Assembly (NCBI RefSeq): GCF_017979475.1
Contig: NZ_JAERIT010000003.1
Coordinates: 1 to 64,000, forward strand
Direction of reading: 5' to 3'
DNA: 64,000 nucleotides
DNA from: Helicobacter pullorum NCTC 12824
Lineage (GTDB): Bacteria; Campylobacterota; Campylobacteria; Campylobacterales; Helicobacteraceae
Made by a program: the position numbers and the translations under genes. The notes below the pieces were generated by a model, which did no database searches, had not been told where the DNA came from, and was given only the letters and a program-made list of their open reading frames with translations. Positions within the stretch are counted from its first letter, which is position 1; each line of letters begins with the position of its first letter. Shown here one piece after another: positions 1-64,000 of the stretch.

Positions 1-2026
1 TTTGCACTTGGGTTGAATGAGGTTTTTCTAGGTTTTCTAGGTTTTCTAGGTTTTCTAGGTTTTCTAGGTTTTCTAGGGATTGTTGGGATTGTTGGGATTG
101 TTGGGATTGTTGGGATTGTTCTGCGGCTTCTACATTTTCTATTGTAGAGGTAGAATCTAGTGTAGAGCTGTTGTTTGGATTTTCTTGTGGTAGCTCTATT
201 GGATTGAATGGTTCTTGAATTTCAATTGTTTCTTGGTTTTGTGGGGCAATTTGCAAGGTTATATCTTTTTTTTGTTCTAAAGATTCTTGAAGTGTTTGTA
301 TAAGTTCTTGTTGCTGTTTGGAGATATTTGGTTGTGGGGAGGGTGCTTCTTGTATAGGCTCTTGTGCTTTGAATCTTGGTTGAGGAGCAGTATAAGAATC
401 TCCATAGCCATAGCTTGGAAAGCTAATATTGTGCATTTGTGTAGAGAGATTTGCCTCTTGTGTAGGTTGTGGCAAGGGTTGTGTGTCAAGCGGAGTTTCT
501 TCTTTTGGGGTTTCTAGATGAGTTGGGGATATTTGAGGGGTTTTTGAAATTTCAATAGAATCTATAGAATCCTCTAAATTTTGGGTTTTTTGGGGTGTTT
601 GTGGAATAATATCAGATTGTGTTTGTTCCAAAATAACTTCTTCTATGGATTCTTCTATCTCATTAGAAGCGTTTTGATCTAGCATTTCTTGTGCTTTTTT
701 GAGTTCATCTTGGATGGCGTAGCGAATATCTTTCATTTCCTCTTCATCGAGATTTTTTTGGATTTGGTCTATCTCATCTTTGAGTGCCTCTCTAATCTCT
801 AACATTTCATTATTAGATTCTTGCTGGATAGTTTGTGGTATATTTGCATTGGGATGGATAAGGCAATCGTGAGTAGAATTTGTTGGTTCTTTGTCGTAAT
901 ATGCACTAAAGGGTTTGGCGGAATAGAGATTCTTTGGATAGGCTTTAATGGGTTTTGGCTGCTCTTTGGGTGTGTCTGGGATTGTTTTTTGGGTAGGGAG
1001 ATTATTTTCTGTGGTTGTATTTTTTGGGGTTTGTTGTGTGGTTAGTTCTTCTGTTTGTGGTTTTTTGATGAGTTTAATAGGATTCTCATCTTCCTCTTCT
1101 TCTTTGGCAAAAAAGCCATTTTTGTCAAATTCTTTAAGCCTTTGTAGGCTCATCATAGATTCCATTTGGAATTGGCGTAAATCATGATTTTCTTGTTGTT
1201 TGGCTTCTTTGATTGGGATAAGGCGTATTTTTATTTCTTTTTGTGGGGAATTATTTGCATTGTTTTGGAGTTTTATAATTTTGTGTGGAGAGGTATCTTG
1301 AGTGGTTTGTGGCAAACTAGAGTGAGGATTCTCGGTGTTCTCATCTTGTGTGTTTGCTGAATCTTCTTGTTGGGTTTCATTGGGGTTTTCTTGTGTGTCC
1401 GCATGAGAAGAGTTTTTGCTAAATTCTGCTAATTCTTCAAGTGTTAGGGGATGCGGAGTGTGTTTGGGTGGAGCATTTTTGGAAGGGGGAGTAAAAAAAG
1501 CCTTGATGGATAGTAAGATATTTTTGTTTTTTTGTTGAAACTTTTCTTTGTCTATTTTGGTTTGCTCTAGGTCTTGTTTGATTTCTTTTTTGAAGTTAAA
1601 AAGAAGCTCTTTTATAGATTTGTTGCGATAAAGCATTATGCTTAATAAGAATAAAAATAAAGCAAGAATGAAAGTTCCAGTTGGAGTAATTAGGGGTTGT
1701 AATATGCTCACAAAGGCAGTGCTAAAGAATCCAGAATCTTTGATAAATACACCTTGAAGCACCAAAAAAGCAAGTGCGCCGATAGTCGCTCCGAGTATTT
1801 TTTCTATCAAACGCGGGGTTGTCTTTTGGTGTTTGGAAACTAAATAGGCTAACCAAAAAAGCCAAATATAACCAAGATAGCCAAATAAATAAAAATGCAA
1901 ATTTGCATAAGAAATGCCAAGACTCCCAAGCCAGCCAAATTTACCAATAATTGATAAAAATCCGAGTATTATAAGGGTTGCAATAATAAGTGTTTTTTGA
2001 TTAATTTTTAAAAAATTTGCTTTAAT
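1..2026 (-). CDS. ftsK: DNA translocase FtsK, N-terminal part (runs off the left end)
   Basis: The frame is open from about 2026 to base 1 on the minus strand. The product starts with about four hydrophobic segments (roughly residues 14-35, 40-65, 80-100 and 115-138). A very long Gln/Glu/Pro/Thr-rich linker follows, as in FtsK of Helicobacter; the motor domain lies beyond the left edge. FtsK anchors at the septum and pumps the chromosome terminus during division. The linker contains in-frame 9-bp repeats giving QQS and LEN tripeptides near the left end. No ATG, GTG or TTG lies between the upstream in-frame stop and the first membrane segment. The best start is an ATT at 2026-2024, preceded by AAGGA at about 7 nt. 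Assignment rests on architecture, since the ATPase domain is not visible. Confidence 0.78.
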   Translation of the reverse strand, partial: MKANFLKINQKTLIIATLIILGFLSIIGKFGWLGSLGISYANLHFYLFGYLGYIWLFWLAYLVSKHQKTTPRLIEKILGATIGALAFLVLQGVFIKDSGFFSTAFVSILQPLITPTGTFILALFLFLLSIMLYRNKSIKELLFNFKKEIKQDLEQTKIDKEKFQQKNKNILLSIKAFFTPPSKNAPPKHTPHPLTLEELAEFSKNSSHADTQENPNETQQEDSANTQDENTENPHSSLPQTTQDTSPHKIIKLQNNANNSPQKEIKIRLIPIKEAKQQENHDLRQFQMESMMSLQRLKEFDKNGFFAKEEEEDENPIKLIKKPQTEELTTQQTPKNTTTENNLPTQKTIPDTPKEQPKPIKAYPKNLYSAKPFSAYYDKEPTNSTHDCLIHPNANIPQTIQQESNNEMLEIREALKDEIDQIQKNLDEEEMKDIRYAIQDELKKAQEMLDQNASNEIEESIEEVILEQTQSDIIPQTPQKTQNLEDSIDSIEISKTPQISPTHLETPKEETPLDTQPLPQPTQEANLSTQMHNISFPSYGYGDSYTAPQPRFKAQEPIQEAPSPQPNISKQQQELIQTLQESLEQKKDITLQIAPQNQETIEIQEPFNPIELPQENPNNSSTLDSTSTIENVEAAEQSQQSQQSQQSQQSLENLENLENLENLENLEKPHSTQVQ
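20..116. repeat. Two adjacent 9-bp tandem repeats inside ftsK
   Basis: On the plus strand, about six copies of ggttttcta (about 21-76) run directly into about five copies of ggattgttg (about 76-120). On the coding strand they encode LEN and QQS tripeptide runs. The unit is a multiple of three, so changes in copy number would alter the linker length without shifting the frame. Such arrays are prone to slippage. Confidence 0.85.
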
Positions 2027-2053
2027 GTTGATTCCTTAAAAAATATTCAATAA

Positions 2054-2152
2054 TGGCGAGAGGGTGAGAGAATCGAACTCCCCAGCAAATAGACACCTAT
2101 TCGCTCAAATGGGTTTGAAGCCCATGATGCCCACCAGTGACATATACCCTCC
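2054..2152 (-). tRNA. selC: tRNA-Sec (selenocysteine, anticodon UCA)
   Basis: The minus strand folds as an unusually long tRNA of about 99 nt. The acceptor arms GGAGGGT and ACCCTCT pair (one G-U) ahead of an encoded GCCA 3' end. The anticodon arm ATGGGC-TTCAAA-CCCAT carries UCA. A long variable arm pairs GCGAATAG with a CTATTTGC-type arm, and the T-loop is GTTCGAT. These are the hallmarks of SelC, which decodes in-frame UGA as selenocysteine. It lies 27 nt upstream of ftsK and next to molybdenum-cofactor genes, which would suit a selenocysteine- and Mo-containing formate dehydrogenase elsewhere in the genome (inference). Confidence 0.93.
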
Positions 2153-2264
2153 AAAAATTAAATTTTTGAATCTAGTGTAATTTTACTTAATTTTTACTTG
2201 ACTATGAATTAAAAATGCGTAGAATTTCTCAAATCAAGCGTGAAATATTTCTAAGATTAAGTTA

Positions 2265-3329
2265 TTAAGATGCCTTTTTTCTTTCATCATTGATTTGTTG
2301 GACTTTAATGAGGACTTCAACCATTGCTTGATAGAGGGTTTCTGGTATTTCTTTGTCAATATCAACATCTTTATAAAGCGCTCTTGCTAGTGGAGGATTC
2401 TCGATGATTGGAATCTCGTGCTCTTTGGCTATATCTTTGATTCTTTGAGCAAGAAAATCCACGCCTTTTGCCAAAACTCTTGGTGCTCTTTCTTTGGTAG
2501 AATCATAGCGTAAAGCCACAGCATAATGCGTAGGGTTGGTAACAACAACATCGGCACTAGGAATATTTTGCATCATACGCTTTTTGGCTGCTTGAAACAT
2601 TAAAGAGCGGATTTTGCCTTTGATTTGTTGATCCCCTTCTTGGTTTTTGAATTCATCTTTGACTTCTTGTTTGCTCATACGCAAAGATTTGAAGTATTGA
2701 TAGCGTTTGATGAGGTAATCTGTGATTGCCATTACTAAGAAAAAGGCTAGAAGTATTGCAATGAGTATAAGGGCTTTGTCCTTTAGCCAAATCATTTGAT
2801 CCCCAATGGGGAATAAAGAAACGGTGGTTAGCTCTTTCATAAAGCCCAAAAAAACAAAAAATGCAATGATAAATGCAGTCATCACTTTAAAAGTAATCAA
2901 AAAGCCATCGAGCAATTTTTTAAGAGAGATGATATTTTTTATGCCGGTGATGAAATTAAGCTTTTGTAGTTTGGGTTGAATAGCTTTTGTGGTAAGCAAG
3001 AATCCACTTTGAGAAATGTTTGCAACAATCCCAGTTAAAACTAATGCACCAAAAATAGGTGCGAGTAAATAAAGGATTTGGAAAGTTAAAGAAATGGTGA
3101 TAGAAATTGCATCAGAACGCGTTAAATCTTGGTTGAATGAATTATAAATTTGAAAAAAAATATTGCTAATGCCATCAACCCAAAAATTAAAACACAAAAA
3201 AATCAAAACAAGACCAACTACTAATCCCAAAAAGGCATTGACATCAGGGCTTTTTAGGACATTTCCCTCTTCCCGTGCTTTTTCAATTTTACGGGCGGAG
3301 GGGGCTTCGGTTTTTTCTTCATCAGCCAT
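2265..3329 (-). CDS. flhB: Flagellar export apparatus protein FlhB
   Basis: The 354-aa product is an integral membrane component of the flagellar type III export gate and switches substrate specificity from rod/hook to filament. It starts with the typical charged MADEEKTEAPSARK segment, has four hydrophobic segments (about 30-50, 85-110, 145-165, 190-210) and a cytoplasmic domain with the self-cleavage motif NPTH (Asn about residue 265). Length matches the family. Its start overlaps the end of mobA by 8 nt, so the two are probably translationally coupled although their roles are unrelated. Confidence 0.97.
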   Translation of the reverse strand: MADEEKTEAPSARKIEKAREEGNVLKSPDVNAFLGLVVGLVLIFLCFNFWVDGISNIFFQIYNSFNQDLTRSDAISITISLTFQILYLLAPIFGALVLTGIVANISQSGFLLTTKAIQPKLQKLNFITGIKNIISLKKLLDGFLITFKVMTAFIIAFFVFLGFMKELTTVSLFPIGDQMIWLKDKALILIAILLAFFLVMAITDYLIKRYQYFKSLRMSKQEVKDEFKNQEGDQQIKGKIRSLMFQAAKKRMMQNIPSADVVVTNPTHYAVALRYDSTKERAPRVLAKGVDFLAQRIKDIAKEHEIPIIENPPLARALYKDVDIDKEIPETLYQAMVEVLIKVQQINDERKKAS

Positions 3330-3885
3330 TTAAAAAGCCTTGTGTTGCTTGTAAATAATCATAAGGGGTATTGAGGTTTTGGGTTTGAGATTCTTCGATT
3401 TCTATGAAATTTGTCCCTATAATCCCTAATAGCTCCATTAAGCGATAGTTTTTTTGGGAGATTTGTTTTTGTATGGGAATTAAAGAATCATAAGTATAGA
3501 TTCCAAGCAAAGGGTGAATTTTTTTGTTTTTGGCAAAAGTGGATTTTTTTGTTTTTTGATAAGATTCTTGGAGTTTGGCAATGCTTTGTTGGGTAAGAAA
3601 GGGAGAATCAATGCTAACTACAAAGAGACTTTGAGAGAGCGTTTTGAGAGAACTTTCTAATCCAAAAATAGCGGCAAATTCAGCACTAGAATCTAAAATA
3701 GTTGGAATCTTGTAAGAATTTTGGATAGCAGTTTTGCTAGAAAAATAAACTTTTTTAAAAATTTTTTGCATTTTGTTTGCTTGAAAATCAGCTAAACTTT
3801 GTCCAAAAAAATCCAAAGTTTCCTTTTTCTTGCCCATTCTTGAGCTTTTGCCACCACACAAAATGATACAATTTTCAATTTCCAA
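3322..3885 (-). CDS. mobA: Molybdenum cofactor guanylyltransferase MobA
   Basis: The 187-aa product begins with the nucleotidyltransferase signature CGGKSSRMGKKK and has the SIDSPFL and HPLLGIY segments of MobA. MobA adds GMP to molybdopterin to form the guanine dinucleotide cofactor used by formate dehydrogenase and related reductases. It is divergent from moaA, an earlier step of the same pathway, across a gap of about 100 bp. It overlaps flhB downstream by 8 nt. Confidence 0.93.
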   Translation of the reverse strand: MEIENCIILCGGKSSRMGKKKETLDFFGQSLADFQANKMQKIFKKVYFSSKTAIQNSYKIPTILDSSAEFAAIFGLESSLKTLSQSLFVVSIDSPFLTQQSIAKLQESYQKTKKSTFAKNKKIHPLLGIYTYDSLIPIQKQISQKNYRLMELLGIIGTNFIEIEESQTQNLNTPYDYLQATQGFLNG

Positions 3886-3987
3886 CTCTTTGCCTTAAAC
3901 CGAATAAATACTTAAAAATAGAATTATAGCTTTTTTTGCTTTTCTTGGGTATGATTGCAAAGAAATCTTTAGAATTTAGGAGAACAT

Positions 3988-4953
3988 TTGCTAGTTGATA
4001 GTTTTGGACGCACAATAGATTATATTCGTATAAGCGTTACAGAAAGGTGTAATTTTCGTTGTGTCTATTGTATGCCAAACACTCCTATGGATTTGGGCAG
4101 GGAAGAAGATGATGTGCCTTTGGAGGGTGTATTAAACTTCATTAAAGTTGCTATTGATGAGGGGGTGAAAAAAATCCGCATCACAGGCGGGGAGCCATTA
4201 TTGAGAAAAGGGATTGTGGATTTTATTGGTAAGATTTATGAATATAGTCCAAATATTGACATAGCATTAACAACTAATGCTTATCTTTTGGCTCCTATTG
4301 CAAAGGATTTAAAGCAAGCTGGTTTGAAACGCATTAATATTTCTTTGGATTCTTTGAAAAAAGAAAAAATTGTTTGTATTTCTAAGCGAGATGGGTTAGA
4401 GAAGATTCTGCTTGGCATAGAAAAAGCCCATAAAGAAAGGTTTTTGATTAAGCTTAATATGGTGCCACTCAAAAATATTAATGAAGATGAAATTGTGGAT
4501 ATTTTGGAATATGGAATGGGGCTTGGCATTGGAGTGCGTTTTATTGAGTTTATGGAAAATACACATGCAAAAAATGGCACACAAGGGCTTAGAAGTGATG
4601 AGATTCTTGCTAAGATTGGGACAAAATATTCTTATAATCTACTAAAAAAAGATATTTTTGGACCAGCAACTTTGTTTGAAATACCTAGTAAAAATTCTTA
4701 TATGTTTGGAATCATAGCTCCCCATAATGATGATTTTTGTAAAACCTGCAATAGAATCCGCTTAAATAGTGAAGGCAAGCTCGTGCCTTGTTTATACCAT
4801 GAAAACGCAGTGGATATCAAAGAGGCTATGTTGCGTGGCAATGCTGATGAGATTCTAAGTAAGCTGAATTTGTGTATCCAAACTAAGCCAGAGAAAAATG
4901 ATTGGAATGAAAATATGGTTTCTACAAGAGCATTTTATAAAACAGGCGGTTAA
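3988..4953 (+). CDS. moaA: GTP 3',8-cyclase MoaA (molybdopterin synthesis)
   Basis: This 321-aa radical-SAM enzyme converts GTP to the cyclic pyranopterin precursor of molybdopterin. The N-terminal cluster motif CNFRCVYC (Cys21, 25, 28) binds the SAM-reactive 4Fe-4S cluster. The C-terminal CKTC...PC set (about Cys251, 254 and 268) binds the second cluster. The start is a TTG at 3988 with AGGAG about 7 nt upstream. Together with divergent mobA it forms a small molybdenum-cofactor locus beside the selenocysteine tRNA. Confidence 0.96.
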   Translation: MLVDSFGRTIDYIRISVTERCNFRCVYCMPNTPMDLGREEDDVPLEGVLNFIKVAIDEGVKKIRITGGEPLLRKGIVDFIGKIYEYSPNIDIALTTNAYLLAPIAKDLKQAGLKRINISLDSLKKEKIVCISKRDGLEKILLGIEKAHKERFLIKLNMVPLKNINEDEIVDILEYGMGLGIGVRFIEFMENTHAKNGTQGLRSDEILAKIGTKYSYNLLKKDIFGPATLFEIPSKNSYMFGIIAPHNDDFCKTCNRIRLNSEGKLVPCLYHENAVDIKEAMLRGNADEILSKLNLCIQTKPEKNDWNENMVSTRAFYKTGG

Positions 4954-4989
4954 TCTTATAGTCCATCAAAATAAAAATTAGGAGAGTTT

Positions 4990-6486
4990 ATGAAATAAAT
5001 TAAAAAGACAAGTTTGAGTGTTTCTTGGTTTGCTTTTACTTTGTTGAATGCAATAGTTATTACAATGCTTAATTATAGGGCATTTGAGTATGTTTATAAT
5101 AATCTTTCATCAAGCAATTTTCTAGCAACTTTATTGCTTGTGGTGGCTTATTTTTGTTTGGTGTATATTATTTTTGCCTTGCTTTTTGTGAAATATCTCA
5201 CCAAATTTTTTATGATTATTTTTATGGGGTTTTAATTGATTCTGATATGATTAAAATGTAACAGAAACAGATTCAAAAGAAGTTTTAGAATTGCTTAATT
5301 GGAGATTGATAGCGGTGTTTTTACTGGTTATTGTTTTTGGCTGGTTGATTGCTAAAATAAACATTGTTTATGCTCCATTAAAGAGGCAAATTTTGTTTAG
5401 GACTTCTAGCATTGCGGTGGCTTTGGTATTGTTTGTGGCTTGTTTTTTGCCTTTTGCCAAAATTTATGTTCCATTTTTCCGCACACACAATCAAATTCGA
5501 CTTTATAATACGCCCTTTTATCAATTTTATGCCTTGCTCCGCTATTACCAAAAAATCTAATAGCCAAACAGGAATTTAAAGTCCTTACCAAAGAGGTTAA
5601 AATAGAAGATGCTAATAAAAGACTGCTTGTTATGGTAGTGGGAGAAACCGCAAGAGCTGCGAATTATTCTCTTGGTGGTTATTCTAAAAATGATACAAAT
5701 TTTTTTACTAAACAAGAATCGATGATTTATTTTTCGCAAGTTTCTTCTTGTGGGACAGCAACTGCTATTTCTCTACCTTGCATGTTTTCTTTTTCTAAAA
5801 GAAGTGAATATTCTAGCAGTGAATACCAACAAAATGTGTTAGATGTGTTGTCAGAGGGGGGGGGGGGCATATCGTGGCTTAGTAACAATACCGGCGGATG
5901 TAAAGGGGTTTGTGCGAGGCTAGATGATGTCGTTTGGTTGAAAGAGGATTATGATGAGGTGCTTTTAAAAGAGCTTGAAAAAAGGCTACAAAAACCAAAA
6001 AATCAACAACTTATTGTGCTGCATATACAAGGTTCTCATGGACCCTCTTATTATAAGCGATATCCACAAGAATTTGAGAGATTCAAGCCTACTTGTCAAA
6101 CCAATCAATTAGAAAAATGCTCCCAAAAATCTTTGGTGAATACCTATGATAATACATTGCTTTATACGGATTTTATCCTCTCTAAAATCATTGCTTTATT
6201 GAAACAAAAGCAGGATTACCAAAGTGCTTTGTTTTATATTTCAGACCATGGAGAAAGTTTGGGGGAAAATGGAATCTATTTGCATGGTATGCCCTATCCA
6301 CTAGCACCAAAAGAGCAAACGCATGTCCCAATGATGTTTTGGAGTAATGATGGGCAGTTGATGAAAAAATTAGATGGCAAAAAAGATTTGGAATTCTCGC
6401 ATGATAATATTTTTCATACAATTTTGGGATATTTTAAAGTAAAAACACCTATTTATGATTCTACTTTGGATTTATTGAGTAATTAA
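4990..6486 (+). pseudogene. eptA: Decayed phosphoethanolamine transferase (EptA family)
   Basis: EptA-type enzymes add phosphoethanolamine to lipid A. The reading is broken: codon 3 after ATG at 4990 is TAA; codons are lost and the frame shifts around 5233-5255; and it shifts again in an A6 run near 5551-5556. Three open pieces remain: 5014-5235 and 5291-5560 (membrane helices), and 5632-6486 (catalytic domain). The last keeps VVGETARA, the nucleophile segment CGTATA, NNTGGCKGVC and SDHGESLGE. A 12-G run (5856-5867) lies inside the catalytic domain and is in frame at this length. The N-terminal lesions should abolish a full-length protein. Confidence 0.85.
5856..5867 (+). repeat. G12 homopolymer in the eptA remnant
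   Basis: Twelve consecutive G occur in the catalytic region. At 12 the frame is maintained into ISWLSNN. Loss or gain of one G gives early stops (for example reading CAT ATC GTG GCT TAG). Poly-G runs are the usual substrate of slipped-strand phase variation in Helicobacter and Campylobacter. Confidence 0.85.
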
Positions 6487-6500
6487 AATGGAGAAATAAT

Positions 6501-6865
6501 ATGAAGCCAAAATATCATCTTTTTAAAAACGCAAAATATGCACTTGAGGGATATCGATACTTTTAAAAAATGAAATGTCTTTTAAAATAGAGTTTGGAAT
6601 AATCATTCCTGCAATAATTTGCAGTTTTTTTCTACCGGTTTCTTTGGTTGAGCATTTGTTGCTAGTCTCTGTTTTGCTTATGATTTTTATTGCAGATAGT
6701 TTTAATACAGCCATAGAAGCGTGTGTTGATTTGAGTGTAGATAACTGGTATAAACAAGCCAAAATAGCTAAAGATTGTGCTTCTGCTGGAGTGTTTTTTA
6801 GTGTAATTTTGGCGATTTTTGTTTGGGGGTGGATACTTTTTGATAATTATAATAAAATATTTTAA
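6501..6865 (+). pseudogene. dgkA: Diacylglycerol kinase DgkA, frameshifted
   Basis: ATG at 6501 opens MKPKYHLFKNAKYALEG, the usual DgkA N-terminus, but the frame stops at TAA 6564-6566. The rest of the enzyme continues in another frame from about 6569 (NEMSFKIEFG...) to 6865. It includes the family core ADSFNTAIEACVD and a last membrane helix. One extra base near 6551 and one extra A in the run 6565-6570 would account for the break. DgkA recycles diacylglycerol released by phosphoethanolamine transfer, so its decay next to eptA is coherent. A short product from ATG 6575 (96 aa) would lack the first helix. Confidence 0.8.
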
Positions 6866-6866
6866 A

Positions 6867-6937
6867 TAATAATTATTTTCTTTTAAGAATTATTATGTAT
6901 AATTCCATTAGCTTTTTTGAAAACAAAAGAGTATAAT
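6867..6937 (+). promoter_or_regulatory. dps promoter region with AT-rich palindrome
   Basis: A TATAAT -10 box lies at 6932-6937, about 30 nt before the dps start; a second candidate is near 6897. Upstream, AATAATTATT (6868-6877) is a perfect 10-nt palindrome followed by a related AGAATTATTA. This resembles Fur/PerR operators of Campylobacterota, but in AT-rich DNA such matches are weak evidence. Confidence 0.4.
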
Positions 6938-6967
6938 ACTAGAATATTAAAACCAAAAGGAGACGAA

Positions 6968-7405
6968 ATGAGTAAAATTGTCCAACAACTTAAACAAATT
7001 CAAGCAGATAGTGCAGTTTTTTATATTAAATTACACAATTATCACTGGAATGTTACAGGTATGGATTTTCACCCAACCCATAAGGCGTTAGAAGGAATGT
7101 ATGATGATATGGCGGATTTGATGGATGATGTAGCAGAGCGTGTATTGCAAATCGGAGATAAACCCTATGTAACAATGAAAGATATGTTAGCAGCGGCTAA
7201 AATCAAAGAAGAAAGTGCTACTAGCTTTGATTCAAAGACTATTATTAAAGCTATTTTGCCTGAATATGAATATTTCCTCAATGCCTTTAGAGAGCTTTCA
7301 GATACTGCAAATGAAGCTAATGACAAAGCAACAATTGCTCTAGCAGATGAGAAAGTGGCAAATCTTGAAAAGGCAATTTGGATGCTAAAAGCACAACTTG
7401 CATAA
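6968..7405 (+). CDS. dps: Dps family ferritin-like protein (NapA)
   Basis: The 145-aa product is a Dps/NapA miniferritin that oxidises and stores iron with peroxide and protects DNA. The ferroxidase segment HNYHWNVTG (about 26-34) and the partner HKALEGMYDDMADLMDD (about 46-62) carry the expected His, Asp and Glu ligands. I chose ATG 6968, which follows AGGAGACGA; the frame is also open upstream, but without a ribosome site. Monocistronic, with a clear hairpin terminator downstream. Confidence 0.96.
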   Translation: MSKIVQQLKQIQADSAVFYIKLHNYHWNVTGMDFHPTHKALEGMYDDMADLMDDVAERVLQIGDKPYVTMKDMLAAAKIKEESATSFDSKTIIKAILPEYEYFLNAFRELSDTANEANDKATIALADEKVANLEKAIWMLKAQLA

Positions 7406-7440
7406 AATTTGGATTCTTCGGAATCCAAAAATTTGCTTTT
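7405..7440 (+). terminator. Intrinsic terminator of dps
   Basis: TTGGATTC-TTCG-GAATCCAA forms an 8-bp stem with a stable TTCG tetraloop at 7409-7428, extended by flanking AAATT/AATTT pairing and followed by a T-rich stretch. Confidence 0.88.
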
Positions 7441-7546
7441 ATTTTAAAATTTATCTTATATCTATCTTTCAATAAAAATTAACAAAGATTTTATTAATTT
7501 TGAGTAAAATTCAATTAAAGTATAAATTTGAATAAGGATTCAATAA

Positions 7547-8311
7547 ATGAAGAAGTTGATATTACCCTTATTGTGTGTTTTTGCGCTCAGTGGCTGTTTG
7601 ACTACGACAATGCAAACTAAAGCAACAATGTCCCAAAGTGTGTTTATCGACCCTGTGGCGAAATCTGAACAGACGATTTTTATTGCGATGCGAAACACAA
7701 GTGGGCAGAATATTAATTTGCAACCAAAAATTATTGCCTTGCTTCAGAGTAAGGGCTATACGATAGTAGATGATCCACAAAAGGCAAATTTCATTTTACA
7801 AGCTAATGTTTTGTATTGTGATATTAAGCAAGAAAATAATGCTGTTGGAGCTGGAGTAGTAGGCGGTATGGCAGGTGTCGGAGTAGGGGCATATAATCAT
7901 AATTCAGCAACAGGGGCTGTAGTTGGTGGATTGGCAGGTGCTGCACTTGGTGCTTTGGCTGGTAAATTGACAGAAGATACGGTATTTCAAATGCAAGTTG
8001 ATATTAATATTAGACAAAAAATTAAAGGTGGCACAATCAATACGAATTCTTCTGCTTCAAGGCAAGCTAATGTAAATGATGGTAGAAGAGCAGGGCTGCT
8101 TAATAGTTTTGGTGGAGAACTTGGCAATACTCAAGGTGGTGGAAGGCTAAGTGATAATAGGACAAATTACAATGAGCAAATTTATACAGGCGAATATTCA
8201 GAGAAGCAAACAACACTCCTAGCAGAAGCAAGCAAGTTAAATTTGAATATTGATGAAGCAATCCCGGTGCTAGAGGATAAAATCGCTACGCAAATTAGTG
8301 GAATCTTTTAA
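7547..8311 (+). CDS. TraT-like outer-membrane lipoprotein
   Basis: The 254-aa product has a lipoprotein signal with lipobox LSGC (Cys17). The TTTMQTKATMSQSVFIDP opening and two Gly/Ala-rich hydrophobic stretches (about 100-115 and 122-138) are typical of the TraT complement-resistance family. Plasmid TraT mediates surface exclusion and serum resistance. Chromosomal copies in Helicobacter have no firm role, so only outer-membrane location is inferred. It stands alone between dps and decayed DNA. Confidence 0.82.
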   Translation: MKKLILPLLCVFALSGCLTTTMQTKATMSQSVFIDPVAKSEQTIFIAMRNTSGQNINLQPKIIALLQSKGYTIVDDPQKANFILQANVLYCDIKQENNAVGAGVVGGMAGVGVGAYNHNSATGAVVGGLAGAALGALAGKLTEDTVFQMQVDINIRQKIKGGTINTNSSASRQANVNDGRRAGLLNSFGGELGNTQGGGRLSDNRTNYNEQIYTGEYSEKQTTLLAEASKLNLNIDEAIPVLEDKIATQISGIF

Positions 8312-8359
8312 GATACTGCTAGTATAAAGGGTATTAGCAAAAGGATTGAAATCAAATAA

Positions 8360-8611
8360 ATGCCACTTTAAGACTGATTGCCATTGTGCTTAGTTTGCTA
8401 GTTGGGGCATTTTGCTTGGTGGTTGATTATAGGGTTTAGTGTTAGTGGTTTGGTGAAAAGCTTGATTTTGGTATTGTAAATTGTTGGCGTGCTGACTGCT
8501 TTTATCATCGGCTGGTTTATTTTGCTATGATGTTTTATAAAGATTGCATTAATGCAAAATCATGTTGGGCAGTATCGTAACGATAGAAGAGAAAGAGGGA
8601 TGATTGATTGA
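8360..8611 (+). pseudogene. Decayed small membrane-protein gene (unidentified)
   Basis: No single frame is open, yet two frames together give protein-like hydrophobic text. LRLIAIVLSLLVGAFCL is read from about 8362. GFSVSGLVKSLILV, then IVGVLTAFIIGWFILL and QYRNDRREREGMID, are read in a second frame to TGA at 8611, interrupted by stops. This looks like a gene for a small protein with two or three membrane segments broken by several lesions. I do not recognise the family. Confidence 0.4.
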
Positions 8612-8741
8612 GGTGATAATTACCACAAGGGTGGCAAATCCTTGTGGCCTTAAAGCAAGAGTTAGGCAATTATTCCTTTTTCCTAAAAAGAAAATTTCTC
8701 ACTTCTTCTCTAAAGAGAGTAATAAGCAAAGAAATAATTGC

Positions 8742-8887
8742 AATGAATGCGTTGAAATCCATTATGGACTTCTTATTTACGGTTTCCTCCCCACACCCAA
8801 CTTAATAGCCAAAAAAAAGCCCAGCCTCCAAAGAGACTGAGCCAAACCAAATACAAGAAGTCCATAATGGATTTCAACGCATTCATT
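8742..8887. repeat. 33-bp perfect inverted repeat with 80-bp spacer
   Basis: The left arm 8742-8774 (aatgaatgcgttg...gacttctt) is exactly the reverse complement of 8855-8887. Within each arm is the near-palindrome TCCATTATGGA. Either arm can be read as protein NECVEIHYGLL, so both strands show similar short open frames. The spacer holds a strong terminator for minus-strand transcripts. It may be a dispersed intergenic repeat or the remnant of a small mobile unit; no transposase is nearby. Confidence 0.85.
8812..8845 (-). terminator. Strong intrinsic terminator, minus strand (probably of dgt)
   Basis: On the minus strand an 11-bp stem GGCTCAGTCTC / GAGGCTGGGCT (G-U pairs allowed) with loop TTTG is followed by TTTTTTTT. 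The nearest upstream minus-strand gene is dgt, whose message would run about 190 nt before reaching it. Confidence 0.85.
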
Positions 8888-9029
8888 TCTATCCATCTTG
8901 CCAAATGGATAGAAAATTATATCACAAATTCTAAAAAAGATTGATGTGTTTGCCAAATGCATTTTTGGCTTTTGTTTTAGTCTTTTTGGGGGAGTTTATG
9001 GCAAGGGCAAGGATTTTTAAAGCTTGGAA

Positions 9030-10118
9030 TTAAAACCCCAACTCATGATAAAGTGCAATAGCATATCTATCAGTCATAGAGGCGATATAGTCCGCACAAA
9101 TGCGGTGAATCTTAGCCCCATTTTCTATCTTTTTTTGCATTTCTTTGGGGAGAAGATTGACATCATTATTGAGGCATTCATAGAGTTTCCTTACACATCT
9201 TTTGCCCATAAACATTTTTCGTGAAATTTCCTCGTGGCGGTAGAGATTCTTAAAGAGGATTTTCTTTAGAATCTTAATTTCCCTTTGCATTTCTTGTGTG
9301 TGGCTAATAGGCAAAGAATCTTTTGCATTGTATTTGAAATGTTGCGTGGAACTTTGAATTGGTTTGTTGTTTTGGATAATATCATAAACCAAAATTGTGA
9401 TTAATCTTGAAGTGAAGCGGTAGCGGAAAATCGAATCATTTGGGCTGATTTTTTCTTTTTCTTGGACATAATTAAGGCAATCTTGAACAATTTTGCTCTC
9501 TTGTAAAATTTCAAAATTAATCAAACCATATTTTACCCCATCATCAATATCGTGGCTAATATAGGCAATCTCATCGGACAAATCCACAATGATTGCTTCT
9601 AAGCTTGGGTGAAATTCTGGTTTAAAAGTATCTTTATGCCATTGATTTAAAAAGACTTTTTCATAGGGATAGGAATGTTTTAATATCCCTTCTAGCGTGG
9701 CAAAAGTGAGATTTAAGCCATCAAATTCTTTGTATCGCTTCTCTAGGCTTGTAACAACTCTAAAAGATTGGAAATTGTGGTCAAATCCGCAATGGTATCC
9801 ATAGTGCCTCATAATTTTATCAAGTTCATCACCGCCTGCATGCCCAAAAGGAGTATGCCCCAAATCATGAGCTAGAGCGATAGCTTCAGCCAAATTTTCA
9901 TCTAATCCTAAATGATCAGCAAGTGTTCTTGCAATTTGACTTACTTCTAGCGAGTGAGTAAGCCTTGTGCGAAAATAATCTCCACTTTGATTTAAAAATA
10001 CTTGTGTCTTATACTCTAATCGCCTAAAATAAGAACTATGGATAATCCTATCTCTATCTCTTCTAAAGGGATTTCTAAAGTCTGGATTAACTTGAAAAAA
10101 GCGATGGTGTGGATTCAT
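9030..10118 (-). CDS. dgt: Deoxyguanosinetriphosphate triphosphohydrolase-like protein
   Basis: This 362-aa HD-domain phosphohydrolase hydrolyses dNTPs to nucleosides and tripolyphosphate in this family. The HD-metal ligands are visible as TRLTHSLEVSQ (His55), AHDLGHTPFGH (His84-Asp85, His88) and DLSDEIAYISHDIDD (Asp near 183). The N-terminal block RDRDRIIHSSYFRRLEYKTQV is the family signature. It is the shorter form common in Campylobacterota. It is divergent from the hydrolase gene at 10209. Confidence 0.9.
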   Translation of the reverse strand: MNPHHRFFQVNPDFRNPFRRDRDRIIHSSYFRRLEYKTQVFLNQSGDYFRTRLTHSLEVSQIARTLADHLGLDENLAEAIALAHDLGHTPFGHAGGDELDKIMRHYGYHCGFDHNFQSFRVVTSLEKRYKEFDGLNLTFATLEGILKHSYPYEKVFLNQWHKDTFKPEFHPSLEAIIVDLSDEIAYISHDIDDGVKYGLINFEILQESKIVQDCLNYVQEKEKISPNDSIFRYRFTSRLITILVYDIIQNNKPIQSSTQHFKYNAKDSLPISHTQEMQREIKILKKILFKNLYRHEEISRKMFMGKRCVRKLYECLNNDVNLLPKEMQKKIENGAKIHRICADYIASMTDRYAIALYHELGF

Positions 10119-10208
10119 TATAAACCTTTGCCTTAGATTTTAGCTTAAATGCGAGTATTTTACCATACATTTGTGCTAAGATTTTCAAAAATATTTTAAG
10201 GAATTTCT

Positions 10209-10907
10209 ATGATAGTTTTTGAAGATGAATTTTATAAGGTTGTTGCAAAACCTTTTGGAGAGTATCAGACAAATTGTTATCTTGTATTATCTAAAGAAAA
10301 AGAAGAATCTTTGATAATAGATCCGGGTATTGGTGCAAGTCAATGGGTGCTAGAAAATGCAAAGAATCCCTTAGCGATTCTCAATACTCATGGGCATTTT
10401 GATCATGTTTGGAGTAATGCAGAATTAAAAGAAAAGTTGCCTAATACTCCATTATTGTGTCCTTTAGAAGATGCTTTTATGCTAAAAAGTGATTGTTTTA
10501 GCACAGGTTTAACAGAATCAAAAGCCGATATTTTAGTGGGTGCCAAAGCAGATGAATCCCCTATAGAATCAACTGCTAATACTGCAAATTTAAAAAGAGA
10601 AAATAATTACTATTTTGGAGATTTTGAAGTAAAATTTGTGTGCTATCCCGGACATACTCCGGGGTGTAGTGTGATAATAATATCCCATAAAAAATCAAAA
10701 CAAAAAACTATGTTTAGTGGGGACTTTATTTTTTATCGTTCAATTGGTAGAAGCGATTTTCCTTATTCAGATAGTGCGACAATGAAAGCTAGTTTGGAAG
10801 CTTTTTTGGAAAATGATGAAGATATGCCTGTATTTCCCGGACATGGCAAACAAACAAGTATTAAACAAGAGCAGGCTAATATTCCTTATTGGCTTATGAG
10901 AATCTAA
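10209..10907 (+). CDS. Metallo-beta-lactamase-fold hydrolase (glyoxalase II-like)
   Basis: The 232-aa product has the zinc-binding THGHFDH motif (residues 60-66), later HTPGCS, GDFIF and PGHGKQT motifs, and the NCYLV opening of the glyoxalase II / YcbL subgroup. These usually hydrolyse thioesters; the substrate here cannot be told. Between the metal motif and the next ligand it carries a short extra loop (about 105-130). It converges on lctP and shares a bidirectional terminator with it. Confidence 0.88.
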   Translation: MIVFEDEFYKVVAKPFGEYQTNCYLVLSKEKEESLIIDPGIGASQWVLENAKNPLAILNTHGHFDHVWSNAELKEKLPNTPLLCPLEDAFMLKSDCFSTGLTESKADILVGAKADESPIESTANTANLKRENNYYFGDFEVKFVCYPGHTPGCSVIIISHKKSKQKTMFSGDFIFYRSIGRSDFPYSDSATMKASLEAFLENDEDMPVFPGHGKQTSIKQEQANIPYWLMRI

Positions 10908-10925
10908 TGTTAAAAGCAAAATAAA

Positions 10926-10956
10926 GATTCTAGCCCCCAAAAGGGGGGAGTAGAAT
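10926..10956. terminator. Bidirectional terminator between hydrolase gene and lctP
   Basis: ATTCTA plus CCCCC (10927-10938) pairs with GGGGG and TAGAAT (10943-10956) around an AAAA loop. The base of the stem touches the stop codon of lctP. A/T-rich flanks lie on both sides. Confidence 0.8.
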
Positions 10957-12590
10957 TATTTGGACATTGGAATTAAATCTGGGAAGATAAATGCTAATGC
11001 ATAAGTGAAAATACCAATACCAATTACAAATACAATAGAATATTTTACGGTAAATCTAAAGAGATCAGATTCTTTGCCGACTAATCCTACCGCTGCACAA
11101 GCAATCGCGATACTTTGTGGAGAGATCATTTTGCCCACAACTCCACCTACAGAGTTTGCAGCTAAGAATAACACTTCAGGTATATCAAGTTGTCTAGCTG
11201 TGAGCTGTTGTAATGTCCCAAAAAGAAGGTTTGAACTTGTATCACTACCAGTTAGGAATACTCCAAGCCAACCAACAATGGGTGAGAAAAATGCAAAAGC
11301 ATCGCCGGTTTGTGCTAGAGCTAAAGCAAGGGTTGCAGATAAACCACTATAATTTGAAATATATGCAAAACCAACAACCAAAGCAATAGTGAGAAGTGCG
11401 AATTTCATTTCATTTAAAGTTTCTCCAAAAGTCGCTACAGCAGTAGAAACTTTGACTTTTAAGAGTGCCATTGTGATTAATGCGGTGATGAAAATTGAAG
11501 TCCCTGCATTTAAAACAAGCGGTAATGAGAAAACAGAATTAACTGCCTTTGCTTCATTAACAGCTGGTGGCACTTGGATAAGTCCCATTAGGCTATCAAA
11601 GTTAAATTTCAATGTAGTAAAGGCTAACGCTTCTTTGAACCAACCTTGTGTCCAAATAATAATCATTGCAATCAAAATAACAAAAGGCAACCATGCAAGT
11701 GTGATTTGAGAGGCAGAATATTGTTTGGCTTCAATAGTTTGTTTGCCGCCCACTTCTTCATCAAATTTGAAAGTATTTTTTGGCTTCCAAAATTTTAAGA
11801 AAATAGTTGTTGCTGCGATAGATACAACCGCTGAAGCAATATCGGGTAATTCTGGTCCTAGATGTGTTGCAGTTAAATATTGCACCACAGCAAAGCTAAA
11901 TCCTGCCACAAAAAGTGCTGGCCAAGTTTCTTTTACGCCTTTAAAGCCGTCCATTAGGAATACTAAAAAGAATGGTACAAAAAGTGATAGTGGAGGAAGC
12001 ATATGCCCAGCAACAGATGAAATTTCAATCGCAGGGACGCCAACAACTCCTGCCATAGCGATAATTGGAATTCCAACAGCACCAAATGCCACAGGTGCTG
12101 TGTTTGCAATCAAGCATAATCCCGCTGCATAGAGAGGTTTTAAGCCCATACCAACAAGCAATGCAGCAGTAATAGCAACAGGACCACCAAATCCAATCGC
12201 ACCTTCCAAAAATGCCCCAAAACAGAAACCTATAAGAATAACTTGTAATCTTTGATCGGGCGTGATAGCAATGATGGATTCGCGTAAAATATCAAAATAT
12301 CCCGATTTTACCGTAAGCTTATAGAGGAAAATTGCTGCAACAATAATCCACGCAATAGGCCAAATTCCATATAATGCACCATATACGAAACTAAAAAGCA
12401 TTTTGTCAAATGGCATACCATAGAAAAATACTGCAATAATAGCCGCCAAAATAACAGTTAAAGCTCCCGCTGTATGTCCTTTGGTTTTAAAAATAACTAA
12501 AGATACAAAAAAGAGTGCAATGGGTAAAAACGCTACCAATGCACTTAGCCAAAGGCTATTAAGCGGATTATAAACCTGTGTCCATTCCAT
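10956..12590 (-). CDS. lctP: L-lactate permease LctP
   Basis: This 544-aa membrane protein of the LctP family has about 12-14 hydrophobic helices and imports lactate (and probably glycolate). Family blocks include NSLWLSALVAFLPI at the start, GAFLEGAIGFGGPVAI (about 135-150), GLCLIANTAPVAFGA and, near the end, TGSDTSSNLLFGTLQQ with ANSVGGVVGKMISPQSIAIA. It is divergent from lutABC across 249 bp, so transport and oxidation of lactate are probably co-regulated from that gap. Confidence 0.96.
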   Translation of the reverse strand: MEWTQVYNPLNSLWLSALVAFLPIALFFVSLVIFKTKGHTAGALTVILAAIIAVFFYGMPFDKMLFSFVYGALYGIWPIAWIIVAAIFLYKLTVKSGYFDILRESIIAITPDQRLQVILIGFCFGAFLEGAIGFGGPVAITAALLVGMGLKPLYAAGLCLIANTAPVAFGAVGIPIIAMAGVVGVPAIEISSVAGHMLPPLSLFVPFFLVFLMDGFKGVKETWPALFVAGFSFAVVQYLTATHLGPELPDIASAVVSIAATTIFLKFWKPKNTFKFDEEVGGKQTIEAKQYSASQITLAWLPFVILIAMIIIWTQGWFKEALAFTTLKFNFDSLMGLIQVPPAVNEAKAVNSVFSLPLVLNAGTSIFITALITMALLKVKVSTAVATFGETLNEMKFALLTIALVVGFAYISNYSGLSATLALALAQTGDAFAFFSPIVGWLGVFLTGSDTSSNLLFGTLQQLTARQLDIPEVLFLAANSVGGVVGKMISPQSIAIACAAVGLVGKESDLFRFTVKYSIVFVIGIGIFTYALAFIFPDLIPMSK

Positions 12591-12839
12591 TCAAACTCCT
12601 AGATAAATTTAGTGAATTGACTTTTGTGTCAAATTCATTATAAAAAATATTTTTGAAAATATGTATAGTTTTGTAAAAATGAAATTATTTTTAACCTAAA
12701 ATGTTACAAAAAGTGTTACAAATTTTCTTTGTAGGGTAAAAATTTTTTGGACTTATTGATGTGTTTTAATGGGAAAATATGTATTTTGTGATAGATTTTT
12801 AAGTGAATTAAGTTTTTAATTTGTAAGAAGGAGCCAATC
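12591..12839. promoter_or_regulatory. Shared lctP / lutABC control region
   Basis: The 249-bp divergent gap contains an imperfect inverted repeat TGAATTGAC/GTCAAATTCA (12613-12637) just upstream of lctP. Two direct copies of TGTTACA lie at 12702-12708 and 12714-12720, spaced 12 bp, about one helical turn. Either could be an operator. I cannot assign a regulator or certain -10 boxes. Confidence 0.35.
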
Positions 12840-13565
12840 TTGAAAGTGTATTTTTTCTCGACCTGTATCGGTGCAGCAGCGTTTGCCGATACCTGTGTCA
12901 ATAGCATAAAGCTTTTGCAAAAAGAAGGCGTGCAAGTTATCTTCAAAAAAGACCAAACTTGTTGCGGACAGCCTAGCTTTAACTCTGGGTATTATGAGGA
13001 GACCAAAAAAATCGCCCTCCATAATATGAATCTTTTTAAAGGCAATGAGCCTATTATCCTACCTAGTGGTTCTTGCACAGGAATGATGAAAGTCGATTAT
13101 ATCGAGCTTTTTGAAGGAAGTGAGCATGAATCTCAAGCGCGAGAATTTAGTAGCAGAATCTACGAGCTTAGCGAGTTTTTGGACAAAGTGCTAAAGGTGC
13201 GTTATGAAGATAAGGGCGCACCTACTAAGGTTACTTGGCATAGCAACTGCCACGCGCTGCGGACAGCCAAATGTATAGATTCTGCAAAAAATCTCATCAG
13301 AAGCCTTAGCAATGTCGAGCTTATCGAGCTAGAACGCGAGGAAGAATGCTGTGGCTTTGGCGGGACTTTTAGCGTCAAAGAGCCTGAAATCTCTAATGCT
13401 ATGGTTACTCAAAAAGTGCAGGATATTGCCTCAAGGGGCGTGGAGTATATTTTGAGTGCAGATTCTGGGTGTCTGCTCAATATCTCTGGTGCGATGAAAA
13501 AGCAAGGTGTGAATGTCAAACCTATGCACCTCTATGATTTCTTAGCACAGCGAATCGGACTATAA
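12840..13565 (+). CDS. lutA: Lactate utilization protein A (Fe-S oxidoreductase subunit)
   Basis: The 241-aa product has two copies of the cysteine-rich CCG domain: DQTCCGQP (Cys41-Cys42) and EECCGFGG (Cys170-Cys171), with companion Cys residues in STCIG and NCHALRTAKC. It is one of three subunits of the LutABC L-lactate dehydrogenase found in Bacillus and in Campylobacter. TTG at 12840 follows AGGAG at 5-8 nt and is the natural start. It is first in an operon with lutB (10-nt gap) and lutC. G+C is visibly higher than in neighbouring genes. Confidence 0.95.
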   Translation: MKVYFFSTCIGAAAFADTCVNSIKLLQKEGVQVIFKKDQTCCGQPSFNSGYYEETKKIALHNMNLFKGNEPIILPSGSCTGMMKVDYIELFEGSEHESQAREFSSRIYELSEFLDKVLKVRYEDKGAPTKVTWHSNCHALRTAKCIDSAKNLIRSLSNVELIELEREEECCGFGGTFSVKEPEISNAMVTQKVQDIASRGVEYILSADSGCLLNISGAMKKQGVNVKPMHLYDFLAQRIGL

Positions 13566-13575
13566 GGAGGGAAAT

Positions 13576-15015
13576 ATGAGCAGTATCAAACAGCAATACC
13601 ACGATATCGTGCATACCAAACTAGAGGACGCACAACTTCGCAAAAACCTCCTAAGCGTGATGGACACGCTTAAAGGCAATCGCAAAAAACTCATTTCTAC
13701 GCGATTTTTGGATTGGGAGGCGTTGCGTCAAAAGGGCAAAGAGATTAAGCAAAAAAACCTCTCTAAGCTTGATAGCCTACTAGAAGAGTTTGAATCTAAT
13801 GCCCTCAAAAATGGCTTTATCGTGCATTGGGCAAAAAACAGCGAGGAAGCCAACCAAATCGTGCTTGAAGTGATGCAAAAAAATGGCATTACAAAGATTC
13901 TCAAAGGCAAGTCAATGGCGAGTGAGGAAACCCACCTCAATGCGTTTTTGAAGCAAAAAGGGCTAGAGCCAATTGAGACGGATCTAGGCGAGATTATTAT
14001 CCAGCTTATCGATGAGCCGCCCGTGCATATCGTCGCCCCAGCGATTCACAAAAACCGCTACCAAATTGGCGAGATTTTTCACCAAAAGCTTGGCGCACCA
14101 CTAGAATCCGAGCCTGAAAAACTCAATGAAATTGCGCGTGTGCATTTACGCAAAGAGTTTAAGGAATTTAGGCTTGGGCTTAGTGGGGTGAATTTTGCCA
14201 TCGCTAATGAAGGGGCGATATGGCTCTTAGAAAATGAGGGTAATGGGCGTATGAGCACCACGGCGTGCGATATTCATATCGCGTTTTGTGGGATAGAAAA
14301 AGTCATTGAAAGCTTTGAAGATGCTTCCACGCTTAATGCCCTGCTTATCCCCTCTGCCACTGGTGCACCGGTAACTTGCTACAATAATATCATCACTTCT
14401 CCACGCAAAGAGGGCGAACTTGATGGACCCAAAGAAGTGCATATTATTCTATTAGACAACAACCGCTCCCAAATGCTTAGCGATTCACATTATTATCGCG
14501 CGCTTAGCTGTATTCGCTGCGGCACTTGTCTAAACCACTGCCCGGTGTATGACAAAATCGGCGGACACGCTTATCTAAGCACATATCCCGGACCTATTGG
14601 CGAGGTAATCTCTCCACAAATCTTTGGGCTAAACAAATTTAGCCCTATGCTTGATCTTTGCTCACTCTGTGGGCGGTGTAGCGAAGTATGCCCGGTAAAA
14701 ATCCCACTTGCTGAACTCATTAGGGATTTGCGTAGTGAGCGTGTGGGGCAGGGGCGTAAAAGCGTGGTAGGGACAGATTCTAGCACGCAAAATCCAGCTG
14801 AAATAAAAGCAATGCGACAATTTGCAAGTCTAGCGACAAATCCTAGCAAATGGCGGTTTGTGCTTACTATGGCAGGGATTTTCGCACCACTTGGCAAGGT
14901 GTTTGCACCCTTTGTGCCATTGCTAAAATCTTGGGTGAAATACCGCGAGTTTCCACAAATTAGCGGCAATCTCCACAAAAAAGTATCCCAAATGCAAGGA
15001 GTGATTTATGAGTAA
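13576..15015 (+). CDS. lutB: Lactate utilization protein B (ferredoxin-type subunit)
   Basis: The 479-aa product has an N-terminal LUD domain (about 60-290) followed by two 4Fe-4S motifs, CIRCGTCLNHC (Cys312, 315, 318, 322) and CSLCGRCSEVC (Cys362, 365, 368, 372). It should pass electrons from lactate within LutABC, presumably to the quinone pool. It begins after AGGAGGGAAAT and its stop overlaps the lutC start by 8 nt. Confidence 0.96.
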   Translation: MSSIKQQYHDIVHTKLEDAQLRKNLLSVMDTLKGNRKKLISTRFLDWEALRQKGKEIKQKNLSKLDSLLEEFESNALKNGFIVHWAKNSEEANQIVLEVMQKNGITKILKGKSMASEETHLNAFLKQKGLEPIETDLGEIIIQLIDEPPVHIVAPAIHKNRYQIGEIFHQKLGAPLESEPEKLNEIARVHLRKEFKEFRLGLSGVNFAIANEGAIWLLENEGNGRMSTTACDIHIAFCGIEKVIESFEDASTLNALLIPSATGAPVTCYNNIITSPRKEGELDGPKEVHIILLDNNRSQMLSDSHYYRALSCIRCGTCLNHCPVYDKIGGHAYLSTYPGPIGEVISPQIFGLNKFSPMLDLCSLCGRCSEVCPVKIPLAELIRDLRSERVGQGRKSVVGTDSSTQNPAEIKAMRQFASLATNPSKWRFVLTMAGIFAPLGKVFAPFVPLLKSWVKYREFPQISGNLHKKVSQMQGVIYE

Positions 15016-15655
15016 AAGTGAAATTTTAGGACGCGTGCGAGATTCTCTTAAGGCAAACACACATATTCCTAGCCCCAAGGTGCATTATGCTAATCCTATG
15101 AACTACACACACGCAGAGCTTTTGGAAGAATACAAACTTAACCAAACCAACAATAAAGCAATCGTGCGTGAATCTAGCGTGGATAGTCTAGAATCTACCA
15201 TAGAGCAGATTCTCAAAGAAGTGCAAGCAAAACAAGTGCTATATAATACCGATGTGAAGCTAGAGCTTACAGGTGTGGAATCTAAGCTAATCCCCTACAC
15301 ACAAAGTGTAGATTTGGCTCGTGAGGAACTTTTTGGGATTGATACCTCTATCGTGGAGGCGCGCTGTGGTGTGGCAAATCTAGGAATCGTGGGCTTAAGT
15401 GCTAACCCAAATGCTCCACGTCTCTCTTCACTCATCACCAATAATTGCATTTATCTTTTGAAAAAAGAAACTATCGTCGAAAATCTCTATGCAGGGATAG
15501 AATCTATCAAAGCCTATGAGAGAGAGCGAAGTGGCAAGGAAATCCTGCCTACAAATATCATTTTTGTAGCAGGACCTTCACGAACAGCAGATATTGAGCT
15601 ACAAACGGTGTTTGGCGTGCATGGACCACGCGTGGTGTATGTGGTGGTGTATTAG
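15008..15655 (+). CDS. lutC: Lactate utilization protein C (LUD domain)
   Basis: The 215-aa product is the third LutABC subunit, a small LUD-domain protein. It shows the family's VEARCGVANLGIVGLS and FVAGPSRTADIE blocks near the C-terminus. It overlaps lutB, so synthesis is probably coupled. A hairpin directly after the stop likely ends the operon. Confidence 0.94.
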   Translation: MSKSEILGRVRDSLKANTHIPSPKVHYANPMNYTHAELLEEYKLNQTNNKAIVRESSVDSLESTIEQILKEVQAKQVLYNTDVKLELTGVESKLIPYTQSVDLAREELFGIDTSIVEARCGVANLGIVGLSANPNAPRLSSLITNNCIYLLKKETIVENLYAGIESIKAYERERSGKEILPTNIIFVAGPSRTADIELQTVFGVHGPRVVYVVVY

Positions 15656-15660
15656 AATGA

Positions 15661-15690
15661 TTCAAGGCTAAGAGCTTTGAATTGCTCTTT
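15661..15690 (+). terminator. Probable terminator of lutABC
   Basis: TTCAAGGCT-AAG-AGCTTTGAA forms a 9-bp stem (one G-U) at 15661-15681, followed by TTGCTCTTTT. The U-tract is imperfect. Confidence 0.6.
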
Positions 15691-15741
15691 TGAGAATTGA
15701 TTTAGAATCAAAATTGTGTTTATTTATAGAATCGGGAGAAA

Positions 15742-16413
15742 ATGGATAAGGCGATTGTTCTAGCAAGTGGTGGGCTTGATAGTTGCGTGAGTATTGCTTG
15801 TGCATTAAAGGATGGTTATGAGGTTTGTCTTTTGCATATTAATTATGGACAAAGGACGCAAAACCGTGAAGATAGGGCATTTAGCGATATTGCAGATTTC
15901 TATGGAATCACACAAAAGCTGATTGTAGATATTAGCTATCTACGGCAAATTGGAGGTTCCTCGCTTGTGGATTCTTCAATGCCTATTGAAGAGGATACGA
16001 TTCCAAGTGCTAAGGGTGCGATTCCCTCAACCTATGTGCCTTTTAGAAATGCTAATATGATTTCTATTGCGGTGAGTTGGGCGGAGGTTATCGGGGCGAA
16101 GAAAATCTATATTGGTGCTGTGGAAGAGGATTCTAGCGGGTATCCTGATTGTAGAGAGATTTTTTATCAAAAATTCAATGATTTGCTCAAGGTCGGCTTA
16201 TCTCCAAAAAATGAAGTGGAGATTCTAACTCCACTAATCCATTTAAGCAAGAAAGAAATCGTGCAAAAAGGGATAGAGTTAGAAGCACCTTTGCACCTCA
16301 CTTGGAGCTGCTATCAAAATGAAAATAAAGCCTGTGGAGTGTGTGAGAGTTGCAAGCTACGCTTGAGGGGGTTTGAACTTGCAGGGATGAAAGATCCTAT
16401 CAAGTATGAATAA
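15742..16413 (+). CDS. queC: 7-cyano-7-deazaguanine synthase QueC
   Basis: The 223-aa product converts carboxy-deazaguanine to preQ0 with ATP and ammonia, a step to queuosine. It has the PP-loop SGGLDS (9-14), the HINYGQR block, and the zinc site formed by Cys190 and CGVCESC (Cys198, 201, 204). It belongs with tgt at 38012, which inserts the preQ1 base into tRNA. No riboswitch fold was apparent upstream. Confidence 0.96.
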   Translation: MDKAIVLASGGLDSCVSIACALKDGYEVCLLHINYGQRTQNREDRAFSDIADFYGITQKLIVDISYLRQIGGSSLVDSSMPIEEDTIPSAKGAIPSTYVPFRNANMISIAVSWAEVIGAKKIYIGAVEEDSSGYPDCREIFYQKFNDLLKVGLSPKNEVEILTPLIHLSKKEIVQKGIELEAPLHLTWSCYQNENKACGVCESCKLRLRGFELAGMKDPIKYE

Positions 16414-16447
16414 TTTAGAATTTTGATGAGAGCGAAATTGCAAGATT

Positions 16448-16636
16448 CTACTGCGTCATTGTAAGCAAAGTAATCCATAAATTAAATAATACAAAGGGTA
16501 GCCACATAGCCAAATCAAATGTGATTTGAATTGTGGATTGCCATATTTTTAATCGATTCTTGCAATGGCAAAATTCCAAAATTTCTAAGAGGACAAGGGC
16601 ATTTATTGTGGGGTTAATGCAATAGAAGCGGAACAC
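16448..16636 (-). other. Possible small membrane ORF or gene remnant
   Basis: A 62-codon GTG-initiated frame ends in a hydrophobic tail (FDLAMWLPFVLFNLWITLLTMTQ region) that looks like the last helix of a transporter. There is no good ribosome site and no family I recognise. The rest of 16414-16703 shows nothing else. It may be a 3' remnant or chance. Confidence 0.25.
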
Positions 16637-16703
16637 TGCCCTTAAATCCCTAATCCTTTAATTCCAAAGGATAGATTGAGGTAAATTTACCACCACTTTA
16701 GCG

Positions 16704-17087
16704 CTAATGCCCACTTTCATAGAGCATATATTGGAATCTCTCTGCTATCATCTGTGCTTTTTGCAAGATTTCATTTGCAATTTTAGGGGAAAAGATTTTG
16801 TTTAAACATTCTTCAAACAAACTAAGCCAAAGGCTAAAAAACTCTCTAGGAAAGGGGGGTAAATCCAAATGTGCTTTGAGGGGCTGTCCTTTATAGTCTC
16901 CACTTCCAAGCAACATTCCCTGCCAAAAGTTTGCAATCTTTTTCTTGTGTGCCTCCCACTCTATATCGCTTGTGCCAATAGCATTGTTAAAAATCTCGCC
17001 AAGCCCATTTTTATCTACGCGAATCTTTGCATAGAAAATATCCATTAATTGATTGATTGCTTCTGTGCAAATTTCTTGATATTGCAT
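16704..17087 (-). CDS. ctb: Group III truncated hemoglobin (Ctb-like)
   Basis: At 127 aa it has the length and motifs of Campylobacter Ctb: FYAKIRVDKNGLG near the start, HKKKIANFWQGMLLG, the proximal-His segment KAHLDLPPF, and a TrpG8-type FFSLWLSLFEE. Ctb binds oxygen and is induced by nitrosative stress. It lies 9 nt downstream of the membrane-protein gene at 17097, on the same strand, and near a divergent NssR-like regulator, as ctb does in C. jejuni. Confidence 0.93.
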   Translation of the reverse strand: MQYQEICTEAINQLMDIFYAKIRVDKNGLGEIFNNAIGTSDIEWEAHKKKIANFWQGMLLGSGDYKGQPLKAHLDLPPFPREFFSLWLSLFEECLNKIFSPKIANEILQKAQMIAERFQYMLYESGH

Positions 17088-17096
17088 AAAATCTCC

Positions 17097-17537
17097 TTAT
17101 AAATAAAATGCGAATTTTGCTAAAATCACAATAAAAAGCCCCAAAATCAATGCTAGAGGATGAATAATCTTTGCTAGCGGATTTGACTTTTTTAAAAGAT
17201 AATGAAAAGTGAGCGAAACAAGCACCGCAAAGAAAATCAACAAAGCCAAAAAGGCTTTTATCACTAGAAGTTGTTGCAAAGTTGTATTCCAATATCCTAT
17301 TTCACTTCCTATATACCGACTTATCATTGCCCCACCACTAAGCACCAAAACAAGCAAACAAAAAGGCATAATTTTGCCCCCTCTCTTGCTAATCACACTC
17401 CACATTTGGTTAGCAAATTCATCGCCTAGAATCTTTCTAATGGGGGTTAATAGCACTACATCAACAAAGATAAAACCCAAAAAAATAATAGCGCAAATCA
17501 AGTGTATTGTTAAAAAATAAGGGTAAAGCATATCCAT
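17097..17537 (-). CDS. Four-helix membrane protein, CopD-like
   Basis: The 146-aa product has four hydrophobic helices (about 5-28, 55-75, 88-112, 120-144). Conserved-looking His and Arg residues lie at helix ends (TIHLICAI; RGGKIMP), a layout seen in CopD / DUF2269-like proteins, some of which bind heme or copper. The role is not known to me. The 9-nt gap to the globin gene suggests co-transcription and perhaps a redox partner for it (inference). Confidence 0.65.
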   Translation of the reverse strand: MDMLYPYFLTIHLICAIIFLGFIFVDVVLLTPIRKILGDEFANQMWSVISKRGGKIMPFCLLVLVLSGGAMISRYIGSEIGYWNTTLQQLLVIKAFLALLIFFAVLVSLTFHYLLKKSNPLAKIIHPLALILGLFIVILAKFAFYL

Positions 17538-17589
17538 AAGAATCCTTTAAAATTTAGCAAAAGGATAGCATAAGCCATAAAAATAAATA

Positions 17590-17603
17590 TTGATATATGT
17601 TAA
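17590..17603. promoter_or_regulatory. NssR/FNR-like operator
   Basis: TTGAT-ATAT-GTTAA lies in the gap between the globin operon and the regulator, just upstream of a TATACT -10-like box at 17611-17616. It resembles the TTAAC-N4-GTTAA site reported for C. jejuni NssR. The position would suit control of one or both divergent units. Confidence 0.55.
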
Positions 17604-17642
17604 GTTTTGCTATACTTCAAGAAAATGGTTAGGATTTTGGAA

Positions 17643-18206
17643 ATGCAAGATTATTTTAAAATGCTTTATGGGCTTGGCTATAAACGCTTTTATAACAAAA
17701 ATGAAATTTTATTTTTTGAAGGGGAGATTCCTAAGAAAATTTTAGTAATTTTAAAAGGAAAGGTAAGAATCTATAAAACCACACAAAACAAAGAAGAAAC
17801 TTTGCATTATATAGAACCTCTTAATTTTATCGCTGAAATGCCTAGTTTTTTGCAGATTCCATATCCTGCAAGTGCAGTTTGTATGAATGAATGTGAAATA
17901 TTAGAGATTGATTTAGAAATTTTTAAAAAGCAGTGCATAGGGAATGTGGATTTTTGTCTCCCTTTTATTGCCTCCCTTTGTCAAAAAATCAAAATTTTGG
18001 AAAATCACATTTCAAAAAACTCTCAAAGCCTCAAAGAAAGAGTTAAAAAGTTTGCGTTAGAAAACAAAGAAGAATTACAAAAGCTCACCCAAAGACAAAT
18101 CGCACAAAAACTCAATACAAGCCCAGAATCACTTTCAAGAATCCTAAAAGAGCTTAAAAACGCAGGTTTCATCAAAACACAAAAAGGGAAAATCATCATA
18201 GTTTGA
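17643..18206 (+). CDS. Crp/Fnr-family regulator, NssR-like
   Basis: The 187-aa product has a cyclic-nucleotide-binding fold (about 8-120, with GEIPKKILVILKGKVRIY) and a C-terminal winged helix with recognition helix in QIAQKLNTSPESLSRILKEL. It lacks the N-terminal Cys cluster of FNR, so an Fe-S oxygen sensor is unlikely. Divergence from a group III globin matches NssR, the nitrosative-stress activator of C. jejuni. ATG 17643 is preferred over ATG 17625 because AGGAT lies about 8 nt before it. Confidence 0.82.
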   Translation: MQDYFKMLYGLGYKRFYNKNEILFFEGEIPKKILVILKGKVRIYKTTQNKEETLHYIEPLNFIAEMPSFLQIPYPASAVCMNECEILEIDLEIFKKQCIGNVDFCLPFIASLCQKIKILENHISKNSQSLKERVKKFALENKEELQKLTQRQIAQKLNTSPESLSRILKELKNAGFIKTQKGKIIIV

Positions 18207-18340
18207 TGAGGCAAAATCAAAACCGATAAAGTGAGATTTGGTACCACATAATAGTTTTTGGAATTTCGTTGCTGTGGTTATTAAAAGATTTGTAATTTTG
18301 GAGGGTTTATCAAGTGGATTTATACTTCTATAAATTCATT

Positions 18341-18358
18341 AATGCCCCAAAGGGCATT
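18341..18358. terminator. Hairpin between converging regulator and flgE
   Basis: AATGCCC-CAAA-GGGCATT gives a 7-bp stem with T/A-rich flanks, 8 nt past the flgE stop. It may serve both converging genes. Confidence 0.6.
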
Positions 18359-18365
18359 TGGATTA

Positions 18366-20609
18366 TTATTGTTTCAATCCAAGAAGAGTGTTTAGAATCT
18401 GGTCAGAAGTCGTAATGGATTTGGAGCTTGCTTGGAAACCTCTTTGCACTACGATGAGTTGTGTTAAACCGCGGCTTAAGTCGGTGTTACTCATCTCTAG
18501 TTTAGAAGCTTGAATATTTGCTCTTCCCCCTGTCCCTGCAGTTCCGATAGTTGCTTGACCAGAGTTTGGTGATTCGGAGTAGAGGTTGCTTCCAGATTCT
18601 TGCAAACCTTCATAGTTAGCAAAGGTTGCTACTGCTACTTGAGCTAAAGCAAGATTTTGCCCATTGTCAAACTTCCCTATCATTGTCCCTGTGGCATCAA
18701 AATAGAAATCTTGTAGCATGCCAGAGGCATAACCATCACCCGTAACTTTATTAGCTTGAGATTCTGCTGCGGTGCTTGTTAGTCCGTCATATCCTCCGCT
18801 TGTCCCAAAGTCTAAATCAATGCTTTGTGGGAATGCCGCTCCATTATTGGGTTTAAATTGAATGGTAGAAGGGTTAAATCCTAGAATCTCCCCTTGCTCC
18901 CCAAAGGTTACGCTTCCGCCCTCTAAGATATTAGGTCTTTGTGCGCTTGCACCGATAATTTCTGCTGGCTCTGGCACGATGATACGCCAATCCCATTGAT
19001 TGCTAGCAACTTTGGTAAATTCAATAGAAAATTCATGCTTATTCCCCAAACTATCATAAATATCAAGTGTTTGTGCGTAAGTTGCCATTCGTAAGCCCGC
19101 TGTGCTTGTTACATTTCCACCTTCTACCAAAACACCTGTATTCATTGCTTTCATTTGGTTTTTGAAAAGCACATTGGTGGTGGTTAAATCGTCATTGTAT
19201 GCTGAAACAAAGATATTGAGATTATCAAAGGCTGCACCTTGCACGCCATTTGCTACATTTACTCCATCATCTTTGTTGTTGATTTCAAATTGCCCTGTGC
19301 TATTTAGTTTAACGCTTACAGTGTAGTTACTTTGGAGGAATGTTGCACCTGCACCTTGCATACCATTAGCAGCTGCAGCAGAATCTCCGCCAAACTCTTT
19401 GACTTTATTAGCATCTTGTTGCAATAACGCACGCAAATCTTCTGTCGTTCTAAATTGTCCAGAAGTAGAATCAGCATCGGTTTGGAGTGTGTAAGTGTAT
19501 TTAAAAGCTGTAGTAACTGTAACAGCACTATCAAGTTGATTGGGGTTTTCACCAAATCCTAGTGCAGCACCACTTCTACCTGTAACGCGGATATTTTTAT
19601 TGCTTCCATCTCCATCCAGTTGGTTGGTGTTTTGCAAAATAAGTGTATCCCCTCTTGTGAGAGCTTCTACCCCTGTGGTGTCTTTGAAATTGTTAATTGC
19701 TACTTGAGCAGCTAAGAGGTTGGAAGATCCTGAAGTATTTGGGTCATTTGTCCATGTGATAGTTACTCCATTAATCGTAATGCTTGAAGTTCCATTATGG
19801 GTTGCATCAATTTGTAATGGTTCTGTGGTAGCAGTTTGGTAGCTTACCCAAATCCCTTGTCCTTCTTGGAGTTGCAAGGCTTCACCCGCATCATTAAACA
19901 TTACCCCCATATCTTGAGCAACTTCGATTTGTTTGTCGGTAGTATCATAGATTCTATCTAATCCTCCAGCGATATAGTTATTATCCGCTGCAGTATCAAG
20001 CGGACTTGGACAAGTTGTGTTTTCTGTTTTGGTTCCGCTTGTGAGGTTGATATTTCCTGTTACGCTTGAAGTGGCTTTTGCTGGGATAGTAAGGCGAGGA
20101 TCGATTGTGATATTTCCAACAGGTCCTGTGGAATCTACGCGGTTGATATTTCCACTTCCGCAATTACAATTAAGTTGAGATAAGTCTCTTACCCAACCTT
20201 GCACAATATAACCGCTTGTTGTTACAAGATTTCCTACTGCATCAAAACTAAATGCACCATCTCTTGTATACATATTAGTAAAACCACCATTGTTGCTTAC
20301 AACAAACATACCATTGCCCTCTAGGGCTAAATCGGCTTTTCTATCGGTGTTTTGCAAAGAACCTTGTGAGAATACTTTTGTAGTAGTTTCAATCCCCGTT
20401 CCAAGTCCAACAGAATAATCATTCACTCCTCCATATCCTGCATAAGGAATCGTAGCTGAGCGTTTGGTTTGGCTAACCATTGTAGAAAAATCTGCACGAG
20501 AATATTTAAAACCATTGGTATTAACATTTGCAATATTGTTTGATTCAACATCAAGAGCGACTTGATGAGCTTGCATACCGCTTACACCTGACCATAAAGA
20601 TCTTAGCAT
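18366..20609 (-). CDS. flgE: Flagellar hook protein FlgE
   Basis: The 747-aa product polymerises into the flagellar hook. Conserved ends are present: MLRSLWSGVSGMQAHQ with NNIANVNTNGFK at the N-terminus, and SNTDLSRGLTQLIVVQRGFQA plus a Leu-rich tail at the C-terminus. The middle is the long variable outer domain usual in Helicobacter. Start ATG 20609 follows AAGGATTACAA; an upstream in-frame start would place the RBS inside the gene. A sigma-54 promoter lies 38-54 nt upstream. Confidence 0.97.
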   Translation of the reverse strand: MLRSLWSGVSGMQAHQVALDVESNNIANVNTNGFKYSRADFSTMVSQTKRSATIPYAGYGGVNDYSVGLGTGIETTTKVFSQGSLQNTDRKADLALEGNGMFVVSNNGGFTNMYTRDGAFSFDAVGNLVTTSGYIVQGWVRDLSQLNCNCGSGNINRVDSTGPVGNITIDPRLTIPAKATSSVTGNINLTSGTKTENTTCPSPLDTAADNNYIAGGLDRIYDTTDKQIEVAQDMGVMFNDAGEALQLQEGQGIWVSYQTATTEPLQIDATHNGTSSITINGVTITWTNDPNTSGSSNLLAAQVAINNFKDTTGVEALTRGDTLILQNTNQLDGDGSNKNIRVTGRSGAALGFGENPNQLDSAVTVTTAFKYTYTLQTDADSTSGQFRTTEDLRALLQQDANKVKEFGGDSAAAANGMQGAGATFLQSNYTVSVKLNSTGQFEINNKDDGVNVANGVQGAAFDNLNIFVSAYNDDLTTTNVLFKNQMKAMNTGVLVEGGNVTSTAGLRMATYAQTLDIYDSLGNKHEFSIEFTKVASNQWDWRIIVPEPAEIIGASAQRPNILEGGSVTFGEQGEILGFNPSTIQFKPNNGAAFPQSIDLDFGTSGGYDGLTSTAAESQANKVTGDGYASGMLQDFYFDATGTMIGKFDNGQNLALAQVAVATFANYEGLQESGSNLYSESPNSGQATIGTAGTGGRANIQASKLEMSNTDLSRGLTQLIVVQRGFQASSKSITTSDQILNTLLGLKQ

Positions 20610-20646
20610 TTGTAATCCTTTATTAAGAAATATTTGTTTTATGTAA

Positions 20647-20663
20647 AGCAAATATTATTCCAC
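20647..20663 (-). promoter_or_regulatory. Sigma-54 (RpoN) promoter of flgE
   Basis: On the minus strand TGGAATAATATTTGCT has the required GG (20661-20660) and GC (20649-20648) separated by exactly 10 nt and fits TGGcac-N5-ttGCt. Hook genes of Helicobacter belong to the RpoN/FlgR class. Confidence 0.85.
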
Positions 20664-20753
20664 TTTTGATAATCATACATTTTGGTAAGTAATTTAATGG
20701 CTTAATGATTTTGCAAAGCTAAAGGAATTGAAATAATTTGAAGCTAATAAGAT

Positions 20754-21428
20754 TTAGATTCCCCCAAAACGCCTTTGACGCAGTGAGAACTCTTGTAGCA
20801 TTTGCTCTAATTCTGCGGGGCAAAAGTCTGGCCATAAGGTTTTGGTGAAAAATAATTCTGCATAGGCGCTTTGCCAAAGTAAGAAGTTAGAAAGTCTTTG
20901 TTCCCCTCCTGTGCGAATTAGCATATCTACTTCTGGGATTGTCGCGGTATCGAGATTTTGGGAGATAGTTTCTTGAGTGATTTCTAGTTTTTGGGCTTGT
21001 ATTTTTAAAAAAGTGCGTCTTAGTTCATCTTTGGAGCCATAATTTAATGCAAGAATTTGAGTAAGTCCATTGCATTTTTCTTGGGTAATGGATTGTAGAT
21101 AGTGGATTTTTTCTTGTAATTTTGGCGAAAATGTAGAAATATCGCCGATGACTTTGAAGCGAATATTTGAATCTAAATAGGTTTGCTCTTGTTCTTGGAG
21201 GTATTTGTCTAAAAGATTCATCAAAAAATCAATCTCGCTTTTGGGGCGATTCCAGTTTTCTGTGGAAAAGGCATAAAGAGTTAGATAGCTAATGCCTTTT
21301 TTTGCACAAGTTTCTGTGATAGAATGGATTGTTTTTGCACCTTCTTGATGTCCAAAGAATCTCGGTTTAAATCTATTCTTTGCCCATCTTCCATTGCCGT
21401 CCATAATAATTGCAAGATGTTTTAGCAT
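20754..21428 (-). CDS. uppS: Undecaprenyl pyrophosphate synthase UppS
   Basis: The 224-aa cis-prenyltransferase makes the lipid carrier for peptidoglycan and LPS. It has the catalytic IIMDGNGRWAK (Asp9), the FSTENWNRP block, ILALNYG and the C-terminal DMLIRTGGEQRLSNFL with LWPDF. ATG follows immediately after the stop of the unknown gene upstream, in one operon with coaBC. Confidence 0.97.
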   Translation of the reverse strand: MLKHLAIIMDGNGRWAKNRFKPRFFGHQEGAKTIHSITETCAKKGISYLTLYAFSTENWNRPKSEIDFLMNLLDKYLQEQEQTYLDSNIRFKVIGDISTFSPKLQEKIHYLQSITQEKCNGLTQILALNYGSKDELRRTFLKIQAQKLEITQETISQNLDTATIPEVDMLIRTGGEQRLSNFLLWQSAYAELFFTKTLWPDFCPAELEQMLQEFSLRQRRFGGI

Positions 21429-22190
21429 TTAACCCTCTAAATCTAGCAAAAAATCATTGAAATCATAAAGTGGAGCGATTTTGCTATCTACATTAATATG
21501 GGCTTGAGAGATAAAGGCAAGTTCGTGTAGATTATTTTTGAGAAGTCTTGCAACACTTTCATACATTACACTAATATCAAGTCTAATTTCGCCCTCAATA
21601 TTTCTTAAGATTCCCCAAGTAGCACCTAGGTTGGCAAATACAGAATAAAATTCAAGTGCATTTTGGTTTTCGAATTTTTTTTTGCGTAGTTGCATTAAAC
21701 CATCTTTTTTTTCGTCATCATAATGTAGGGGAAGTGTTAAAACTTTGTGCCTTAAGGACATTAGCATATGGCTTAGAAAGGTAAATTCCCATTTGCTTTC
21801 TGCATTGGCTAATCTATCGCTAAGAAAGTTTTTCATTGTATCAAAGGGATTTGTCCCATCTTGCAAAAATTCCTGTAAAACTTCAGAGCTTAATTTCAAT
21901 GGCATATTTTGATCTTTGAGTAGATGAGGTTGTTTGATGAGATTTGAAAGCGTGATAGAACCGCTAGAGTTTTTGCCCATCATCGCCCAGTATTTACCTC
22001 CGATTTCTAATTCTTTGATACTTTTGGTTTCCATTGCAATGTTGCCAACCTTTATCATATAGCGGATACCTTGGAGCTTTTCCATTACTTCTAAACGCAT
22101 AGGCAAGGCAGCATTAAATTGCGTGGGTTTGCTTGCAGCATTTTGGAGTTGGTTTTGCACTTGAGCGATTTGTCCCATTTGTTTAATCAT
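21429..22190 (-). CDS. Conserved hypothetical protein between coaBC and uppS
   Basis: The 253-aa soluble protein has no signal peptide. Residues about 25-75 (RLEVMEKLQGIRYMIKVGN...LEIGGKYWAMMG) resemble the beta-rich segment of FliK-type C-terminal domains, and the C-terminus is acidic. It overlaps the coaBC stop by 4 nt and abuts uppS, so it is part of that operon. I cannot assign a function; a link to hook-length control is only a suggestion from the sequence flavour and nearby flgE. Confidence 0.7.
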   Translation of the reverse strand: MIKQMGQIAQVQNQLQNAASKPTQFNAALPMRLEVMEKLQGIRYMIKVGNIAMETKSIKELEIGGKYWAMMGKNSSGSITLSNLIKQPHLLKDQNMPLKLSSEVLQEFLQDGTNPFDTMKNFLSDRLANAESKWEFTFLSHMLMSLRHKVLTLPLHYDDEKKDGLMQLRKKKFENQNALEFYSVFANLGATWGILRNIEGEIRLDISVMYESVARLLKNNLHELAFISQAHINVDSKIAPLYDFNDFLLDLEG

Positions 22191-23404
22191 AGGTTTTCTG
22201 CCTCTTGTAAGATTTTTAGTGCCAAAGAAAACTTATCGCATTCCCCCAAATCTTTTTTGCCTGTTTTGTCAATCCAAACAATGTGATTTTTTTGTGAATT
22301 AAGGGGGGTAAAGTCTTGTGTGATTTCATTTAAGCAAATTGCATCCAAGTGTTTTTCTTGTAAGGCTTTTGTAGCATTTTGGATTCCATTTTGGCTTTCG
22401 AGTTTGAAACCTATGGTGTATTGTTTGGGGGAGAGGCTTTGTAAAATATCAATATTTTTTTTCAAAGCAAGATTCCAATCTTTGCCGATTTGTTCTTTTT
22501 TGAGTTTGTAATTAAGGGGATTTTTGGGGATATAATCGCTAATAGCAGCACTCATAAACAAAAAAGGGCGTTTGTTGGAGGTGCTAGAATTTTGCCATTT
22601 TTGTATAGATTGTAGAAAATCTTGTGAAGTTTCTGTATGGATTGTTTGGATTGCAAGGGGAAGTGTATAAGGCAAAAGGCTACCTATGTAAGTAACATTA
22701 GCCCCCAAAAAATAGCTTGCTAAGGCTAAAGAAGCCCCCATTTTGCCACTAGAATAGTTGGAGAGATAACGCACACTATCGATTTTTTCTCTACTTCCCC
22801 CACTGCTAATGCCTATTTGCCTATCTTGCCAAAAATCTTTTTGATAAAATGCGCGTATCACTTGATAAGTGATTTCCAAAGGTTCTGCTAATGCACCATT
22901 GCCTATTTGCTTGCAAGCTAATTCTTTGCTTTGGGGGTTTATAATGCTAATTCCCCTTTGTTTGAGGATTTCTAAAGATTCTAAAGTGGCGTGGTTTTCT
23001 AGCATTTTGGTGTTGGCAGCTGGGGCAATGAGTTTTGTTTTGTCAAAAGCCAAAAAACTTTCCAAAAGAATATTATCCGCAATTCCATAGGCGATTTTGT
23101 TGATAGAATTTGCAGTGCATGGGGCAATAAGGAATAAATCTGCCCAACTTGCAATTTCAATGTGATTGTTTGGAGATTGAGACCATTTTTGTGTTTGGGA
23201 GCATAAAACTTCATAATTAGAGAGTGTTTCAAATAAAAGCGGGCGGATAAAATCTTGAGACTTATCACTCATTACAATACGCACTTTAGCACCTAGCTTT
23301 TGAAGGTTACGCAAAATTTCTATGGATTTGTAAATAGCAATACTTCCACAAACTCCAAGGGCAATTTTTTTATCTTTTAATAAAGGCGGAAGATTTGGAT
23401 TCAT
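22187..23404 (-). CDS. coaBC: CoaBC, phosphopantothenoylcysteine synthetase/decarboxylase
   Basis: This 405-aa bifunctional enzyme of CoA synthesis has an N-terminal flavoprotein decarboxylase half (GSIAIYKSIEILR; catalytic-His region NNHIEIASWADLFLIAPCTAN; the APAANTKM clamp). The C-terminal synthetase half has SSGGSREKIDSVRYLSNYSSGKMG and GFKLES. Both halves are intact. Its start overlaps the pbp2 stop by 4 nt. Confidence 0.96.
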   Translation of the reverse strand: MNPNLPPLLKDKKIALGVCGSIAIYKSIEILRNLQKLGAKVRIVMSDKSQDFIRPLLFETLSNYEVLCSQTQKWSQSPNNHIEIASWADLFLIAPCTANSINKIAYGIADNILLESFLAFDKTKLIAPAANTKMLENHATLESLEILKQRGISIINPQSKELACKQIGNGALAEPLEITYQVIRAFYQKDFWQDRQIGISSGGSREKIDSVRYLSNYSSGKMGASLALASYFLGANVTYIGSLLPYTLPLAIQTIHTETSQDFLQSIQKWQNSSTSNKRPFLFMSAAISDYIPKNPLNYKLKKEQIGKDWNLALKKNIDILQSLSPKQYTIGFKLESQNGIQNATKALQEKHLDAICLNEITQDFTPLNSQKNHIVWIDKTGKKDLGECDKFSLALKILQEAENL

Positions 23405-25254
23405 CGCGTTTCCTTTTTTTGTGTTGTATTTTTGTTTGGAACATAGCCTAAATCAACCATAGCGTTGGCAAGTTTTGCCAAAATGGGACCGCCGGTGCCA
23501 GAGCCACTTCCTCCATGTTCAACCAAAAGAGTAATAACATATTTTGGATTATCTGCGGGCAAGAATCCTGTAATCCACGCTTGTGAGCGATGAAAATAAT
23601 CCATTTCTTCTTCTTTGATTCGCTCTTTATCTTCTTGAGAGATTCCAACTACTTGTGCAGTTCCTGTTTTGCAAGCCAAATACGCCTTGCTTTCCATTGT
23701 GGCATAATAGGCTGTCCCACCACTTTGACTACAAACCTGCCTCATACCTTCTCTTAAAACTTCCATTTTTGTTTTTTGGAAGTCATTTAGAACATCTTTT
23801 GGGGAGTATTTGAGTTTGTCATTTCCAATTTGTTTTGCAAAATGCGGTGTAGGAAGTTTGCCTGAAGCAATGAGTGCGGTGTAATTTGCAATTTGTAAAG
23901 GGGTTGTTAAAAACATTCCCTGTCCTATGGAGCTTATAATGCTATCCCCATCATACCATTTTTGTTTTAAGCGTTGCATTTTGTAACTAGGTGAAGGGAC
24001 GATGCCTCTGGATTCGTTGGGTAAATCCACCCCGGTTTTTTCGCCTAATCCCATTTGCTTAAGGACATCAGCTACATTTTCAAAATCAACTTTTTGTGAT
24101 AAGAGATAAAAATATACATCTACACTGCGTTTAATGGCTTTGTAGAGATTTGATTTGCCATGCCCTTCTTTTTTCCAATCGCGGAATTTTCTTCCACCAG
24201 ATTCGATAAAAGCGGGTGTTATAATCTCTTCATTTTCATCAATTTTGGCATATTCCAAAAACGCTAGTCCCATTCCCATTTTAACAACAGAACCCGGCGG
24301 ATATAACCCATTGATGATTTTATTGATAAGTGGCTTATAGGGGCTATCACGCAAGGCATTCCAGTTTTTATAAGAGATTCCGCCTACAAAGTGATTGAGA
24401 TTGTATTCTGGGTAACTTCCTGCGGCTAAAATTTCTCCATTAGTGGCGTCCATAATGATTGCTGCACCATTTTTGCCTTCAAAGATTTTATCCATTGATT
24501 TTTGAAGTTGGATATCTAATGTGGTGGTTATGTTGGAGCCTTCAATGGCTTCTTTGTGGGATATGATATCTATTTCTCTATTGAGAGCGTCCATTTTTAC
24601 GATACGATTTCCAAGTTGTCCTTGCAAAAATATATCATATTGTCTCTCTAGCCCTTCTTTGCCAATGTTTTTGGTGTATTTTGTGATGGGTTGTTTGTCA
24701 ATGTCTTGTGAATTAGCTTTGCCTATATAGCCTATAATGTGTGAGGCACTTTGATTGTGAGGATAGTAGCGTCTTGCTAGAGGTGTGATTCTTAAAAATT
24801 CACTTTGGGATAGTTGGGGATAGTATTTGAGGATAAGGCTGTGTTCTACAAAGTCAATAACAGAAATTAAATCGTGGTTATAAGAGGTATCTTTTTGTTT
24901 ATATTTTGCAATCAGTTCTTCTTTGGTGTATTGAGGAAAAAATTCTATGAGTTTTTGTATTTCTTGTTCTAAAATTGGCAAATTAGCAGGCAAAGAAAGT
25001 CGCGGAGGAAAAGTGAGGGAGAATCCTATATTGTTGGTTGCTAATGGTTCTCCATTGCGGTCAAAAATCTGCCCCCTAATGGGTGCAATCACTTCATCTC
25101 TTAAAACATTTTTTGTGGCTTGTTCTTGGTAGTGTTTATTATCAATGATGCTAAGATTAAAAATACGCACTAGTAAAATAAGCCAAAAAAGCACAAAAAT
25201 ACAAAAAATAAAAATAAGACGCTTATTGATTATATTATCCATAAAAATAGCCAA
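23401..25254 (-). CDS. mrdA: Penicillin-binding protein 2 (cell elongation transpeptidase)
   Basis: The 617-aa product has one N-terminal membrane helix (about 12-32), a dimerisation domain (APIRGQIFDRNG) and a transpeptidase domain. The active Ser lies in YPPGSVVKMG (about residue 321), followed by RSVDVYFY and the KTGTAQ motif. PBP2 crosslinks peptidoglycan with RodA/MreB during elongation. Its start overlaps the membrane-protein gene at 25230 by 25 nt, as pbp2 is arranged in H. pylori. Confidence 0.96.
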   Translation of the reverse strand: MAIFMDNIINKRLIFIFCIFVLFWLILLVRIFNLSIIDNKHYQEQATKNVLRDEVIAPIRGQIFDRNGEPLATNNIGFSLTFPPRLSLPANLPILEQEIQKLIEFFPQYTKEELIAKYKQKDTSYNHDLISVIDFVEHSLILKYYPQLSQSEFLRITPLARRYYPHNQSASHIIGYIGKANSQDIDKQPITKYTKNIGKEGLERQYDIFLQGQLGNRIVKMDALNREIDIISHKEAIEGSNITTTLDIQLQKSMDKIFEGKNGAAIIMDATNGEILAAGSYPEYNLNHFVGGISYKNWNALRDSPYKPLINKIINGLYPPGSVVKMGMGLAFLEYAKIDENEEIITPAFIESGGRKFRDWKKEGHGKSNLYKAIKRSVDVYFYLLSQKVDFENVADVLKQMGLGEKTGVDLPNESRGIVPSPSYKMQRLKQKWYDGDSIISSIGQGMFLTTPLQIANYTALIASGKLPTPHFAKQIGNDKLKYSPKDVLNDFQKTKMEVLREGMRQVCSQSGGTAYYATMESKAYLACKTGTAQVVGISQEDKERIKEEEMDYFHRSQAWITGFLPADNPKYVITLLVEHGGSGSGTGGPILAKLANAMVDLGYVPNKNTTQKKETR

Positions 25255-25712
25255 ACAAGAATAATTTCAATCAAGGCATAAAAGCCTAGTATCCATGAAA
25301 ATTCAGGGACATTATAATCAAAGATTGCTCCAAAAAAATTTAAAAAAGCAAAATAGCCAAAATAACCATATAAAATAAACAAAGGAGTCAAAATCCGACT
25401 ATAACCAAAGAATTTTCGGAATTTTGGTAAGATAACTTTGAAAGAAAACGCCATAAAAAGGATAGTGCTTAAAAAAGGCAAACCTTTGCTTGCTTCAAAA
25501 AAGATAAAAAAGGGAACTAAAAAATAAAATGCTCCAAAATCTCCAGATTCGTATTTTTCTTGTGTTAATATATAAGCAACCCCAAAAAGCGGAGGTAAAA
25601 GATAGAAAATATCGCTAATAGAGACATAAACAACAATGCCAATAACAATAAAAAAAATTGTTAAATTTTTTTTATCAGTGCTATTTCGTCGCATAGAGGA
25701 AAATGTTTGCAT
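25230..25712 (-). CDS. Integral membrane protein upstream of pbp2 (MreD-like position)
   Basis: The 160-aa protein is almost wholly hydrophobic, with five or six helices and few charges. Size, topology and position directly before pbp2 suggest an MreD-like rod-shape partner, but sequence likeness is weak. The start is uncertain: ATG 25712 is chosen (GGCGGA about 9 nt before); TTG 25730 and ATG 25694 are alternatives. All overlap the acetyltransferase gene by 34-70 nt. Confidence 0.7.
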   Translation of the reverse strand: MQTFSSMRRNSTDKKNLTIFFIVIGIVVYVSISDIFYLLPPLFGVAYILTQEKYESGDFGAFYFLVPFFIFFEASKGLPFLSTILFMAFSFKVILPKFRKFFGYSRILTPLFILYGYFGYFAFLNFFGAIFDYNVPEFSWILGFYALIEIILVWLFLWII

Positions 25713-26182
25713 AAGATACAATCCGCCCAAATTTTTTGATTAGGAATATTTTCTTTGCTAATTTCATGAAAGCCTAGTTTTTCAAATAATATTCTTTTGT
25801 AGGTCAAAACCAAAACTTCACTAATGCCTAAAAAACCTGCTTCTTTTATACAATCCAAAATAAGTTGTGTGGCTACTCCTTTTCTTTGTGCAAAGGGTGA
25901 GACAATGAGGCTGCGTATCTCTGCTAAATCTAAAGAATGGATATGGAGAGCGCAAAAACCAAGTAAAACAGGGTTTTTTAAATCTTGTATGCTTTTGTTT
26001 TCTAAGGTGAGTTTGTTTTGCGAATTAAGCAAATCTTCTTCTTCCCATGCCAAATGGTAAGAGCGAATCATATTTGCCATTGTATCTAAAGGTCTCTCTA
26101 AAATAACGCCCCTTTCTACTTCTGGTTTTAGAATCTCACGCATTTTTGGAATATCTTTGAGTGTAGGTTGGGTAATAATCAT
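25661..26182 (-). CDS. GNAT acetyltransferase, short N-acetylglutamate synthase type
   Basis: The 173-aa product carries the GNAT acetyl-CoA motif (IVSPFAQRKGVATQL) and the C-terminal signature VLTYKRILFEKLGF...KIWADCILCKHFPLCDE. That Cys-bearing ending is typical of the stand-alone GNAT form of ArgA/ArgO that makes N-acetylglutamate for arginine synthesis in bacteria lacking a full ArgA. No kinase-like domain is present. It overlaps engB by 4 nt. Confidence 0.78.
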   Translation of the reverse strand: MIITQPTLKDIPKMREILKPEVERGVILERPLDTMANMIRSYHLAWEEEDLLNSQNKLTLENKSIQDLKNPVLLGFCALHIHSLDLAEIRSLIVSPFAQRKGVATQLILDCIKEAGFLGISEVLVLTYKRILFEKLGFHEISKENIPNQKIWADCILCKHFPLCDEIALIKKI

Positions 26183-26799
26183 TGCATATCTCCTATCCCA
26201 AGTGTGTTTTTAATGAGAAAATCCCCTATTAAGCTGTGATTAGATTTTTGAAGAGAGCTAGAAAAGAGTGCTTTTGGGAATTCTTTTTTGAGTTTGGTTT
26301 GCTCACTTGCATTGAGTTTATCAAATTTGGTAAAGATTCTTAGGAGTCTTTGGTCTTTTCTTAGAAATTGATGAATAAAATCTATGAGATTTTTATCGGT
26401 TTGCAAATGAGGGTGGCGACTATCCACTAAATGCACAAACAATCGTATATTGTCGCGTTTTTGGAGGAATTCTACGAGATTCTTATCCCATAATTTTTTT
26501 TGTGTTTTGGAAACTTTTGCATAGCCAAATCCGGGCAAATCAACTAAATAAATCTGTGAAGTTTCTTGAGTAGATTTTTGTTTCCAGTGAGTTATAAAAA
26601 AATTGATTAATTGAGTTTTGCCCGGTGTTTGTGAGCTTTTGGCAAGGTTTTTTTGGTTGCATAGTAGATTGATAAAGGTGCTTTTGCCCACATTGCTGCG
26701 CCCAAGAAATGCAATTTCGCTTAATAGCGGAGGAGGGCATTGAGAGAGGTTTTGTGCCGAGACAAAAAAAGAGGCTTTAGAGAGTGTAAAATCAATCAT
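26179..26799 (-). CDS. engB: Ribosome-biogenesis GTPase EngB (YsxC)
   Basis: This 206-aa TrmE-Era-like GTPase has G1 GRSNVGKST, G3 DLPGFG, G4 TKFDK and the family KTQLINFF block. It is needed for 50S subunit assembly. It overlaps lptA by 4 nt in the envelope operon. Confidence 0.97.
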   Translation of the reverse strand: MIDFTLSKASFFVSAQNLSQCPPPLLSEIAFLGRSNVGKSTFINLLCNQKNLAKSSQTPGKTQLINFFITHWKQKSTQETSQIYLVDLPGFGYAKVSKTQKKLWDKNLVEFLQKRDNIRLFVHLVDSRHPHLQTDKNLIDFIHQFLRKDQRLLRIFTKFDKLNASEQTKLKKEFPKALFSSSLQKSNHSLIGDFLIKNTLGIGDMQ

Positions 26800-27263
26800 T
26801 GCTTTTCTTTTTCTAATTTAAAAATAAGGCGCGCTGGAGAATTATCATTCCCTAATACATTAATATAGCCATCTTCATAGCGTATAATGATTTTGTCGCC
26901 CTTTACTTTGTTGTTTTTTGCAGGTTCTTCCACAAAGGCATTGCCGATGATTTGATATTCTTGCGTATTGGGTAGATAAATCACTTCATCAGAATTTCCT
27001 TGAATCTTTCTATTGTCTTTTAATGTGAGCCAAAAATGGACCTTTCCTATGGCGTGCATTTTTTCTGGACGATTGTTTTTATCAAGGTAAATGTAGGCTT
27101 CATCGCACTCTAATTTATCATCCCCGCGTATTACTTGGACATTGCCTTTTAATTGTGTGATTTTGCTTTTTTCATCGGCAATAAGCTCTTGAGCATTGAC
27201 TACAATTTCATCAGCAAATAATGGGTGCAAAACAAAAAACAATATTAAAAATAAATATTTCAT
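26796..27263 (-). CDS. lptA: LPS transport periplasmic protein LptA
   Basis: The 155-aa product has a signal peptide (MKYLFLILFFVLHPLFA), then an OstA-like beta-jellyroll with VNAQELIADEKSKITQLKGNV. LptA bridges LPS across the periplasm. It overlaps lptC by 4 nt, the standard pair. Confidence 0.93.
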   Translation of the reverse strand: MKYLFLILFFVLHPLFADEIVVNAQELIADEKSKITQLKGNVQVIRGDDKLECDEAYIYLDKNNRPEKMHAIGKVHFWLTLKDNRKIQGNSDEVIYLPNTQEYQIIGNAFVEEPAKNNKVKGDKIIIRYEDGYINVLGNDNSPARLIFKLEKEKQ

Positions 27264-27832
27264 TTTTTATCCGTTTTTAGATTTCCATCAATATTTTTTG
27301 CGTAAATTTTACCATTTTTATAGAGAATATTTTTGCCTTTTATGTTGTAATTATCACTAAAAATCATAAAATCTCCTTGACCTAGAATCTCTTTGCTATC
27401 AGGGTAATAGTTGGCTTGCTCACTCCAAAATTTAATAGAATCGCGTGAATAATTGATGCCATTTGGAAAAATGACTTTTGTTCCATCATAAAATGCAAGG
27501 CTAGATTGCAAAAATTCTTTGGTGGATTCATCAAATAAATAATGAGTAACATTAATGTGCTCTAATTGTCCCGCATCCTTTCCTATTTCTCTTGCATTTT
27601 TGCCAATTACAAAGGTTTCAACACCAAGAGGGGAGATTTTGTAATATTCAAAATCTAACATTTCAAAACGAGAAACATTGGCATTCATCTGCCTTTTGGA
27701 TTCTTGATAATGGCTTAGAGAAAGAACCATTAAAATGCTAAAGATCATTAAAAAAAGAAAAAAATAAACAACGATATTTCCCTTTTTGAGGTTAGAGGCA
27801 AAGGATTTTTTGGAGTTAGAGGAAAATCTCAT
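27260..27832 (-). CDS. lptC: LPS export protein LptC
   Basis: The 190-aa product has one N-terminal membrane helix (about 20-42) followed by a periplasmic jellyroll with repeated DSxxxxxWSEQANYYPDSKEILG-type strands. LptC receives LPS from the LptBFG transporter and passes it to LptA. ATG 27832 is preferred; a start at 27874 would overlap kdsC by 59 nt instead of 17 nt. Confidence 0.85.
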   Translation of the reverse strand: MRFSSNSKKSFASNLKKGNIVVYFFLFLMIFSILMVLSLSHYQESKRQMNANVSRFEMLDFEYYKISPLGVETFVIGKNAREIGKDAGQLEHINVTHYLFDESTKEFLQSSLAFYDGTKVIFPNGINYSRDSIKFWSEQANYYPDSKEILGQGDFMIFSDNYNIKGKNILYKNGKIYAKNIDGNLKTDKK

Positions 27833-28310
27833 AGAGTTTTGCCTGTAATTTTTCTTTTTTGATAAGATAATCAATCATCTCTCTTACAACGCCTTCGCCA
27901 CCTTTGTTTTTGAGAACTTTTTTGGCATGTTTTTTGATTTCTTTTGCTGAATCTTTGGGTGCAAAAGAATAATGCACCATTTTAAACATTGATAGATCAT
28001 TTAAATCATCGCCGATAACAGCCACTTCATTAAGAGGGATTTGGGATTCTTCTAAAATTTCTTTGAGTGCTTCTGCTTTGTTGCTAATGCCTTGTTTGAT
28101 ATAAGTAATATTGAGTTCTCTAGCTCTATTTTCTACAATCTTGCTTTGTCTGCCTGTGATAATGGCGACTTTTTTGCCTAGTTTGATCCATGCTGCTATT
28201 CCTAATCCGTCTTTGACATTGAAGCTTTTGATTTCATTGCCATCATTTCCATAAATGATTTGTCCATTAGTGAGGGTGCCATCAACATCAAGTATGATAA
28301 GTTGTATCAT
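27816..28310 (-). CDS. kdsC: KDO 8-phosphate phosphatase KdsC
   Basis: This 164-aa minimal HAD phosphatase has DVDGTLTNG (nucleophile Asp8), NVKDGLGI, the ITGRQS motif and the late GDDLNDLSM. It releases KDO for the LPS inner core. It overlaps hisB by 4 nt. Confidence 0.96.
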   Translation of the reverse strand: MIQLIILDVDGTLTNGQIIYGNDGNEIKSFNVKDGLGIAAWIKLGKKVAIITGRQSKIVENRARELNITYIKQGISNKAEALKEILEESQIPLNEVAVIGDDLNDLSMFKMVHYSFAPKDSAKEIKKHAKKVLKNKGGEGVVREMIDYLIKKEKLQAKLYEIFL

Positions 28311-28879
28311 AAAATGCCTTTTGTGCTTGGAATCTCTATTGTATCATTTTTGACGCAAGCCCTGCGTAAAGCTACACCAAAGGCTTTGAAGGTTGCTTCA
28401 ATAAGATGATGTTGATTCTTGCCTCTTTTTTGGATAAGGTGAGTGGATAATCCCGCATTAAAAACAAGTGCTCTAAAAAACTCTTCTACAAGCTCGCAAT
28501 CAAATTCTCCCACTTTGCCTTTTAAATCCACTTCAAAAACCAAAAAAGGACGATTGCTAATATCCAAATCACACTCTACGCAAGATTCGTCCATTACCAC
28601 TGCACTATTGCCAAATCTTTCAATTTTTTGGATAGGGAAAAGATTTTTTTTGAGAAGTTCGCCAATGACGATACCACAATCTTCTACACTATGGTGATAA
28701 TCCACTTCCAAATCCCCTTTGCATTCTAGCGTTAAATCCCAATAAGCGTGTTTGCAAAGAGATTCTAACATATGGTTAAAAAATCCAATTCCTGTTTGGA
28801 TTTTTGCTGTGCCTTTGCCATAGACTTCTAGGCTTGCTTGAATTTGTGTTTCTTTTGTATTTCTAGTGATTGTTTCCAT
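28307..28879 (-). CDS. hisB: Imidazoleglycerol-phosphate dehydratase HisB
   Basis: This 190-aa single-function enzyme of histidine synthesis has the two metal-binding repeats FFNHMLESL...DYHHSVED and STHLIQKRGKNQHHLIEA. It lacks the phosphatase domain of the enterobacterial fusion. It sits oddly within an envelope operon, between kdsC and rlpA. Confidence 0.96.
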   Translation of the reverse strand: METITRNTKETQIQASLEVYGKGTAKIQTGIGFFNHMLESLCKHAYWDLTLECKGDLEVDYHHSVEDCGIVIGELLKKNLFPIQKIERFGNSAVVMDESCVECDLDISNRPFLVFEVDLKGKVGEFDCELVEEFFRALVFNAGLSTHLIQKRGKNQHHLIEATFKAFGVALRRACVKNDTIEIPSTKGIL

Positions 28880-28882
28880 ATT

Positions 28883-29695
28883 TTACTCCGTGGCGATAAA
28901 TGCGCCTGTAACTTTTTGTGTTGTGATGAAATCTCTTGCTTCTGCTTCACTTTTAAATCCGCTAAGCATAACGCGATAAATAGGGTATCCATTTAGCATA
29001 TATTCTTTAATAATGGCTTGATAACCATGGGAAGTGGAATGCATTTGTTGGTATTTTTGCGCCCCTTCTTTCTTCCTAAAAGCACCAATTTGGACTAAGA
29101 ATCTTGAAAGTTGCATACTAGTTTGCGTGTTGGCTACTTTGTATTCACTTTTTGCCAAAGCTTCTTTGGTGAGAGGCATAGAGCTTGAAATTGAACCATT
29201 AAATCCAATTACTTCTATGCGGACATTTGCTGTGCCTTTGGCAATCATATCAATATCCCTTGCAGCACTATTAGATAAATCTATGATTCTACCGCTTACA
29301 AAAGGTCCTCTGTCGTTGATTCTTACAATGGTTGATTTTCCATTTTCTTTGCTTGTTACACGCACGATTGTATTCATGGGTAGAGTTTTGTGTGCAGCAG
29401 TGTGGGCATACATACTATAAGTTTCGCCATTAGAAGTTTTTTTGCCATGGAAATTTGGTCCATACCAACTTGCAATCCCATCTGATGTTTCGCCTAATGC
29501 TACCATGGTTGGATAATACCATTTGCCATTGATTTGATAGGGGCGCATAGTGGCTTTATGTGCTTGTTGGCTATTATTCATAGAGCCATAATTAGGTGTT
29601 TTGCTGCTATAGTAGTAAGAATTGCTTGCTTTGTTGCTACAACCGCTAAGGATTAAAAGTAAAAAACTTGCTGTAAAAATAAAATATTTTTTCAT
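28883..29695 (-). CDS. rlpA: RlpA-type septal lytic transglycosylase lipoprotein
   Basis: The 270-aa product has a lipobox LSGC (Cys19) and a double-psi beta-barrel with GIASWYGPNFHGKKTSNGE and the catalytic region NDRGPFVSGRIIDLS. A C-terminal SPOR domain (about 195-268, FLVQIGAFRKKEGAQ) binds denuded glycan at the septum. It lies 4 nt after mltD, another glycan-cleaving enzyme. Confidence 0.93.
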   Translation of the reverse strand: MKKYFIFTASFLLLILSGCSNKASNSYYYSSKTPNYGSMNNSQQAHKATMRPYQINGKWYYPTMVALGETSDGIASWYGPNFHGKKTSNGETYSMYAHTAAHKTLPMNTIVRVTSKENGKSTIVRINDRGPFVSGRIIDLSNSAARDIDMIAKGTANVRIEVIGFNGSISSSMPLTKEALAKSEYKVANTQTSMQLSRFLVQIGAFRKKEGAQKYQQMHSTSHGYQAIIKEYMLNGYPIYRVMLSGFKSEAEARDFITTQKVTGAFIATE

Positions 29696-29699
29696 TGTT

Positions 29700-30773
29700 T
29701 TAGCCTTTTTCTAAGGGGATAACTATTTCTTGGTTAATAGAGAGAGCATGAGCGTTTTTAATAGCATTGTATTGTGTAATCTTCTTAGATGAAATGCCAT
29801 ATCTCTTGGAAATAGAATAGAGGGTATCGCCTTTGCTAACGCGGTGTAGTAGGTAGGATTTGGTGTGAAGATTGGTTTGATTGAGGTTTTTTTCTTTGTA
29901 AGTTGCTAAAAATTGATAGGGCAAATAAACTGAATAGATTTTTGCATAAGTGGGAGTGATATTGCGTTTAAATTGAGGATTGTATTCTTTGAGTTTTTTT
30001 AGACTTAAATTGGCTTGATTGGCAATCTTTGCAAGAGGAGTTGCAGGGGTTACTTCAATAGTTGCCAAAAGTGAAGTTGCACCTCTATTTAAAAAGTAAT
30101 CATAATCATTGGTTTTTAGCATATTGATATTATGAAACAATAAAGAAACAGAAAGAATCTTGCGGATATACATTCGGCTTTCAAAAGGAATGTATTTTTT
30201 ATCTGCGTCCAAAAGCACACTCAAAGAATCGCTCCCTGCTTCTTTGATTGCCTTTTTTAATTTGCCTTCCCCGCAATTATAAGCAATGGCTGCTAAATAC
30301 CATTTGCCAAATCTTTCTTTTAAGTCTTTAAGATAGATTATAGCGGCTTTTGTGGATTTAATAGGGTCTTTGCGTTCATCGATTTGTGAATTAATGTCTA
30401 GCCCCAAAGCTTTAGCGGTTTTTGGCATAAATTGCCACATTCCTATTGCGCGTTTATTGGATTTTGCAGAAAGTGAGAATCCTGATTCAATCATAGCAAG
30501 ATATAAAAACTCTTGAGGAATGCCGGCTTTGAGAAACATTTCTTTTAGGGTGGGGATAAATTCATAGCCGTTTTTGAATTTTTGCATTAAATAATTTTGT
30601 TGTATATCGTTTAAAAAGGTATTTTTAACATCAATAAAATGCGAGTTGTTTAAGAAATCTGGCTCTACATCAAAAGTTTTTAAAACTTCCTCGCTCTTTG
30701 TATCATAGGAAATAGAATCAAATTGTGCAAAAGCAAAAGAGCAAAAAAGCAATAATGCAAAAAATATTTTCAT
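29700..30773 (-). CDS. mltD: Membrane-bound lytic transglycosylase MltD-like
   Basis: The 357-aa product has a signal peptide (MKIFFALLLFCSFAFA), a lysozyme-like SLT domain (catalytic Glu in LAMIESGFS; AIGMWQFMPKTAK; AAIAYNCGEG) and a C-terminal LysM (about 308-352, RVSKGDTLYSISKRYG). It cleaves glycan strands. It appears to be the first gene of the operon running down to pbp2; a 100-bp gap lies upstream. Confidence 0.93.
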   Translation of the reverse strand: MKIFFALLLFCSFAFAQFDSISYDTKSEEVLKTFDVEPDFLNNSHFIDVKNTFLNDIQQNYLMQKFKNGYEFIPTLKEMFLKAGIPQEFLYLAMIESGFSLSAKSNKRAIGMWQFMPKTAKALGLDINSQIDERKDPIKSTKAAIIYLKDLKERFGKWYLAAIAYNCGEGKLKKAIKEAGSDSLSVLLDADKKYIPFESRMYIRKILSVSLLFHNINMLKTNDYDYFLNRGATSLLATIEVTPATPLAKIANQANLSLKKLKEYNPQFKRNITPTYAKIYSVYLPYQFLATYKEKNLNQTNLHTKSYLLHRVSKGDTLYSISKRYGISSKKITQYNAIKNAHALSINQEIVIPLEKG

Positions 30774-30874
30774 TCAATTAAACCTTGGAAATAAAGTAAT
30801 TTTTCTTTAGCTAAAAGTATAGTTTTAGATTTTAGCAAAATTTTATCGTGATTCTGCTTAAAATTTAGGCTTTC

Positions 30875-31339
30875 TTAGTGTTTGATTGCTTTTGCTGAAT
30901 CTATTTTTAGCTTGAGTTGTTTAAACCATTGTGCATAAGATTCAATTTCTTCTTTTTCTTGTTTGGTGGGGTGATTAAAGAAAAAAAGGGTTTGGTATTC
31001 TCTAATAAAAGCTTCATAAATCCATTGAATCTGCAAAAACTCTTGCGGGGAGAGTTTGGGTTTTTGGAGAATTTGGATAAGAATATTGTAGTTTTCTTTG
31101 GTTTTGTTGAGAAAATTTTGAATGTTTAATCTTTGTTTGGATTGATTAGCAACACTAAAAGCAGCTTTGTTGTAAAGGTTTTTTTCTAAAGCTAGATTGG
31201 CTAGGTGATAAGATTCTTGATAATTGCCTTTGGCAAATTCTTCTTTGGCTTTTCTACTTAAGCTATAAGAGGGGGAGAATTGAAAATATGCCCAAATGAG
31301 AATAAGACTGCAAACAACGAAAAATAGCCATTTTTTCAT
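30875..31339 (-). CDS. Small membrane-anchored hypothetical protein
   Basis: The 154-aa product has an N-terminal hydrophobic anchor (about 4-22), then helical, charged sequence with one TPR-like unit (KEEFAKGNYQESYHLANLALEK). It is directly adjacent (no gap) to the acyltransferase gene upstream, so the two form an operon with miaB. Function unknown. Confidence 0.7.
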   Translation of the reverse strand: MKKWLFFVVCSLILIWAYFQFSPSYSLSRKAKEEFAKGNYQESYHLANLALEKNLYNKAAFSVANQSKQRLNIQNFLNKTKENYNILIQILQKPKLSPQEFLQIQWIYEAFIREYQTLFFFNHPTKQEKEEIESYAQWFKQLKLKIDSAKAIKH

Positions 31340-31972
31340 TCAAGATTCCATTTGATTGTGGATGTATTTTTTTGCATTTTCTAAATCCAAATCTTTTACC
31401 CAAAGAGGTTCTTTTAGGACATATGTGATTTTGCTAAATGGCTTTGGAATTTCAAATTTATCCCAACTTTTGAGCTGCCAAGCATTATGATAGATAATTT
31501 GAGAGATTACAATTGGTTTTTTTGATTTTTGGGAAAGCACAATAATTCCATCAGCAATACTATGATAAGGTCCTCTTGGTCCATCTGGAGTAATGGCTAC
31601 AAAATTATTTTCTTGTAATTTTCTAATGCTAGAGAGCAAGACTTTGACATTTCCTTTGGAGCTAGAACCACGCAATGAATCGATTTTAAAGTATCGCATA
31701 GTTTGGTTAATAATATCTCCATCAAAATGTTGGCTAATTAGCACATAGGTTTTTCTTTGTTTTTTTTTGAGCAGTTTTGAAAAGAGGCAAGGCTGCATTA
31801 AAAGCTTTCCGTGCCAAAAAGCAATAATGAAATTTTGATTAGAAGTGATTAAGTCGGAAGTTTTTTTTGGGATTTCATATTTGATTTTGCAAGAAAAATA
31901 AAGTGTTTTAATAAGAAGAAATATCAAAGGTGGGGCAAGAGCAAGGAGAATCTTGCGGGTTAAAATTTTCAT
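31340..31972 (-). CDS. DUF374 lysophospholipid acyltransferase-family protein
   Basis: The 210-aa product has an N-terminal hydrophobic segment, then AFWHGKLLMQP and SQHFDGDIIN, and the active ITPDGPRGPYHSIADG motif typical of DUF374, a branch related to the LpxL/PlsC acyltransferases. Substrate unknown. ATG 31972 avoids overlap with miaB, whose stop is at 31980. The order miaB-DUF374 is the same as HP0269-HP0270. Confidence 0.83.
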   Translation of the reverse strand: MKILTRKILLALAPPLIFLLIKTLYFSCKIKYEIPKKTSDLITSNQNFIIAFWHGKLLMQPCLFSKLLKKKQRKTYVLISQHFDGDIINQTMRYFKIDSLRGSSSKGNVKVLLSSIRKLQENNFVAITPDGPRGPYHSIADGIIVLSQKSKKPIVISQIIYHNAWQLKSWDKFEIPKPFSKITYVLKEPLWVKDLDLENAKKYIHNQMES

Positions 31973-31979
31973 ACGATTT

Positions 31980-33296
31980 TTAAAGAAGTTCGCCAATGAG
32001 TTGCGCTCCCTTTGTTTCTGAAATTCTAATGGAGTGGATTTCCCCAATAAGATTTCTACCTGCTTTTACTCTTATTAGTTTATTTGTATCACTTCTGCCC
32101 TCTAATAGCATATTTTGTGCATCATAGCTTTCAAAAAGCACGGAATGGATTTTGCCTATTTGTTTGGCATTATCTTGTGTAAGAATCTCTTTGTGCCTGT
32201 CTTTTAAAATGGCTAAACGATTTTTTGCAATTTCTTCATCAACAAGAGAAATTTCGTTATTTTCTAGCCAAGTGGCAGCTTGTGTGTGTGGGCGAGTAGA
32301 ATAGATGAAGCTATACATTGTATCAAAGCGGACTTTTTCTAAAACATCTAAAGTTTCCAAAAAATCTTCTTCGCTTTCTGTTGGGAATCCCACGATAATA
32401 TCTGTGCTAATACTTAAATGCGGAATCAAAGAGCGCATTTTTTCAACGCGATTTAAAAACCATTCTTTGGAATAACCTCGTTTCATTTTTTGTAGGATTT
32501 TGGTAGAGCCGCTTTGCAAAGGCATATGGATAGCCTTGCAAATTTTGGGATTTTTGGCAACCTCTTCAATAAATTCATCATCCATATGCAAAGGGTGTGG
32601 GGAAGTAAAGCGGATTCTTTGTATCCCATCAATCTCTGAAATCTCGCGTAAAAGCTGGGTAAAATTGATTTTGCGATGAGGGCTGGAGAATCTTCTGCCA
32701 TAGTTATTGACATTTTGCCCTAAGAGTAGAATTTCTTTCGTGCCTTTATCTGCAAGCTTTTTTGCTTCATCTAAGATTAAATGTGCGGGGATTGAGATTT
32801 CATTGCCTCTAGTATGTGGGACAATGCAATAGGTGCATTGTTTATCGCAACCAATGGAGATATTAATCATGCCTTTTAGGCTAGAATTTTGTTTGTTGCT
32901 AAAAACATAAGTGCTATCATCATAATCAATATCTACCCACGCAACTCGTCCTTGATGGAGAATCTGTGAGATTTTGGAGACATTTCTTGCACCAAGCACA
33001 AAATCAACCGCTTTGGAGCGTTTTAGGATATTTTCCCCTAAATGGCTGGCTGTGCAACCACAAATCCCAATTTTTGCATTTTCTTTTTTGATTTTTGCAT
33101 ATTGCCCTATCTCAGAAAAAAGCTTTTTTTCTGGCTTTTCTCGCACACTGCAGGTATTAATGAGTATCAAATCGGCTTCTTTAGGATTTTGTGTTAAGGT
33201 GTAATTTTCCTTATCCTCTAATTCGGCAATGATATGCTCGCTATCGCGTTCATTCATCGCACAACCTAGAGTTTCAATAAAGAGTTTTTTGCTCAA
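31980..33296 (-). CDS. miaB: tRNA methylthiotransferase MiaB
   Basis: This 438-aa radical-SAM enzyme adds the 2-methylthio group to i6A37 of tRNAs. The N-terminal cluster Cys lie in [18 protein letters not shown] and GCTAS. The radical-SAM motif is CDKQCTYC. The C-terminal TRAM domain ends at QLIGELL. It is complete and followed by the acyltransferase gene. Confidence 0.97.
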
Positions 33297-33317
33297 AATG
33301 GAATCTTTGTGGCGAAT

Positions 33318-33560
33318 TTATAAAATATGAAATTCATACATATAGTCGCCCTCATCTAAGCCATAGCGAACTTCTCTAAAATAAACATGTTTGCCCTTTT
33401 TTTCGAAATATTCTATCAATGCCATCATATCTTTGTGGGAATTTTCTTTGTCACAATAGAAAATATCTCCCTTTTTGCTTTCTAGCATTTCCTCTAATTT
33501 TTTGATTGCAATTTTTTGAGGTTTGTCATTAATGTGTTCGCGAACTAATTTAATATCCAT
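33318..33560 (-). CDS. HP0268-like small protein (putative nicking nuclease)
   Basis: The 80-aa product has the length and pattern of H. pylori HP0268: an IFYCDKENSHKDMMALIEYFEKKGKHVYFREVRYG core with a negatively charged C-terminus. It lies 21 nt upstream of miaB, as HP0268 lies beside HP0269. HP0268 has been described as an Smr-fold-like protein with DNA-nicking and RNase activity; here that is by analogy only. Confidence 0.82.
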   Translation of the reverse strand: MDIKLVREHINDKPQKIAIKKLEEMLESKKGDIFYCDKENSHKDMMALIEYFEKKGKHVYFREVRYGLDEGDYMYEFHIL

Positions 33561-33731
33561 AACTTTTGCCCTTAAGAAACTTTTTAGAAAAATAGGTAAT
33601 TATATATGTTTTTTACTTAAATAATCATTTATAAAATTATATTTATGATTTAAACTCAATGCAAAATAAAGCTTGATAAAATTTAAATTTCTTTACTTAA
33701 TTAAAGATATTTATGGCACAATTTTAAGTAA

Positions 33732-35892
<2,161 letters not shown>

Positions 35893-35902
<10 letters not shown>

Positions 35903-36573
35903 ATTGTATTTGTATTATTCCTGCGCGTGGAGGTAGCAAAAGAATCCCAAGAAAGAATCTAAAGGATTTTTTGGGAAAACCCATTATTGCTTATAGTATA
36001 GAAAATGCAAAAAAAAGCAAAATTTTTTCCAAAATTTATGTTTCTAGTGATGATGAGGAAATTTTGCAAATAGCTAAGGAGTTAGGCGTATTGCCCCTCA
36101 AGCGTCCAAAATCTCTTAGTGGAGATTTTGTAGGGACAAGGGAAGTGATAATACATTGTATTAAAGAGTTGAATCTCAAAGAGGAATGGGTTTGTTGTCT
36201 TTATGCGACAGCACCGCTTTTGAAGGCTGCACGATTGCAAGAAGCGTTTTTGCGAAGAGATGATTCTTGCTATCTTTTATCAGCGCTAGAGTATAGCTAT
36301 TCGCCCTTTAGGGCATTTAGGATTGAGGGGGGAAGAAATAAAATGCTTTTTGCAGAGCATTTTATGAAGCGTTCTCAAGATTTAGAGAAAGTTTATCATG
36401 ATGCTGGACAATTTTATTTTGCTAGGGCTAAGATTTGGGAAGAAAGGGAAAATATTTTTGAAGATTCTAAGAGTTTTTTGCTACCCTCACAAGAAGTGCA
36501 AGATATAGATACTTTGCAAGATTGGCATGAGGCAGAGCTGAAGTATCAGCTACTTAAACAGAAAGAGGAATGA
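35893..36573 (+). CDS. pseF: CMP-pseudaminic acid synthetase PseF
   Basis: The 226-aa cytidylyltransferase activates pseudaminic acid with CTP, the last step before transfer. N-terminal IPARGGSKRIPRKNL binds the nucleotide; YVSSDDEEI and YATAPLL follow. The intermediate genes (pseH, pseG, pseI) are not in this window. Its 3' end overlaps the converging gene at 36554 by 20 nt. Confidence 0.95.
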
Positions 36574-37960
36574 AAAGTTGAGGTATATTAGAGAGACGCA
36601 TGCTTAGGTTTTCCACTTCTGTGAGAGAAAACCAAAGGGATTTTTGCAAAACTTCTTTTTTGAGCGGTAGGATTTGTAGAGTGTGTTCTTGTCGATTTAG
36701 CCAAATAATAGGATTGATTGTATCAGATTGGATTAATTCTACCTTTTTTTCAAATACTTTTTCAATATGGCGGTAATAATCAATGGCTTGTTCGTGATAG
36801 TGTGAATCAGGGTCAAAATCATAAAGTCTAATTTTTAATCCAAGTTGTGTTGAAAAATCAAAAACAACCGAAGAGATTTTTTCGGCTTCTTCTAGGTTTT
36901 TGGGCAGGATAACTACACTATGAGTAAGGTTTTGTAATGAGGAATTACCAAATTTAAGCAAAGGGATTCCTAAGTCAAAAAGAAAGCCTTTGTGATGGTC
37001 AAAAAGAAAATTATCTAGCAAAATTAATCCGATATTTTTGCTATTTTTATCTTTATTGATGATGTTTTTTAGTGAGGTTTCATAAAATTCAATATGCCAT
37101 GAAATATTTTTTTTATCTAATTGTGGAAGGTTTTTGATTTTTTCAATATCTTCAAAAGATGAGGGGTTAAAAAAGCATAGATGCAATCGTTTGTTTTTGA
37201 AATTGTCAAAAAGCCATAGAGTTTGCATAATGTAAGAATCCAAAGAAGCAGATTGCGTAAGATCAAAATAAAAAACAACATCTCTTCCAAAAGGTGTTGG
37301 AAATTGCCCGATTTCTTCTTTTATGCGATGGTAAATATCCCAAAGGGTTGTTGGGTCCCCAACCAAAAGCAAAGAATCATTTGGAAAAATAGTAGTGGAG
37401 TATTTGGGTAAAATCATTTCATTGTTTCGATAAATAGCGGCGATTTTCCATTTTTTTTGTTTAATAGCCCCTACGCTCCGATAAGCATAAGGACTTCCAA
37501 AAGGAACGCTAATTTGCATAATCTCCCCTTGCCCTAATCCAATATATTTGGCGGTGCGTGGGACATTGGGGAATTTTTCAAAAAGTTTTGCACTCAATAC
37601 ATTGTATTCGCATATCATATTGAGCTGTTTGTCTTCTGTAAGTGGCGAAAATTCCCCAAGCATAGTGATTTGAATATTTTTGCTATAAGAGCGGATAATG
37701 TTATAAATAATTTCTCTATCTTCTTTTTGGTCTGTAATAATATAACAATCAGTGATTTGTGGGCTTAGAATCTCTTTTAGCTTGCGTGAAGAACAAGGGT
37801 CAAATTGATAAGTTTCATAGTATTCTGTTTGGTTGGTGGGCAAAAGATTCTTATCTAAGGATACAAAAATATAATAATTTTTATTAAAATATTTATTTGT
37901 AATGGTGCTTGCAAATTCTTTTGCTACAATTCCATCTAAAATTAAAAGCACTTTTCGCAT
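36554..37960 (-). CDS. COG3400-type protein with RCK/TrkA-C domain
   Basis: The 468-aa soluble protein has an N-terminal Rossmann-like part (KVLLILDGIVAKEFA...), a TrkA-C/RCK-C-like module about 140-205 (GEIMQISVPFGSPYAYRSV...NDSLLLVGD) and a long C-terminal region of unknown fold. RCK modules usually gate K+ channels or transporters; no channel gene is adjacent. It is divergent from tgt, an arrangement also seen near HP0281. Confidence 0.75.
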   Translation of the reverse strand: MRKVLLILDGIVAKEFASTITNKYFNKNYYIFVSLDKNLLPTNQTEYYETYQFDPCSSRKLKEILSPQITDCYIITDQKEDREIIYNIIRSYSKNIQITMLGEFSPLTEDKQLNMICEYNVLSAKLFEKFPNVPRTAKYIGLGQGEIMQISVPFGSPYAYRSVGAIKQKKWKIAAIYRNNEMILPKYSTTIFPNDSLLLVGDPTTLWDIYHRIKEEIGQFPTPFGRDVVFYFDLTQSASLDSYIMQTLWLFDNFKNKRLHLCFFNPSSFEDIEKIKNLPQLDKKNISWHIEFYETSLKNIINKDKNSKNIGLILLDNFLFDHHKGFLFDLGIPLLKFGNSSLQNLTHSVVILPKNLEEAEKISSVVFDFSTQLGLKIRLYDFDPDSHYHEQAIDYYRHIEKVFEKKVELIQSDTINPIIWLNRQEHTLQILPLKKEVLQKSLWFSLTEVENLSMRLSNIPQLFIPLSV

Positions 37961-38011
37961 CTATAAGCCCTAAATAAAAAATTTTAGAAATGTAACAAAA
38001 AAAGGTTGAAA

Positions 38012-39145
38012 ATGGAATTTAATTTACAAAAAAATGATGGAAATGCTAGAGCTGGAATCTTGAAATTAGCACACGGAGAGGTGCAAACTCCAATTTTTAT
38101 GCCCGTTGGGACACAAGCTTGTGTGAAGGCGTTGGATTTTGCGGATTTACTTGCTTTAGATGCTCCAATTATTTTGGCAAATACCTATCATTTATATCTG
38201 CGACCGGGTGCGGAGATTATAGGGGAATTAGGGGGATTGCATAATTTTAGCAAATTTCCTAGAAATTTTTTGACAGATAGCGGCGGATTCCAAGCTTTTA
38301 GTTTGAGTGATAATGTAAAAGTTTCTGAAGATGGAATCTTGTTTAAAAGCCATATTGATGGAAGCAAGCACTTTTTTACGCCCAAAAAGGTTTTGGATAT
38401 TCAATATCATTTAAATAGCGATATTATGATGATTTTAGATGATTTGGTGGGCTTACCAGCAAGCAAAGAGAGGATTAAGCAATCCATTAACCGCACGACA
38501 CAATGGGCAAGAGAGGCAATTTCTTATCATAATTTTAAAAAGATTCAAGCCAAAGAATCTGGAGTAAAGCTAACTAATAATATTTTTGCCATTAATCAAG
38601 GTGGGACAGATAGGGAATTTAGGGAGGCAAGCGCTAGGGATTTGACTTCTATGGGGGATTTTGATGGGTATGCTATAGGTGGTTTAGCAGTGGGGGAGCC
38701 AAATAAGCAAATGTATGAGACATTAGACTTCACCACCCCGCTTTTGCCTAGAGATAAACCGCGTTATTTAATGGGAGTTGGCACACCACAAGATATTGTA
38801 GAAGCAATTGCAAGGGGAGTGGATATGTTTGATTGTGTAATGCCGACAAGAAATGCAAGAAATGGGACGATTTTTAGTCATTTTGGAAAACTCTCCATTA
38901 AATCATCAAGATTTAGGCTGGATACAAATCCCTTAGATTGCAAATGCCATTGCTACACTTGTCAAAATTTCTCAAGAGCCTATTTGCATCATTTATTTAG
39001 GGCAGGGGAGATGAGTTATTTTAGATTGGCAAGCATTCATAATCTTGCGTATTATCTTGATTTGGTAAGAGAGGCTAGAGAGGCGATACTGCAAGGAAAA
39101 TTTATAGAATTTTATAAGAGATTTTATAGCGATTTAGAAAACTAA
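38012..39145 (+). CDS. tgt: tRNA-guanine transglycosylase Tgt
   Basis: The 377-aa enzyme exchanges guanine-34 for preQ1 in GUN tRNAs. It has the active-site LTDSGGFQ, the [13 protein letters not shown] block with the nucleophile Asp, and the zinc site [11 protein letters not shown] 38012 follows AAAGG; a TTG at 38006 is a less likely start. Works with queC of this window. Confidence 0.97.
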
Positions 39146-39241
39146 ATTATTTAAAATAAAATTAAAAAATAAAATATTACAATTATAAAAATTCTTTAAC
39201 CTGAAATATATTTTATATATTATGCTGTGGGGAGGGGCGTT

Positions 39242-39898
39242 ATGCTAGAATGGAGCAATGAATTTAGCGTAAAGAACGCATATTTGGACAATCAGCACAA
39301 ACAGCTTTTTCAATATGTTGCTGATGCTTATAACCTCACTAAAAATGGTGTAAAAAATAAAGAATCTCTATTACTTCTAATTAACAAAATTTTAGAGTAT
39401 TCTAAAGAGCATTTTAGAGATGAAGAAAGTTATATGCAACGCATTAATTATCCTTTGTTGAAAAAACACAAAGAATCTCATCAAAAAATGATTGCCACTA
39501 TCCACAAGATTAGGGCTAATTTGGGGGATAGTCAAAAAGATAGCATAGAAGTTTATAGTTTTTTGAAAAATTGGCTTTTGAAGCATATTTTGCAAGAAGA
39601 TAAGAAAATCGAAGCATATCGCAGTCGTTTGATTGATATTAATGAAATACCTTATACTCTTGAGCAACAAACGCAGATTCTTGCGCAAACTTATAATGTT
39701 CAGCAAGAGCAGCAACATATTTATATTTGTCTTTGTCCTTTAAAGGAATTTGAAGTCTGTGATACTCTTCATAAAAGTATGCAAATTAATCAAACTCTTT
39801 TGCGATGCAAAACATGCAAACAACCTTTGGTGTTTAAAGATATAAAACTTGATGATGAAAAACATTTTGATGCCTTAGCGAAAAAATATTTTCATTAA
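39242..39898 (+). CDS. Bacteriohemerythrin with C-terminal Cys-pair domain
   Basis: The 218-aa product has a four-helix hemerythrin domain with the full di-iron set at His19, His57, Glu61, His76, His80, His115 and Asp120 (HFRDEE, HKESH, HILQED). It would bind oxygen reversibly. A C-terminal extension (about 155-218) carries CLC...C and CKTC, like a small zinc ribbon, also seen in the paralogue at 59482. The next gene starts 12 nt downstream, so hemerythrin and a FapA-like protein form an operon. Confidence 0.9.
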   Translation: MLEWSNEFSVKNAYLDNQHKQLFQYVADAYNLTKNGVKNKESLLLLINKILEYSKEHFRDEESYMQRINYPLLKKHKESHQKMIATIHKIRANLGDSQKDSIEVYSFLKNWLLKHILQEDKKIEAYRSRLIDINEIPYTLEQQTQILAQTYNVQQEQQHIYICLCPLKEFEVCDTLHKSMQINQTLLRCKTCKQPLVFKDIKLDDEKHFDALAKKYFH

Positions 39899-39910
39899 TA
39901 TGGAGTATGT

Positions 39911-41656
39911 ATGGTATTTGTTTCAAGAGGATATGAAATTTTTGAAAATGTCTCTAATATCTCGCAGCTTTTGGAAGAGCAAAAAGAAGTTTATGGCGAA
40001 GAGATAGATTTTTATTTATTGGCTTATGAGACATTCTATAGCAAGCATAATGAAAATCAATTTAAATATGTTCACAACAACAATGTTTTTAATAAAAATT
40101 CCAACTATATTGCTAATATTGATATTAAGCAGGTTTATAAAATAGAGATTTGCAGGAAAAAAGATAAAGAAAAAAGCCCTTTTAGTTTTCAACTCATTGA
40201 GCAGCAAGATACGCTTTTGAGGGCGAGTTTGGAATGTAGAGGGGGAATTGCTTATTATGAGGGAATGAAGTTTGATATTTACCAAGAGCTTTATAAAACT
40301 ATGATTTTAGAAGGGTATTTTATTGGGATTAGAGAATACAATAAATTATCTTCCCAAATTGATTTATTTGTCCGCAATATCAAAGAAAACAACCCGACAT
40401 ACCGCGTTTTTTTGGATATTGGGTCTGGTGTTGCAAATCAAGAGGGCAAAAGCGAAGAATTAAAGATTTATCATACAATGCAAGATATAAATTTTAATCA
40501 TCAAAAAAGTGAAGGATTTATCCCCAAAGTATCTACTAAGGTCGTGCGTAAAGGGGATTTGCTGTTTGATTATATTAAACCAACCAAAGGGCATATTGGG
40601 AGGGATTTAAAAGGCAATATTTTGCCTATTGCACCCGTGAGCATTCATGATATTCAAGTGGATTCTAGCATTGTGGCATTAGAGGGGATTTCAAATATTA
40701 AATTTCACGCAAGAAAAGATGGATTCCTCAAGGAAATACGCCCTTATTCTTTTATTGTTGATGATGAATTGGATGCTAAGAAGAGAGAAGTAGATAATTC
40801 TATAAAGGTGCTTAATATCGATGGTCTTACGCATTCTGATTCTAAGATTCAAGCAGATATTGCTTATATTGGCTCCCATAGAGGAAATATTCAAGCCCAA
40901 AAAGTAGTGATTGATGTTTTGGAGAGAGGAGCAGTAGAAGCTAAGGTGGCATATATTAATAGTTCTCTTGGAGGCAAGATTATCGCAGATTATGTTTATA
41001 TCAAAAATTTACACTCTTATAATGAAATTTATTTTCGTAAATGTTTGGTGATAGATAATGTAGCAGGGGAGCATAATATTTTTGAGTGTAACCCTTCTAG
41101 AATCGCATTTGCCAAAAAGGATAGAGTGGAATATATGATGCTAGAAAAACAATTGCAGATAAAAATTAAGCATTTACGAAAAAGAATGGATGAAATTTAT
41201 ACTTATTTGCTAATTTCACAAGGCAAAGTGCATAAGATTTTGCAAGATAATTCTATTGAGCAACTTCCTAAGAATCTCCGAAGTGTTGTTGAACAGTATG
41301 AAAAATCTTTGAATACTTATCAAAAACTTCTATTAGAATATAGCGATATTGTCAATCTTAATTATGCTAATAAAACGCGATTAAAAAGTATTGATGAAAT
41401 GGCTTTGGGGGCTAGGATTATCATTCGTGGTAATTTCCCAAATGGAGAATCTCTTATTAGATTTAATCTTTATGAGGGCAATAGTGTGCAAAAAACGCTA
41501 AAAGCAACTTTAAATCAACAGAATTTGTATCGTTTGTTTGAGGTTACTAGTAAAGATGGTCGCTTTAGCGTTGCAAACTCATCTGAATACAATCCAAAAT
41601 ATTGCGATTGGATTTCGGAGTTTTTTCCTAGAGAAAATGAGAAGAATAGTTTTTGA
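39911..41656 (+). CDS. FapA/DUF342-family protein
   Basis: The 581-aa product contains a DUF342 (FapA) domain. A beta-helix-like middle includes VVRKGDLLFDYIKPTKGHIGRDL and later repeated polymer-like strands (IAYIGSHRGNIQAQKVVID). A coiled coil follows (about 410-470) and then a small C-terminal domain. FapA-type proteins influence polar flagellum placement in Vibrio and relatives. Pairing with an oxygen-binding hemerythrin is unusual and suggests a redox input (inference). Confidence 0.8.
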   Translation: MVFVSRGYEIFENVSNISQLLEEQKEVYGEEIDFYLLAYETFYSKHNENQFKYVHNNNVFNKNSNYIANIDIKQVYKIEICRKKDKEKSPFSFQLIEQQDTLLRASLECRGGIAYYEGMKFDIYQELYKTMILEGYFIGIREYNKLSSQIDLFVRNIKENNPTYRVFLDIGSGVANQEGKSEELKIYHTMQDINFNHQKSEGFIPKVSTKVVRKGDLLFDYIKPTKGHIGRDLKGNILPIAPVSIHDIQVDSSIVALEGISNIKFHARKDGFLKEIRPYSFIVDDELDAKKREVDNSIKVLNIDGLTHSDSKIQADIAYIGSHRGNIQAQKVVIDVLERGAVEAKVAYINSSLGGKIIADYVYIKNLHSYNEIYFRKCLVIDNVAGEHNIFECNPSRIAFAKKDRVEYMMLEKQLQIKIKHLRKRMDEIYTYLLISQGKVHKILQDNSIEQLPKNLRSVVEQYEKSLNTYQKLLLEYSDIVNLNYANKTRLKSIDEMALGARIIIRGNFPNGESLIRFNLYEGNSVQKTLKATLNQQNLYRLFEVTSKDGRFSVANSSEYNPKYCDWISEFFPRENEKNSF

Positions 41657-41677
41657 ATAAACTAAAGTCACAAGCAC

Positions 41678-42661
41678 TTAGGCTTTGGTTTCAAAAATTA
41701 AGCTCTCTTTGGAGAGGATTTGTTCGCTAAAATTTTGAATCGCCTCATTGAGATGTTTATTGGTAGTTTCTAAATCATTTTTTTCTTGTTTGATTCTTTG
41801 CATTTCGTTAGAAAAATATTTTTGCAGTGCTTCTTTTTCTTTTGGAGAGAGAGATTCAAGATTGCCATTTTGTTTAATTTTGGCTAAAAGCGCCATTGCC
41901 TCTTGTTTGGAAATTTCTTCTAAAACTCTTTGTTTGGGAGTTTTGATTTCTTGTGTTGGATTAAGGTTTTCTAGGGGATTGACTTGGGAATTTAAAATTT
42001 CTTTGATAGCTGTATAAAGGCTACCTTCTGTGCTTTTGAGGTGTTCTTTGAGGGTTACTTTGCCATTTAAATCCATATCTGCACTAATTAGCCCATCAAG
42101 CAAATCATCAAGGGTTTTGGTTTGTTGGTTGGTAGGTGGCTTAGCAATGTAGCTCTCCACTCCATAAATGTTGATTGAATCTCCATAAATAGTGTTTTTT
42201 TCTGCTGTTAAAAAGGTGTAATCATCTTTGATGAGGGCATTTTCTTGTGGAGAGAATTTTCCATCTTTATTTAAATCTGCATTGAAAGCTCCCATATTGT
42301 AAGCAATTTCGCCATACCAGCCACTGACATAGGATTCTGCTTTGCCACTCAGACGCAAAATGCCATCATCGCGGGTATAAAAATCGCTTTTGTCAAACTT
42401 TTCTTGTAATCTTTGGATATTTTCTTTGGAAAGTAGAGCTTGGACTTTGTCGCCACTGATGCCATCTTCAAACATTACAAGCTGATAGCTAGAATCATTG
42501 GTAAGTTTATTTTTGATAGAAATTTTGGTGGAATCTTGTGGGGATTCTTGGTTTGGCTTGAGGTTTTGTATTTCCTCTTGGGCTAGGGCAGATTCTTTGT
42601 GATTGTTGGCTGCGAAGTAGATTTTTCTAAAGAGGATTTTATCGGCATTGTGGATAAGCAT
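41678..42661 (-). CDS. Hypothetical protein with two EF-hand-like loops
   Basis: The 327-aa protein has no clear signal peptide or membrane segment. Two calcium-loop-like stretches are visible, DLNKDGKFSPQE (starting about Asp129) and DMDLNGKVTLKE (about Asp195). The C-terminus (about 250-318) is a Lys/Glu/Gln-rich coiled coil. I do not recognise a family. Nineteen nt separate it from the small secreted protein upstream, so they may be co-transcribed. Confidence 0.7.
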   Translation of the reverse strand: MLIHNADKILFRKIYFAANNHKESALAQEEIQNLKPNQESPQDSTKISIKNKLTNDSSYQLVMFEDGISGDKVQALLSKENIQRLQEKFDKSDFYTRDDGILRLSGKAESYVSGWYGEIAYNMGAFNADLNKDGKFSPQENALIKDDYTFLTAEKNTIYGDSINIYGVESYIAKPPTNQQTKTLDDLLDGLISADMDLNGKVTLKEHLKSTEGSLYTAIKEILNSQVNPLENLNPTQEIKTPKQRVLEEISKQEAMALLAKIKQNGNLESLSPKEKEALQKYFSNEMQRIKQEKNDLETTNKHLNEAIQNFSEQILSKESLIFETKA

Positions 42662-42680
42662 TTTGCACTCCTATAATCCT

Positions 42681-42869
42681 TTATTTTGGGAAGCATACAA
42701 CTGCACCTAGTTTCATTTTGACGCATCTTGGTTGGCTAGGGTAGATAATTTTTGAAGTTTCTAAGTGTGTTTGATGATTAGATAATGTGGATTTGGTTGT
42801 TTTATTTGTGATTTGGGCAGCATTTAAAAGGTTTGCTAATAATAAAATTGTAAAAAATATTGCTTTCAT
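42681..42869 (-). CDS. Small secreted hypothetical protein
   Basis: The 62-aa product has a clear signal peptide (MKAIFFTILLLANLLNAA) and a mature part of about 44 residues with two Cys near the end (CVKMKLGAVVC), which could form a disulfide. Family unknown. It begins after AAGGAATAAATT and precedes the EF-hand gene. Confidence 0.6.
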   Translation of the reverse strand: MKAIFFTILLLANLLNAAQITNKTTKSTLSNHQTHLETSKIIYPSQPRCVKMKLGAVVCFPK

Positions 42870-43384
42870 AATTTATTCCTTAAATATAATATTGATTCTT
42901 ATTTTATGCAAAAATTACTTAAGGCAATTTAAAATTAATTTGAGCAGTTTTAATCAACCAAAAAGGGGCAAAACAATGCGTTTATCTCAAGATTATCGCA
43001 GTAAAAAGGCGTATGTGTCTTTGGATTATGCTTGATAGTGTGGAGAGATTAGAAAATAGGGAAATAGAGATAATACGCTAAAATACAGGTGGAATTTGGC
43101 ACTTTGGATTGTTTAATAATTTCAAGCAGTATGAAAGCCTGCTAATGTTGGTTTGTAGAGATTTTACTCTTTGTAAATTTTCATTTTGGGTTTGGCAAGT
43201 GTTGGTTTGAATGGGTAGAATCTGCAAAATAGCTAGGGCTTGGCAAATGCTACGCTTTAAGATGTGTTTGTAAAATGGGACAAATCAAGGAGAAAGCTAG
43301 ATTGAATCTAGCTTTTGGAGTGAATGAAATTTTTAAATTTAAGAAGATTGATGCCAAAGTCAAAAGACTTTAGCAATGATAGCC
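42870..43384. other. Gene-poor stretch with a possible 19-codon ORF
   Basis: Nothing in this 515-bp gap looks like a full gene. A 19-codon plus-strand frame (42976-43035) starts with ATG after AAAAAGGGG at good spacing and could be a leader or a remnant. The hairpin at 43293-43315 probably ends the receptor transcript. The remainder shows no signal I can name. Confidence 0.45.
43293..43315. terminator. Hairpin downstream of the TonB-dependent receptor
   Basis: AAAGCTAGA-TTGAA-TCTAGCTTT forms a perfect 9-bp stem about 70 nt past the receptor stop. The stem is flanked by short A/T runs rather than a long U-tract. Confidence 0.6.
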
Positions 43385-45450
43385 TTAAAAATCTAGTTTG
43401 TAGTTAATCCAGAAGTTTCTACCCTCAGTGTAGTCTTGGAATCTGTTTGCATAGCTTGTGCCTTTGCTACCCTCATAACGATAAGGTTCAAAGAAATCTT
43501 TATCTAATAAGTTGTTGATTACAAAGTTAATTGTAGAATTTTTCGTCATTTTGTAACTAAATCCTAAATCCAAAATATAGAAATCTTTATATTTCATCAT
43601 ACCCGGAATCGCATTTCCACCACCACCTTTGCTTTGGGCTAGAGTGTCATAACGCCCTGTGGCTTTTAAGAATGAGCTAAATTTGCCCTTAGTGTAGTTG
43701 AGCTTGACAACTGCAACATGGCGGGGGAGATTAGCATAGCGTCCATAAGGAGAAAATGTATAATCCCCTGATTTGTCGTGTTTTTCCATATAAGTATAAG
43801 ATACATTAGCGCTAAATCCATTCCAAGTGGCTGTATCCATTCCTACTTCAACGCCCCTTGCTCTATCTTTTCCACGATTTACGACAAGCTTACAACCATC
43901 AGCCCCTCCACTACAAATTTGTCCATTGGGCATAGATTCTCCATCGGCATAAGAATCTTGGTCTATGGAATTTTTAAAATCAGTTTGGAAAGCAGTAATG
44001 CTAAGATTTCCATAATCCCAAACATCAAAAATTGCTCCTATTTCGTAGTTGGTGCTTGTTTCGGGATTGAGTTTGGAATTCCCATGAATATCGCCCTTAT
44101 CTACACGATATACTCCATCGCTTAGTTGTTTTGCTTGAGGTGTTTTGTAACCTTTTGCAACACCGCCTTTTAGGGTAACCCAGTCTGTTAGGTGATAGAC
44201 TAAATAGCCTCTAGGGATAATCTCACCTTCAAATAAATCACTATAAGTGTAGCGTAAGCCACCTGTTAAAATCAAATCTTCTGTGATAGAGTATTCCGCT
44301 TCGGCATAAGGGGCGATAATATTTTGTTCTAAAGTTTTTCCTTTATCAATATTGTTCTTATTATCGTTTCTGAAGCCCTCCCACTGATATTGCACACCAG
44401 TGCTTAGCATAACACTTCCAAAAGTATTAAAGTCAAAGGGCATCACAGCTTTGCTCTCCACCACATAAACAGTGCTTTCATTAGCTACTGGCGTGCCTGA
44501 TTTGCTTGTTTGGTCGGTGTATTGGTATTGGGCATAAGTGTTTGTTGTCCCCCAAGTGTAGTAGCCATCATGGTTTAAAATAAGCCCATCGCGATTATAT
44601 GAGGAAGTAGAACGCACTTGTCTTCCACTTGTATTCATTGTATCGGAGTATTGATAATAGTGTTCGCCATCTAAGTAAAGATTGTTTTGATCATTAATCG
44701 TCCAATTTAGCCTCGCTCCAACATTTCCGATTTTATACTCACCGGGGCTGTGGCTAGCATAAGGATTGGTGAGGTTTTTAGCAGGCCATTTTAAGTTGCT
44801 ATGGTCTTTGCCATAATATTTTCCTCTTAAAGCAAGAGAGAGCTTATCTTTGATTAGTGGAAAAGCCATGTAGCCTGTAACGCCTCTCCCATGTCCATAA
44901 AGATTATAGTGTTGTTGGGCTTGAGTCTCAATAGATATTGAACCGGTGAATTTATCTGGATTTTTCTTTGTGATGATATTGACAACCCCACCGATTGCAT
45001 CGCCACCATAAAGTGTAGAAGCAGGTCCTTTGATAACTTCGATTCTTTCAATCATTGAAATAGGTGGTAAATAGCTATTATCTACTCCGCTAAATCCATT
45101 TTCGTGGAATCCATTAACAGTATTTTGACGCTTGCCATCAACAAGCACAAGTGTGTATCCTGTCCCAAACCCACGAATGGTAAAATCATAAGTTCCTGTT
45201 TTGCCTTTTGTGATATTTACGCCGGGAATATCGCTAATTGCATCAGCAATATCTTGCACTGGGCGACTCTCTAACTCTTCTTTGGTAATCACTGAAATAC
45301 TAGCAGGAGCGTCCTTGACATCTTGAGCAAAACCGCTGGCACTTACAACAGAAGTATCAAGCAGGTATTGTTCGGCTCGTTGGCATAGATTCCACTCCAC
45401 ATTAAAGATAGAGCCACAGAAACATAGCTAATGTTCTTTTTGACTTTCAT
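43385..45450 (-). pseudogene. TonB-dependent siderophore receptor, frameshifted after the signal peptide
   Basis: ATG 45450 opens a good signal peptide (MKVKKNISYVSVALSLMWSGIYA), but this frame ends within a few codons. The mature receptor (LLDTSVVSASGF... to the terminal Phe at 43388) is open in another frame from about 45400. The plug (DAPASISVITKEELE, IRGFGTG, IEVIKGPASTLYGGDAIGGVVNI) and the 22-strand barrel are complete, with CirA/CfrA (ferric catecholate) character. A one-base change near 45370-45390 would restore it. As it stands it cannot be exported: a recent pseudogene or a sequencing error. Confidence 0.8.
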
Positions 45451-45526
45451 TCTAAAATCCTTTTGATAATAAAAATAATAATAAGATTGAATTCTATTTA
45501 CTATTTGTTTAAAAATAAATAAAAAT

Positions 45527-45542
45527 AATAATGAATATTATT
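45527..45542. promoter_or_regulatory. Fur-box-like palindrome upstream of the receptor
   Basis: AATAAT-GAAT-ATTATT lies 77 nt upstream of the receptor start, in the gap divergent from the efflux operon. It fits the AT-rich Fur consensus; iron-regulated receptors normally carry one. The base composition lowers specificity. Confidence 0.5.
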
Positions 45543-45696
45543 TATTTTATGTGAAATGTTACAAAGATGTTTTTACCCATTGTTTTTATTGGATTGAATT
45601 TGAAATATTGGTAGAATCTTTAAACTCACTTGAGAAGTTATAGTTGTCTTTTTAAGTTCATTTTTGAGAAAATAATAAAAATTACTTGGAGAAAAA

Positions 45697-46950
45697 ATGA
45701 GAAGAGGCATAAGAATTTTATTGTTTTTGTGCTGTTTTGCATTGAGTGGTTATGCAGAGAGTTTGAAGTTTTTGGTTGAAAATATCAAAAACAACCCTCT
45801 GTTAAATGCCAAAATTTATCAAAAACAATCTTTACACGAAGAAAAAAAGGGGCTTTATGCCCTTTATCTTCCCAAAGTGGAAGTGGGCTATGCTTATCAA
45901 AATACACATAATCCAGATATTTTTTATCCTGCAAATGTTAATGGTCCCTTTGTGGAGGCAACTTGGCTTTTGTTTGATGGATTAAAAAGAGAGGGAAAAC
46001 TAAAAGCACAAAATGATAGAATCAAGTCCTCTGAATTTGCAATACAAAGCACCCAACAACAATTGATTTTGCAAGTTATTCAAAAGTATTTTGGTGCTCT
46101 TAGTTTGCAGTCGCGAAAAAAAGCGGTTTTGAGGCAGCAAGAGGAATTACAACAAAGTATTACAAAATATGAAACGCTTTATCATTCAGGGCTTGCAACC
46201 CAAGATACCCTAGAAGCTATCAAAGCACAATATGCACAAAATTCTTATCAAATAGAAAATATAGAACTTGCTTTAGAATCTTATAAAGAGCAACTAAGCT
46301 TATTAAGCGGGATAGAAAATCCTAGTTTGGAAGAATACACCAAAATAAAAGAAATAGATTTGCAAACCAAGCCAAAAGATAGGGCGGATTTGCAGGCACA
46401 ATTTCATTATGTAAAGAGTTTGGAGAGTGTGCCTATGCAACATTCTTATTTGCCAACCATTGCCCTAAGTAATCGCTATATGCACTATGAATACCATGAT
46501 AGGAATATCCCAACGCTCCCCTTTCCCTTTTCTATAGATAACCCTAAATATCAAAATATTTTTGGGATTAGCGTGTCTTTGACTTTGTTTGATACTTTTG
46601 CTACATATAGGGCTAAGGAAGCTGCACATTTACAAGCTTTGGCAGCAAATTTTGAATACTCTTATCAAAAAGATTCTCAAAGACGCGAACAAATTATCGC
46701 AAAAAATGCCCTAAACACAGCAAAAGAAAAAATCAAATGGGCAGATTCTGCCCTGACTTCTGCATCCATTGCTTATGCCTATGCCAAAGATAAATTTAAT
46801 GCACAACTCATTGATTACACGCAATATTTGGGGGCATTGACGACTTTTTTTGAGGCTCAATCCTTTTATGATGAATCTCTTTTTGAATATGAGATTAAAA
46901 AAGCAGAATTTTTATACAATAATGGAGAGAATTTGGAGGAGTTTTTGTGA
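45697..46950 (+). CDS. TolC-family outer-membrane efflux protein (HefA-like)
   Basis: The 417-aa product has a signal peptide ending GYAES and the two-fold helical repeats of TolC-type channels (e.g. LYLPKVEVGYAYQNTHN and LPTIALSNRYMHYEYHDRN). It forms the exit duct of a tripartite pump. It overlaps the adaptor gene by 4 nt. The operon order OMP-adaptor-RND is that of H. pylori hefABC. Confidence 0.9.
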   Translation: MRRGIRILLFLCCFALSGYAESLKFLVENIKNNPLLNAKIYQKQSLHEEKKGLYALYLPKVEVGYAYQNTHNPDIFYPANVNGPFVEATWLLFDGLKREGKLKAQNDRIKSSEFAIQSTQQQLILQVIQKYFGALSLQSRKKAVLRQQEELQQSITKYETLYHSGLATQDTLEAIKAQYAQNSYQIENIELALESYKEQLSLLSGIENPSLEEYTKIKEIDLQTKPKDRADLQAQFHYVKSLESVPMQHSYLPTIALSNRYMHYEYHDRNIPTLPFPFSIDNPKYQNIFGISVSLTLFDTFATYRAKEAAHLQALAANFEYSYQKDSQRREQIIAKNALNTAKEKIKWADSALTSASIAYAYAKDKFNAQLIDYTQYLGALTTFFEAQSFYDESLFEYEIKKAEFLYNNGENLEEFL

Positions 46951-47699
46951 GAAAGATAGCTAAAAGCCTAATGGCTTTGTGTATTTTTGGTGTTTCTCTT
47001 TTTGGGGAGGGAATCTATGCTACTTTTAGTATCAAAGCAGTGCAAAGTGCGACTTTGAGCCTTGCAAGTAGTGGAGTGGTAGAATCTGTTTTTGTAGAAA
47101 TTGGAGACAATGTCAAAAAGGGTCAAAAGCTTTTAGAATTGAAAGCAAAAGATTTGCAAGAAAATGTAAAGATTGCTTTAGCGACTTTAGAGAGTGCCAA
47201 AGCAGAACATTCATTTTTGGAGGCACAATATCAACGCTATAAACATTCTCAAAATGTTATTGATAAAAATACTTTTGAAAAAATCCAAACTCAATATCAA
47301 TCCAGTGTTTTTGGGCTTAAAAAAGCTAAGGCTCATTATCAATTGCAAAAAGAACTTTTGGATAAAACTATTTTGTATGCACCTTTTAATGGAGTGATTG
47401 TAGATAAATTTGTCGAGGTTGGTGATGGGGTAGGGGCGATTTCAAGTAGGCTTTTTGTGCTAGAATCTAAGCAAAAAAAGGCAATTATTGAGTTTGATTC
47501 GCAGTATTTTAATCAAGTAAAAGTGGGGGATAAGTTTTTGTATAAGATTCAAAATCAAGAACAAAAAATCCCTCTTGTTTTGACAAAGATTTATCCAAGT
47601 ATTGATAAGGATACCAAAAAGGCAAAGGCAGAAGCGGTTTTTGAAAATATTGATTTACCTTCTGGAATCTTTGGAGATGGCTTGATTGTGAGGGAATAA
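46947..47699 (+). CDS. RND efflux periplasmic adaptor (HefB-like, short)
   Basis: This 250-aa membrane-fusion protein has a signal peptide, a split biotinyl-lipoyl-like domain (LASSGVVESVFVEIGDNVKKGQ and APFNGVIVDKFVEVGDGV) around a coiled-coil hairpin (about 75-130), and a beta-barrel end. It is much shorter than AcrA, as in H. pylori HefB. Its stop overlaps the RND start by one base. Confidence 0.92.
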   Translation: MRKIAKSLMALCIFGVSLFGEGIYATFSIKAVQSATLSLASSGVVESVFVEIGDNVKKGQKLLELKAKDLQENVKIALATLESAKAEHSFLEAQYQRYKHSQNVIDKNTFEKIQTQYQSSVFGLKKAKAHYQLQKELLDKTILYAPFNGVIVDKFVEVGDGVGAISSRLFVLESKQKKAIIEFDSQYFNQVKVGDKFLYKIQNQEQKIPLVLTKIYPSIDKDTKKAKAEAVFENIDLPSGIFGDGLIVRE

Positions 47700-50600
47700 T
47701 GTCTAAAATTGCAATTTCTCGCCCCATTGCCACTTTGATGTTTGTTTTGGCATTAGTGTTTTTTGGAATAGATGCTTTGAAGCGGTTAAGTGTATCTTTG
47801 TATCCTAATGTTGATATTCCAATTATTACCATTACTACTTTTTATCCGGGGGCAAATCCAGAAATTGTCGAAAGCAAAGTGACAGAAAAGATTGAAGAAG
47901 CTATTAGTGGGATTGATGCGTTAAAGAAAATCACTTCTACAAGCAGTCAAAATGTCAGTGTGGTGGTAGCCGAGTTTGAATTAGAAAAGTCTATTGAAAT
48001 TGCTGCAAATGATGTTAGAGATAAGGTTTCTACAATTAGTTTTGGGAGTGAAGTAAAATCTCCCATTATTGAAAAATTTGATGTAGGCGGAACTCCTATA
48101 ATTTCTCTTTTTGTATCTTCTAAAACTCCAATATCTAGTACCAAAGAGCTTTTGGAGTTAAATACACACACAGATTTGAATATTAAACCATTATTGCAAA
48201 GAATTGCTGGGGTTGGAAAGGTGAATTTGGTAGGGTTTTTAGAGAGGGAAATACGAATCTTGCCTAATCCTACTATGCTGAGTAAATACAATCTTAGTTA
48301 TTTAGATGTGGCTCAAGCCATAAAAGCACAAAATATAGAAATCGATGGCGGAAGGATTATAGATTCTAAACAAGAATGGACAATCCTAACCAAAGCAGAT
48401 GCAGAAAATATACAAGAATTAGGGGATTTGCTGATAGCCAAAGGTATTAAATTAAGCGATATTGCAGTGATTGAAGATGCTATGCAAGAGCAGAGAAGTT
48501 TTTCTTATTTGCATTCTAAAGATATTCAAAGTGGGGGAATTTTATTAGAGATTCAAAAGATTACTGGTGCAAATGAAATAGAAATCACAAAAGCCATTAA
48601 GGAAATTATGCCCTATTTGGAGCAAATTAGCCCAAAATATCATCTTACACTTTTACGCGATACGACAACTTATATTCAAGATACGATTGATGCAGTGGAA
48701 TTTGATTTGATTTTGGGTGCATTTTTGGCAGTTTTTGTAGTGTTTTTCTTTTTGCGGAATGTTTCGATTACTTTGGTTTCTAGCCTTAGTATCCCAGCTT
48801 CTATTATGGGAGCTTTTGCTTTTATGTATATTTTTGGTATGACTTTGAATCTTGCTACAATGATTGCTATTACCCTAGCTATTGGGATTATTATCGATGA
48901 TGCTATTGTGGTGATTGAAAATATTTATAAAAAACTTGAAATGGGAATCTCAATGAGAGAGGCTGCATTAATGGGAGTGCAAGAGATTGGTTTTGCACTC
49001 ATTGCAATTTCTGCAATGCTTTTATCTGTATTTATTCCGATTGCAAATATGAGTGGAATTACAGGGAGATTCTTCGTATCATTTGGATTGACACTTGCTG
49101 CTTCGATTATTATTTCTTATTTTGTAGTAATTACTTTCATTCCGATGCTAAGCTCTAGAATCGCTCAAAGAAAACAAAGTAATTTTTACTTGCAAACAGA
49201 AAAATATTTTAAGGGTTTAGAATCTTTTTATGTGCGTATTTTGGAGTGGGTATTAGCCCATAGAGTTTTTGTTGTTATTTCTATTTTGGGTATTTTTGTT
49301 GCTTCTTTGTTGCTTGTTATGCGTCTTGGGGTAGAATTTTTGCCCTCTGAGGATAAGGCGGAATTTGATATTAAGCTTACAGCCAAACCCGGAATCTCAT
49401 TGGAAGAGATGCAATACCAAACATTGGCGATTCAAGAGAGGTTAAATCAAGAAAGTGAAGTGGAGTATAGTTTGCTGAATATTGGCTATACTTCTGAACA
49501 AAAAGTGTATGAAGGTAAGATATATGTGAGATTATCCCCTTATAATAAAAGAGAGAGGAGTTTGCAAGAAATTATAGAATTTTTGAGAGAGGTTTATAAG
49601 CCTTATGCGGAGAAATTTGGTTTAGAGATTGCATTGATTGAGATTCCACAAATTAGTTTGGGAGAAGATGACTCGCCTTTGCAATTAGCACTTTATGCGT
49701 TGGATAATGGTGCATTGCAAAAGAGCGTGGAGAGAATCATAGGCTTTATGGAACAAAGCGGAAAATTCCGAGATATTCATACCAACATTAAACCACCAAC
49801 CCCGCAACTTAGGTTAAGCATTAATCGAGCATTAGCAAATCAATATGGATTGAGTGCGCAAGAAATCGCTCTTGCTATTAATAGTGCTTTTAGCGGAATG
49901 CAAGAAATCTCGTATTATAGGGAAAATGGAAGAGAGTATGATATTGTTTTATTGACGCCACAAAGAAGAAGTATTGAGGATTTAAAGAAGCTTACATTGC
50001 GTAATGCAAGGGGCGAAAATATATTTTTAGAAGGAATGGTTGAGATAAAAGAGATTGATGCTGTAACTTCTATTAGGCATTATGATAGGCAAAAAAGCGT
50101 AATGGTATATGCTAACTTGACAAATGGCGTAAGCTTGGGCGAGGCTACGAATCTTTTGGAAAGCAATCGCGATTCTTGGCTTGGCGAAAGTGTGCATTAT
50201 AAAATAGAAGGTTATGCTAAATATATGCAAGAAACGAATGCGGCTTTTGTTACTGCGATGATAATGGCATTTGTGTTGATTTATTTTATTTTAGCAGCAC
50301 TCTATGAATCTTTAATACAGCCTTTTATTATTATGGTTGCATTGCCTTTGAGCTTTACAGGGGCTTTTTTGGCATTGTTTTTAAGTGGCGAATCTCTAAG
50401 TCTTTTTAGCATTATGGGGCTAATGCTTTTAATGGGACTAGTAGGCAAAAATGCTACATTGATTATTGATGTGGCTAATGCAAAAAGGCAAGAGGGGATA
50501 GAACTAAAAAGGGCTATTTTGGAGGCTGGAGAATCTCGGCTACGCCCCATTTTGATGACAACTATTGCAATGATTTTTGGAATGCTGCCTTTGGCATTAG

Positions 50601-50752
50601 CAGGGGGAGCAGGCAGTGGGATAAAATCCCCTATGGGAATTGCGATGATAGGGGGATTGCTGGTTTCTATGATTCTTAGCTTGCTTATTGTGCCGGCATT
50701 TTATAGCCTTTTGGCATCCATAGATGATAAAATGAGAAGTTATTATCAATGA
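47699..50752 (+). CDS. RND multidrug efflux transporter (HefC/AcrB-like)
   Basis: This 1017-aa inner-membrane pump has the HAE1-type N-terminus (ISRPIATLMFVLALVFFGI), 12 membrane helices and two large periplasmic loops. The proton-relay Asp pair lies in IGIIIDDAIVVIENIYKK (helix 4), and the late GLVGKNATLIID repeat is present. It exports drugs, bile salts or metals. Because a siderophore receptor is divergent, export of an iron-related compound is possible but unsupported. Confidence 0.95.
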   Translation: MSKIAISRPIATLMFVLALVFFGIDALKRLSVSLYPNVDIPIITITTFYPGANPEIVESKVTEKIEEAISGIDALKKITSTSSQNVSVVVAEFELEKSIEIAANDVRDKVSTISFGSEVKSPIIEKFDVGGTPIISLFVSSKTPISSTKELLELNTHTDLNIKPLLQRIAGVGKVNLVGFLEREIRILPNPTMLSKYNLSYLDVAQAIKAQNIEIDGGRIIDSKQEWTILTKADAENIQELGDLLIAKGIKLSDIAVIEDAMQEQRSFSYLHSKDIQSGGILLEIQKITGANEIEITKAIKEIMPYLEQISPKYHLTLLRDTTTYIQDTIDAVEFDLILGAFLAVFVVFFFLRNVSITLVSSLSIPASIMGAFAFMYIFGMTLNLATMIAITLAIGIIIDDAIVVIENIYKKLEMGISMREAALMGVQEIGFALIAISAMLLSVFIPIANMSGITGRFFVSFGLTLAASIIISYFVVITFIPMLSSRIAQRKQSNFYLQTEKYFKGLESFYVRILEWVLAHRVFVVISILGIFVASLLLVMRLGVEFLPSEDKAEFDIKLTAKPGISLEEMQYQTLAIQERLNQESEVEYSLLNIGYTSEQKVYEGKIYVRLSPYNKRERSLQEIIEFLREVYKPYAEKFGLEIALIEIPQISLGEDDSPLQLALYALDNGALQKSVERIIGFMEQSGKFRDIHTNIKPPTPQLRLSINRALANQYGLSAQEIALAINSAFSGMQEISYYRENGREYDIVLLTPQRRSIEDLKKLTLRNARGENIFLEGMVEIKEIDAVTSIRHYDRQKSVMVYANLTNGVSLGEATNLLESNRDSWLGESVHYKIEGYAKYMQETNAAFVTAMIMAFVLIYFILAALYESLIQPFIIMVALPLSFTGAFLALFLSGESLSLFSIMGLMLLMGLVGKNATLIIDVANAKRQEGIELKRAILEAGESRLRPILMTTIAMIFGMLPLALAGGAGSGIKSPMGIAMIGGLLVSMILSLLIVPAFYSLLASIDDKMRSYYQ

Positions 50753-50802
50753 AAATTTATAAAATGAAATTTTTTAAGGAATCTTTTTTGGATTCATAGT
50801 AT

Positions 50803-50808
50803 AATATA
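50803..50808 (+). promoter_or_regulatory. -10 box of the 50837 gene
   Basis: TATAAT within CATAGTATAATATAAC lies about 30 nt before the start codon, with an AAGGAGGA ribosome site next to the start. No sigma-54 or sigma-28 promoter is visible despite the flagellar look of the product. Confidence 0.5.
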
Positions 50809-50836
50809 ACTAGAATTTATAAACAAGGAGGATCAT

Positions 50837-51061
50837 ATGAATCCTATTTCAGGTAGTACTTATTATGGGTATGATGCATTTTCAAATGCTCAAAGCGGGA
50901 TTGATGCAAATATGCGTAGCGCGACTTTGGAGACTTCTAATACAGATATTGCACAAAGCACGGTAAATACTATGAATGCACAAAATGGTGTGGAGGCAAA
51001 TGCACAAACAATTCAAACTGCAGATTCAATGATGCAAAGTGCATTAGATATTCTTGCTTAA
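50837..51061 (+). CDS. Small protein resembling flagellar rod/hook C-terminal domain
   Basis: The 74-aa product ends with ETSNTDIAQSTVNTMNAQNGVEANAQTIQTADSMMQSALDIL. This closely mimics the C-terminal coiled-coil segment of axial flagellar proteins (SNVDLA...M..Q...EANA..I...D.M...L). Only that module is present, with a short N-terminus rich in Tyr/Gly/Ser. Strong AAGGAGGA site upstream. It may be a free-standing relative that interacts with rod or hook; function unknown. Confidence 0.7.
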   Translation: MNPISGSTYYGYDAFSNAQSGIDANMRSATLETSNTDIAQSTVNTMNAQNGVEANAQTIQTADSMMQSALDILA

Positions 51062-51071
51062 TCTCTCTTTT

Positions 51072-51091
51072 GGAAGTTTTTAAAAACTTCC
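51072..51091. other. Perfect 20-nt palindrome between 50837 gene and speA
   Basis: GGAAGTTTTT-AAAAACTTCC lies 11 nt after the stop. It can form a hairpin, but no U-tract follows on either strand, so it is only a weak terminator candidate. Confidence 0.6.
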
Positions 51092-51166
51092 GCATTAATT
51101 ACTGCAAATTTTTATAGACTTATGCTACAATTTTTCTTATTTTAATCCTTAAACAAAAGGTATAAA

Positions 51167-53020
51167 ATGGTTGATTATGGTATTAATTATTGGGCAAATG
51201 ATGATTTTATCATTGAAGATGGCAAGGTTAAGGTTAATTTTTGCAATAAACCTGCTTTGATTGATATAGTCAAACAAGTGCGAGAAGAAGGTTATCGCGG
51301 TCCTTTGCTTGTTCGTTTTCCGCATTTGATTAAAAAGCAGGTTGAAAAGATTTTTTCTCATTTTGAAAATTCGATTAAAGAATATCATTATAAAGGCAAG
51401 TTTAAAGCGGTTTTTCCTATCAAAGTCAATCATTTTCCTAATTTTATTTTGCCTCTTATGGAGCAAACGCAGAATCGTTGCTATGGGCTAGAGGCTGGGA
51501 GTAAATCAGAGCTTATCATTGCTATGGCTTATACTAATGAAAATGCCCCCATTACAGTAAATGGCTTTAAAGATAAAGAAATGATTTCTTTGGGATTTAT
51601 TGCTGCAAAAATGGGGCATGATATTACTCTAACCATTGAAGGTTTAAATGAATTAGAAACGATTATAGAAGTTTCAAAGTCTATGGGCAAACCTTATCCA
51701 AATATCGGATTACGAATCCGTCTTCATAGCACAGGCGTTGGAATCTGGGCAAAAAGTGGCGGGATTAATTCTAAGTTTGGTTTAACTGCAACAGAGCTTG
51801 TAGAGGCGATTTATTTGCTTAAGAAAAACAAGCTTTTGGATAAATTTACAATGATTCATTTTCATATTGGTAGCCAAATTAGCGATATTGCACCGCTTAA
51901 AAAGGCATTAAGAGAAGCAGGAAATATTTATGCAGAGTTGCGTAAAATGGGTGCAAAGAATCTCAATAATGTCAATATTGGTGGTGGTTTGGCAGTCGAA
52001 TACACGCAGCATGAAGCTCATCAAAATCGCAATTATACCTTGGGAGAATTTAGCGGCAATGTTATTTTTACCCTCAAAGAAATTGCCAAAAACAAAAAAG
52101 AGCCAGAGCCAAATATTTTTATTGAATCGGGGCGTTATGTTTCTGCAAATCATGCGGTTTTGATTAGTCCTGTTTTGGAATTGTTTTCACAAGAATATGA
52201 TGAAAAGGCGTTGCATTTAAAGGAAAAAAATCCGCCGCTTGTGGAGGAGCTTTTGGATTTGTATAACACCATTGATGAGCGTTCAGCTATTGAATATTTG
52301 CATGATAGCTTAGAGCATATGGAATCGCTTTTGACGCTTTTTGATTTGGGTTATATTGATTTGCAAGATAGAAGTAATACAGAAGTTTTGGTGCATTTAA
52401 TTATTAAAAAAGTGATTAAGATTTTAAAGCATAAAAATCATAGTGATATTATTCGGATTCAAGAGCAGGTGCAAGAGCGTTATTTGCTAAATTGTAGCTT
52501 TTTTCAGAGTTTGCCAGATTATTGGGGGTTAAAACAGAATTTTCCTGTCATTCCTCTTGATAGATTAAATAAAAGACCTACAAGAAGTGCGAGTTTATGG
52601 GATATTACTTGTGATAGTGATGGAGAAATTGCGTTTGATAAAAATTATCCTTTGTTTTTGCATGATATTGATGTGAATAGTGAAGAATACTTTTTGGGAT
52701 TCTTTTTGGTTGGTGCATACCAAGAGGTTTTGGGAATGCGTCATAATTTATTTACGCACCCAACTGAATTGAGTGTTGTTTTTAATCAAGAAGAGGGGAG
52801 TTTTGAGATTGAGAATCTTTTAGAAGCACAAACGATTTTAGATGTATTAGATGATTTGGATTTTGATACCAAAGAGATTGAAAGGCGACTAAAACAGAAG
52901 CTTGATGAGAGTGAAGAGATTCCTCAAGATGAGAAAAAGGAGGTTTTGGGGCAACTTTATGTGATGTTAAGTGAAAATGGCTATTTACGCACAGTCTTCA
53001 AAAGTCAAGGGGAAGTTTAA
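51167..53020 (+). CDS. speA: Biosynthetic arginine decarboxylase SpeA
   Basis: The 617-aa PLP enzyme of the fold III group converts arginine to agmatine, the first step to putrescine/spermidine. PLP-Lys motif VFPIKVNHFP (Lys about 87), HFHIGSQISD, GGGLAVEY, and the C-terminal CDSDGEIAFD are present. Length agrees with the family. The likely cysE start follows directly after its stop. Confidence 0.96.
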   Translation: MVDYGINYWANDDFIIEDGKVKVNFCNKPALIDIVKQVREEGYRGPLLVRFPHLIKKQVEKIFSHFENSIKEYHYKGKFKAVFPIKVNHFPNFILPLMEQTQNRCYGLEAGSKSELIIAMAYTNENAPITVNGFKDKEMISLGFIAAKMGHDITLTIEGLNELETIIEVSKSMGKPYPNIGLRIRLHSTGVGIWAKSGGINSKFGLTATELVEAIYLLKKNKLLDKFTMIHFHIGSQISDIAPLKKALREAGNIYAELRKMGAKNLNNVNIGGGLAVEYTQHEAHQNRNYTLGEFSGNVIFTLKEIAKNKKEPEPNIFIESGRYVSANHAVLISPVLELFSQEYDEKALHLKEKNPPLVEELLDLYNTIDERSAIEYLHDSLEHMESLLTLFDLGYIDLQDRSNTEVLVHLIIKKVIKILKHKNHSDIIRIQEQVQERYLLNCSFFQSLPDYWGLKQNFPVIPLDRLNKRPTRSASLWDITCDSDGEIAFDKNYPLFLHDIDVNSEEYFLGFFLVGAYQEVLGMRHNLFTHPTELSVVFNQEEGSFEIENLLEAQTILDVLDDLDFDTKEIERRLKQKLDESEEIPQDEKKEVLGQLYVMLSENGYLRTVFKSQGEV

Positions 53021-53021
53021 T

Positions 53022-53723
53022 TTGAATTACGCTAATAGCCTTTTTGGGACGATTAAAGAGGATTTTGGCGTTATTTTGCAAAAAGATCCAGCCATTAATT
53101 CTAAAATTGAATTATTCTTTAATTATCCGGGCTTGATTGCTTTGGTGCATTATCGAATAGCACATAAGTTGCACTTAAAAGGCTTTAGGGTTTTAGCAAG
53201 AATCTTAATGGGATTCACGCAATGGATTACAAATATCGATATTCACCCAGCTTGTAAAATTGGGCATAGAGTTTTTATTGACCATGGGATTGGAGTTGTG
53301 ATTGGGGAGACTGCAGAAGTTGGTAATGAAGTAACAATTTATCAAGGTGTGAGTTTGGGCGGAGTGAGCTTGGAGAAAACCAAACGCCATCCAACCATAG
53401 AAGATAATGTCATCATCGGAGCAGGAGCAAAAATTTTGGGCAATATCACTATTGGAGTAAATTCTAAAATCGGAGCAAATTCTGTTGTAATTGCTTCTGT
53501 TCCGCCAAATTCTACTGCCGTTGGTATCCCAGCAAGGACAATCATCAAGGGTAAAAGTAATGATTTAAACAAGATTCCAGATATTCAATTGCAGCTTTTT
53601 ACATATTTGCAAAAACGTTTAGAATTATTAGAATCGCAAATTCCTCATTCTGAAGAATTGCAAGCAAGTATAGAAAAACTCAATCTTATATATTATGAAT
53701 TTCTAAAGTCAAGAAGAGAATAA
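53022..53723 (+). CDS. cysE: Serine O-acetyltransferase CysE
   Basis: The 233-aa product has an N-terminal helical part (FFNYPGLIALVHYRIAHKLHLKG) and a left-handed beta-helix of hexapeptide repeats with catalytic HPACKIG and [15 protein letters not shown]. It makes O-acetylserine for cysteine. The start is uncertain: TTG 53022 is chosen because GGGGAAG lies before it and it avoids the 50-nt overlap with speA. The central 230 bp (53286-53518) recurs exactly at 56116-56348. Confidence 0.9.
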   Translation: MNYANSLFGTIKEDFGVILQKDPAINSKIELFFNYPGLIALVHYRIAHKLHLKGFRVLARILMGFTQWITNIDIHPACKIGHRVFIDHGIGVVIGETAEVGNEVTIYQGVSLGGVSLEKTKRHPTIEDNVIIGAGAKILGNITIGVNSKIGANSVVIASVPPNSTAVGIPARTIIKGKSNDLNKIPDIQLQLFTYLQKRLELLESQIPHSEELQASIEKLNLIYYEFLKSRRE

Positions 53724-54167
53724 AATGATTATTTTTTTAAAGAGGCTTTGCTTGGAGTGTATCATAAGGTATCTTGCGACATCTTTACGCCCAAACATAA
53801 TAGCAAAAGAAAAAGGAGTCATTCCTAAGCCATTATTTTCATCAATATTTGCACCATTGCTTACTAATAATTTTGCCATATCCAGATATCCTTTAAAGCA
53901 AACTCCAGCTAATGGGGTTTGTCCTCTATCATTTTTTTCATCCACTTTAGCGCCTTTTTCAAGCAACATTTTAGCAGTTTCTAAAGAATTATTATAAGCT
54001 GCTAACATAAGTAGAGTATCACCTCTATGTGTTTTTAGATTAACATTTAATCCAGCTTCTATCATAATCCTTAGATTTTCAAATTCATTATTTCTAGCAA
54101 AATTAAAAGCCATATTGCAAAGCTCTCCAAATCGTTTTTCTTCTTCTAAAGAAATTTCATTCATCAT
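53709..54167 (-). CDS. Ankyrin-repeat protein partner of catalase
   Basis: The 152-aa protein has three or four ankyrin repeats (GDTLLMLAAYNNSLETAKMLL, GQTPLAGVCFKGYLDMAKLL, GMTPFSFAIMFGRKDVARYL) and no signal peptide. Downstream of katA it matches the Cj1386 arrangement of C. jejuni, where the ankyrin protein supports heme loading of catalase. Its 3' end overlaps the converging cysE by 15 nt. Confidence 0.9.
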   Translation of the reverse strand: MMNEISLEEEKRFGELCNMAFNFARNNEFENLRIMIEAGLNVNLKTHRGDTLLMLAAYNNSLETAKMLLEKGAKVDEKNDRGQTPLAGVCFKGYLDMAKLLVSNGANIDENNGLGMTPFSFAIMFGRKDVARYLMIHSKQSLFKKIIILFSS

Positions 54168-54221
54168 TTTATCCTTGTTTATCTATTAGTCAATCTAAAA
54201 ATTGATTTTTAATAGCTATGA

Positions 54222-54249
54222 TTTTAGAGTGAGAATTCTCACTCTAAAA
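54222..54249. terminator. 28-nt perfect palindrome after katA
   Basis: TTTTAGAGTGAGAA and its exact complement TTCTCACTCTAAAA form a 14-bp inverted repeat just past the katA stop. On the minus strand the stem is followed by TCATAGC, so the U-tract is formed only by the stem's own U-run. It sits between katA and the ankyrin gene and may partly terminate or stabilise the katA message. Confidence 0.7.
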
Positions 54250-54250
54250 G

Positions 54251-55675
54251 TTATTTACTCAACGCTTTTTTAACACCCTCTGCATATTCTTTGCTAATTT
54301 TTTCAAAATGCATTAGAGCTTTGTCTATGATTTTTTGTTCAACACCTTCCATTGATGAGGCAATATTATTAAAGAGTTGTTCTTTTTGAGAATCATTCAT
54401 TATGTCAAATAGGGCTTTTGGTTGGGTGTAAAAATCATTATCCAATGGCGCATATCGTTGTGCTGCAGCTTCTAAATTCAAATCTGGTTCCAAATAATTT
54501 TTATCTTCTTTTGGGCTATCATCATAGCTATTTGGTTCATAGTAAGCTGATTTGTTTTTATACTCATCAAAATTCATAGCTCCAGCAACATTATAGGTAT
54601 TAACCTCACTTCTTGCTCTATTAATAGGCAAGAGATGATAGTTAGTTCCTACTCTATATCGGTGCGCATCAGGATAGCTAAAGATTCTGCCTTGGAGCAT
54701 TTTATCAGGACTAAAGCCAATTCCAGGCACGATATTGCTTGGGCTAAAGGCGGCTTGTTCTACTTCGTTAAAGTAATTTTGTGGATTTTTATTAAGAATC
54801 ATTTCTCCAATATCCATCAAAGGCACGATGCTATGGGGCCATACTTTTGTCAAATCAAAGGGATTGAATCCTAATTTATCCACTTCATTTTCAGGCAAAA
54901 TCTGCACTTGGAATGTCCATTTAGGGAAATCCCCTTTTTCGATACTATTATATAAATCTCTTTGGTGAGATTCTCTATCTTTGGCAATAATTTCTTCAGC
55001 TTCTTTGTTGGTTAAATTTTTAATGCCTTGTTGAGTTTTAAAATGGAATTTTACCCAAAACCTTTCTCCTTTATCGTTGATGAGACTATAAGTATGGCTT
55101 CCAAAGCCGTGCATATGTCGATAACTTGCTGGAATTCCCCTATCACTCATTAAAATTGTAATTTGGTGTAAGGCTTCAGGGCATAATGTCCAAAAATCCC
55201 AGGCTGCATTTGCGTTTCTTAAATTTGTTCTTGGATCTCTTTTTTGGGTGTGGATAAAATCAGGAAATTTGTAAGGATCTCTTATAAAGAAAGTTGGCGT
55301 GTTGTTTCCAACTAAATCCCAATTGCCTTCTTTGGTGTAAAACTTAATTGCAAAACCTCTTACATCTCTTTCTGCATCAGCTGCACCGGATTCTCCAGCT
55401 ACAGTTGAAAATCTCAAGAAAAGTGGAGTAACTTCTCCTTTTTGCAAAACTTTAGCCTTAGTAAATTGTGAAATATCAGCTGTGATTTTTAATTCTCCAT
55501 AAGCACCGCTTCCTTTGGCATGCACTACTCTTTCAGGTATCCTTTCTCTATTTTGATGAGCAAGTTTTTCAAGTAGGATATAGTCTTGTAATAGTAAAGG
55601 TCCTTTTGGTCCAGCAGAAAGTGAATTTTGATTGTCTGCTACTATATTTCCAAAGTCATTTGTAAGTTTTTTCAT
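54251..55675 (-). CDS. katA: Catalase KatA
   Basis: This 474-aa small-subunit heme catalase breaks down hydrogen peroxide. The distal His52 lies in [12 protein letters not shown], Asn in [13 protein letters not shown] (about 122-133), and the heme-ligating Tyr in [15 protein letters not shown] (about 335). No signal peptide, so it is cytoplasmic. A palindromic operator lies 68 nt upstream, suggesting peroxide- or iron-responsive control. Followed by its ankyrin helper. Confidence 0.97.
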
Positions 55676-55742
55676 AAAGATTACCTATCCTTTAAATAAA
55701 ATTTATTAACAAGGAAATAATATCTTATATAAAATAAAAATA

Positions 55743-55773
55743 ATATTAAATAATAAAATTTATTATTTAATAT
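55743..55773. promoter_or_regulatory. 31-nt perfect palindrome, probable PerR/Fur operator of katA
   Basis: ATATTAAATAATAAA, one central A, then the exact reverse complement of the first arm. It lies 68-98 nt before the katA ATG. It contains the TTATTATT / AATAATAA half-sites expected of PerR and Fur boxes in Campylobacterota. The symmetry over 15 + 15 positions exceeds what AT-richness alone would readily give. Confidence 0.7.
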
Positions 55774-55880
55774 AAAGTATCAAAAATATTTTTTTAAGCA
55801 GTTTTTAGTTTCCTTTTTGTTTTTAAAGTATATAATATTTAATGTTTTCAGGGTTTTTAGTGAGGTAGTCAAAATAAATA

Positions 55881-56553
55881 AGTTAGGAAAGAGGAGGACT
55901 AATACTACCATCTTGGAGCAAAGAGTTGAGCGTCCATAATGAAGCAATTGATGAGCAACATAAAAAATTATTTGAAATTGCTGGAAGAGCTTACGCACTA
56001 ACTAACAAAAAAGCCACAAAAGAAGAAATTATCACTATTCTTAGGGAATTATTAAACTATACGCAAGAGCATTTTAAAGATGAAGAAGCCTATATGGAAT
56101 CTATCTATTATCCGCGGGATTGGAGTTGTGATTGGGGAGACTGCAGAAGTTGGTAATGAAGTAACAATTTATCAAGGTGTGAGTTTGGGCGGAGTGAGCT
56201 TGGAGAAAACCAAACGCCATCCAACCATAGAAGATAATGTCATCATCGGAGCAGGAGCAAAAATTTTGGGCAATATCACTATTGGAGTAAATTCTAAAAT
56301 CGGAGCAAATTCTGTTGTAATTGCTTCTGTTCCGCCAAATTCTACTGCTGTTGGTATTCCAGCAAGGACAATCATCAAGGGCAAAAGTAATGATTTAAAC
56401 AAGATTCCAGATATTCAATCACAGCTTTTTACATATTTGCAAAAACGCTTAGAATTATTAGAAAGTGAAGTGGTTTATTCTGAAAATTCACTCAAAAACC
56501 TTGAAAAACTCAACCAAATGTATCAAGAGTTTCTTACAAATAAATATTAATTA
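55881..56553 (+). pseudogene. Hemerythrin-5' / cysE-3' chimera
   Basis: 55908-56116 matches 59488-59696 (first part of the intact hemerythrin gene) base for base by eye. From 56116 the sequence switches to 53286 onward (middle of cysE) and is identical to about 56348, then diverges through the cysE 3' end. The hemerythrin start codon is ATA (55902-55904), and the two halves are in different frames, so no fused protein is possible. The hemerythrin part stops after Arg72, before three iron ligands. The cysE part (open 56080-56550) lacks the N-terminal domain. Confidence 0.92.
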
Positions 56554-56649
56554 TTAATAATATAAATTTATAATATATAAAGAAACATTTAACTTTTTTA
56601 TAATAAAATCCGCACTTATTTTTAGTTAATCATAAATAAGGAAAATATA

Positions 56650-57576
56650 ATGAGAATCATTTTGATGCTTTTGTGTCTATTGATAAATATGAAAGCCGCA
56701 GATTTTGTTGAAATTGGTATCGAGCCTATTCCAGATTCTTTGCCTTTTGATGAGCAAAAAGCTAGACTTGGCAAAATGTTATATATGGATACTAATCTCT
56801 CAAAAGATAAAACTATTTCTTGCAATTCCTGTCATCATCTTACAGGCTATGGTGTGGATAATGAACGCTTTTCATTTGGCGTTGGAGGCGCTACAAATGG
56901 TGCGACTAATTCCCCAACTAGTTTCAATGCAGTTTTTAATTTTGTGCAATTTTGGGATGGTAGAGCCAAAGATTTGCAGGAGCAAGCAGGCGGTCCTTTG
57001 TTGAATCCAGTAGAACATGGTATGACAGAAGATGAAGTCATCGAGGCTGTGAAGGGTAATTTGGAATATGTAGAATCCTTTAAAGAAATTTATGGGGAGA
57101 TTACTTTTGAGAATATTACAGATGCGATTGCGGAGTTTGAAAAAACATTAATTACGCCAAATTCACCTTTTGATAGATGGTTAAAGGGAGATGAAAATGC
57201 TATATCTCCAGCTGCAAAGAGAGGTTTTCAAGCATTTCGTTCAAATGGTTGCATCGCATGCCATCAAGGTCAAAATATCGGCGGCAATATGTACCAAAAA
57301 ATAGGTATCTTTGAGCCTTATGCTGCAACTGGAAATCCCGGCAGATATGGAGTAACAAAAGAAGAAGAAGATAAGTTAGTCTTTAAAGTCCCATCTTTGC
57401 GAAATATTGCTAAAACTGCCCCTTATTTTCACGATGGTAGCGTAGAGACTTTAGAAGTTGCAGTTCAATTAATGGCATTTTATCAATTAGGAAAATTCCT
57501 CAATAATGATACAGTGCAAGATATTACAGCATTTTTAGAGAGTCTTACAGGAGAATACAATGACAAGCTCCAATAA
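56650..57576 (+). CDS. Di-heme cytochrome c peroxidase
   Basis: The 308-aa periplasmic enzyme (signal peptide [16 protein letters not shown]) has two heme c sites, CNSCH (Cys58-His62) and CIACH (Cys201-His205). MauG/CCP-family blocks include [15 protein letters not shown]-like text and [19 protein letters not shown]. It reduces peroxide with cytochrome c electrons. Its end overlaps the chemoreceptor start by 17 nt, so the two are translationally linked. Confidence 0.96.
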
Positions 57577-59350
57577 AAAAACTTTTTCATTCCTTTATCA
57601 ATTTATTAGCTTATCGGCTTTTGTCCTTATTTTTATGTTGCTTTTGCTTTTTATTATTTTTAATACTCATGCTAATGTTGAGAAAAACACGCAAATTTCC
57701 GATGCTTTAAAGAGATTAGAATATTTGGATTTAAGAATTGACAATGTATTTAAGAATTATTTTGATTTTATGAATTATGATGAAAGCGTGAGAGATTCTA
57801 GGGAGTTTGCACAAGAATTGCAATTTCTAACAAATCAAGGTTTGGACACATCAAAAATTGCAGAAATTTTTAAAGCAAAGCAAAATCAATTAGATAAATT
57901 CAAGCGTGCTAATTCTATTGCTTTTAATTCCAAAACTTTTCTTTATGCACTCCATCAAGAAATCGCACAACTTGCAGAGAATAATTCAAGTTATGCCTCT
58001 ATTGTTAAGCTTACTAATTCTATATTAGCCAAATTAGCCACAGATAATATCCTTGAGAGTGAGAATCTTAAGGAGCTTAATGCCGCTATTGCAAAGTTAG
58101 AAACCTTTTCATCTTTGAATGATCAAAATGTTACGCTTTTTATTAAGCATTATAAAATGATGTTGGCTCAAGCTGCTTTGATGCAAAAGAATTCTGAAAT
58201 ATACAAAGATCAAACACTTCAAAAAGAATTGATTTTGGCTAATAAAGTAGTTCAAGCCCAAATTGCAAAAGAAAGTCAAGATAGACTTTATATTGCTTAT
58301 GGTGTGTTTGGTGCTACATTGCTTGTGCTTTTATTCTTCATTTTCTTGACACTCAAAAAAGTGATTATCCCTATTTCGCTTTTAGAGAAATTAACTAAAA
58401 ATTTAGCTTCTAAAGAGGCAAATTTGAAATCGCGTCTAGTGATTGATGCAAAGAGTGAATTATCTAAAAGTGCAAATTATATTAATTCCTTCATTGCAGT
58501 GGTTGAAAATTCTATTTTAGAGGCAACTGAAAATGCAAAAGCAAGTCTAAATAACTCACAGCAATTAAAAGAAAATGCAACGATTCTACAAAAAAATTCC
58601 GATATACAAGATGAGCAAATTTCTACTTTGAGAAAAATTGGTTTAGCATTAGATGAGCATATTTCAGCTAATGGGGTTTTAGCGCAAAATACCATTGAAG
58701 ATATGAATAAAATGCAAAAGGTTATGCTAAAAGCAGAAGAAACACTTAAGGAATTAGCAAAACTTATTGAACAAGGGAATGAACAAGAAAACATTATTAT
58801 GGATAATATGGGCAATCTCTCTAGCAGCGCAGATAGTATTACTAGCATTACAGAGAGTATCAAAGACATTGCTGATCAAACTAATCTTCTTTCACTTAAT
58901 GCGGCTATTGAAGCAGCAAGAGCAGGGGAGCATGGTAGAGGATTTGCTGTGGTTGCAGATGAGGTAAGAAAACTTGCAGAAAAAACCACAAAATCTCTTG
59001 CTGAAATCAATGCTACTGTTTCACTCATTGCACAGCAAATTCGTGATAATATTGAAGGAATGAAAATAGTGCATGATTCAATGAGTGAAACTAATGAAGT
59101 TGCAAATGAGTTGCAAAATGAAGTGGTTGATACAATGGAGAGATTGAGAATTGGCATTAAATCTACTCAAAATATGGCAGAGAAAAATATTGAAGCAAAG
59201 GAAAAAATGGCACTTTTAGATGAAAAACTAAATGTCGTAAGTGATATTTCTAACCATATTAAAGCGCTTTCTAATGAAGTGAATGCAATTTCAGTGAGTG
59301 TCCTTGAAGGCTCTAGCAAACTCTCTGATAAGTTGAGTAGTTTTCAATAA
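57560..59350 (+). CDS. Methyl-accepting chemotaxis protein
   Basis: This 596-aa transmembrane chemoreceptor has helix 1 (about 11-36), a helical periplasmic sensor domain (about 37-243), helix 2 (about 244-268), a HAMP-like linker, and a cytoplasmic coiled coil with the conserved tip [24 protein letters not shown] (about 437-460). The ligand is unknown. Overlap with the peroxidase gene and a hemerythrin gene downstream point to oxidant or oxygen taxis (inference). Confidence 0.94.
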
Positions 59351-59481
59351 TCTTTAGGGAAGTTTTCTCCCCCATTCCATAAAATTTTTACAAACACTTT
59401 TAAAATTTTTATGGTTTAAGAAATTTTATAGTAAAATCACTCTAAAGATTAAAATGTCAAAGTTAGGGGGGAGGATAGCAG
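59351..59481 (+). promoter_or_regulatory. Promoter gap of the hemerythrin gene
   Basis: An imperfect long A/T hairpin (CCATAAAATTTTT ... AAAATTTTTATGG, about 59377-59414) could end the chemoreceptor transcript. A TATAGT -10-like box lies near 59427, and a strong GGGGGGAGG ribosome site at 59465-59473 precedes ATG 59482. The last 30 bases resemble the sequence before the chimera at 55881. Confidence 0.4.
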
Positions 59482-60057
59482 ATGCTGCCATCTTGGAGCA
59501 AAGAGTTGAGCGTCCATAATGAAGCAATTGATGAGCAACATAAAAAATTATTTGAAATTGCTGGAAGAGCTTACGCACTAACTAACAAAAAAGCCACAAA
59601 AGAAGAAATTATCACTATTCTTAGGGAATTATTAAACTATACGCAAGAGCATTTTAAAGATGAAGAAGCCTATATGGAATCTATCTATTATCCGCGTTTG
59701 ATTCAGCACAAAGAGAGGCATCGCGAGATTATTAGAGATATGACAAGTGCTGTTATGCAGATTCGCAATGTCGATGATTTGAAAGAGCAATTAGCTGTTA
59801 TTGCCAAAAAATGGCTTTTGGAGCATATTATAAGAGAGGATATGCAAATTGAGAAATTTCGCAGAAGCACTTGTCAAATTACCCCACAAGAAACCAAAGT
59901 CAAAAATATTGTAGAAGAATCCAAAGTTCAATATACTTGTAATTGTCAAGGTAAGGTGCATTTGGTGCCTTTGGAATTGCACAATAAAATACAAAAAGAA
60001 AATGTTATTTTTAATTGCAAAACCTGCAAAGGAAGAATCAAACTACTAGAACAATAA
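59482..60057 (+). CDS. Bacteriohemerythrin with C-terminal Cys-pair domain
   Basis: The 191-aa product has a hemerythrin domain with His20, His57, Glu61, His76, His80, His115 and Asp120, all in the same spacing as the paralogue at 39242. Its C-terminal tail (about 153-191) has CNC and CKTC, again a small Cys-pair module. It would bind oxygen at a di-iron centre. Its first 209 bp beyond the start are duplicated at 55908. tkt starts 15 nt after the stop. Confidence 0.92.
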   Translation: MLPSWSKELSVHNEAIDEQHKKLFEIAGRAYALTNKKATKEEIITILRELLNYTQEHFKDEEAYMESIYYPRLIQHKERHREIIRDMTSAVMQIRNVDDLKEQLAVIAKKWLLEHIIREDMQIEKFRRSTCQITPQETKVKNIVEESKVQYTCNCQGKVHLVPLELHNKIQKENVIFNCKTCKGRIKLLEQ

Positions 60058-60072
60058 AGGATAAGAGAAAAT

Positions 60073-61992
60073 ATGTTGGACAAAAACGAAATCAATGAAT
60101 ATCAATTAATGGCGGATTCTTTAAGATTTTTGTGTGCAGATATGGTGCAAGCTGCAAATAGCGGACACCCCGGTGCGCCAATGGGATTAGCAGATATTGC
60201 GGTTGTTTTGGGCTACCATTTGAAGATAAATCCTAAGAATCCAAATTGGATTAATCGCGATAGATTAGTCTTTAGCGGAGGGCATGCAAGTGCATTAGTG
60301 TATAGTTTGCTACATTTGTGGGGATTTGATGTTAGCTTAGAAGATTTAAAGTCTTTTAGGCAGTTTGGCTCCAAAACGCCGGGACACCCAGAGTATAAGC
60401 ATACCCCCGGAATTGAAATTACCACAGGTCCTTTGGGGCAAGGAATTGCTAATGCTGTTGGCTTTGCAATGGCAGGAAAGCTTGCACAAAATATGCTTGG
60501 TGATTTAATTACTCACAAAGTTTATTGTTTGTGCGGGGATGGGGATTTAGAAGAGGGAATTTCTTATGAATCTTGTTCGCTTGCTGGACATCATAAATTA
60601 GATAATTTGGTTGTGATTTATGATTCTAATAATATTACTATTGAGGGAGAATGTGAGGTTGCCTTGAGTGAAAATATGCAATTGCGTTTTGAATCTCAAG
60701 GTTGGGAGGTATTGCAAATTGATGGGCATAATTTTATGCAAATTGATGCTGCACTAACTCAAGCTAAAACCTCTAAAAAGCCTGTGCTTATTATTGCAAA
60801 AACAACGATTGCTAAAGGTTCATTGCATTTAAGCGGTTCGCACAAATCCCATGGTTCTCCGCTTGGTGAAACAGAAATCGCAGAATCTAAAAAGGCTTTA
60901 GGCTTTAATCCTGATGAAAAGTTTTTTATTCCAGAATCTGCAAAGATTCGGTTTAAAAATACTCAAGAATTAGGAGAGTTGGCTAATAAAGAGTGGGAAA
61001 AAACTTTAGAAAAGAGCGACAAAAAAGATATTTTGAGAGAAATGCTAAATCCTAATTTTTCTAAGATTAAATACCCTATTTTTGATGAATCCAAAAGCAT
61101 TGCAACGCGTTCTAGCAATGGAGAGATTTTGAATGCTATTGCAAAAGCGTTGTATGGGTTTGTCGGCGGGAGTGCAGATTTAGCGCCTTCTAACAATACA
61201 GAGCTAAAAGGTATGGGAGATTTTCCAAAGGGTAGAAATTTTCATTTTGGAATTAGAGAGCATGCAATGGGGGCAATTTCAAATGGTCTTGCAAATTATG
61301 GGCTATTTTTGCCATTTTGTGCAACTTTCTTTGTTTTTAGTGATTATCTCTCTCCAAGTGTTCGTGTAGCTTCATTGATGAAAAACAAAGTTTTTTATAT
61401 TTGGACGCACGATAGTATCGGAGTTGGTGAAGATGGAGCGACACATCAACCAATAGAGCAATTGAGCCATTTTAGAGCAATGCCTAACTTAAATGTTTTT
61501 CGTCCAAGCGATGCTAATGAAAATGTAGCCTGTTGGCAAACTGCTTTTGAGATAGAAGGTCCTTGTGCGTTTGTGCTTAGTCGTCAGAATCTTCCTGTTT
61601 TATCGCCCATTGCCAAAGAGCAGGTTAAAAAAGGTGCTTATATCAAAAAGCCTTCCAAAAAAGAAGCGCAAGTTACACTTCTAGCAACCGGCAGTGAAGT
61701 GGCATTAGCTCTAAAAAGTGCAGAGAAGCTAGAAGAAAATGGCATTGATGTTCAAGTAGTTAGTGTGCCTTGTTATGATTTGTTTATCCAGCAAGATAGG
61801 AATTATAAAGATTCATTACTTCAAGGTTTGGTAGTCGCTATTGAGGCAAGTAGGGGATTAGAGTGGTATGCTTTAGCCGATATTGTTGTAGGTATGCAAA
61901 ATTTTGGTGCAAGTGGCAAAGGAGAAATGCTTTTTGAGCATTTTGGATTTAATGTAGCAAATATTGTTAAAATTGTTAAAGAAAATCTTTAA
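60073..61992 (+). CDS. tkt: Transketolase
   Basis: This 639-aa thiamine-diphosphate enzyme of the pentose phosphate pathway has SGHPGAPMG near the N-terminus, the TPP motif GDGDLEEG...YDSNN, and the central HDSIGVGEDGATHQPIEQL and C-terminal LLATGSEVALA blocks. Full family length. It is followed after 3 nt by addB. Confidence 0.97.
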   Translation: MLDKNEINEYQLMADSLRFLCADMVQAANSGHPGAPMGLADIAVVLGYHLKINPKNPNWINRDRLVFSGGHASALVYSLLHLWGFDVSLEDLKSFRQFGSKTPGHPEYKHTPGIEITTGPLGQGIANAVGFAMAGKLAQNMLGDLITHKVYCLCGDGDLEEGISYESCSLAGHHKLDNLVVIYDSNNITIEGECEVALSENMQLRFESQGWEVLQIDGHNFMQIDAALTQAKTSKKPVLIIAKTTIAKGSLHLSGSHKSHGSPLGETEIAESKKALGFNPDEKFFIPESAKIRFKNTQELGELANKEWEKTLEKSDKKDILREMLNPNFSKIKYPIFDESKSIATRSSNGEILNAIAKALYGFVGGSADLAPSNNTELKGMGDFPKGRNFHFGIREHAMGAISNGLANYGLFLPFCATFFVFSDYLSPSVRVASLMKNKVFYIWTHDSIGVGEDGATHQPIEQLSHFRAMPNLNVFRPSDANENVACWQTAFEIEGPCAFVLSRQNLPVLSPIAKEQVKKGAYIKKPSKKEAQVTLLATGSEVALALKSAEKLEENGIDVQVVSVPCYDLFIQQDRNYKDSLLQGLVVAIEASRGLEWYALADIVVGMQNFGASGKGEMLFEHFGFNVANIVKIVKENL

Positions 61993-61995
61993 AGA

Positions 61996-64000
61996 GTGGA
62001 AAAACTTTATTTATTTTCAAATACAAGAGCAATCAAAGATTTTTTTGAGAGGAATTATAATGCCTCTTTTTTGCCAAATGCACAAAGTATTGGCGAATTT
62101 TTTGATAGTATTTTGAGGGTTGAAGCAAAAAGTAAAATCCCTCCATTTTTGCGTTATGTCTATCTTTATCAAGCCATTAAAGAAGTCAATCCTCAAAAAT
62201 TTGGCGAATTTGCAAAAAACTTCTCGCAATTTTTGGTTAATTCTGATTTTTTCTTTAAATTTTATGATGAATTGTGTGCGGAATGTGTGCAGATAGAATC
62301 TCTTGAGCGACTAGATATTTACGCATTTTATGATGATCATTTGCAAGTATTAAAAAATATTTTTAAAACCTATCAAGATAAAATTGCACAAAATAGCTTT
62401 TTTGACAAATATTTTTTGGAAAATTATCAAATTACTTTTGAGCTTTTATCGCAGTTTGATGAGATTGAAGTGCATTTGGAAGGCTTTTTGAGTTGTTTTG
62501 AAATGTATATTTTCAAAGAAATTTCCATGCAAAAGCCCATTGTTTTTAAAATTAGCATTAATGCTTTTAATCAAGAATATTATCAAAGAATCTTTGGGAT
62601 AGAATTAGAAAATGGAGATTTTATATTGCATTTAAAAAGGGGTGATATCAAAAAAGATTCTTTTGAACCCACAAAAACAATCAAATATGGCAAAATCAAT
62701 TTATTAGAGTTTAGCGATAGAGTTTCAGAGGTGGGAGGGATTTTTAGTCAGATTGATTTGTGGTTGGAGCGGGGAATCCAGCCAGAGGAAATTTGCATTG
62801 TTTTGCCTAGTGAGGAGTTTAAAAACTATTTGGAGCTTTTTGATGGTGCGAGAAATTTTAATTTTGCTATGGGTAAAAAACTTCAAGAAACAGCATTATT
62901 TGTGAAGATTGAGGAGCATATAGAACAATTTAGGGACTTTGGAGAGTTTCAAAATTTCATCATAGAATCACAGGAAATAACAAGGGAGGATAAAGAAGCC
63001 AAAAAGATTATTTTGCAGAATTTAGAGCATTTTTCTTATTCATTGAAGTATTTAGAATTTTTGCCAATAAAGGACAAAATTCATACATTTTTTATGATGT
63101 TAAAAAAGCTAAGTATAGATGATATTGGCGGTGGAAGAATCAGTGTGATAGGTATTTTGGAAACAAGAGGGATTGAGTTTTCTTATATTATTGTCCCAGA
63201 ATTTAATGAAAACAATGTGCCAAAAGTGAATCAAAAAGATATTTTTCTTAATTCATTGATACGAGAAAAAGTTGGACTACCCACCAAAAAAGATAGAGAG
63301 AATCTCCAAAAATATTATTATTCACGCCTTTTTGAGCATTCTTTGGAAGTGGGTGTAATGTTTTTGAATAATGACGAAGACAAGCCCTCTCGCTTTTTGC
63401 TAGATGATAAAATTTTTAGTGAAGCTAGATTCTATAAAGCTTCAAAAAAATATGGGGATTATTTTTTGAGCGGGAAAGCTTTGCAGTATAAAGAGAGGGA
63501 AATTGTAGCACCTTTGGAGCTTGGAATTATGAGCGCTTCAAAGCTAGAATGCTTATTGACTTGTGCGAGAAAATATTATTATCGCTATGTTTTGGGATAT
63601 AAAGAAGAAAATTCAAATATGGGTGCTAATGTGGGTATGAAGCTCCATAAGGTATTGCAAGAGGCTTATAGTAGTTATCAAACTCATCATAATTTTGCAC
63701 AATTACAAGAGGAAGTTTATAGGGGATTGCAAGATTATGAGACTAAAAGAGAGTTTTTTGAATTGGAGCTTGCCAAAAGATATTTGCAGAAATTTTTTAA
63801 AACTGAGCAAGAGCATTTACAAGAAGGGTGGATTCCTGTGGAGTTTGAAAGGAAGTTCTCATTTGGTGTATGTGGAATCCCTTTTGAAGGTAGGATTGAT
63901 AGGATTGACAAAAAGGGGCAAGATTTTTTTGTTTTGGACTATAAATATAAAAGAAATCTAAAAATAGGCGGCAAGAGAAGTATCGAAAACTCCAAAGATT
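61996..64000 (+). CDS. addB: AddB-like helicase/nuclease subunit (runs off the right end)
   Basis: The frame is open from GTG 61996 to the window end (668 codons so far). Text such as GILETRGIEFSYIIVPEFNENNVP resembles helicase motif V/VI of the AddB/RecB group. The C-terminal part has CLLTCARKYYYRYV (Fe-S-nuclease-like Cys from about residue 519) and the PD-(D/E)XK core GRIDRID...FVLDYKYKR. AddAB processes double-strand breaks for recombination. No Walker A motif is visible near the N-terminus. The 3' end is not in the window. Confidence 0.9.
   Translation, partial: MEKLYLFSNTRAIKDFFERNYNASFLPNAQSIGEFFDSILRVEAKSKIPPFLRYVYLYQAIKEVNPQKFGEFAKNFSQFLVNSDFFFKFYDELCAECVQIESLERLDIYAFYDDHLQVLKNIFKTYQDKIAQNSFFDKYFLENYQITFELLSQFDEIEVHLEGFLSCFEMYIFKEISMQKPIVFKISINAFNQEYYQRIFGIELENGDFILHLKRGDIKKDSFEPTKTIKYGKINLLEFSDRVSEVGGIFSQIDLWLERGIQPEEICIVLPSEEFKNYLELFDGARNFNFAMGKKLQETALFVKIEEHIEQFRDFGEFQNFIIESQEITREDKEAKKIILQNLEHFSYSLKYLEFLPIKDKIHTFFMMLKKLSIDDIGGGRISVIGILETRGIEFSYIIVPEFNENNVPKVNQKDIFLNSLIREKVGLPTKKDRENLQKYYYSRLFEHSLEVGVMFLNNDEDKPSRFLLDDKIFSEARFYKASKKYGDYFLSGKALQYKEREIVAPLELGIMSASKLECLLTCARKYYYRYVLGYKEENSNMGANVGMKLHKVLQEAYSSYQTHHNFAQLQEEVYRGLQDYETKREFFELELAKRYLQKFFKTEQEHLQEGWIPVEFERKFSFGVCGIPFEGRIDRIDKKGQDFFVLDYKYKRNLKIGGKRSIENSKD

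What the first reader, a model, noticed from the sequence alone, without database searches (positions are those of the whole stretch)
55881..56553. Out-of-frame hemerythrin/cysE chimera with similarity that decays away from the junction
A 5' hemerythrin piece (55908-56116, identical to 59488-59696 by eye) is joined at a single shared G to a cysE piece (56116-56348, identical to 53286-53518). Flanks on both sides are related but diverged: the hemerythrin upstream region has ATA for ATG, and the cysE C-terminal end differs at many codons. An old pseudogene should show even decay; exact identity centred on the junction points to gene conversion, transformation-mediated mosaicism or an assembly join. 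A tandem duplication starting in cysE and ending in hemerythrin, followed by complementary loss (katA-ankyrin kept in one copy, peroxidase-chemoreceptor in the other), would also create this exact order.
Basis: partly seen in the sequence, partly recalled or inferred. Interest (0 to 1): 0.8.

Follow-up and report, generated by a model that had tools for sequence, protein, structure and literature searches.

The report
Catalase import kept beside resident peroxidase
A Helicobacter appears to have taken up a 2.3-kilobase catalase segment from another species while, through a tandem duplication, keeping its own peroxidase genes; the broken hemerythrin/cysE hybrid is the scar where the two versions of the locus meet.

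Summary
In detail: 55908-56116 equals 59488-59696 (209/209), 56116-56348 equals 53286-53518 (233/233), joined at one shared G. The stretch 53604/53634 to 55907/55924 (cysE tail, ank, katA, katA-hem spacer) has 19 mismatches in 2274 bases to an 11-8110-like Helicobacter lineage (G004/G005), while the rest of the window averages 78% (203 of 246 windows with data). It is an interspecies import with edges inside cysE and at the hem start. Four relatives carry cysE-ank-katA-hem in single copy. The chimera's own cysE tail, leading into ccp-mcp, is resident-type. So two versions of one locus stand in tandem: cysE-[ank-katA]-hem5'::cysE3'-[ccp-mcp]-hem. A plain swap would have cost ccp, the only CCP/MauG-family gene found in this genome; the duplication kept it. 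The 'decaying similarity' mostly marks where foreign DNA begins, not pseudogene ageing. Complementary loss from one block is not supported. Transformation plus tandem duplication through a nearly homology-free joint is the best mechanism; the order of steps is open, and no reads were available to exclude an assembly error.

The parts
53022..53723 (+). full-length cysE (serine O-acetyltransferase); resident-type to 53603, import-type from 53604/53634 to its end
   Evidence: TIGR01172 above cut-off; diagnostic sites; tail 115/117 identical to G004 against 80/117 for the chimera's tail
53634..55907 (.). imported island (minimum extent; maximum 53604-55924): cysE tail, ank, katA, katA-hem spacer
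   Evidence: 19 mismatches in 2274 bases plus a gap of 33 bases to G004, the same count to G005; windows outside the island mean 77.7%, sd 5.6, max 91, 203 of 246 with data
53709..54167 (-). ank, ankyrin-repeat protein next to katA
   Evidence: Pfam Ank families; 98.7% identical to G004 over 149 aa
54251..55675 (-). katA, catalase; the only full-length catalase match found in this genome
   Evidence: PF00199; 99.8% protein identity to G004/G005; genome search, whose one other match in this genome is partial at 27%
55902..56116 (+). chimera, 5' part: truncated hem, start codon ATA; resident sequence from 55908/55925 on
   Evidence: 209/209 identical to 59488-59696; start codon comparison
56116..56116 (.). 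novel joint hem5'::cysE3'; one exactly shared base, within an imperfect match TATT..CC..G (7 of 11)
56116..56550 (+). chimera, 3' part: truncated cysE with resident-type tail; open frame from ATG 56080
   Evidence: 233/233 identical to 53286-53518; tail 80/117 to G004; 127 bits against the TIGR01172 cut-off of 211
56650..57576 (+). ccp, di-haem cytochrome c peroxidase/MauG family; the only one found in this genome
   Evidence: PF03150
57560..59350 (+). mcp, chemoreceptor with a DAHL domain, paired with ccp
   Evidence: PF00015, PF19443; at E <= 1e-60 the only other match in 19 genomes is in G003, beside its ccp at another locus
59482..60057 (+). full-length hem (bacteriohemerythrin), resident-type
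   Evidence: NF033749 and TIGR02481 above cut-off; 77-79% protein identity to G003-G005
53286..53603 (+). direct-repeat arm A1 (partner 56116-56433, 5 differences in 318); recombination between the two would remove 2830 bp including ank-katA
55880..56116 (+). direct-repeat arm B1 (partner 59460-59696, 227/237 identical); recombination between the two would remove 3580 bp including ccp-mcp

Best explanation
The locus is a heteroallelic tandem duplication. The resident version was cysE-ccp-mcp-hem (inferred). A fragment carrying cysE-ank-katA-hem from the G004/G005 lineage recombined in by homology, with edges inside cysE and at the hem start (shown), probably by natural transformation (inferred). 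Just before, just after, or during the same exchange between sister chromosomes, the segment from inside cysE to inside hem was duplicated through a nearly homology-free joint (joint shown, process inferred). One copy now carries the imported ank-katA, the other the resident ccp-mcp; the hem5'::cysE3' chimera is the joint and probably a dead remnant. The effect is that an allele swap became a gene addition: catalase was gained and the peroxidase kept. The direct repeats predict that the state is reversible: recombination between the cysE arms would drop ank-katA, between the hem arms ccp-mcp.
For: Island 19 mismatches in 2274 bases to G004 and to G005 against a mean of 77.7% (sd 5.6, max 91) in the 203 of 246 outside windows with data. 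katA: window-G004 99.2%, G004-G005 99.3%, G003-G004 91.0%; tkt: 78.2, 99.4, 89.8; so the direction is from the G004/G005 lineage into the window genome. Both edges lie in genes that the two versions share. Four relatives have cysE-ank-katA-hem in single copy. The two cysE tails differ in origin (115/117 vs 80/117 to G004). The repeats are exact next to the joint. Island length, 2274-2321 bp, lies in the range of mean import lengths reported for H. pylori transformation, 1294-3853 bp (PMC2582958, abstract). katA and ccp are each the only full gene of their kind found in the genome. Weak support: ComEC- and DprA-family genes are present, but those families also ring in 10 and 11 of 14 control genomes, E. 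coli among them.
Against: No genome with the inferred resident order cysE-ccp-mcp-hem was found among the 19 searched. No reads were available, so the joint is unconfirmed, and with exact repeats of 233 and 209 bases a short-read assembly could hold the two modules in the wrong order. The 5 differences at 53519-53603, two of which match none of the compared sequences, are not explained by one direct import from a G004-like donor. One genome only; no second strain.
Confidence: 0.84

Rival explanations
1. A variant of the best explanation, not exclusive with it: homology-facilitated illegitimate recombination with a conspecific donor that already carried the island. The left end entered by homology in cysE, the right end (resident-type hem') joined illegitimately to the recipient's cysE, so that the chimera formed in one transformation step.
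For: The five recipient-type but differing sites at 53519-53603, two of them private to the window's full-length cysE, suggest a proximate donor of the same species. A similar mechanism is proposed for T6SS immunity arrays (PMC5361080, passages).
Against: The 209-base hem piece has no difference from the resident hem, which needs an identical donor allele or later gene conversion. No conspecific carrying the island is at hand (one genome per species held).
Confidence: 0.25
2. An addition to the best explanation, not exclusive with it: gene conversion. An older chimera was recently homogenised by the neighbouring cysE and hem copies, which also leaves identity ending at the joint.
For: 0 differences in 442 bases beside the joint (hem and cysE pieces together) but 5 in the next 85 of cysE (Fisher p = 1e-4, boundary chosen after seeing the data) looks like the end of a conversion tract.
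Against: Two separate conversions, both reaching the joint, are needed; and the import itself is recent, its katA being as close to G004 as G005's is.
Confidence: 0.15
3. Tandem duplication of one ancestral block cysE-ank-katA-ccp-mcp-hem, then complementary loss.
For: Gives the same gene order.
Against: The ank-katA copy, its cysE tail and the katA-hem spacer are foreign, the ccp-side cysE tail is not. None of the 18 other genomes shows the whole block.
Confidence: 0.04
4. Assembly or mixed-culture artefact.
For: 26-contig assembly, no reads on hand; exact repeats of 233 and 209 bases make the order of the modules uncertain for short reads.
Against: A mix of the two single-copy versions needs no hem-to-cysE joint, and the joint has one base of exact overlap, too little for an assembler to join on (general knowledge). 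Tabled contamination 0.03. Resident and imported sequence share only about 30 and 17 bases at the two import edges.
Confidence: 0.05

Closest known systems
Transformation-generated merodiploids of Streptococcus pneumoniae (Johnston et al. 2013, PMC3784515; abstract and sections 9 and 19 read)
   Same: Donor and resident versions of a locus kept side by side in a tandem duplication bordered by repeats; the authors think it likely in transformable species generally
   Different: There the joint forms through pre-existing repeats and duplications of about 100 to 900 kb are documented; here the joint has one exactly shared base, the repeat unit is 3580 bp, and the two copies differ in gene content
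Homology-facilitated illegitimate recombination, as in the model for Vibrio cholerae T6SS immunity arrays (PMC5361080; passages read)
   Same: A homologous edge, a nearly homology-free joint, and a resident gene displaced downstream and kept
   Different: Here both edges of the foreign DNA are homologous, and the illegitimate joint connects two resident-type sequences
Helicobacter pylori transformation imports with mosaic ends (PMC2582958 and PMC4917963; abstracts read)
   Same: Kilobase-scale import with sharp ends and possible patchwork near one end
   Different: Here the import is between species and accompanies a duplication
cagA copy-number variation in H. pylori PMSS1 (PMC5358911; abstract read)
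   Same: Direct repeats in a Helicobacter chromosome with copies gained and lost
   Different: Those copies are of one gene; here the two repeat intervals hold different genes

Membership tests
Transformation-generated merodiploid | Two versions of one locus in tandem on one chromosome, bordered by direct repeats | tested here: met
   (in the assembly; no reads)
Transformation-generated merodiploid | One version is foreign, the other resident | tested here: met
Transformation-generated merodiploid | Novel joint lies within a pre-existing homologous repeat (as in PMC3784515) | tested here: not met
   one exactly shared base at the hem/cysE joint
Transformation-generated merodiploid | Formed during DNA uptake, RecA-dependent | not testable with these tools
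   only ComEC- and DprA-family genes shown present, families also found in most control genomes
Homology-facilitated illegitimate recombination | One end of the donor DNA joined by homology | tested here: met
   left edge 53604-53634 in cysE
Homology-facilitated illegitimate recombination | Other end of the donor DNA joined illegitimately | tested here: inconclusive
   the foreign tract ends homologously in hem (55908-55924); only a conspecific donor with resident-type hem would fit
Homologous import tract as in H. pylori transformation | Kilobase length with sharp edges in shared genes | tested here: met
   2274-2321 bp
Decaying pseudogene | Even divergence along the copy | tested here: not met
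   0/442, then 5/85, then a change of origin

The most novel reading that the evidence does not exclude
The locus is a reversible two-state cassette. The cysE repeats (318 bp) and hem repeats (237 bp) let the population shed either ank-katA or ccp-mcp, so that cells segregate into catalase-only, peroxidase-only and double carriers. Transformation would then supply bet-hedging variation in peroxide defence at one slot, and heteroallelic merodiploidy would be a route by which enteric Helicobacter turn allele swaps into gene gain.
Probability: 0.12. Interest if true: 0.6.

Novelty: new member of a known kind. Interest (0 to 1): 0.42.

Why it matters
If true, this is a natural example, caught soon after the event, of an interspecies import that added genes instead of replacing them: the relatives, both import edges and the duplication joint can all be read. 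The transformation merodiploids that I read about are pneumococcal laboratory transformants; a heteroallelic one in a sequenced Helicobacter, with a different gene pair in each copy, would show how a competent species can keep both versions of a locus. It makes testable whether such states are stable or collapse.

Tried and rejected
Complementary loss from one ancestral duplicated block: rejected on the mosaic of origins. Old decaying pseudogene: rejected. ank-katA as the resident module: rejected, since it is 99% identical to G004/G005 against a 78% background. Where ccp-mcp came from stays open: G003 has the pair beside a fabH-like gene; the window genome has nothing between the corresponding neighbours, and G004 has no intact pair there but a short stretch resembling the start of ccp.

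Other imports from the same lineage within the window: none of comparable identity. In 203 of 246 windows of 250 bases outside the island that had aligned G004 sequence the maximum was 91%; 43 windows had no data. A first, narrower comparison (52 windows, max 88) and two searches at coarse resolution agree. At least one outside window (58751) rests on a match of mcp to another receptor gene.

The species of the window genome was not identified. Among the rows listed by paper searches (4 of 4; 10 of 49; 2 of 2; 3 of 3), judged by titles and abstract beginnings apart from the papers named above, I saw no description of this case; most subscription papers are not held. Searches (canadensis, kapA, winghamensis) gave nothing used here; search 44 led to PMC2582958 and PMC4917963, search 46 to PMC5358911. 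Names recalled, not from a family search: speA, tkt, fabH, pseudopilin-like.

Full report
OBSERVATION. The repeats are as described. One search finds 53276-53575 / 56106-56405 (98%) and 55871-56116 / 59451-59696 (94%). Base by base, 53286-53518 equals 56116-56348 (233/233) and 55908-56116 equals 59488-59696 (209/209). The joint at 56116 has one exactly shared base. Just upstream hem and cysE agree in 7 of 11 bases (TATT..CC..G); 1.6% of the 389,160 hem/cysE position pairs compared do as well or better, so a role for annealing is possible but weakly supported.

RELATIVES. The window belongs to a genome of 1,708,003 bases in 26 contigs, rated 93% complete. Of 18 other genomes of the genus, G003, G004, G005 and G013 have cysE, ank, katA, hem and tkt in that order (G013's hem matches with stops and that genome is 76% complete). 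G011, G015, G016 and G018 have cysE directly before hem. In the other ten, cysE and hem lie apart or no close match to one of them was found. A ccp-mcp pair close to this one was found in one other genome only, G003, behind a fabH-like gene. The window genome has nothing between the corresponding neighbours; G004 has no intact pair there, but about 30 bases that resemble the start of ccp.

AN IMPORT. Of 246 windows of 250 bases outside the island, 203 could be compared with G004: mean identity 77.7%, sd 5.6, maximum 91. The eight windows wholly inside the island are at 99-100%, the two edge windows at 92 and 91. The island has 19 mismatches in 2274 bases, plus a gap of 33 bases, to G004; the mismatch count to G005 is the same and to G003 it is 212. 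For katA the window is as close to G004 (99.2%) as G005 is (99.3%), while G003 is at 91.0%, near G003's usual identity to G004 (tkt 89.8, speA 92.8, cysE 94.2). The direction is therefore from the G004/G005 lineage to the window genome. The left edge lies between 53603, the last resident-type site, and 53634, the first clear import-type site, inside cysE. The right edge lies between 55907 and 55925, at the start of hem.

WHY SIMILARITY SEEMS TO DECAY. Moving away from the joint one crosses from resident into foreign DNA in one partner of each comparison. The full-length cysE ends with a foreign tail (115/117 to G004); the chimera's tail is resident-type (80/117) and leads into ccp. Upstream of the chimera's hem piece lies the foreign katA-hem spacer, while the intact hem has its own. 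One real gradient remains: five differences at 53519-53603, where both copies are resident-type, against none in the 442 bases nearer the joint (Fisher p = 1e-4, with the boundary chosen after the fact). Two of the five (53528, 53591) match neither the chimera nor G003, G004 or G005. A conspecific donor already carrying the island, or the end of a conversion tract, would explain them; this is not settled.

WHAT IT IS. The order cysE-[ank-katA]-hem5'::cysE3'-[ccp-mcp]-hem is that of two versions of one locus in tandem. The resident unit from the joint to the end of the second hem arm is 3580 bp. The most economical history is a tandem duplication of the resident cysE3'-ccp-mcp-hem5' segment together with replacement of one copy's ccp-mcp by imported ank-katA, in either order or in one exchange between sister chromosomes. 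Shown in the assembly: the foreign island, its edges, the joint, the two cysE tails. Inferred: the single-copy resident version, uptake by transformation, the order of steps. The island length lies in the range of mean import lengths in H. pylori transformation (PMC2582958, abstract; PMC4917963 gives a mean of 1645 bp for the longer class, abstract). ComEC- and DprA-family genes are present, but these families also ring in 10 and 11 of 14 control genomes, so this is weak support for competence.

CONSEQUENCE. katA is the only full-length catalase match in the genome (the one other match is partial, at 27%), and ccp the only CCP/MauG-family gene found; with 93% completeness, absence elsewhere is not certain. 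A plain swap would have exchanged one for the other. The chimera itself is probably dead: the start codon of its hem piece is ATA, private to it, the hem frame stops soon after the joint, and the 156-aa product of the cysE frame is below the cysE family cut-off. From recall, not from a call, the joint removes the conserved Asp-His of CysE.

CAVEATS. No reads were available. With exact repeats of 233 and 209 bases, short reads alone would allow the opposite order of the two modules. In that order the lost start codon would fall on the only full-length hem, which makes the assembled order the likelier. A mixture of two single-copy strains would not create the joint.

KNOWN KINDS. Transformation can create tandem duplications that hold donor and resident alleles (PMC3784515, abstract and sections 9 and 19), but there the joint forms through homologous repeats; here it does not. 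Homology-facilitated illegitimate recombination (as discussed in PMC5361080, passages) keeps displaced resident genes, but here the foreign tract ends by homology on both sides. The case belongs to the broad kind and fits neither model exactly.

Noticed in passing
L114:2526-5256 (G003), L141:3020-3060 (G004), L140:2904-2911 (window genome), window 56650-59350: The ccp-mcp pair lies at different sites in two species: behind a fabH-like gene in G003, between cysE and hem here. G004 keeps about 30 bases like the start of ccp at the fabH site, which suggests a lost copy.
   Followed up: partly
L115:2782-3318 (G013): In G013 the hem gene next to katA matches with several in-frame stops, so hem at this slot may be lost in another lineage too, or the assembly (76% complete) is poor.
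   Followed up: no
L039:6884-8103 and L040:8791-10012 (G002, G017): Two hem paralogues, about 44% and 72% identical to the window's, stand in tandem in front of tkt.
   Followed up: no
window 39248-39823: A second hemerythrin-family gene, 39% identical to the one at 59482.
   Followed up: no
G000:C20:133947-134348 and G003:C1:275232-275636: A distant catalase-family match (27-28% identity, open frame about 331 aa), with similar matches in several other genomes of the genus.
   Followed up: no
window about 53750-53780: The island lacks about 33 bases that G004 and G005 have between cysE and the end of ank, and the C-terminus of ank differs there.
   Followed up: no
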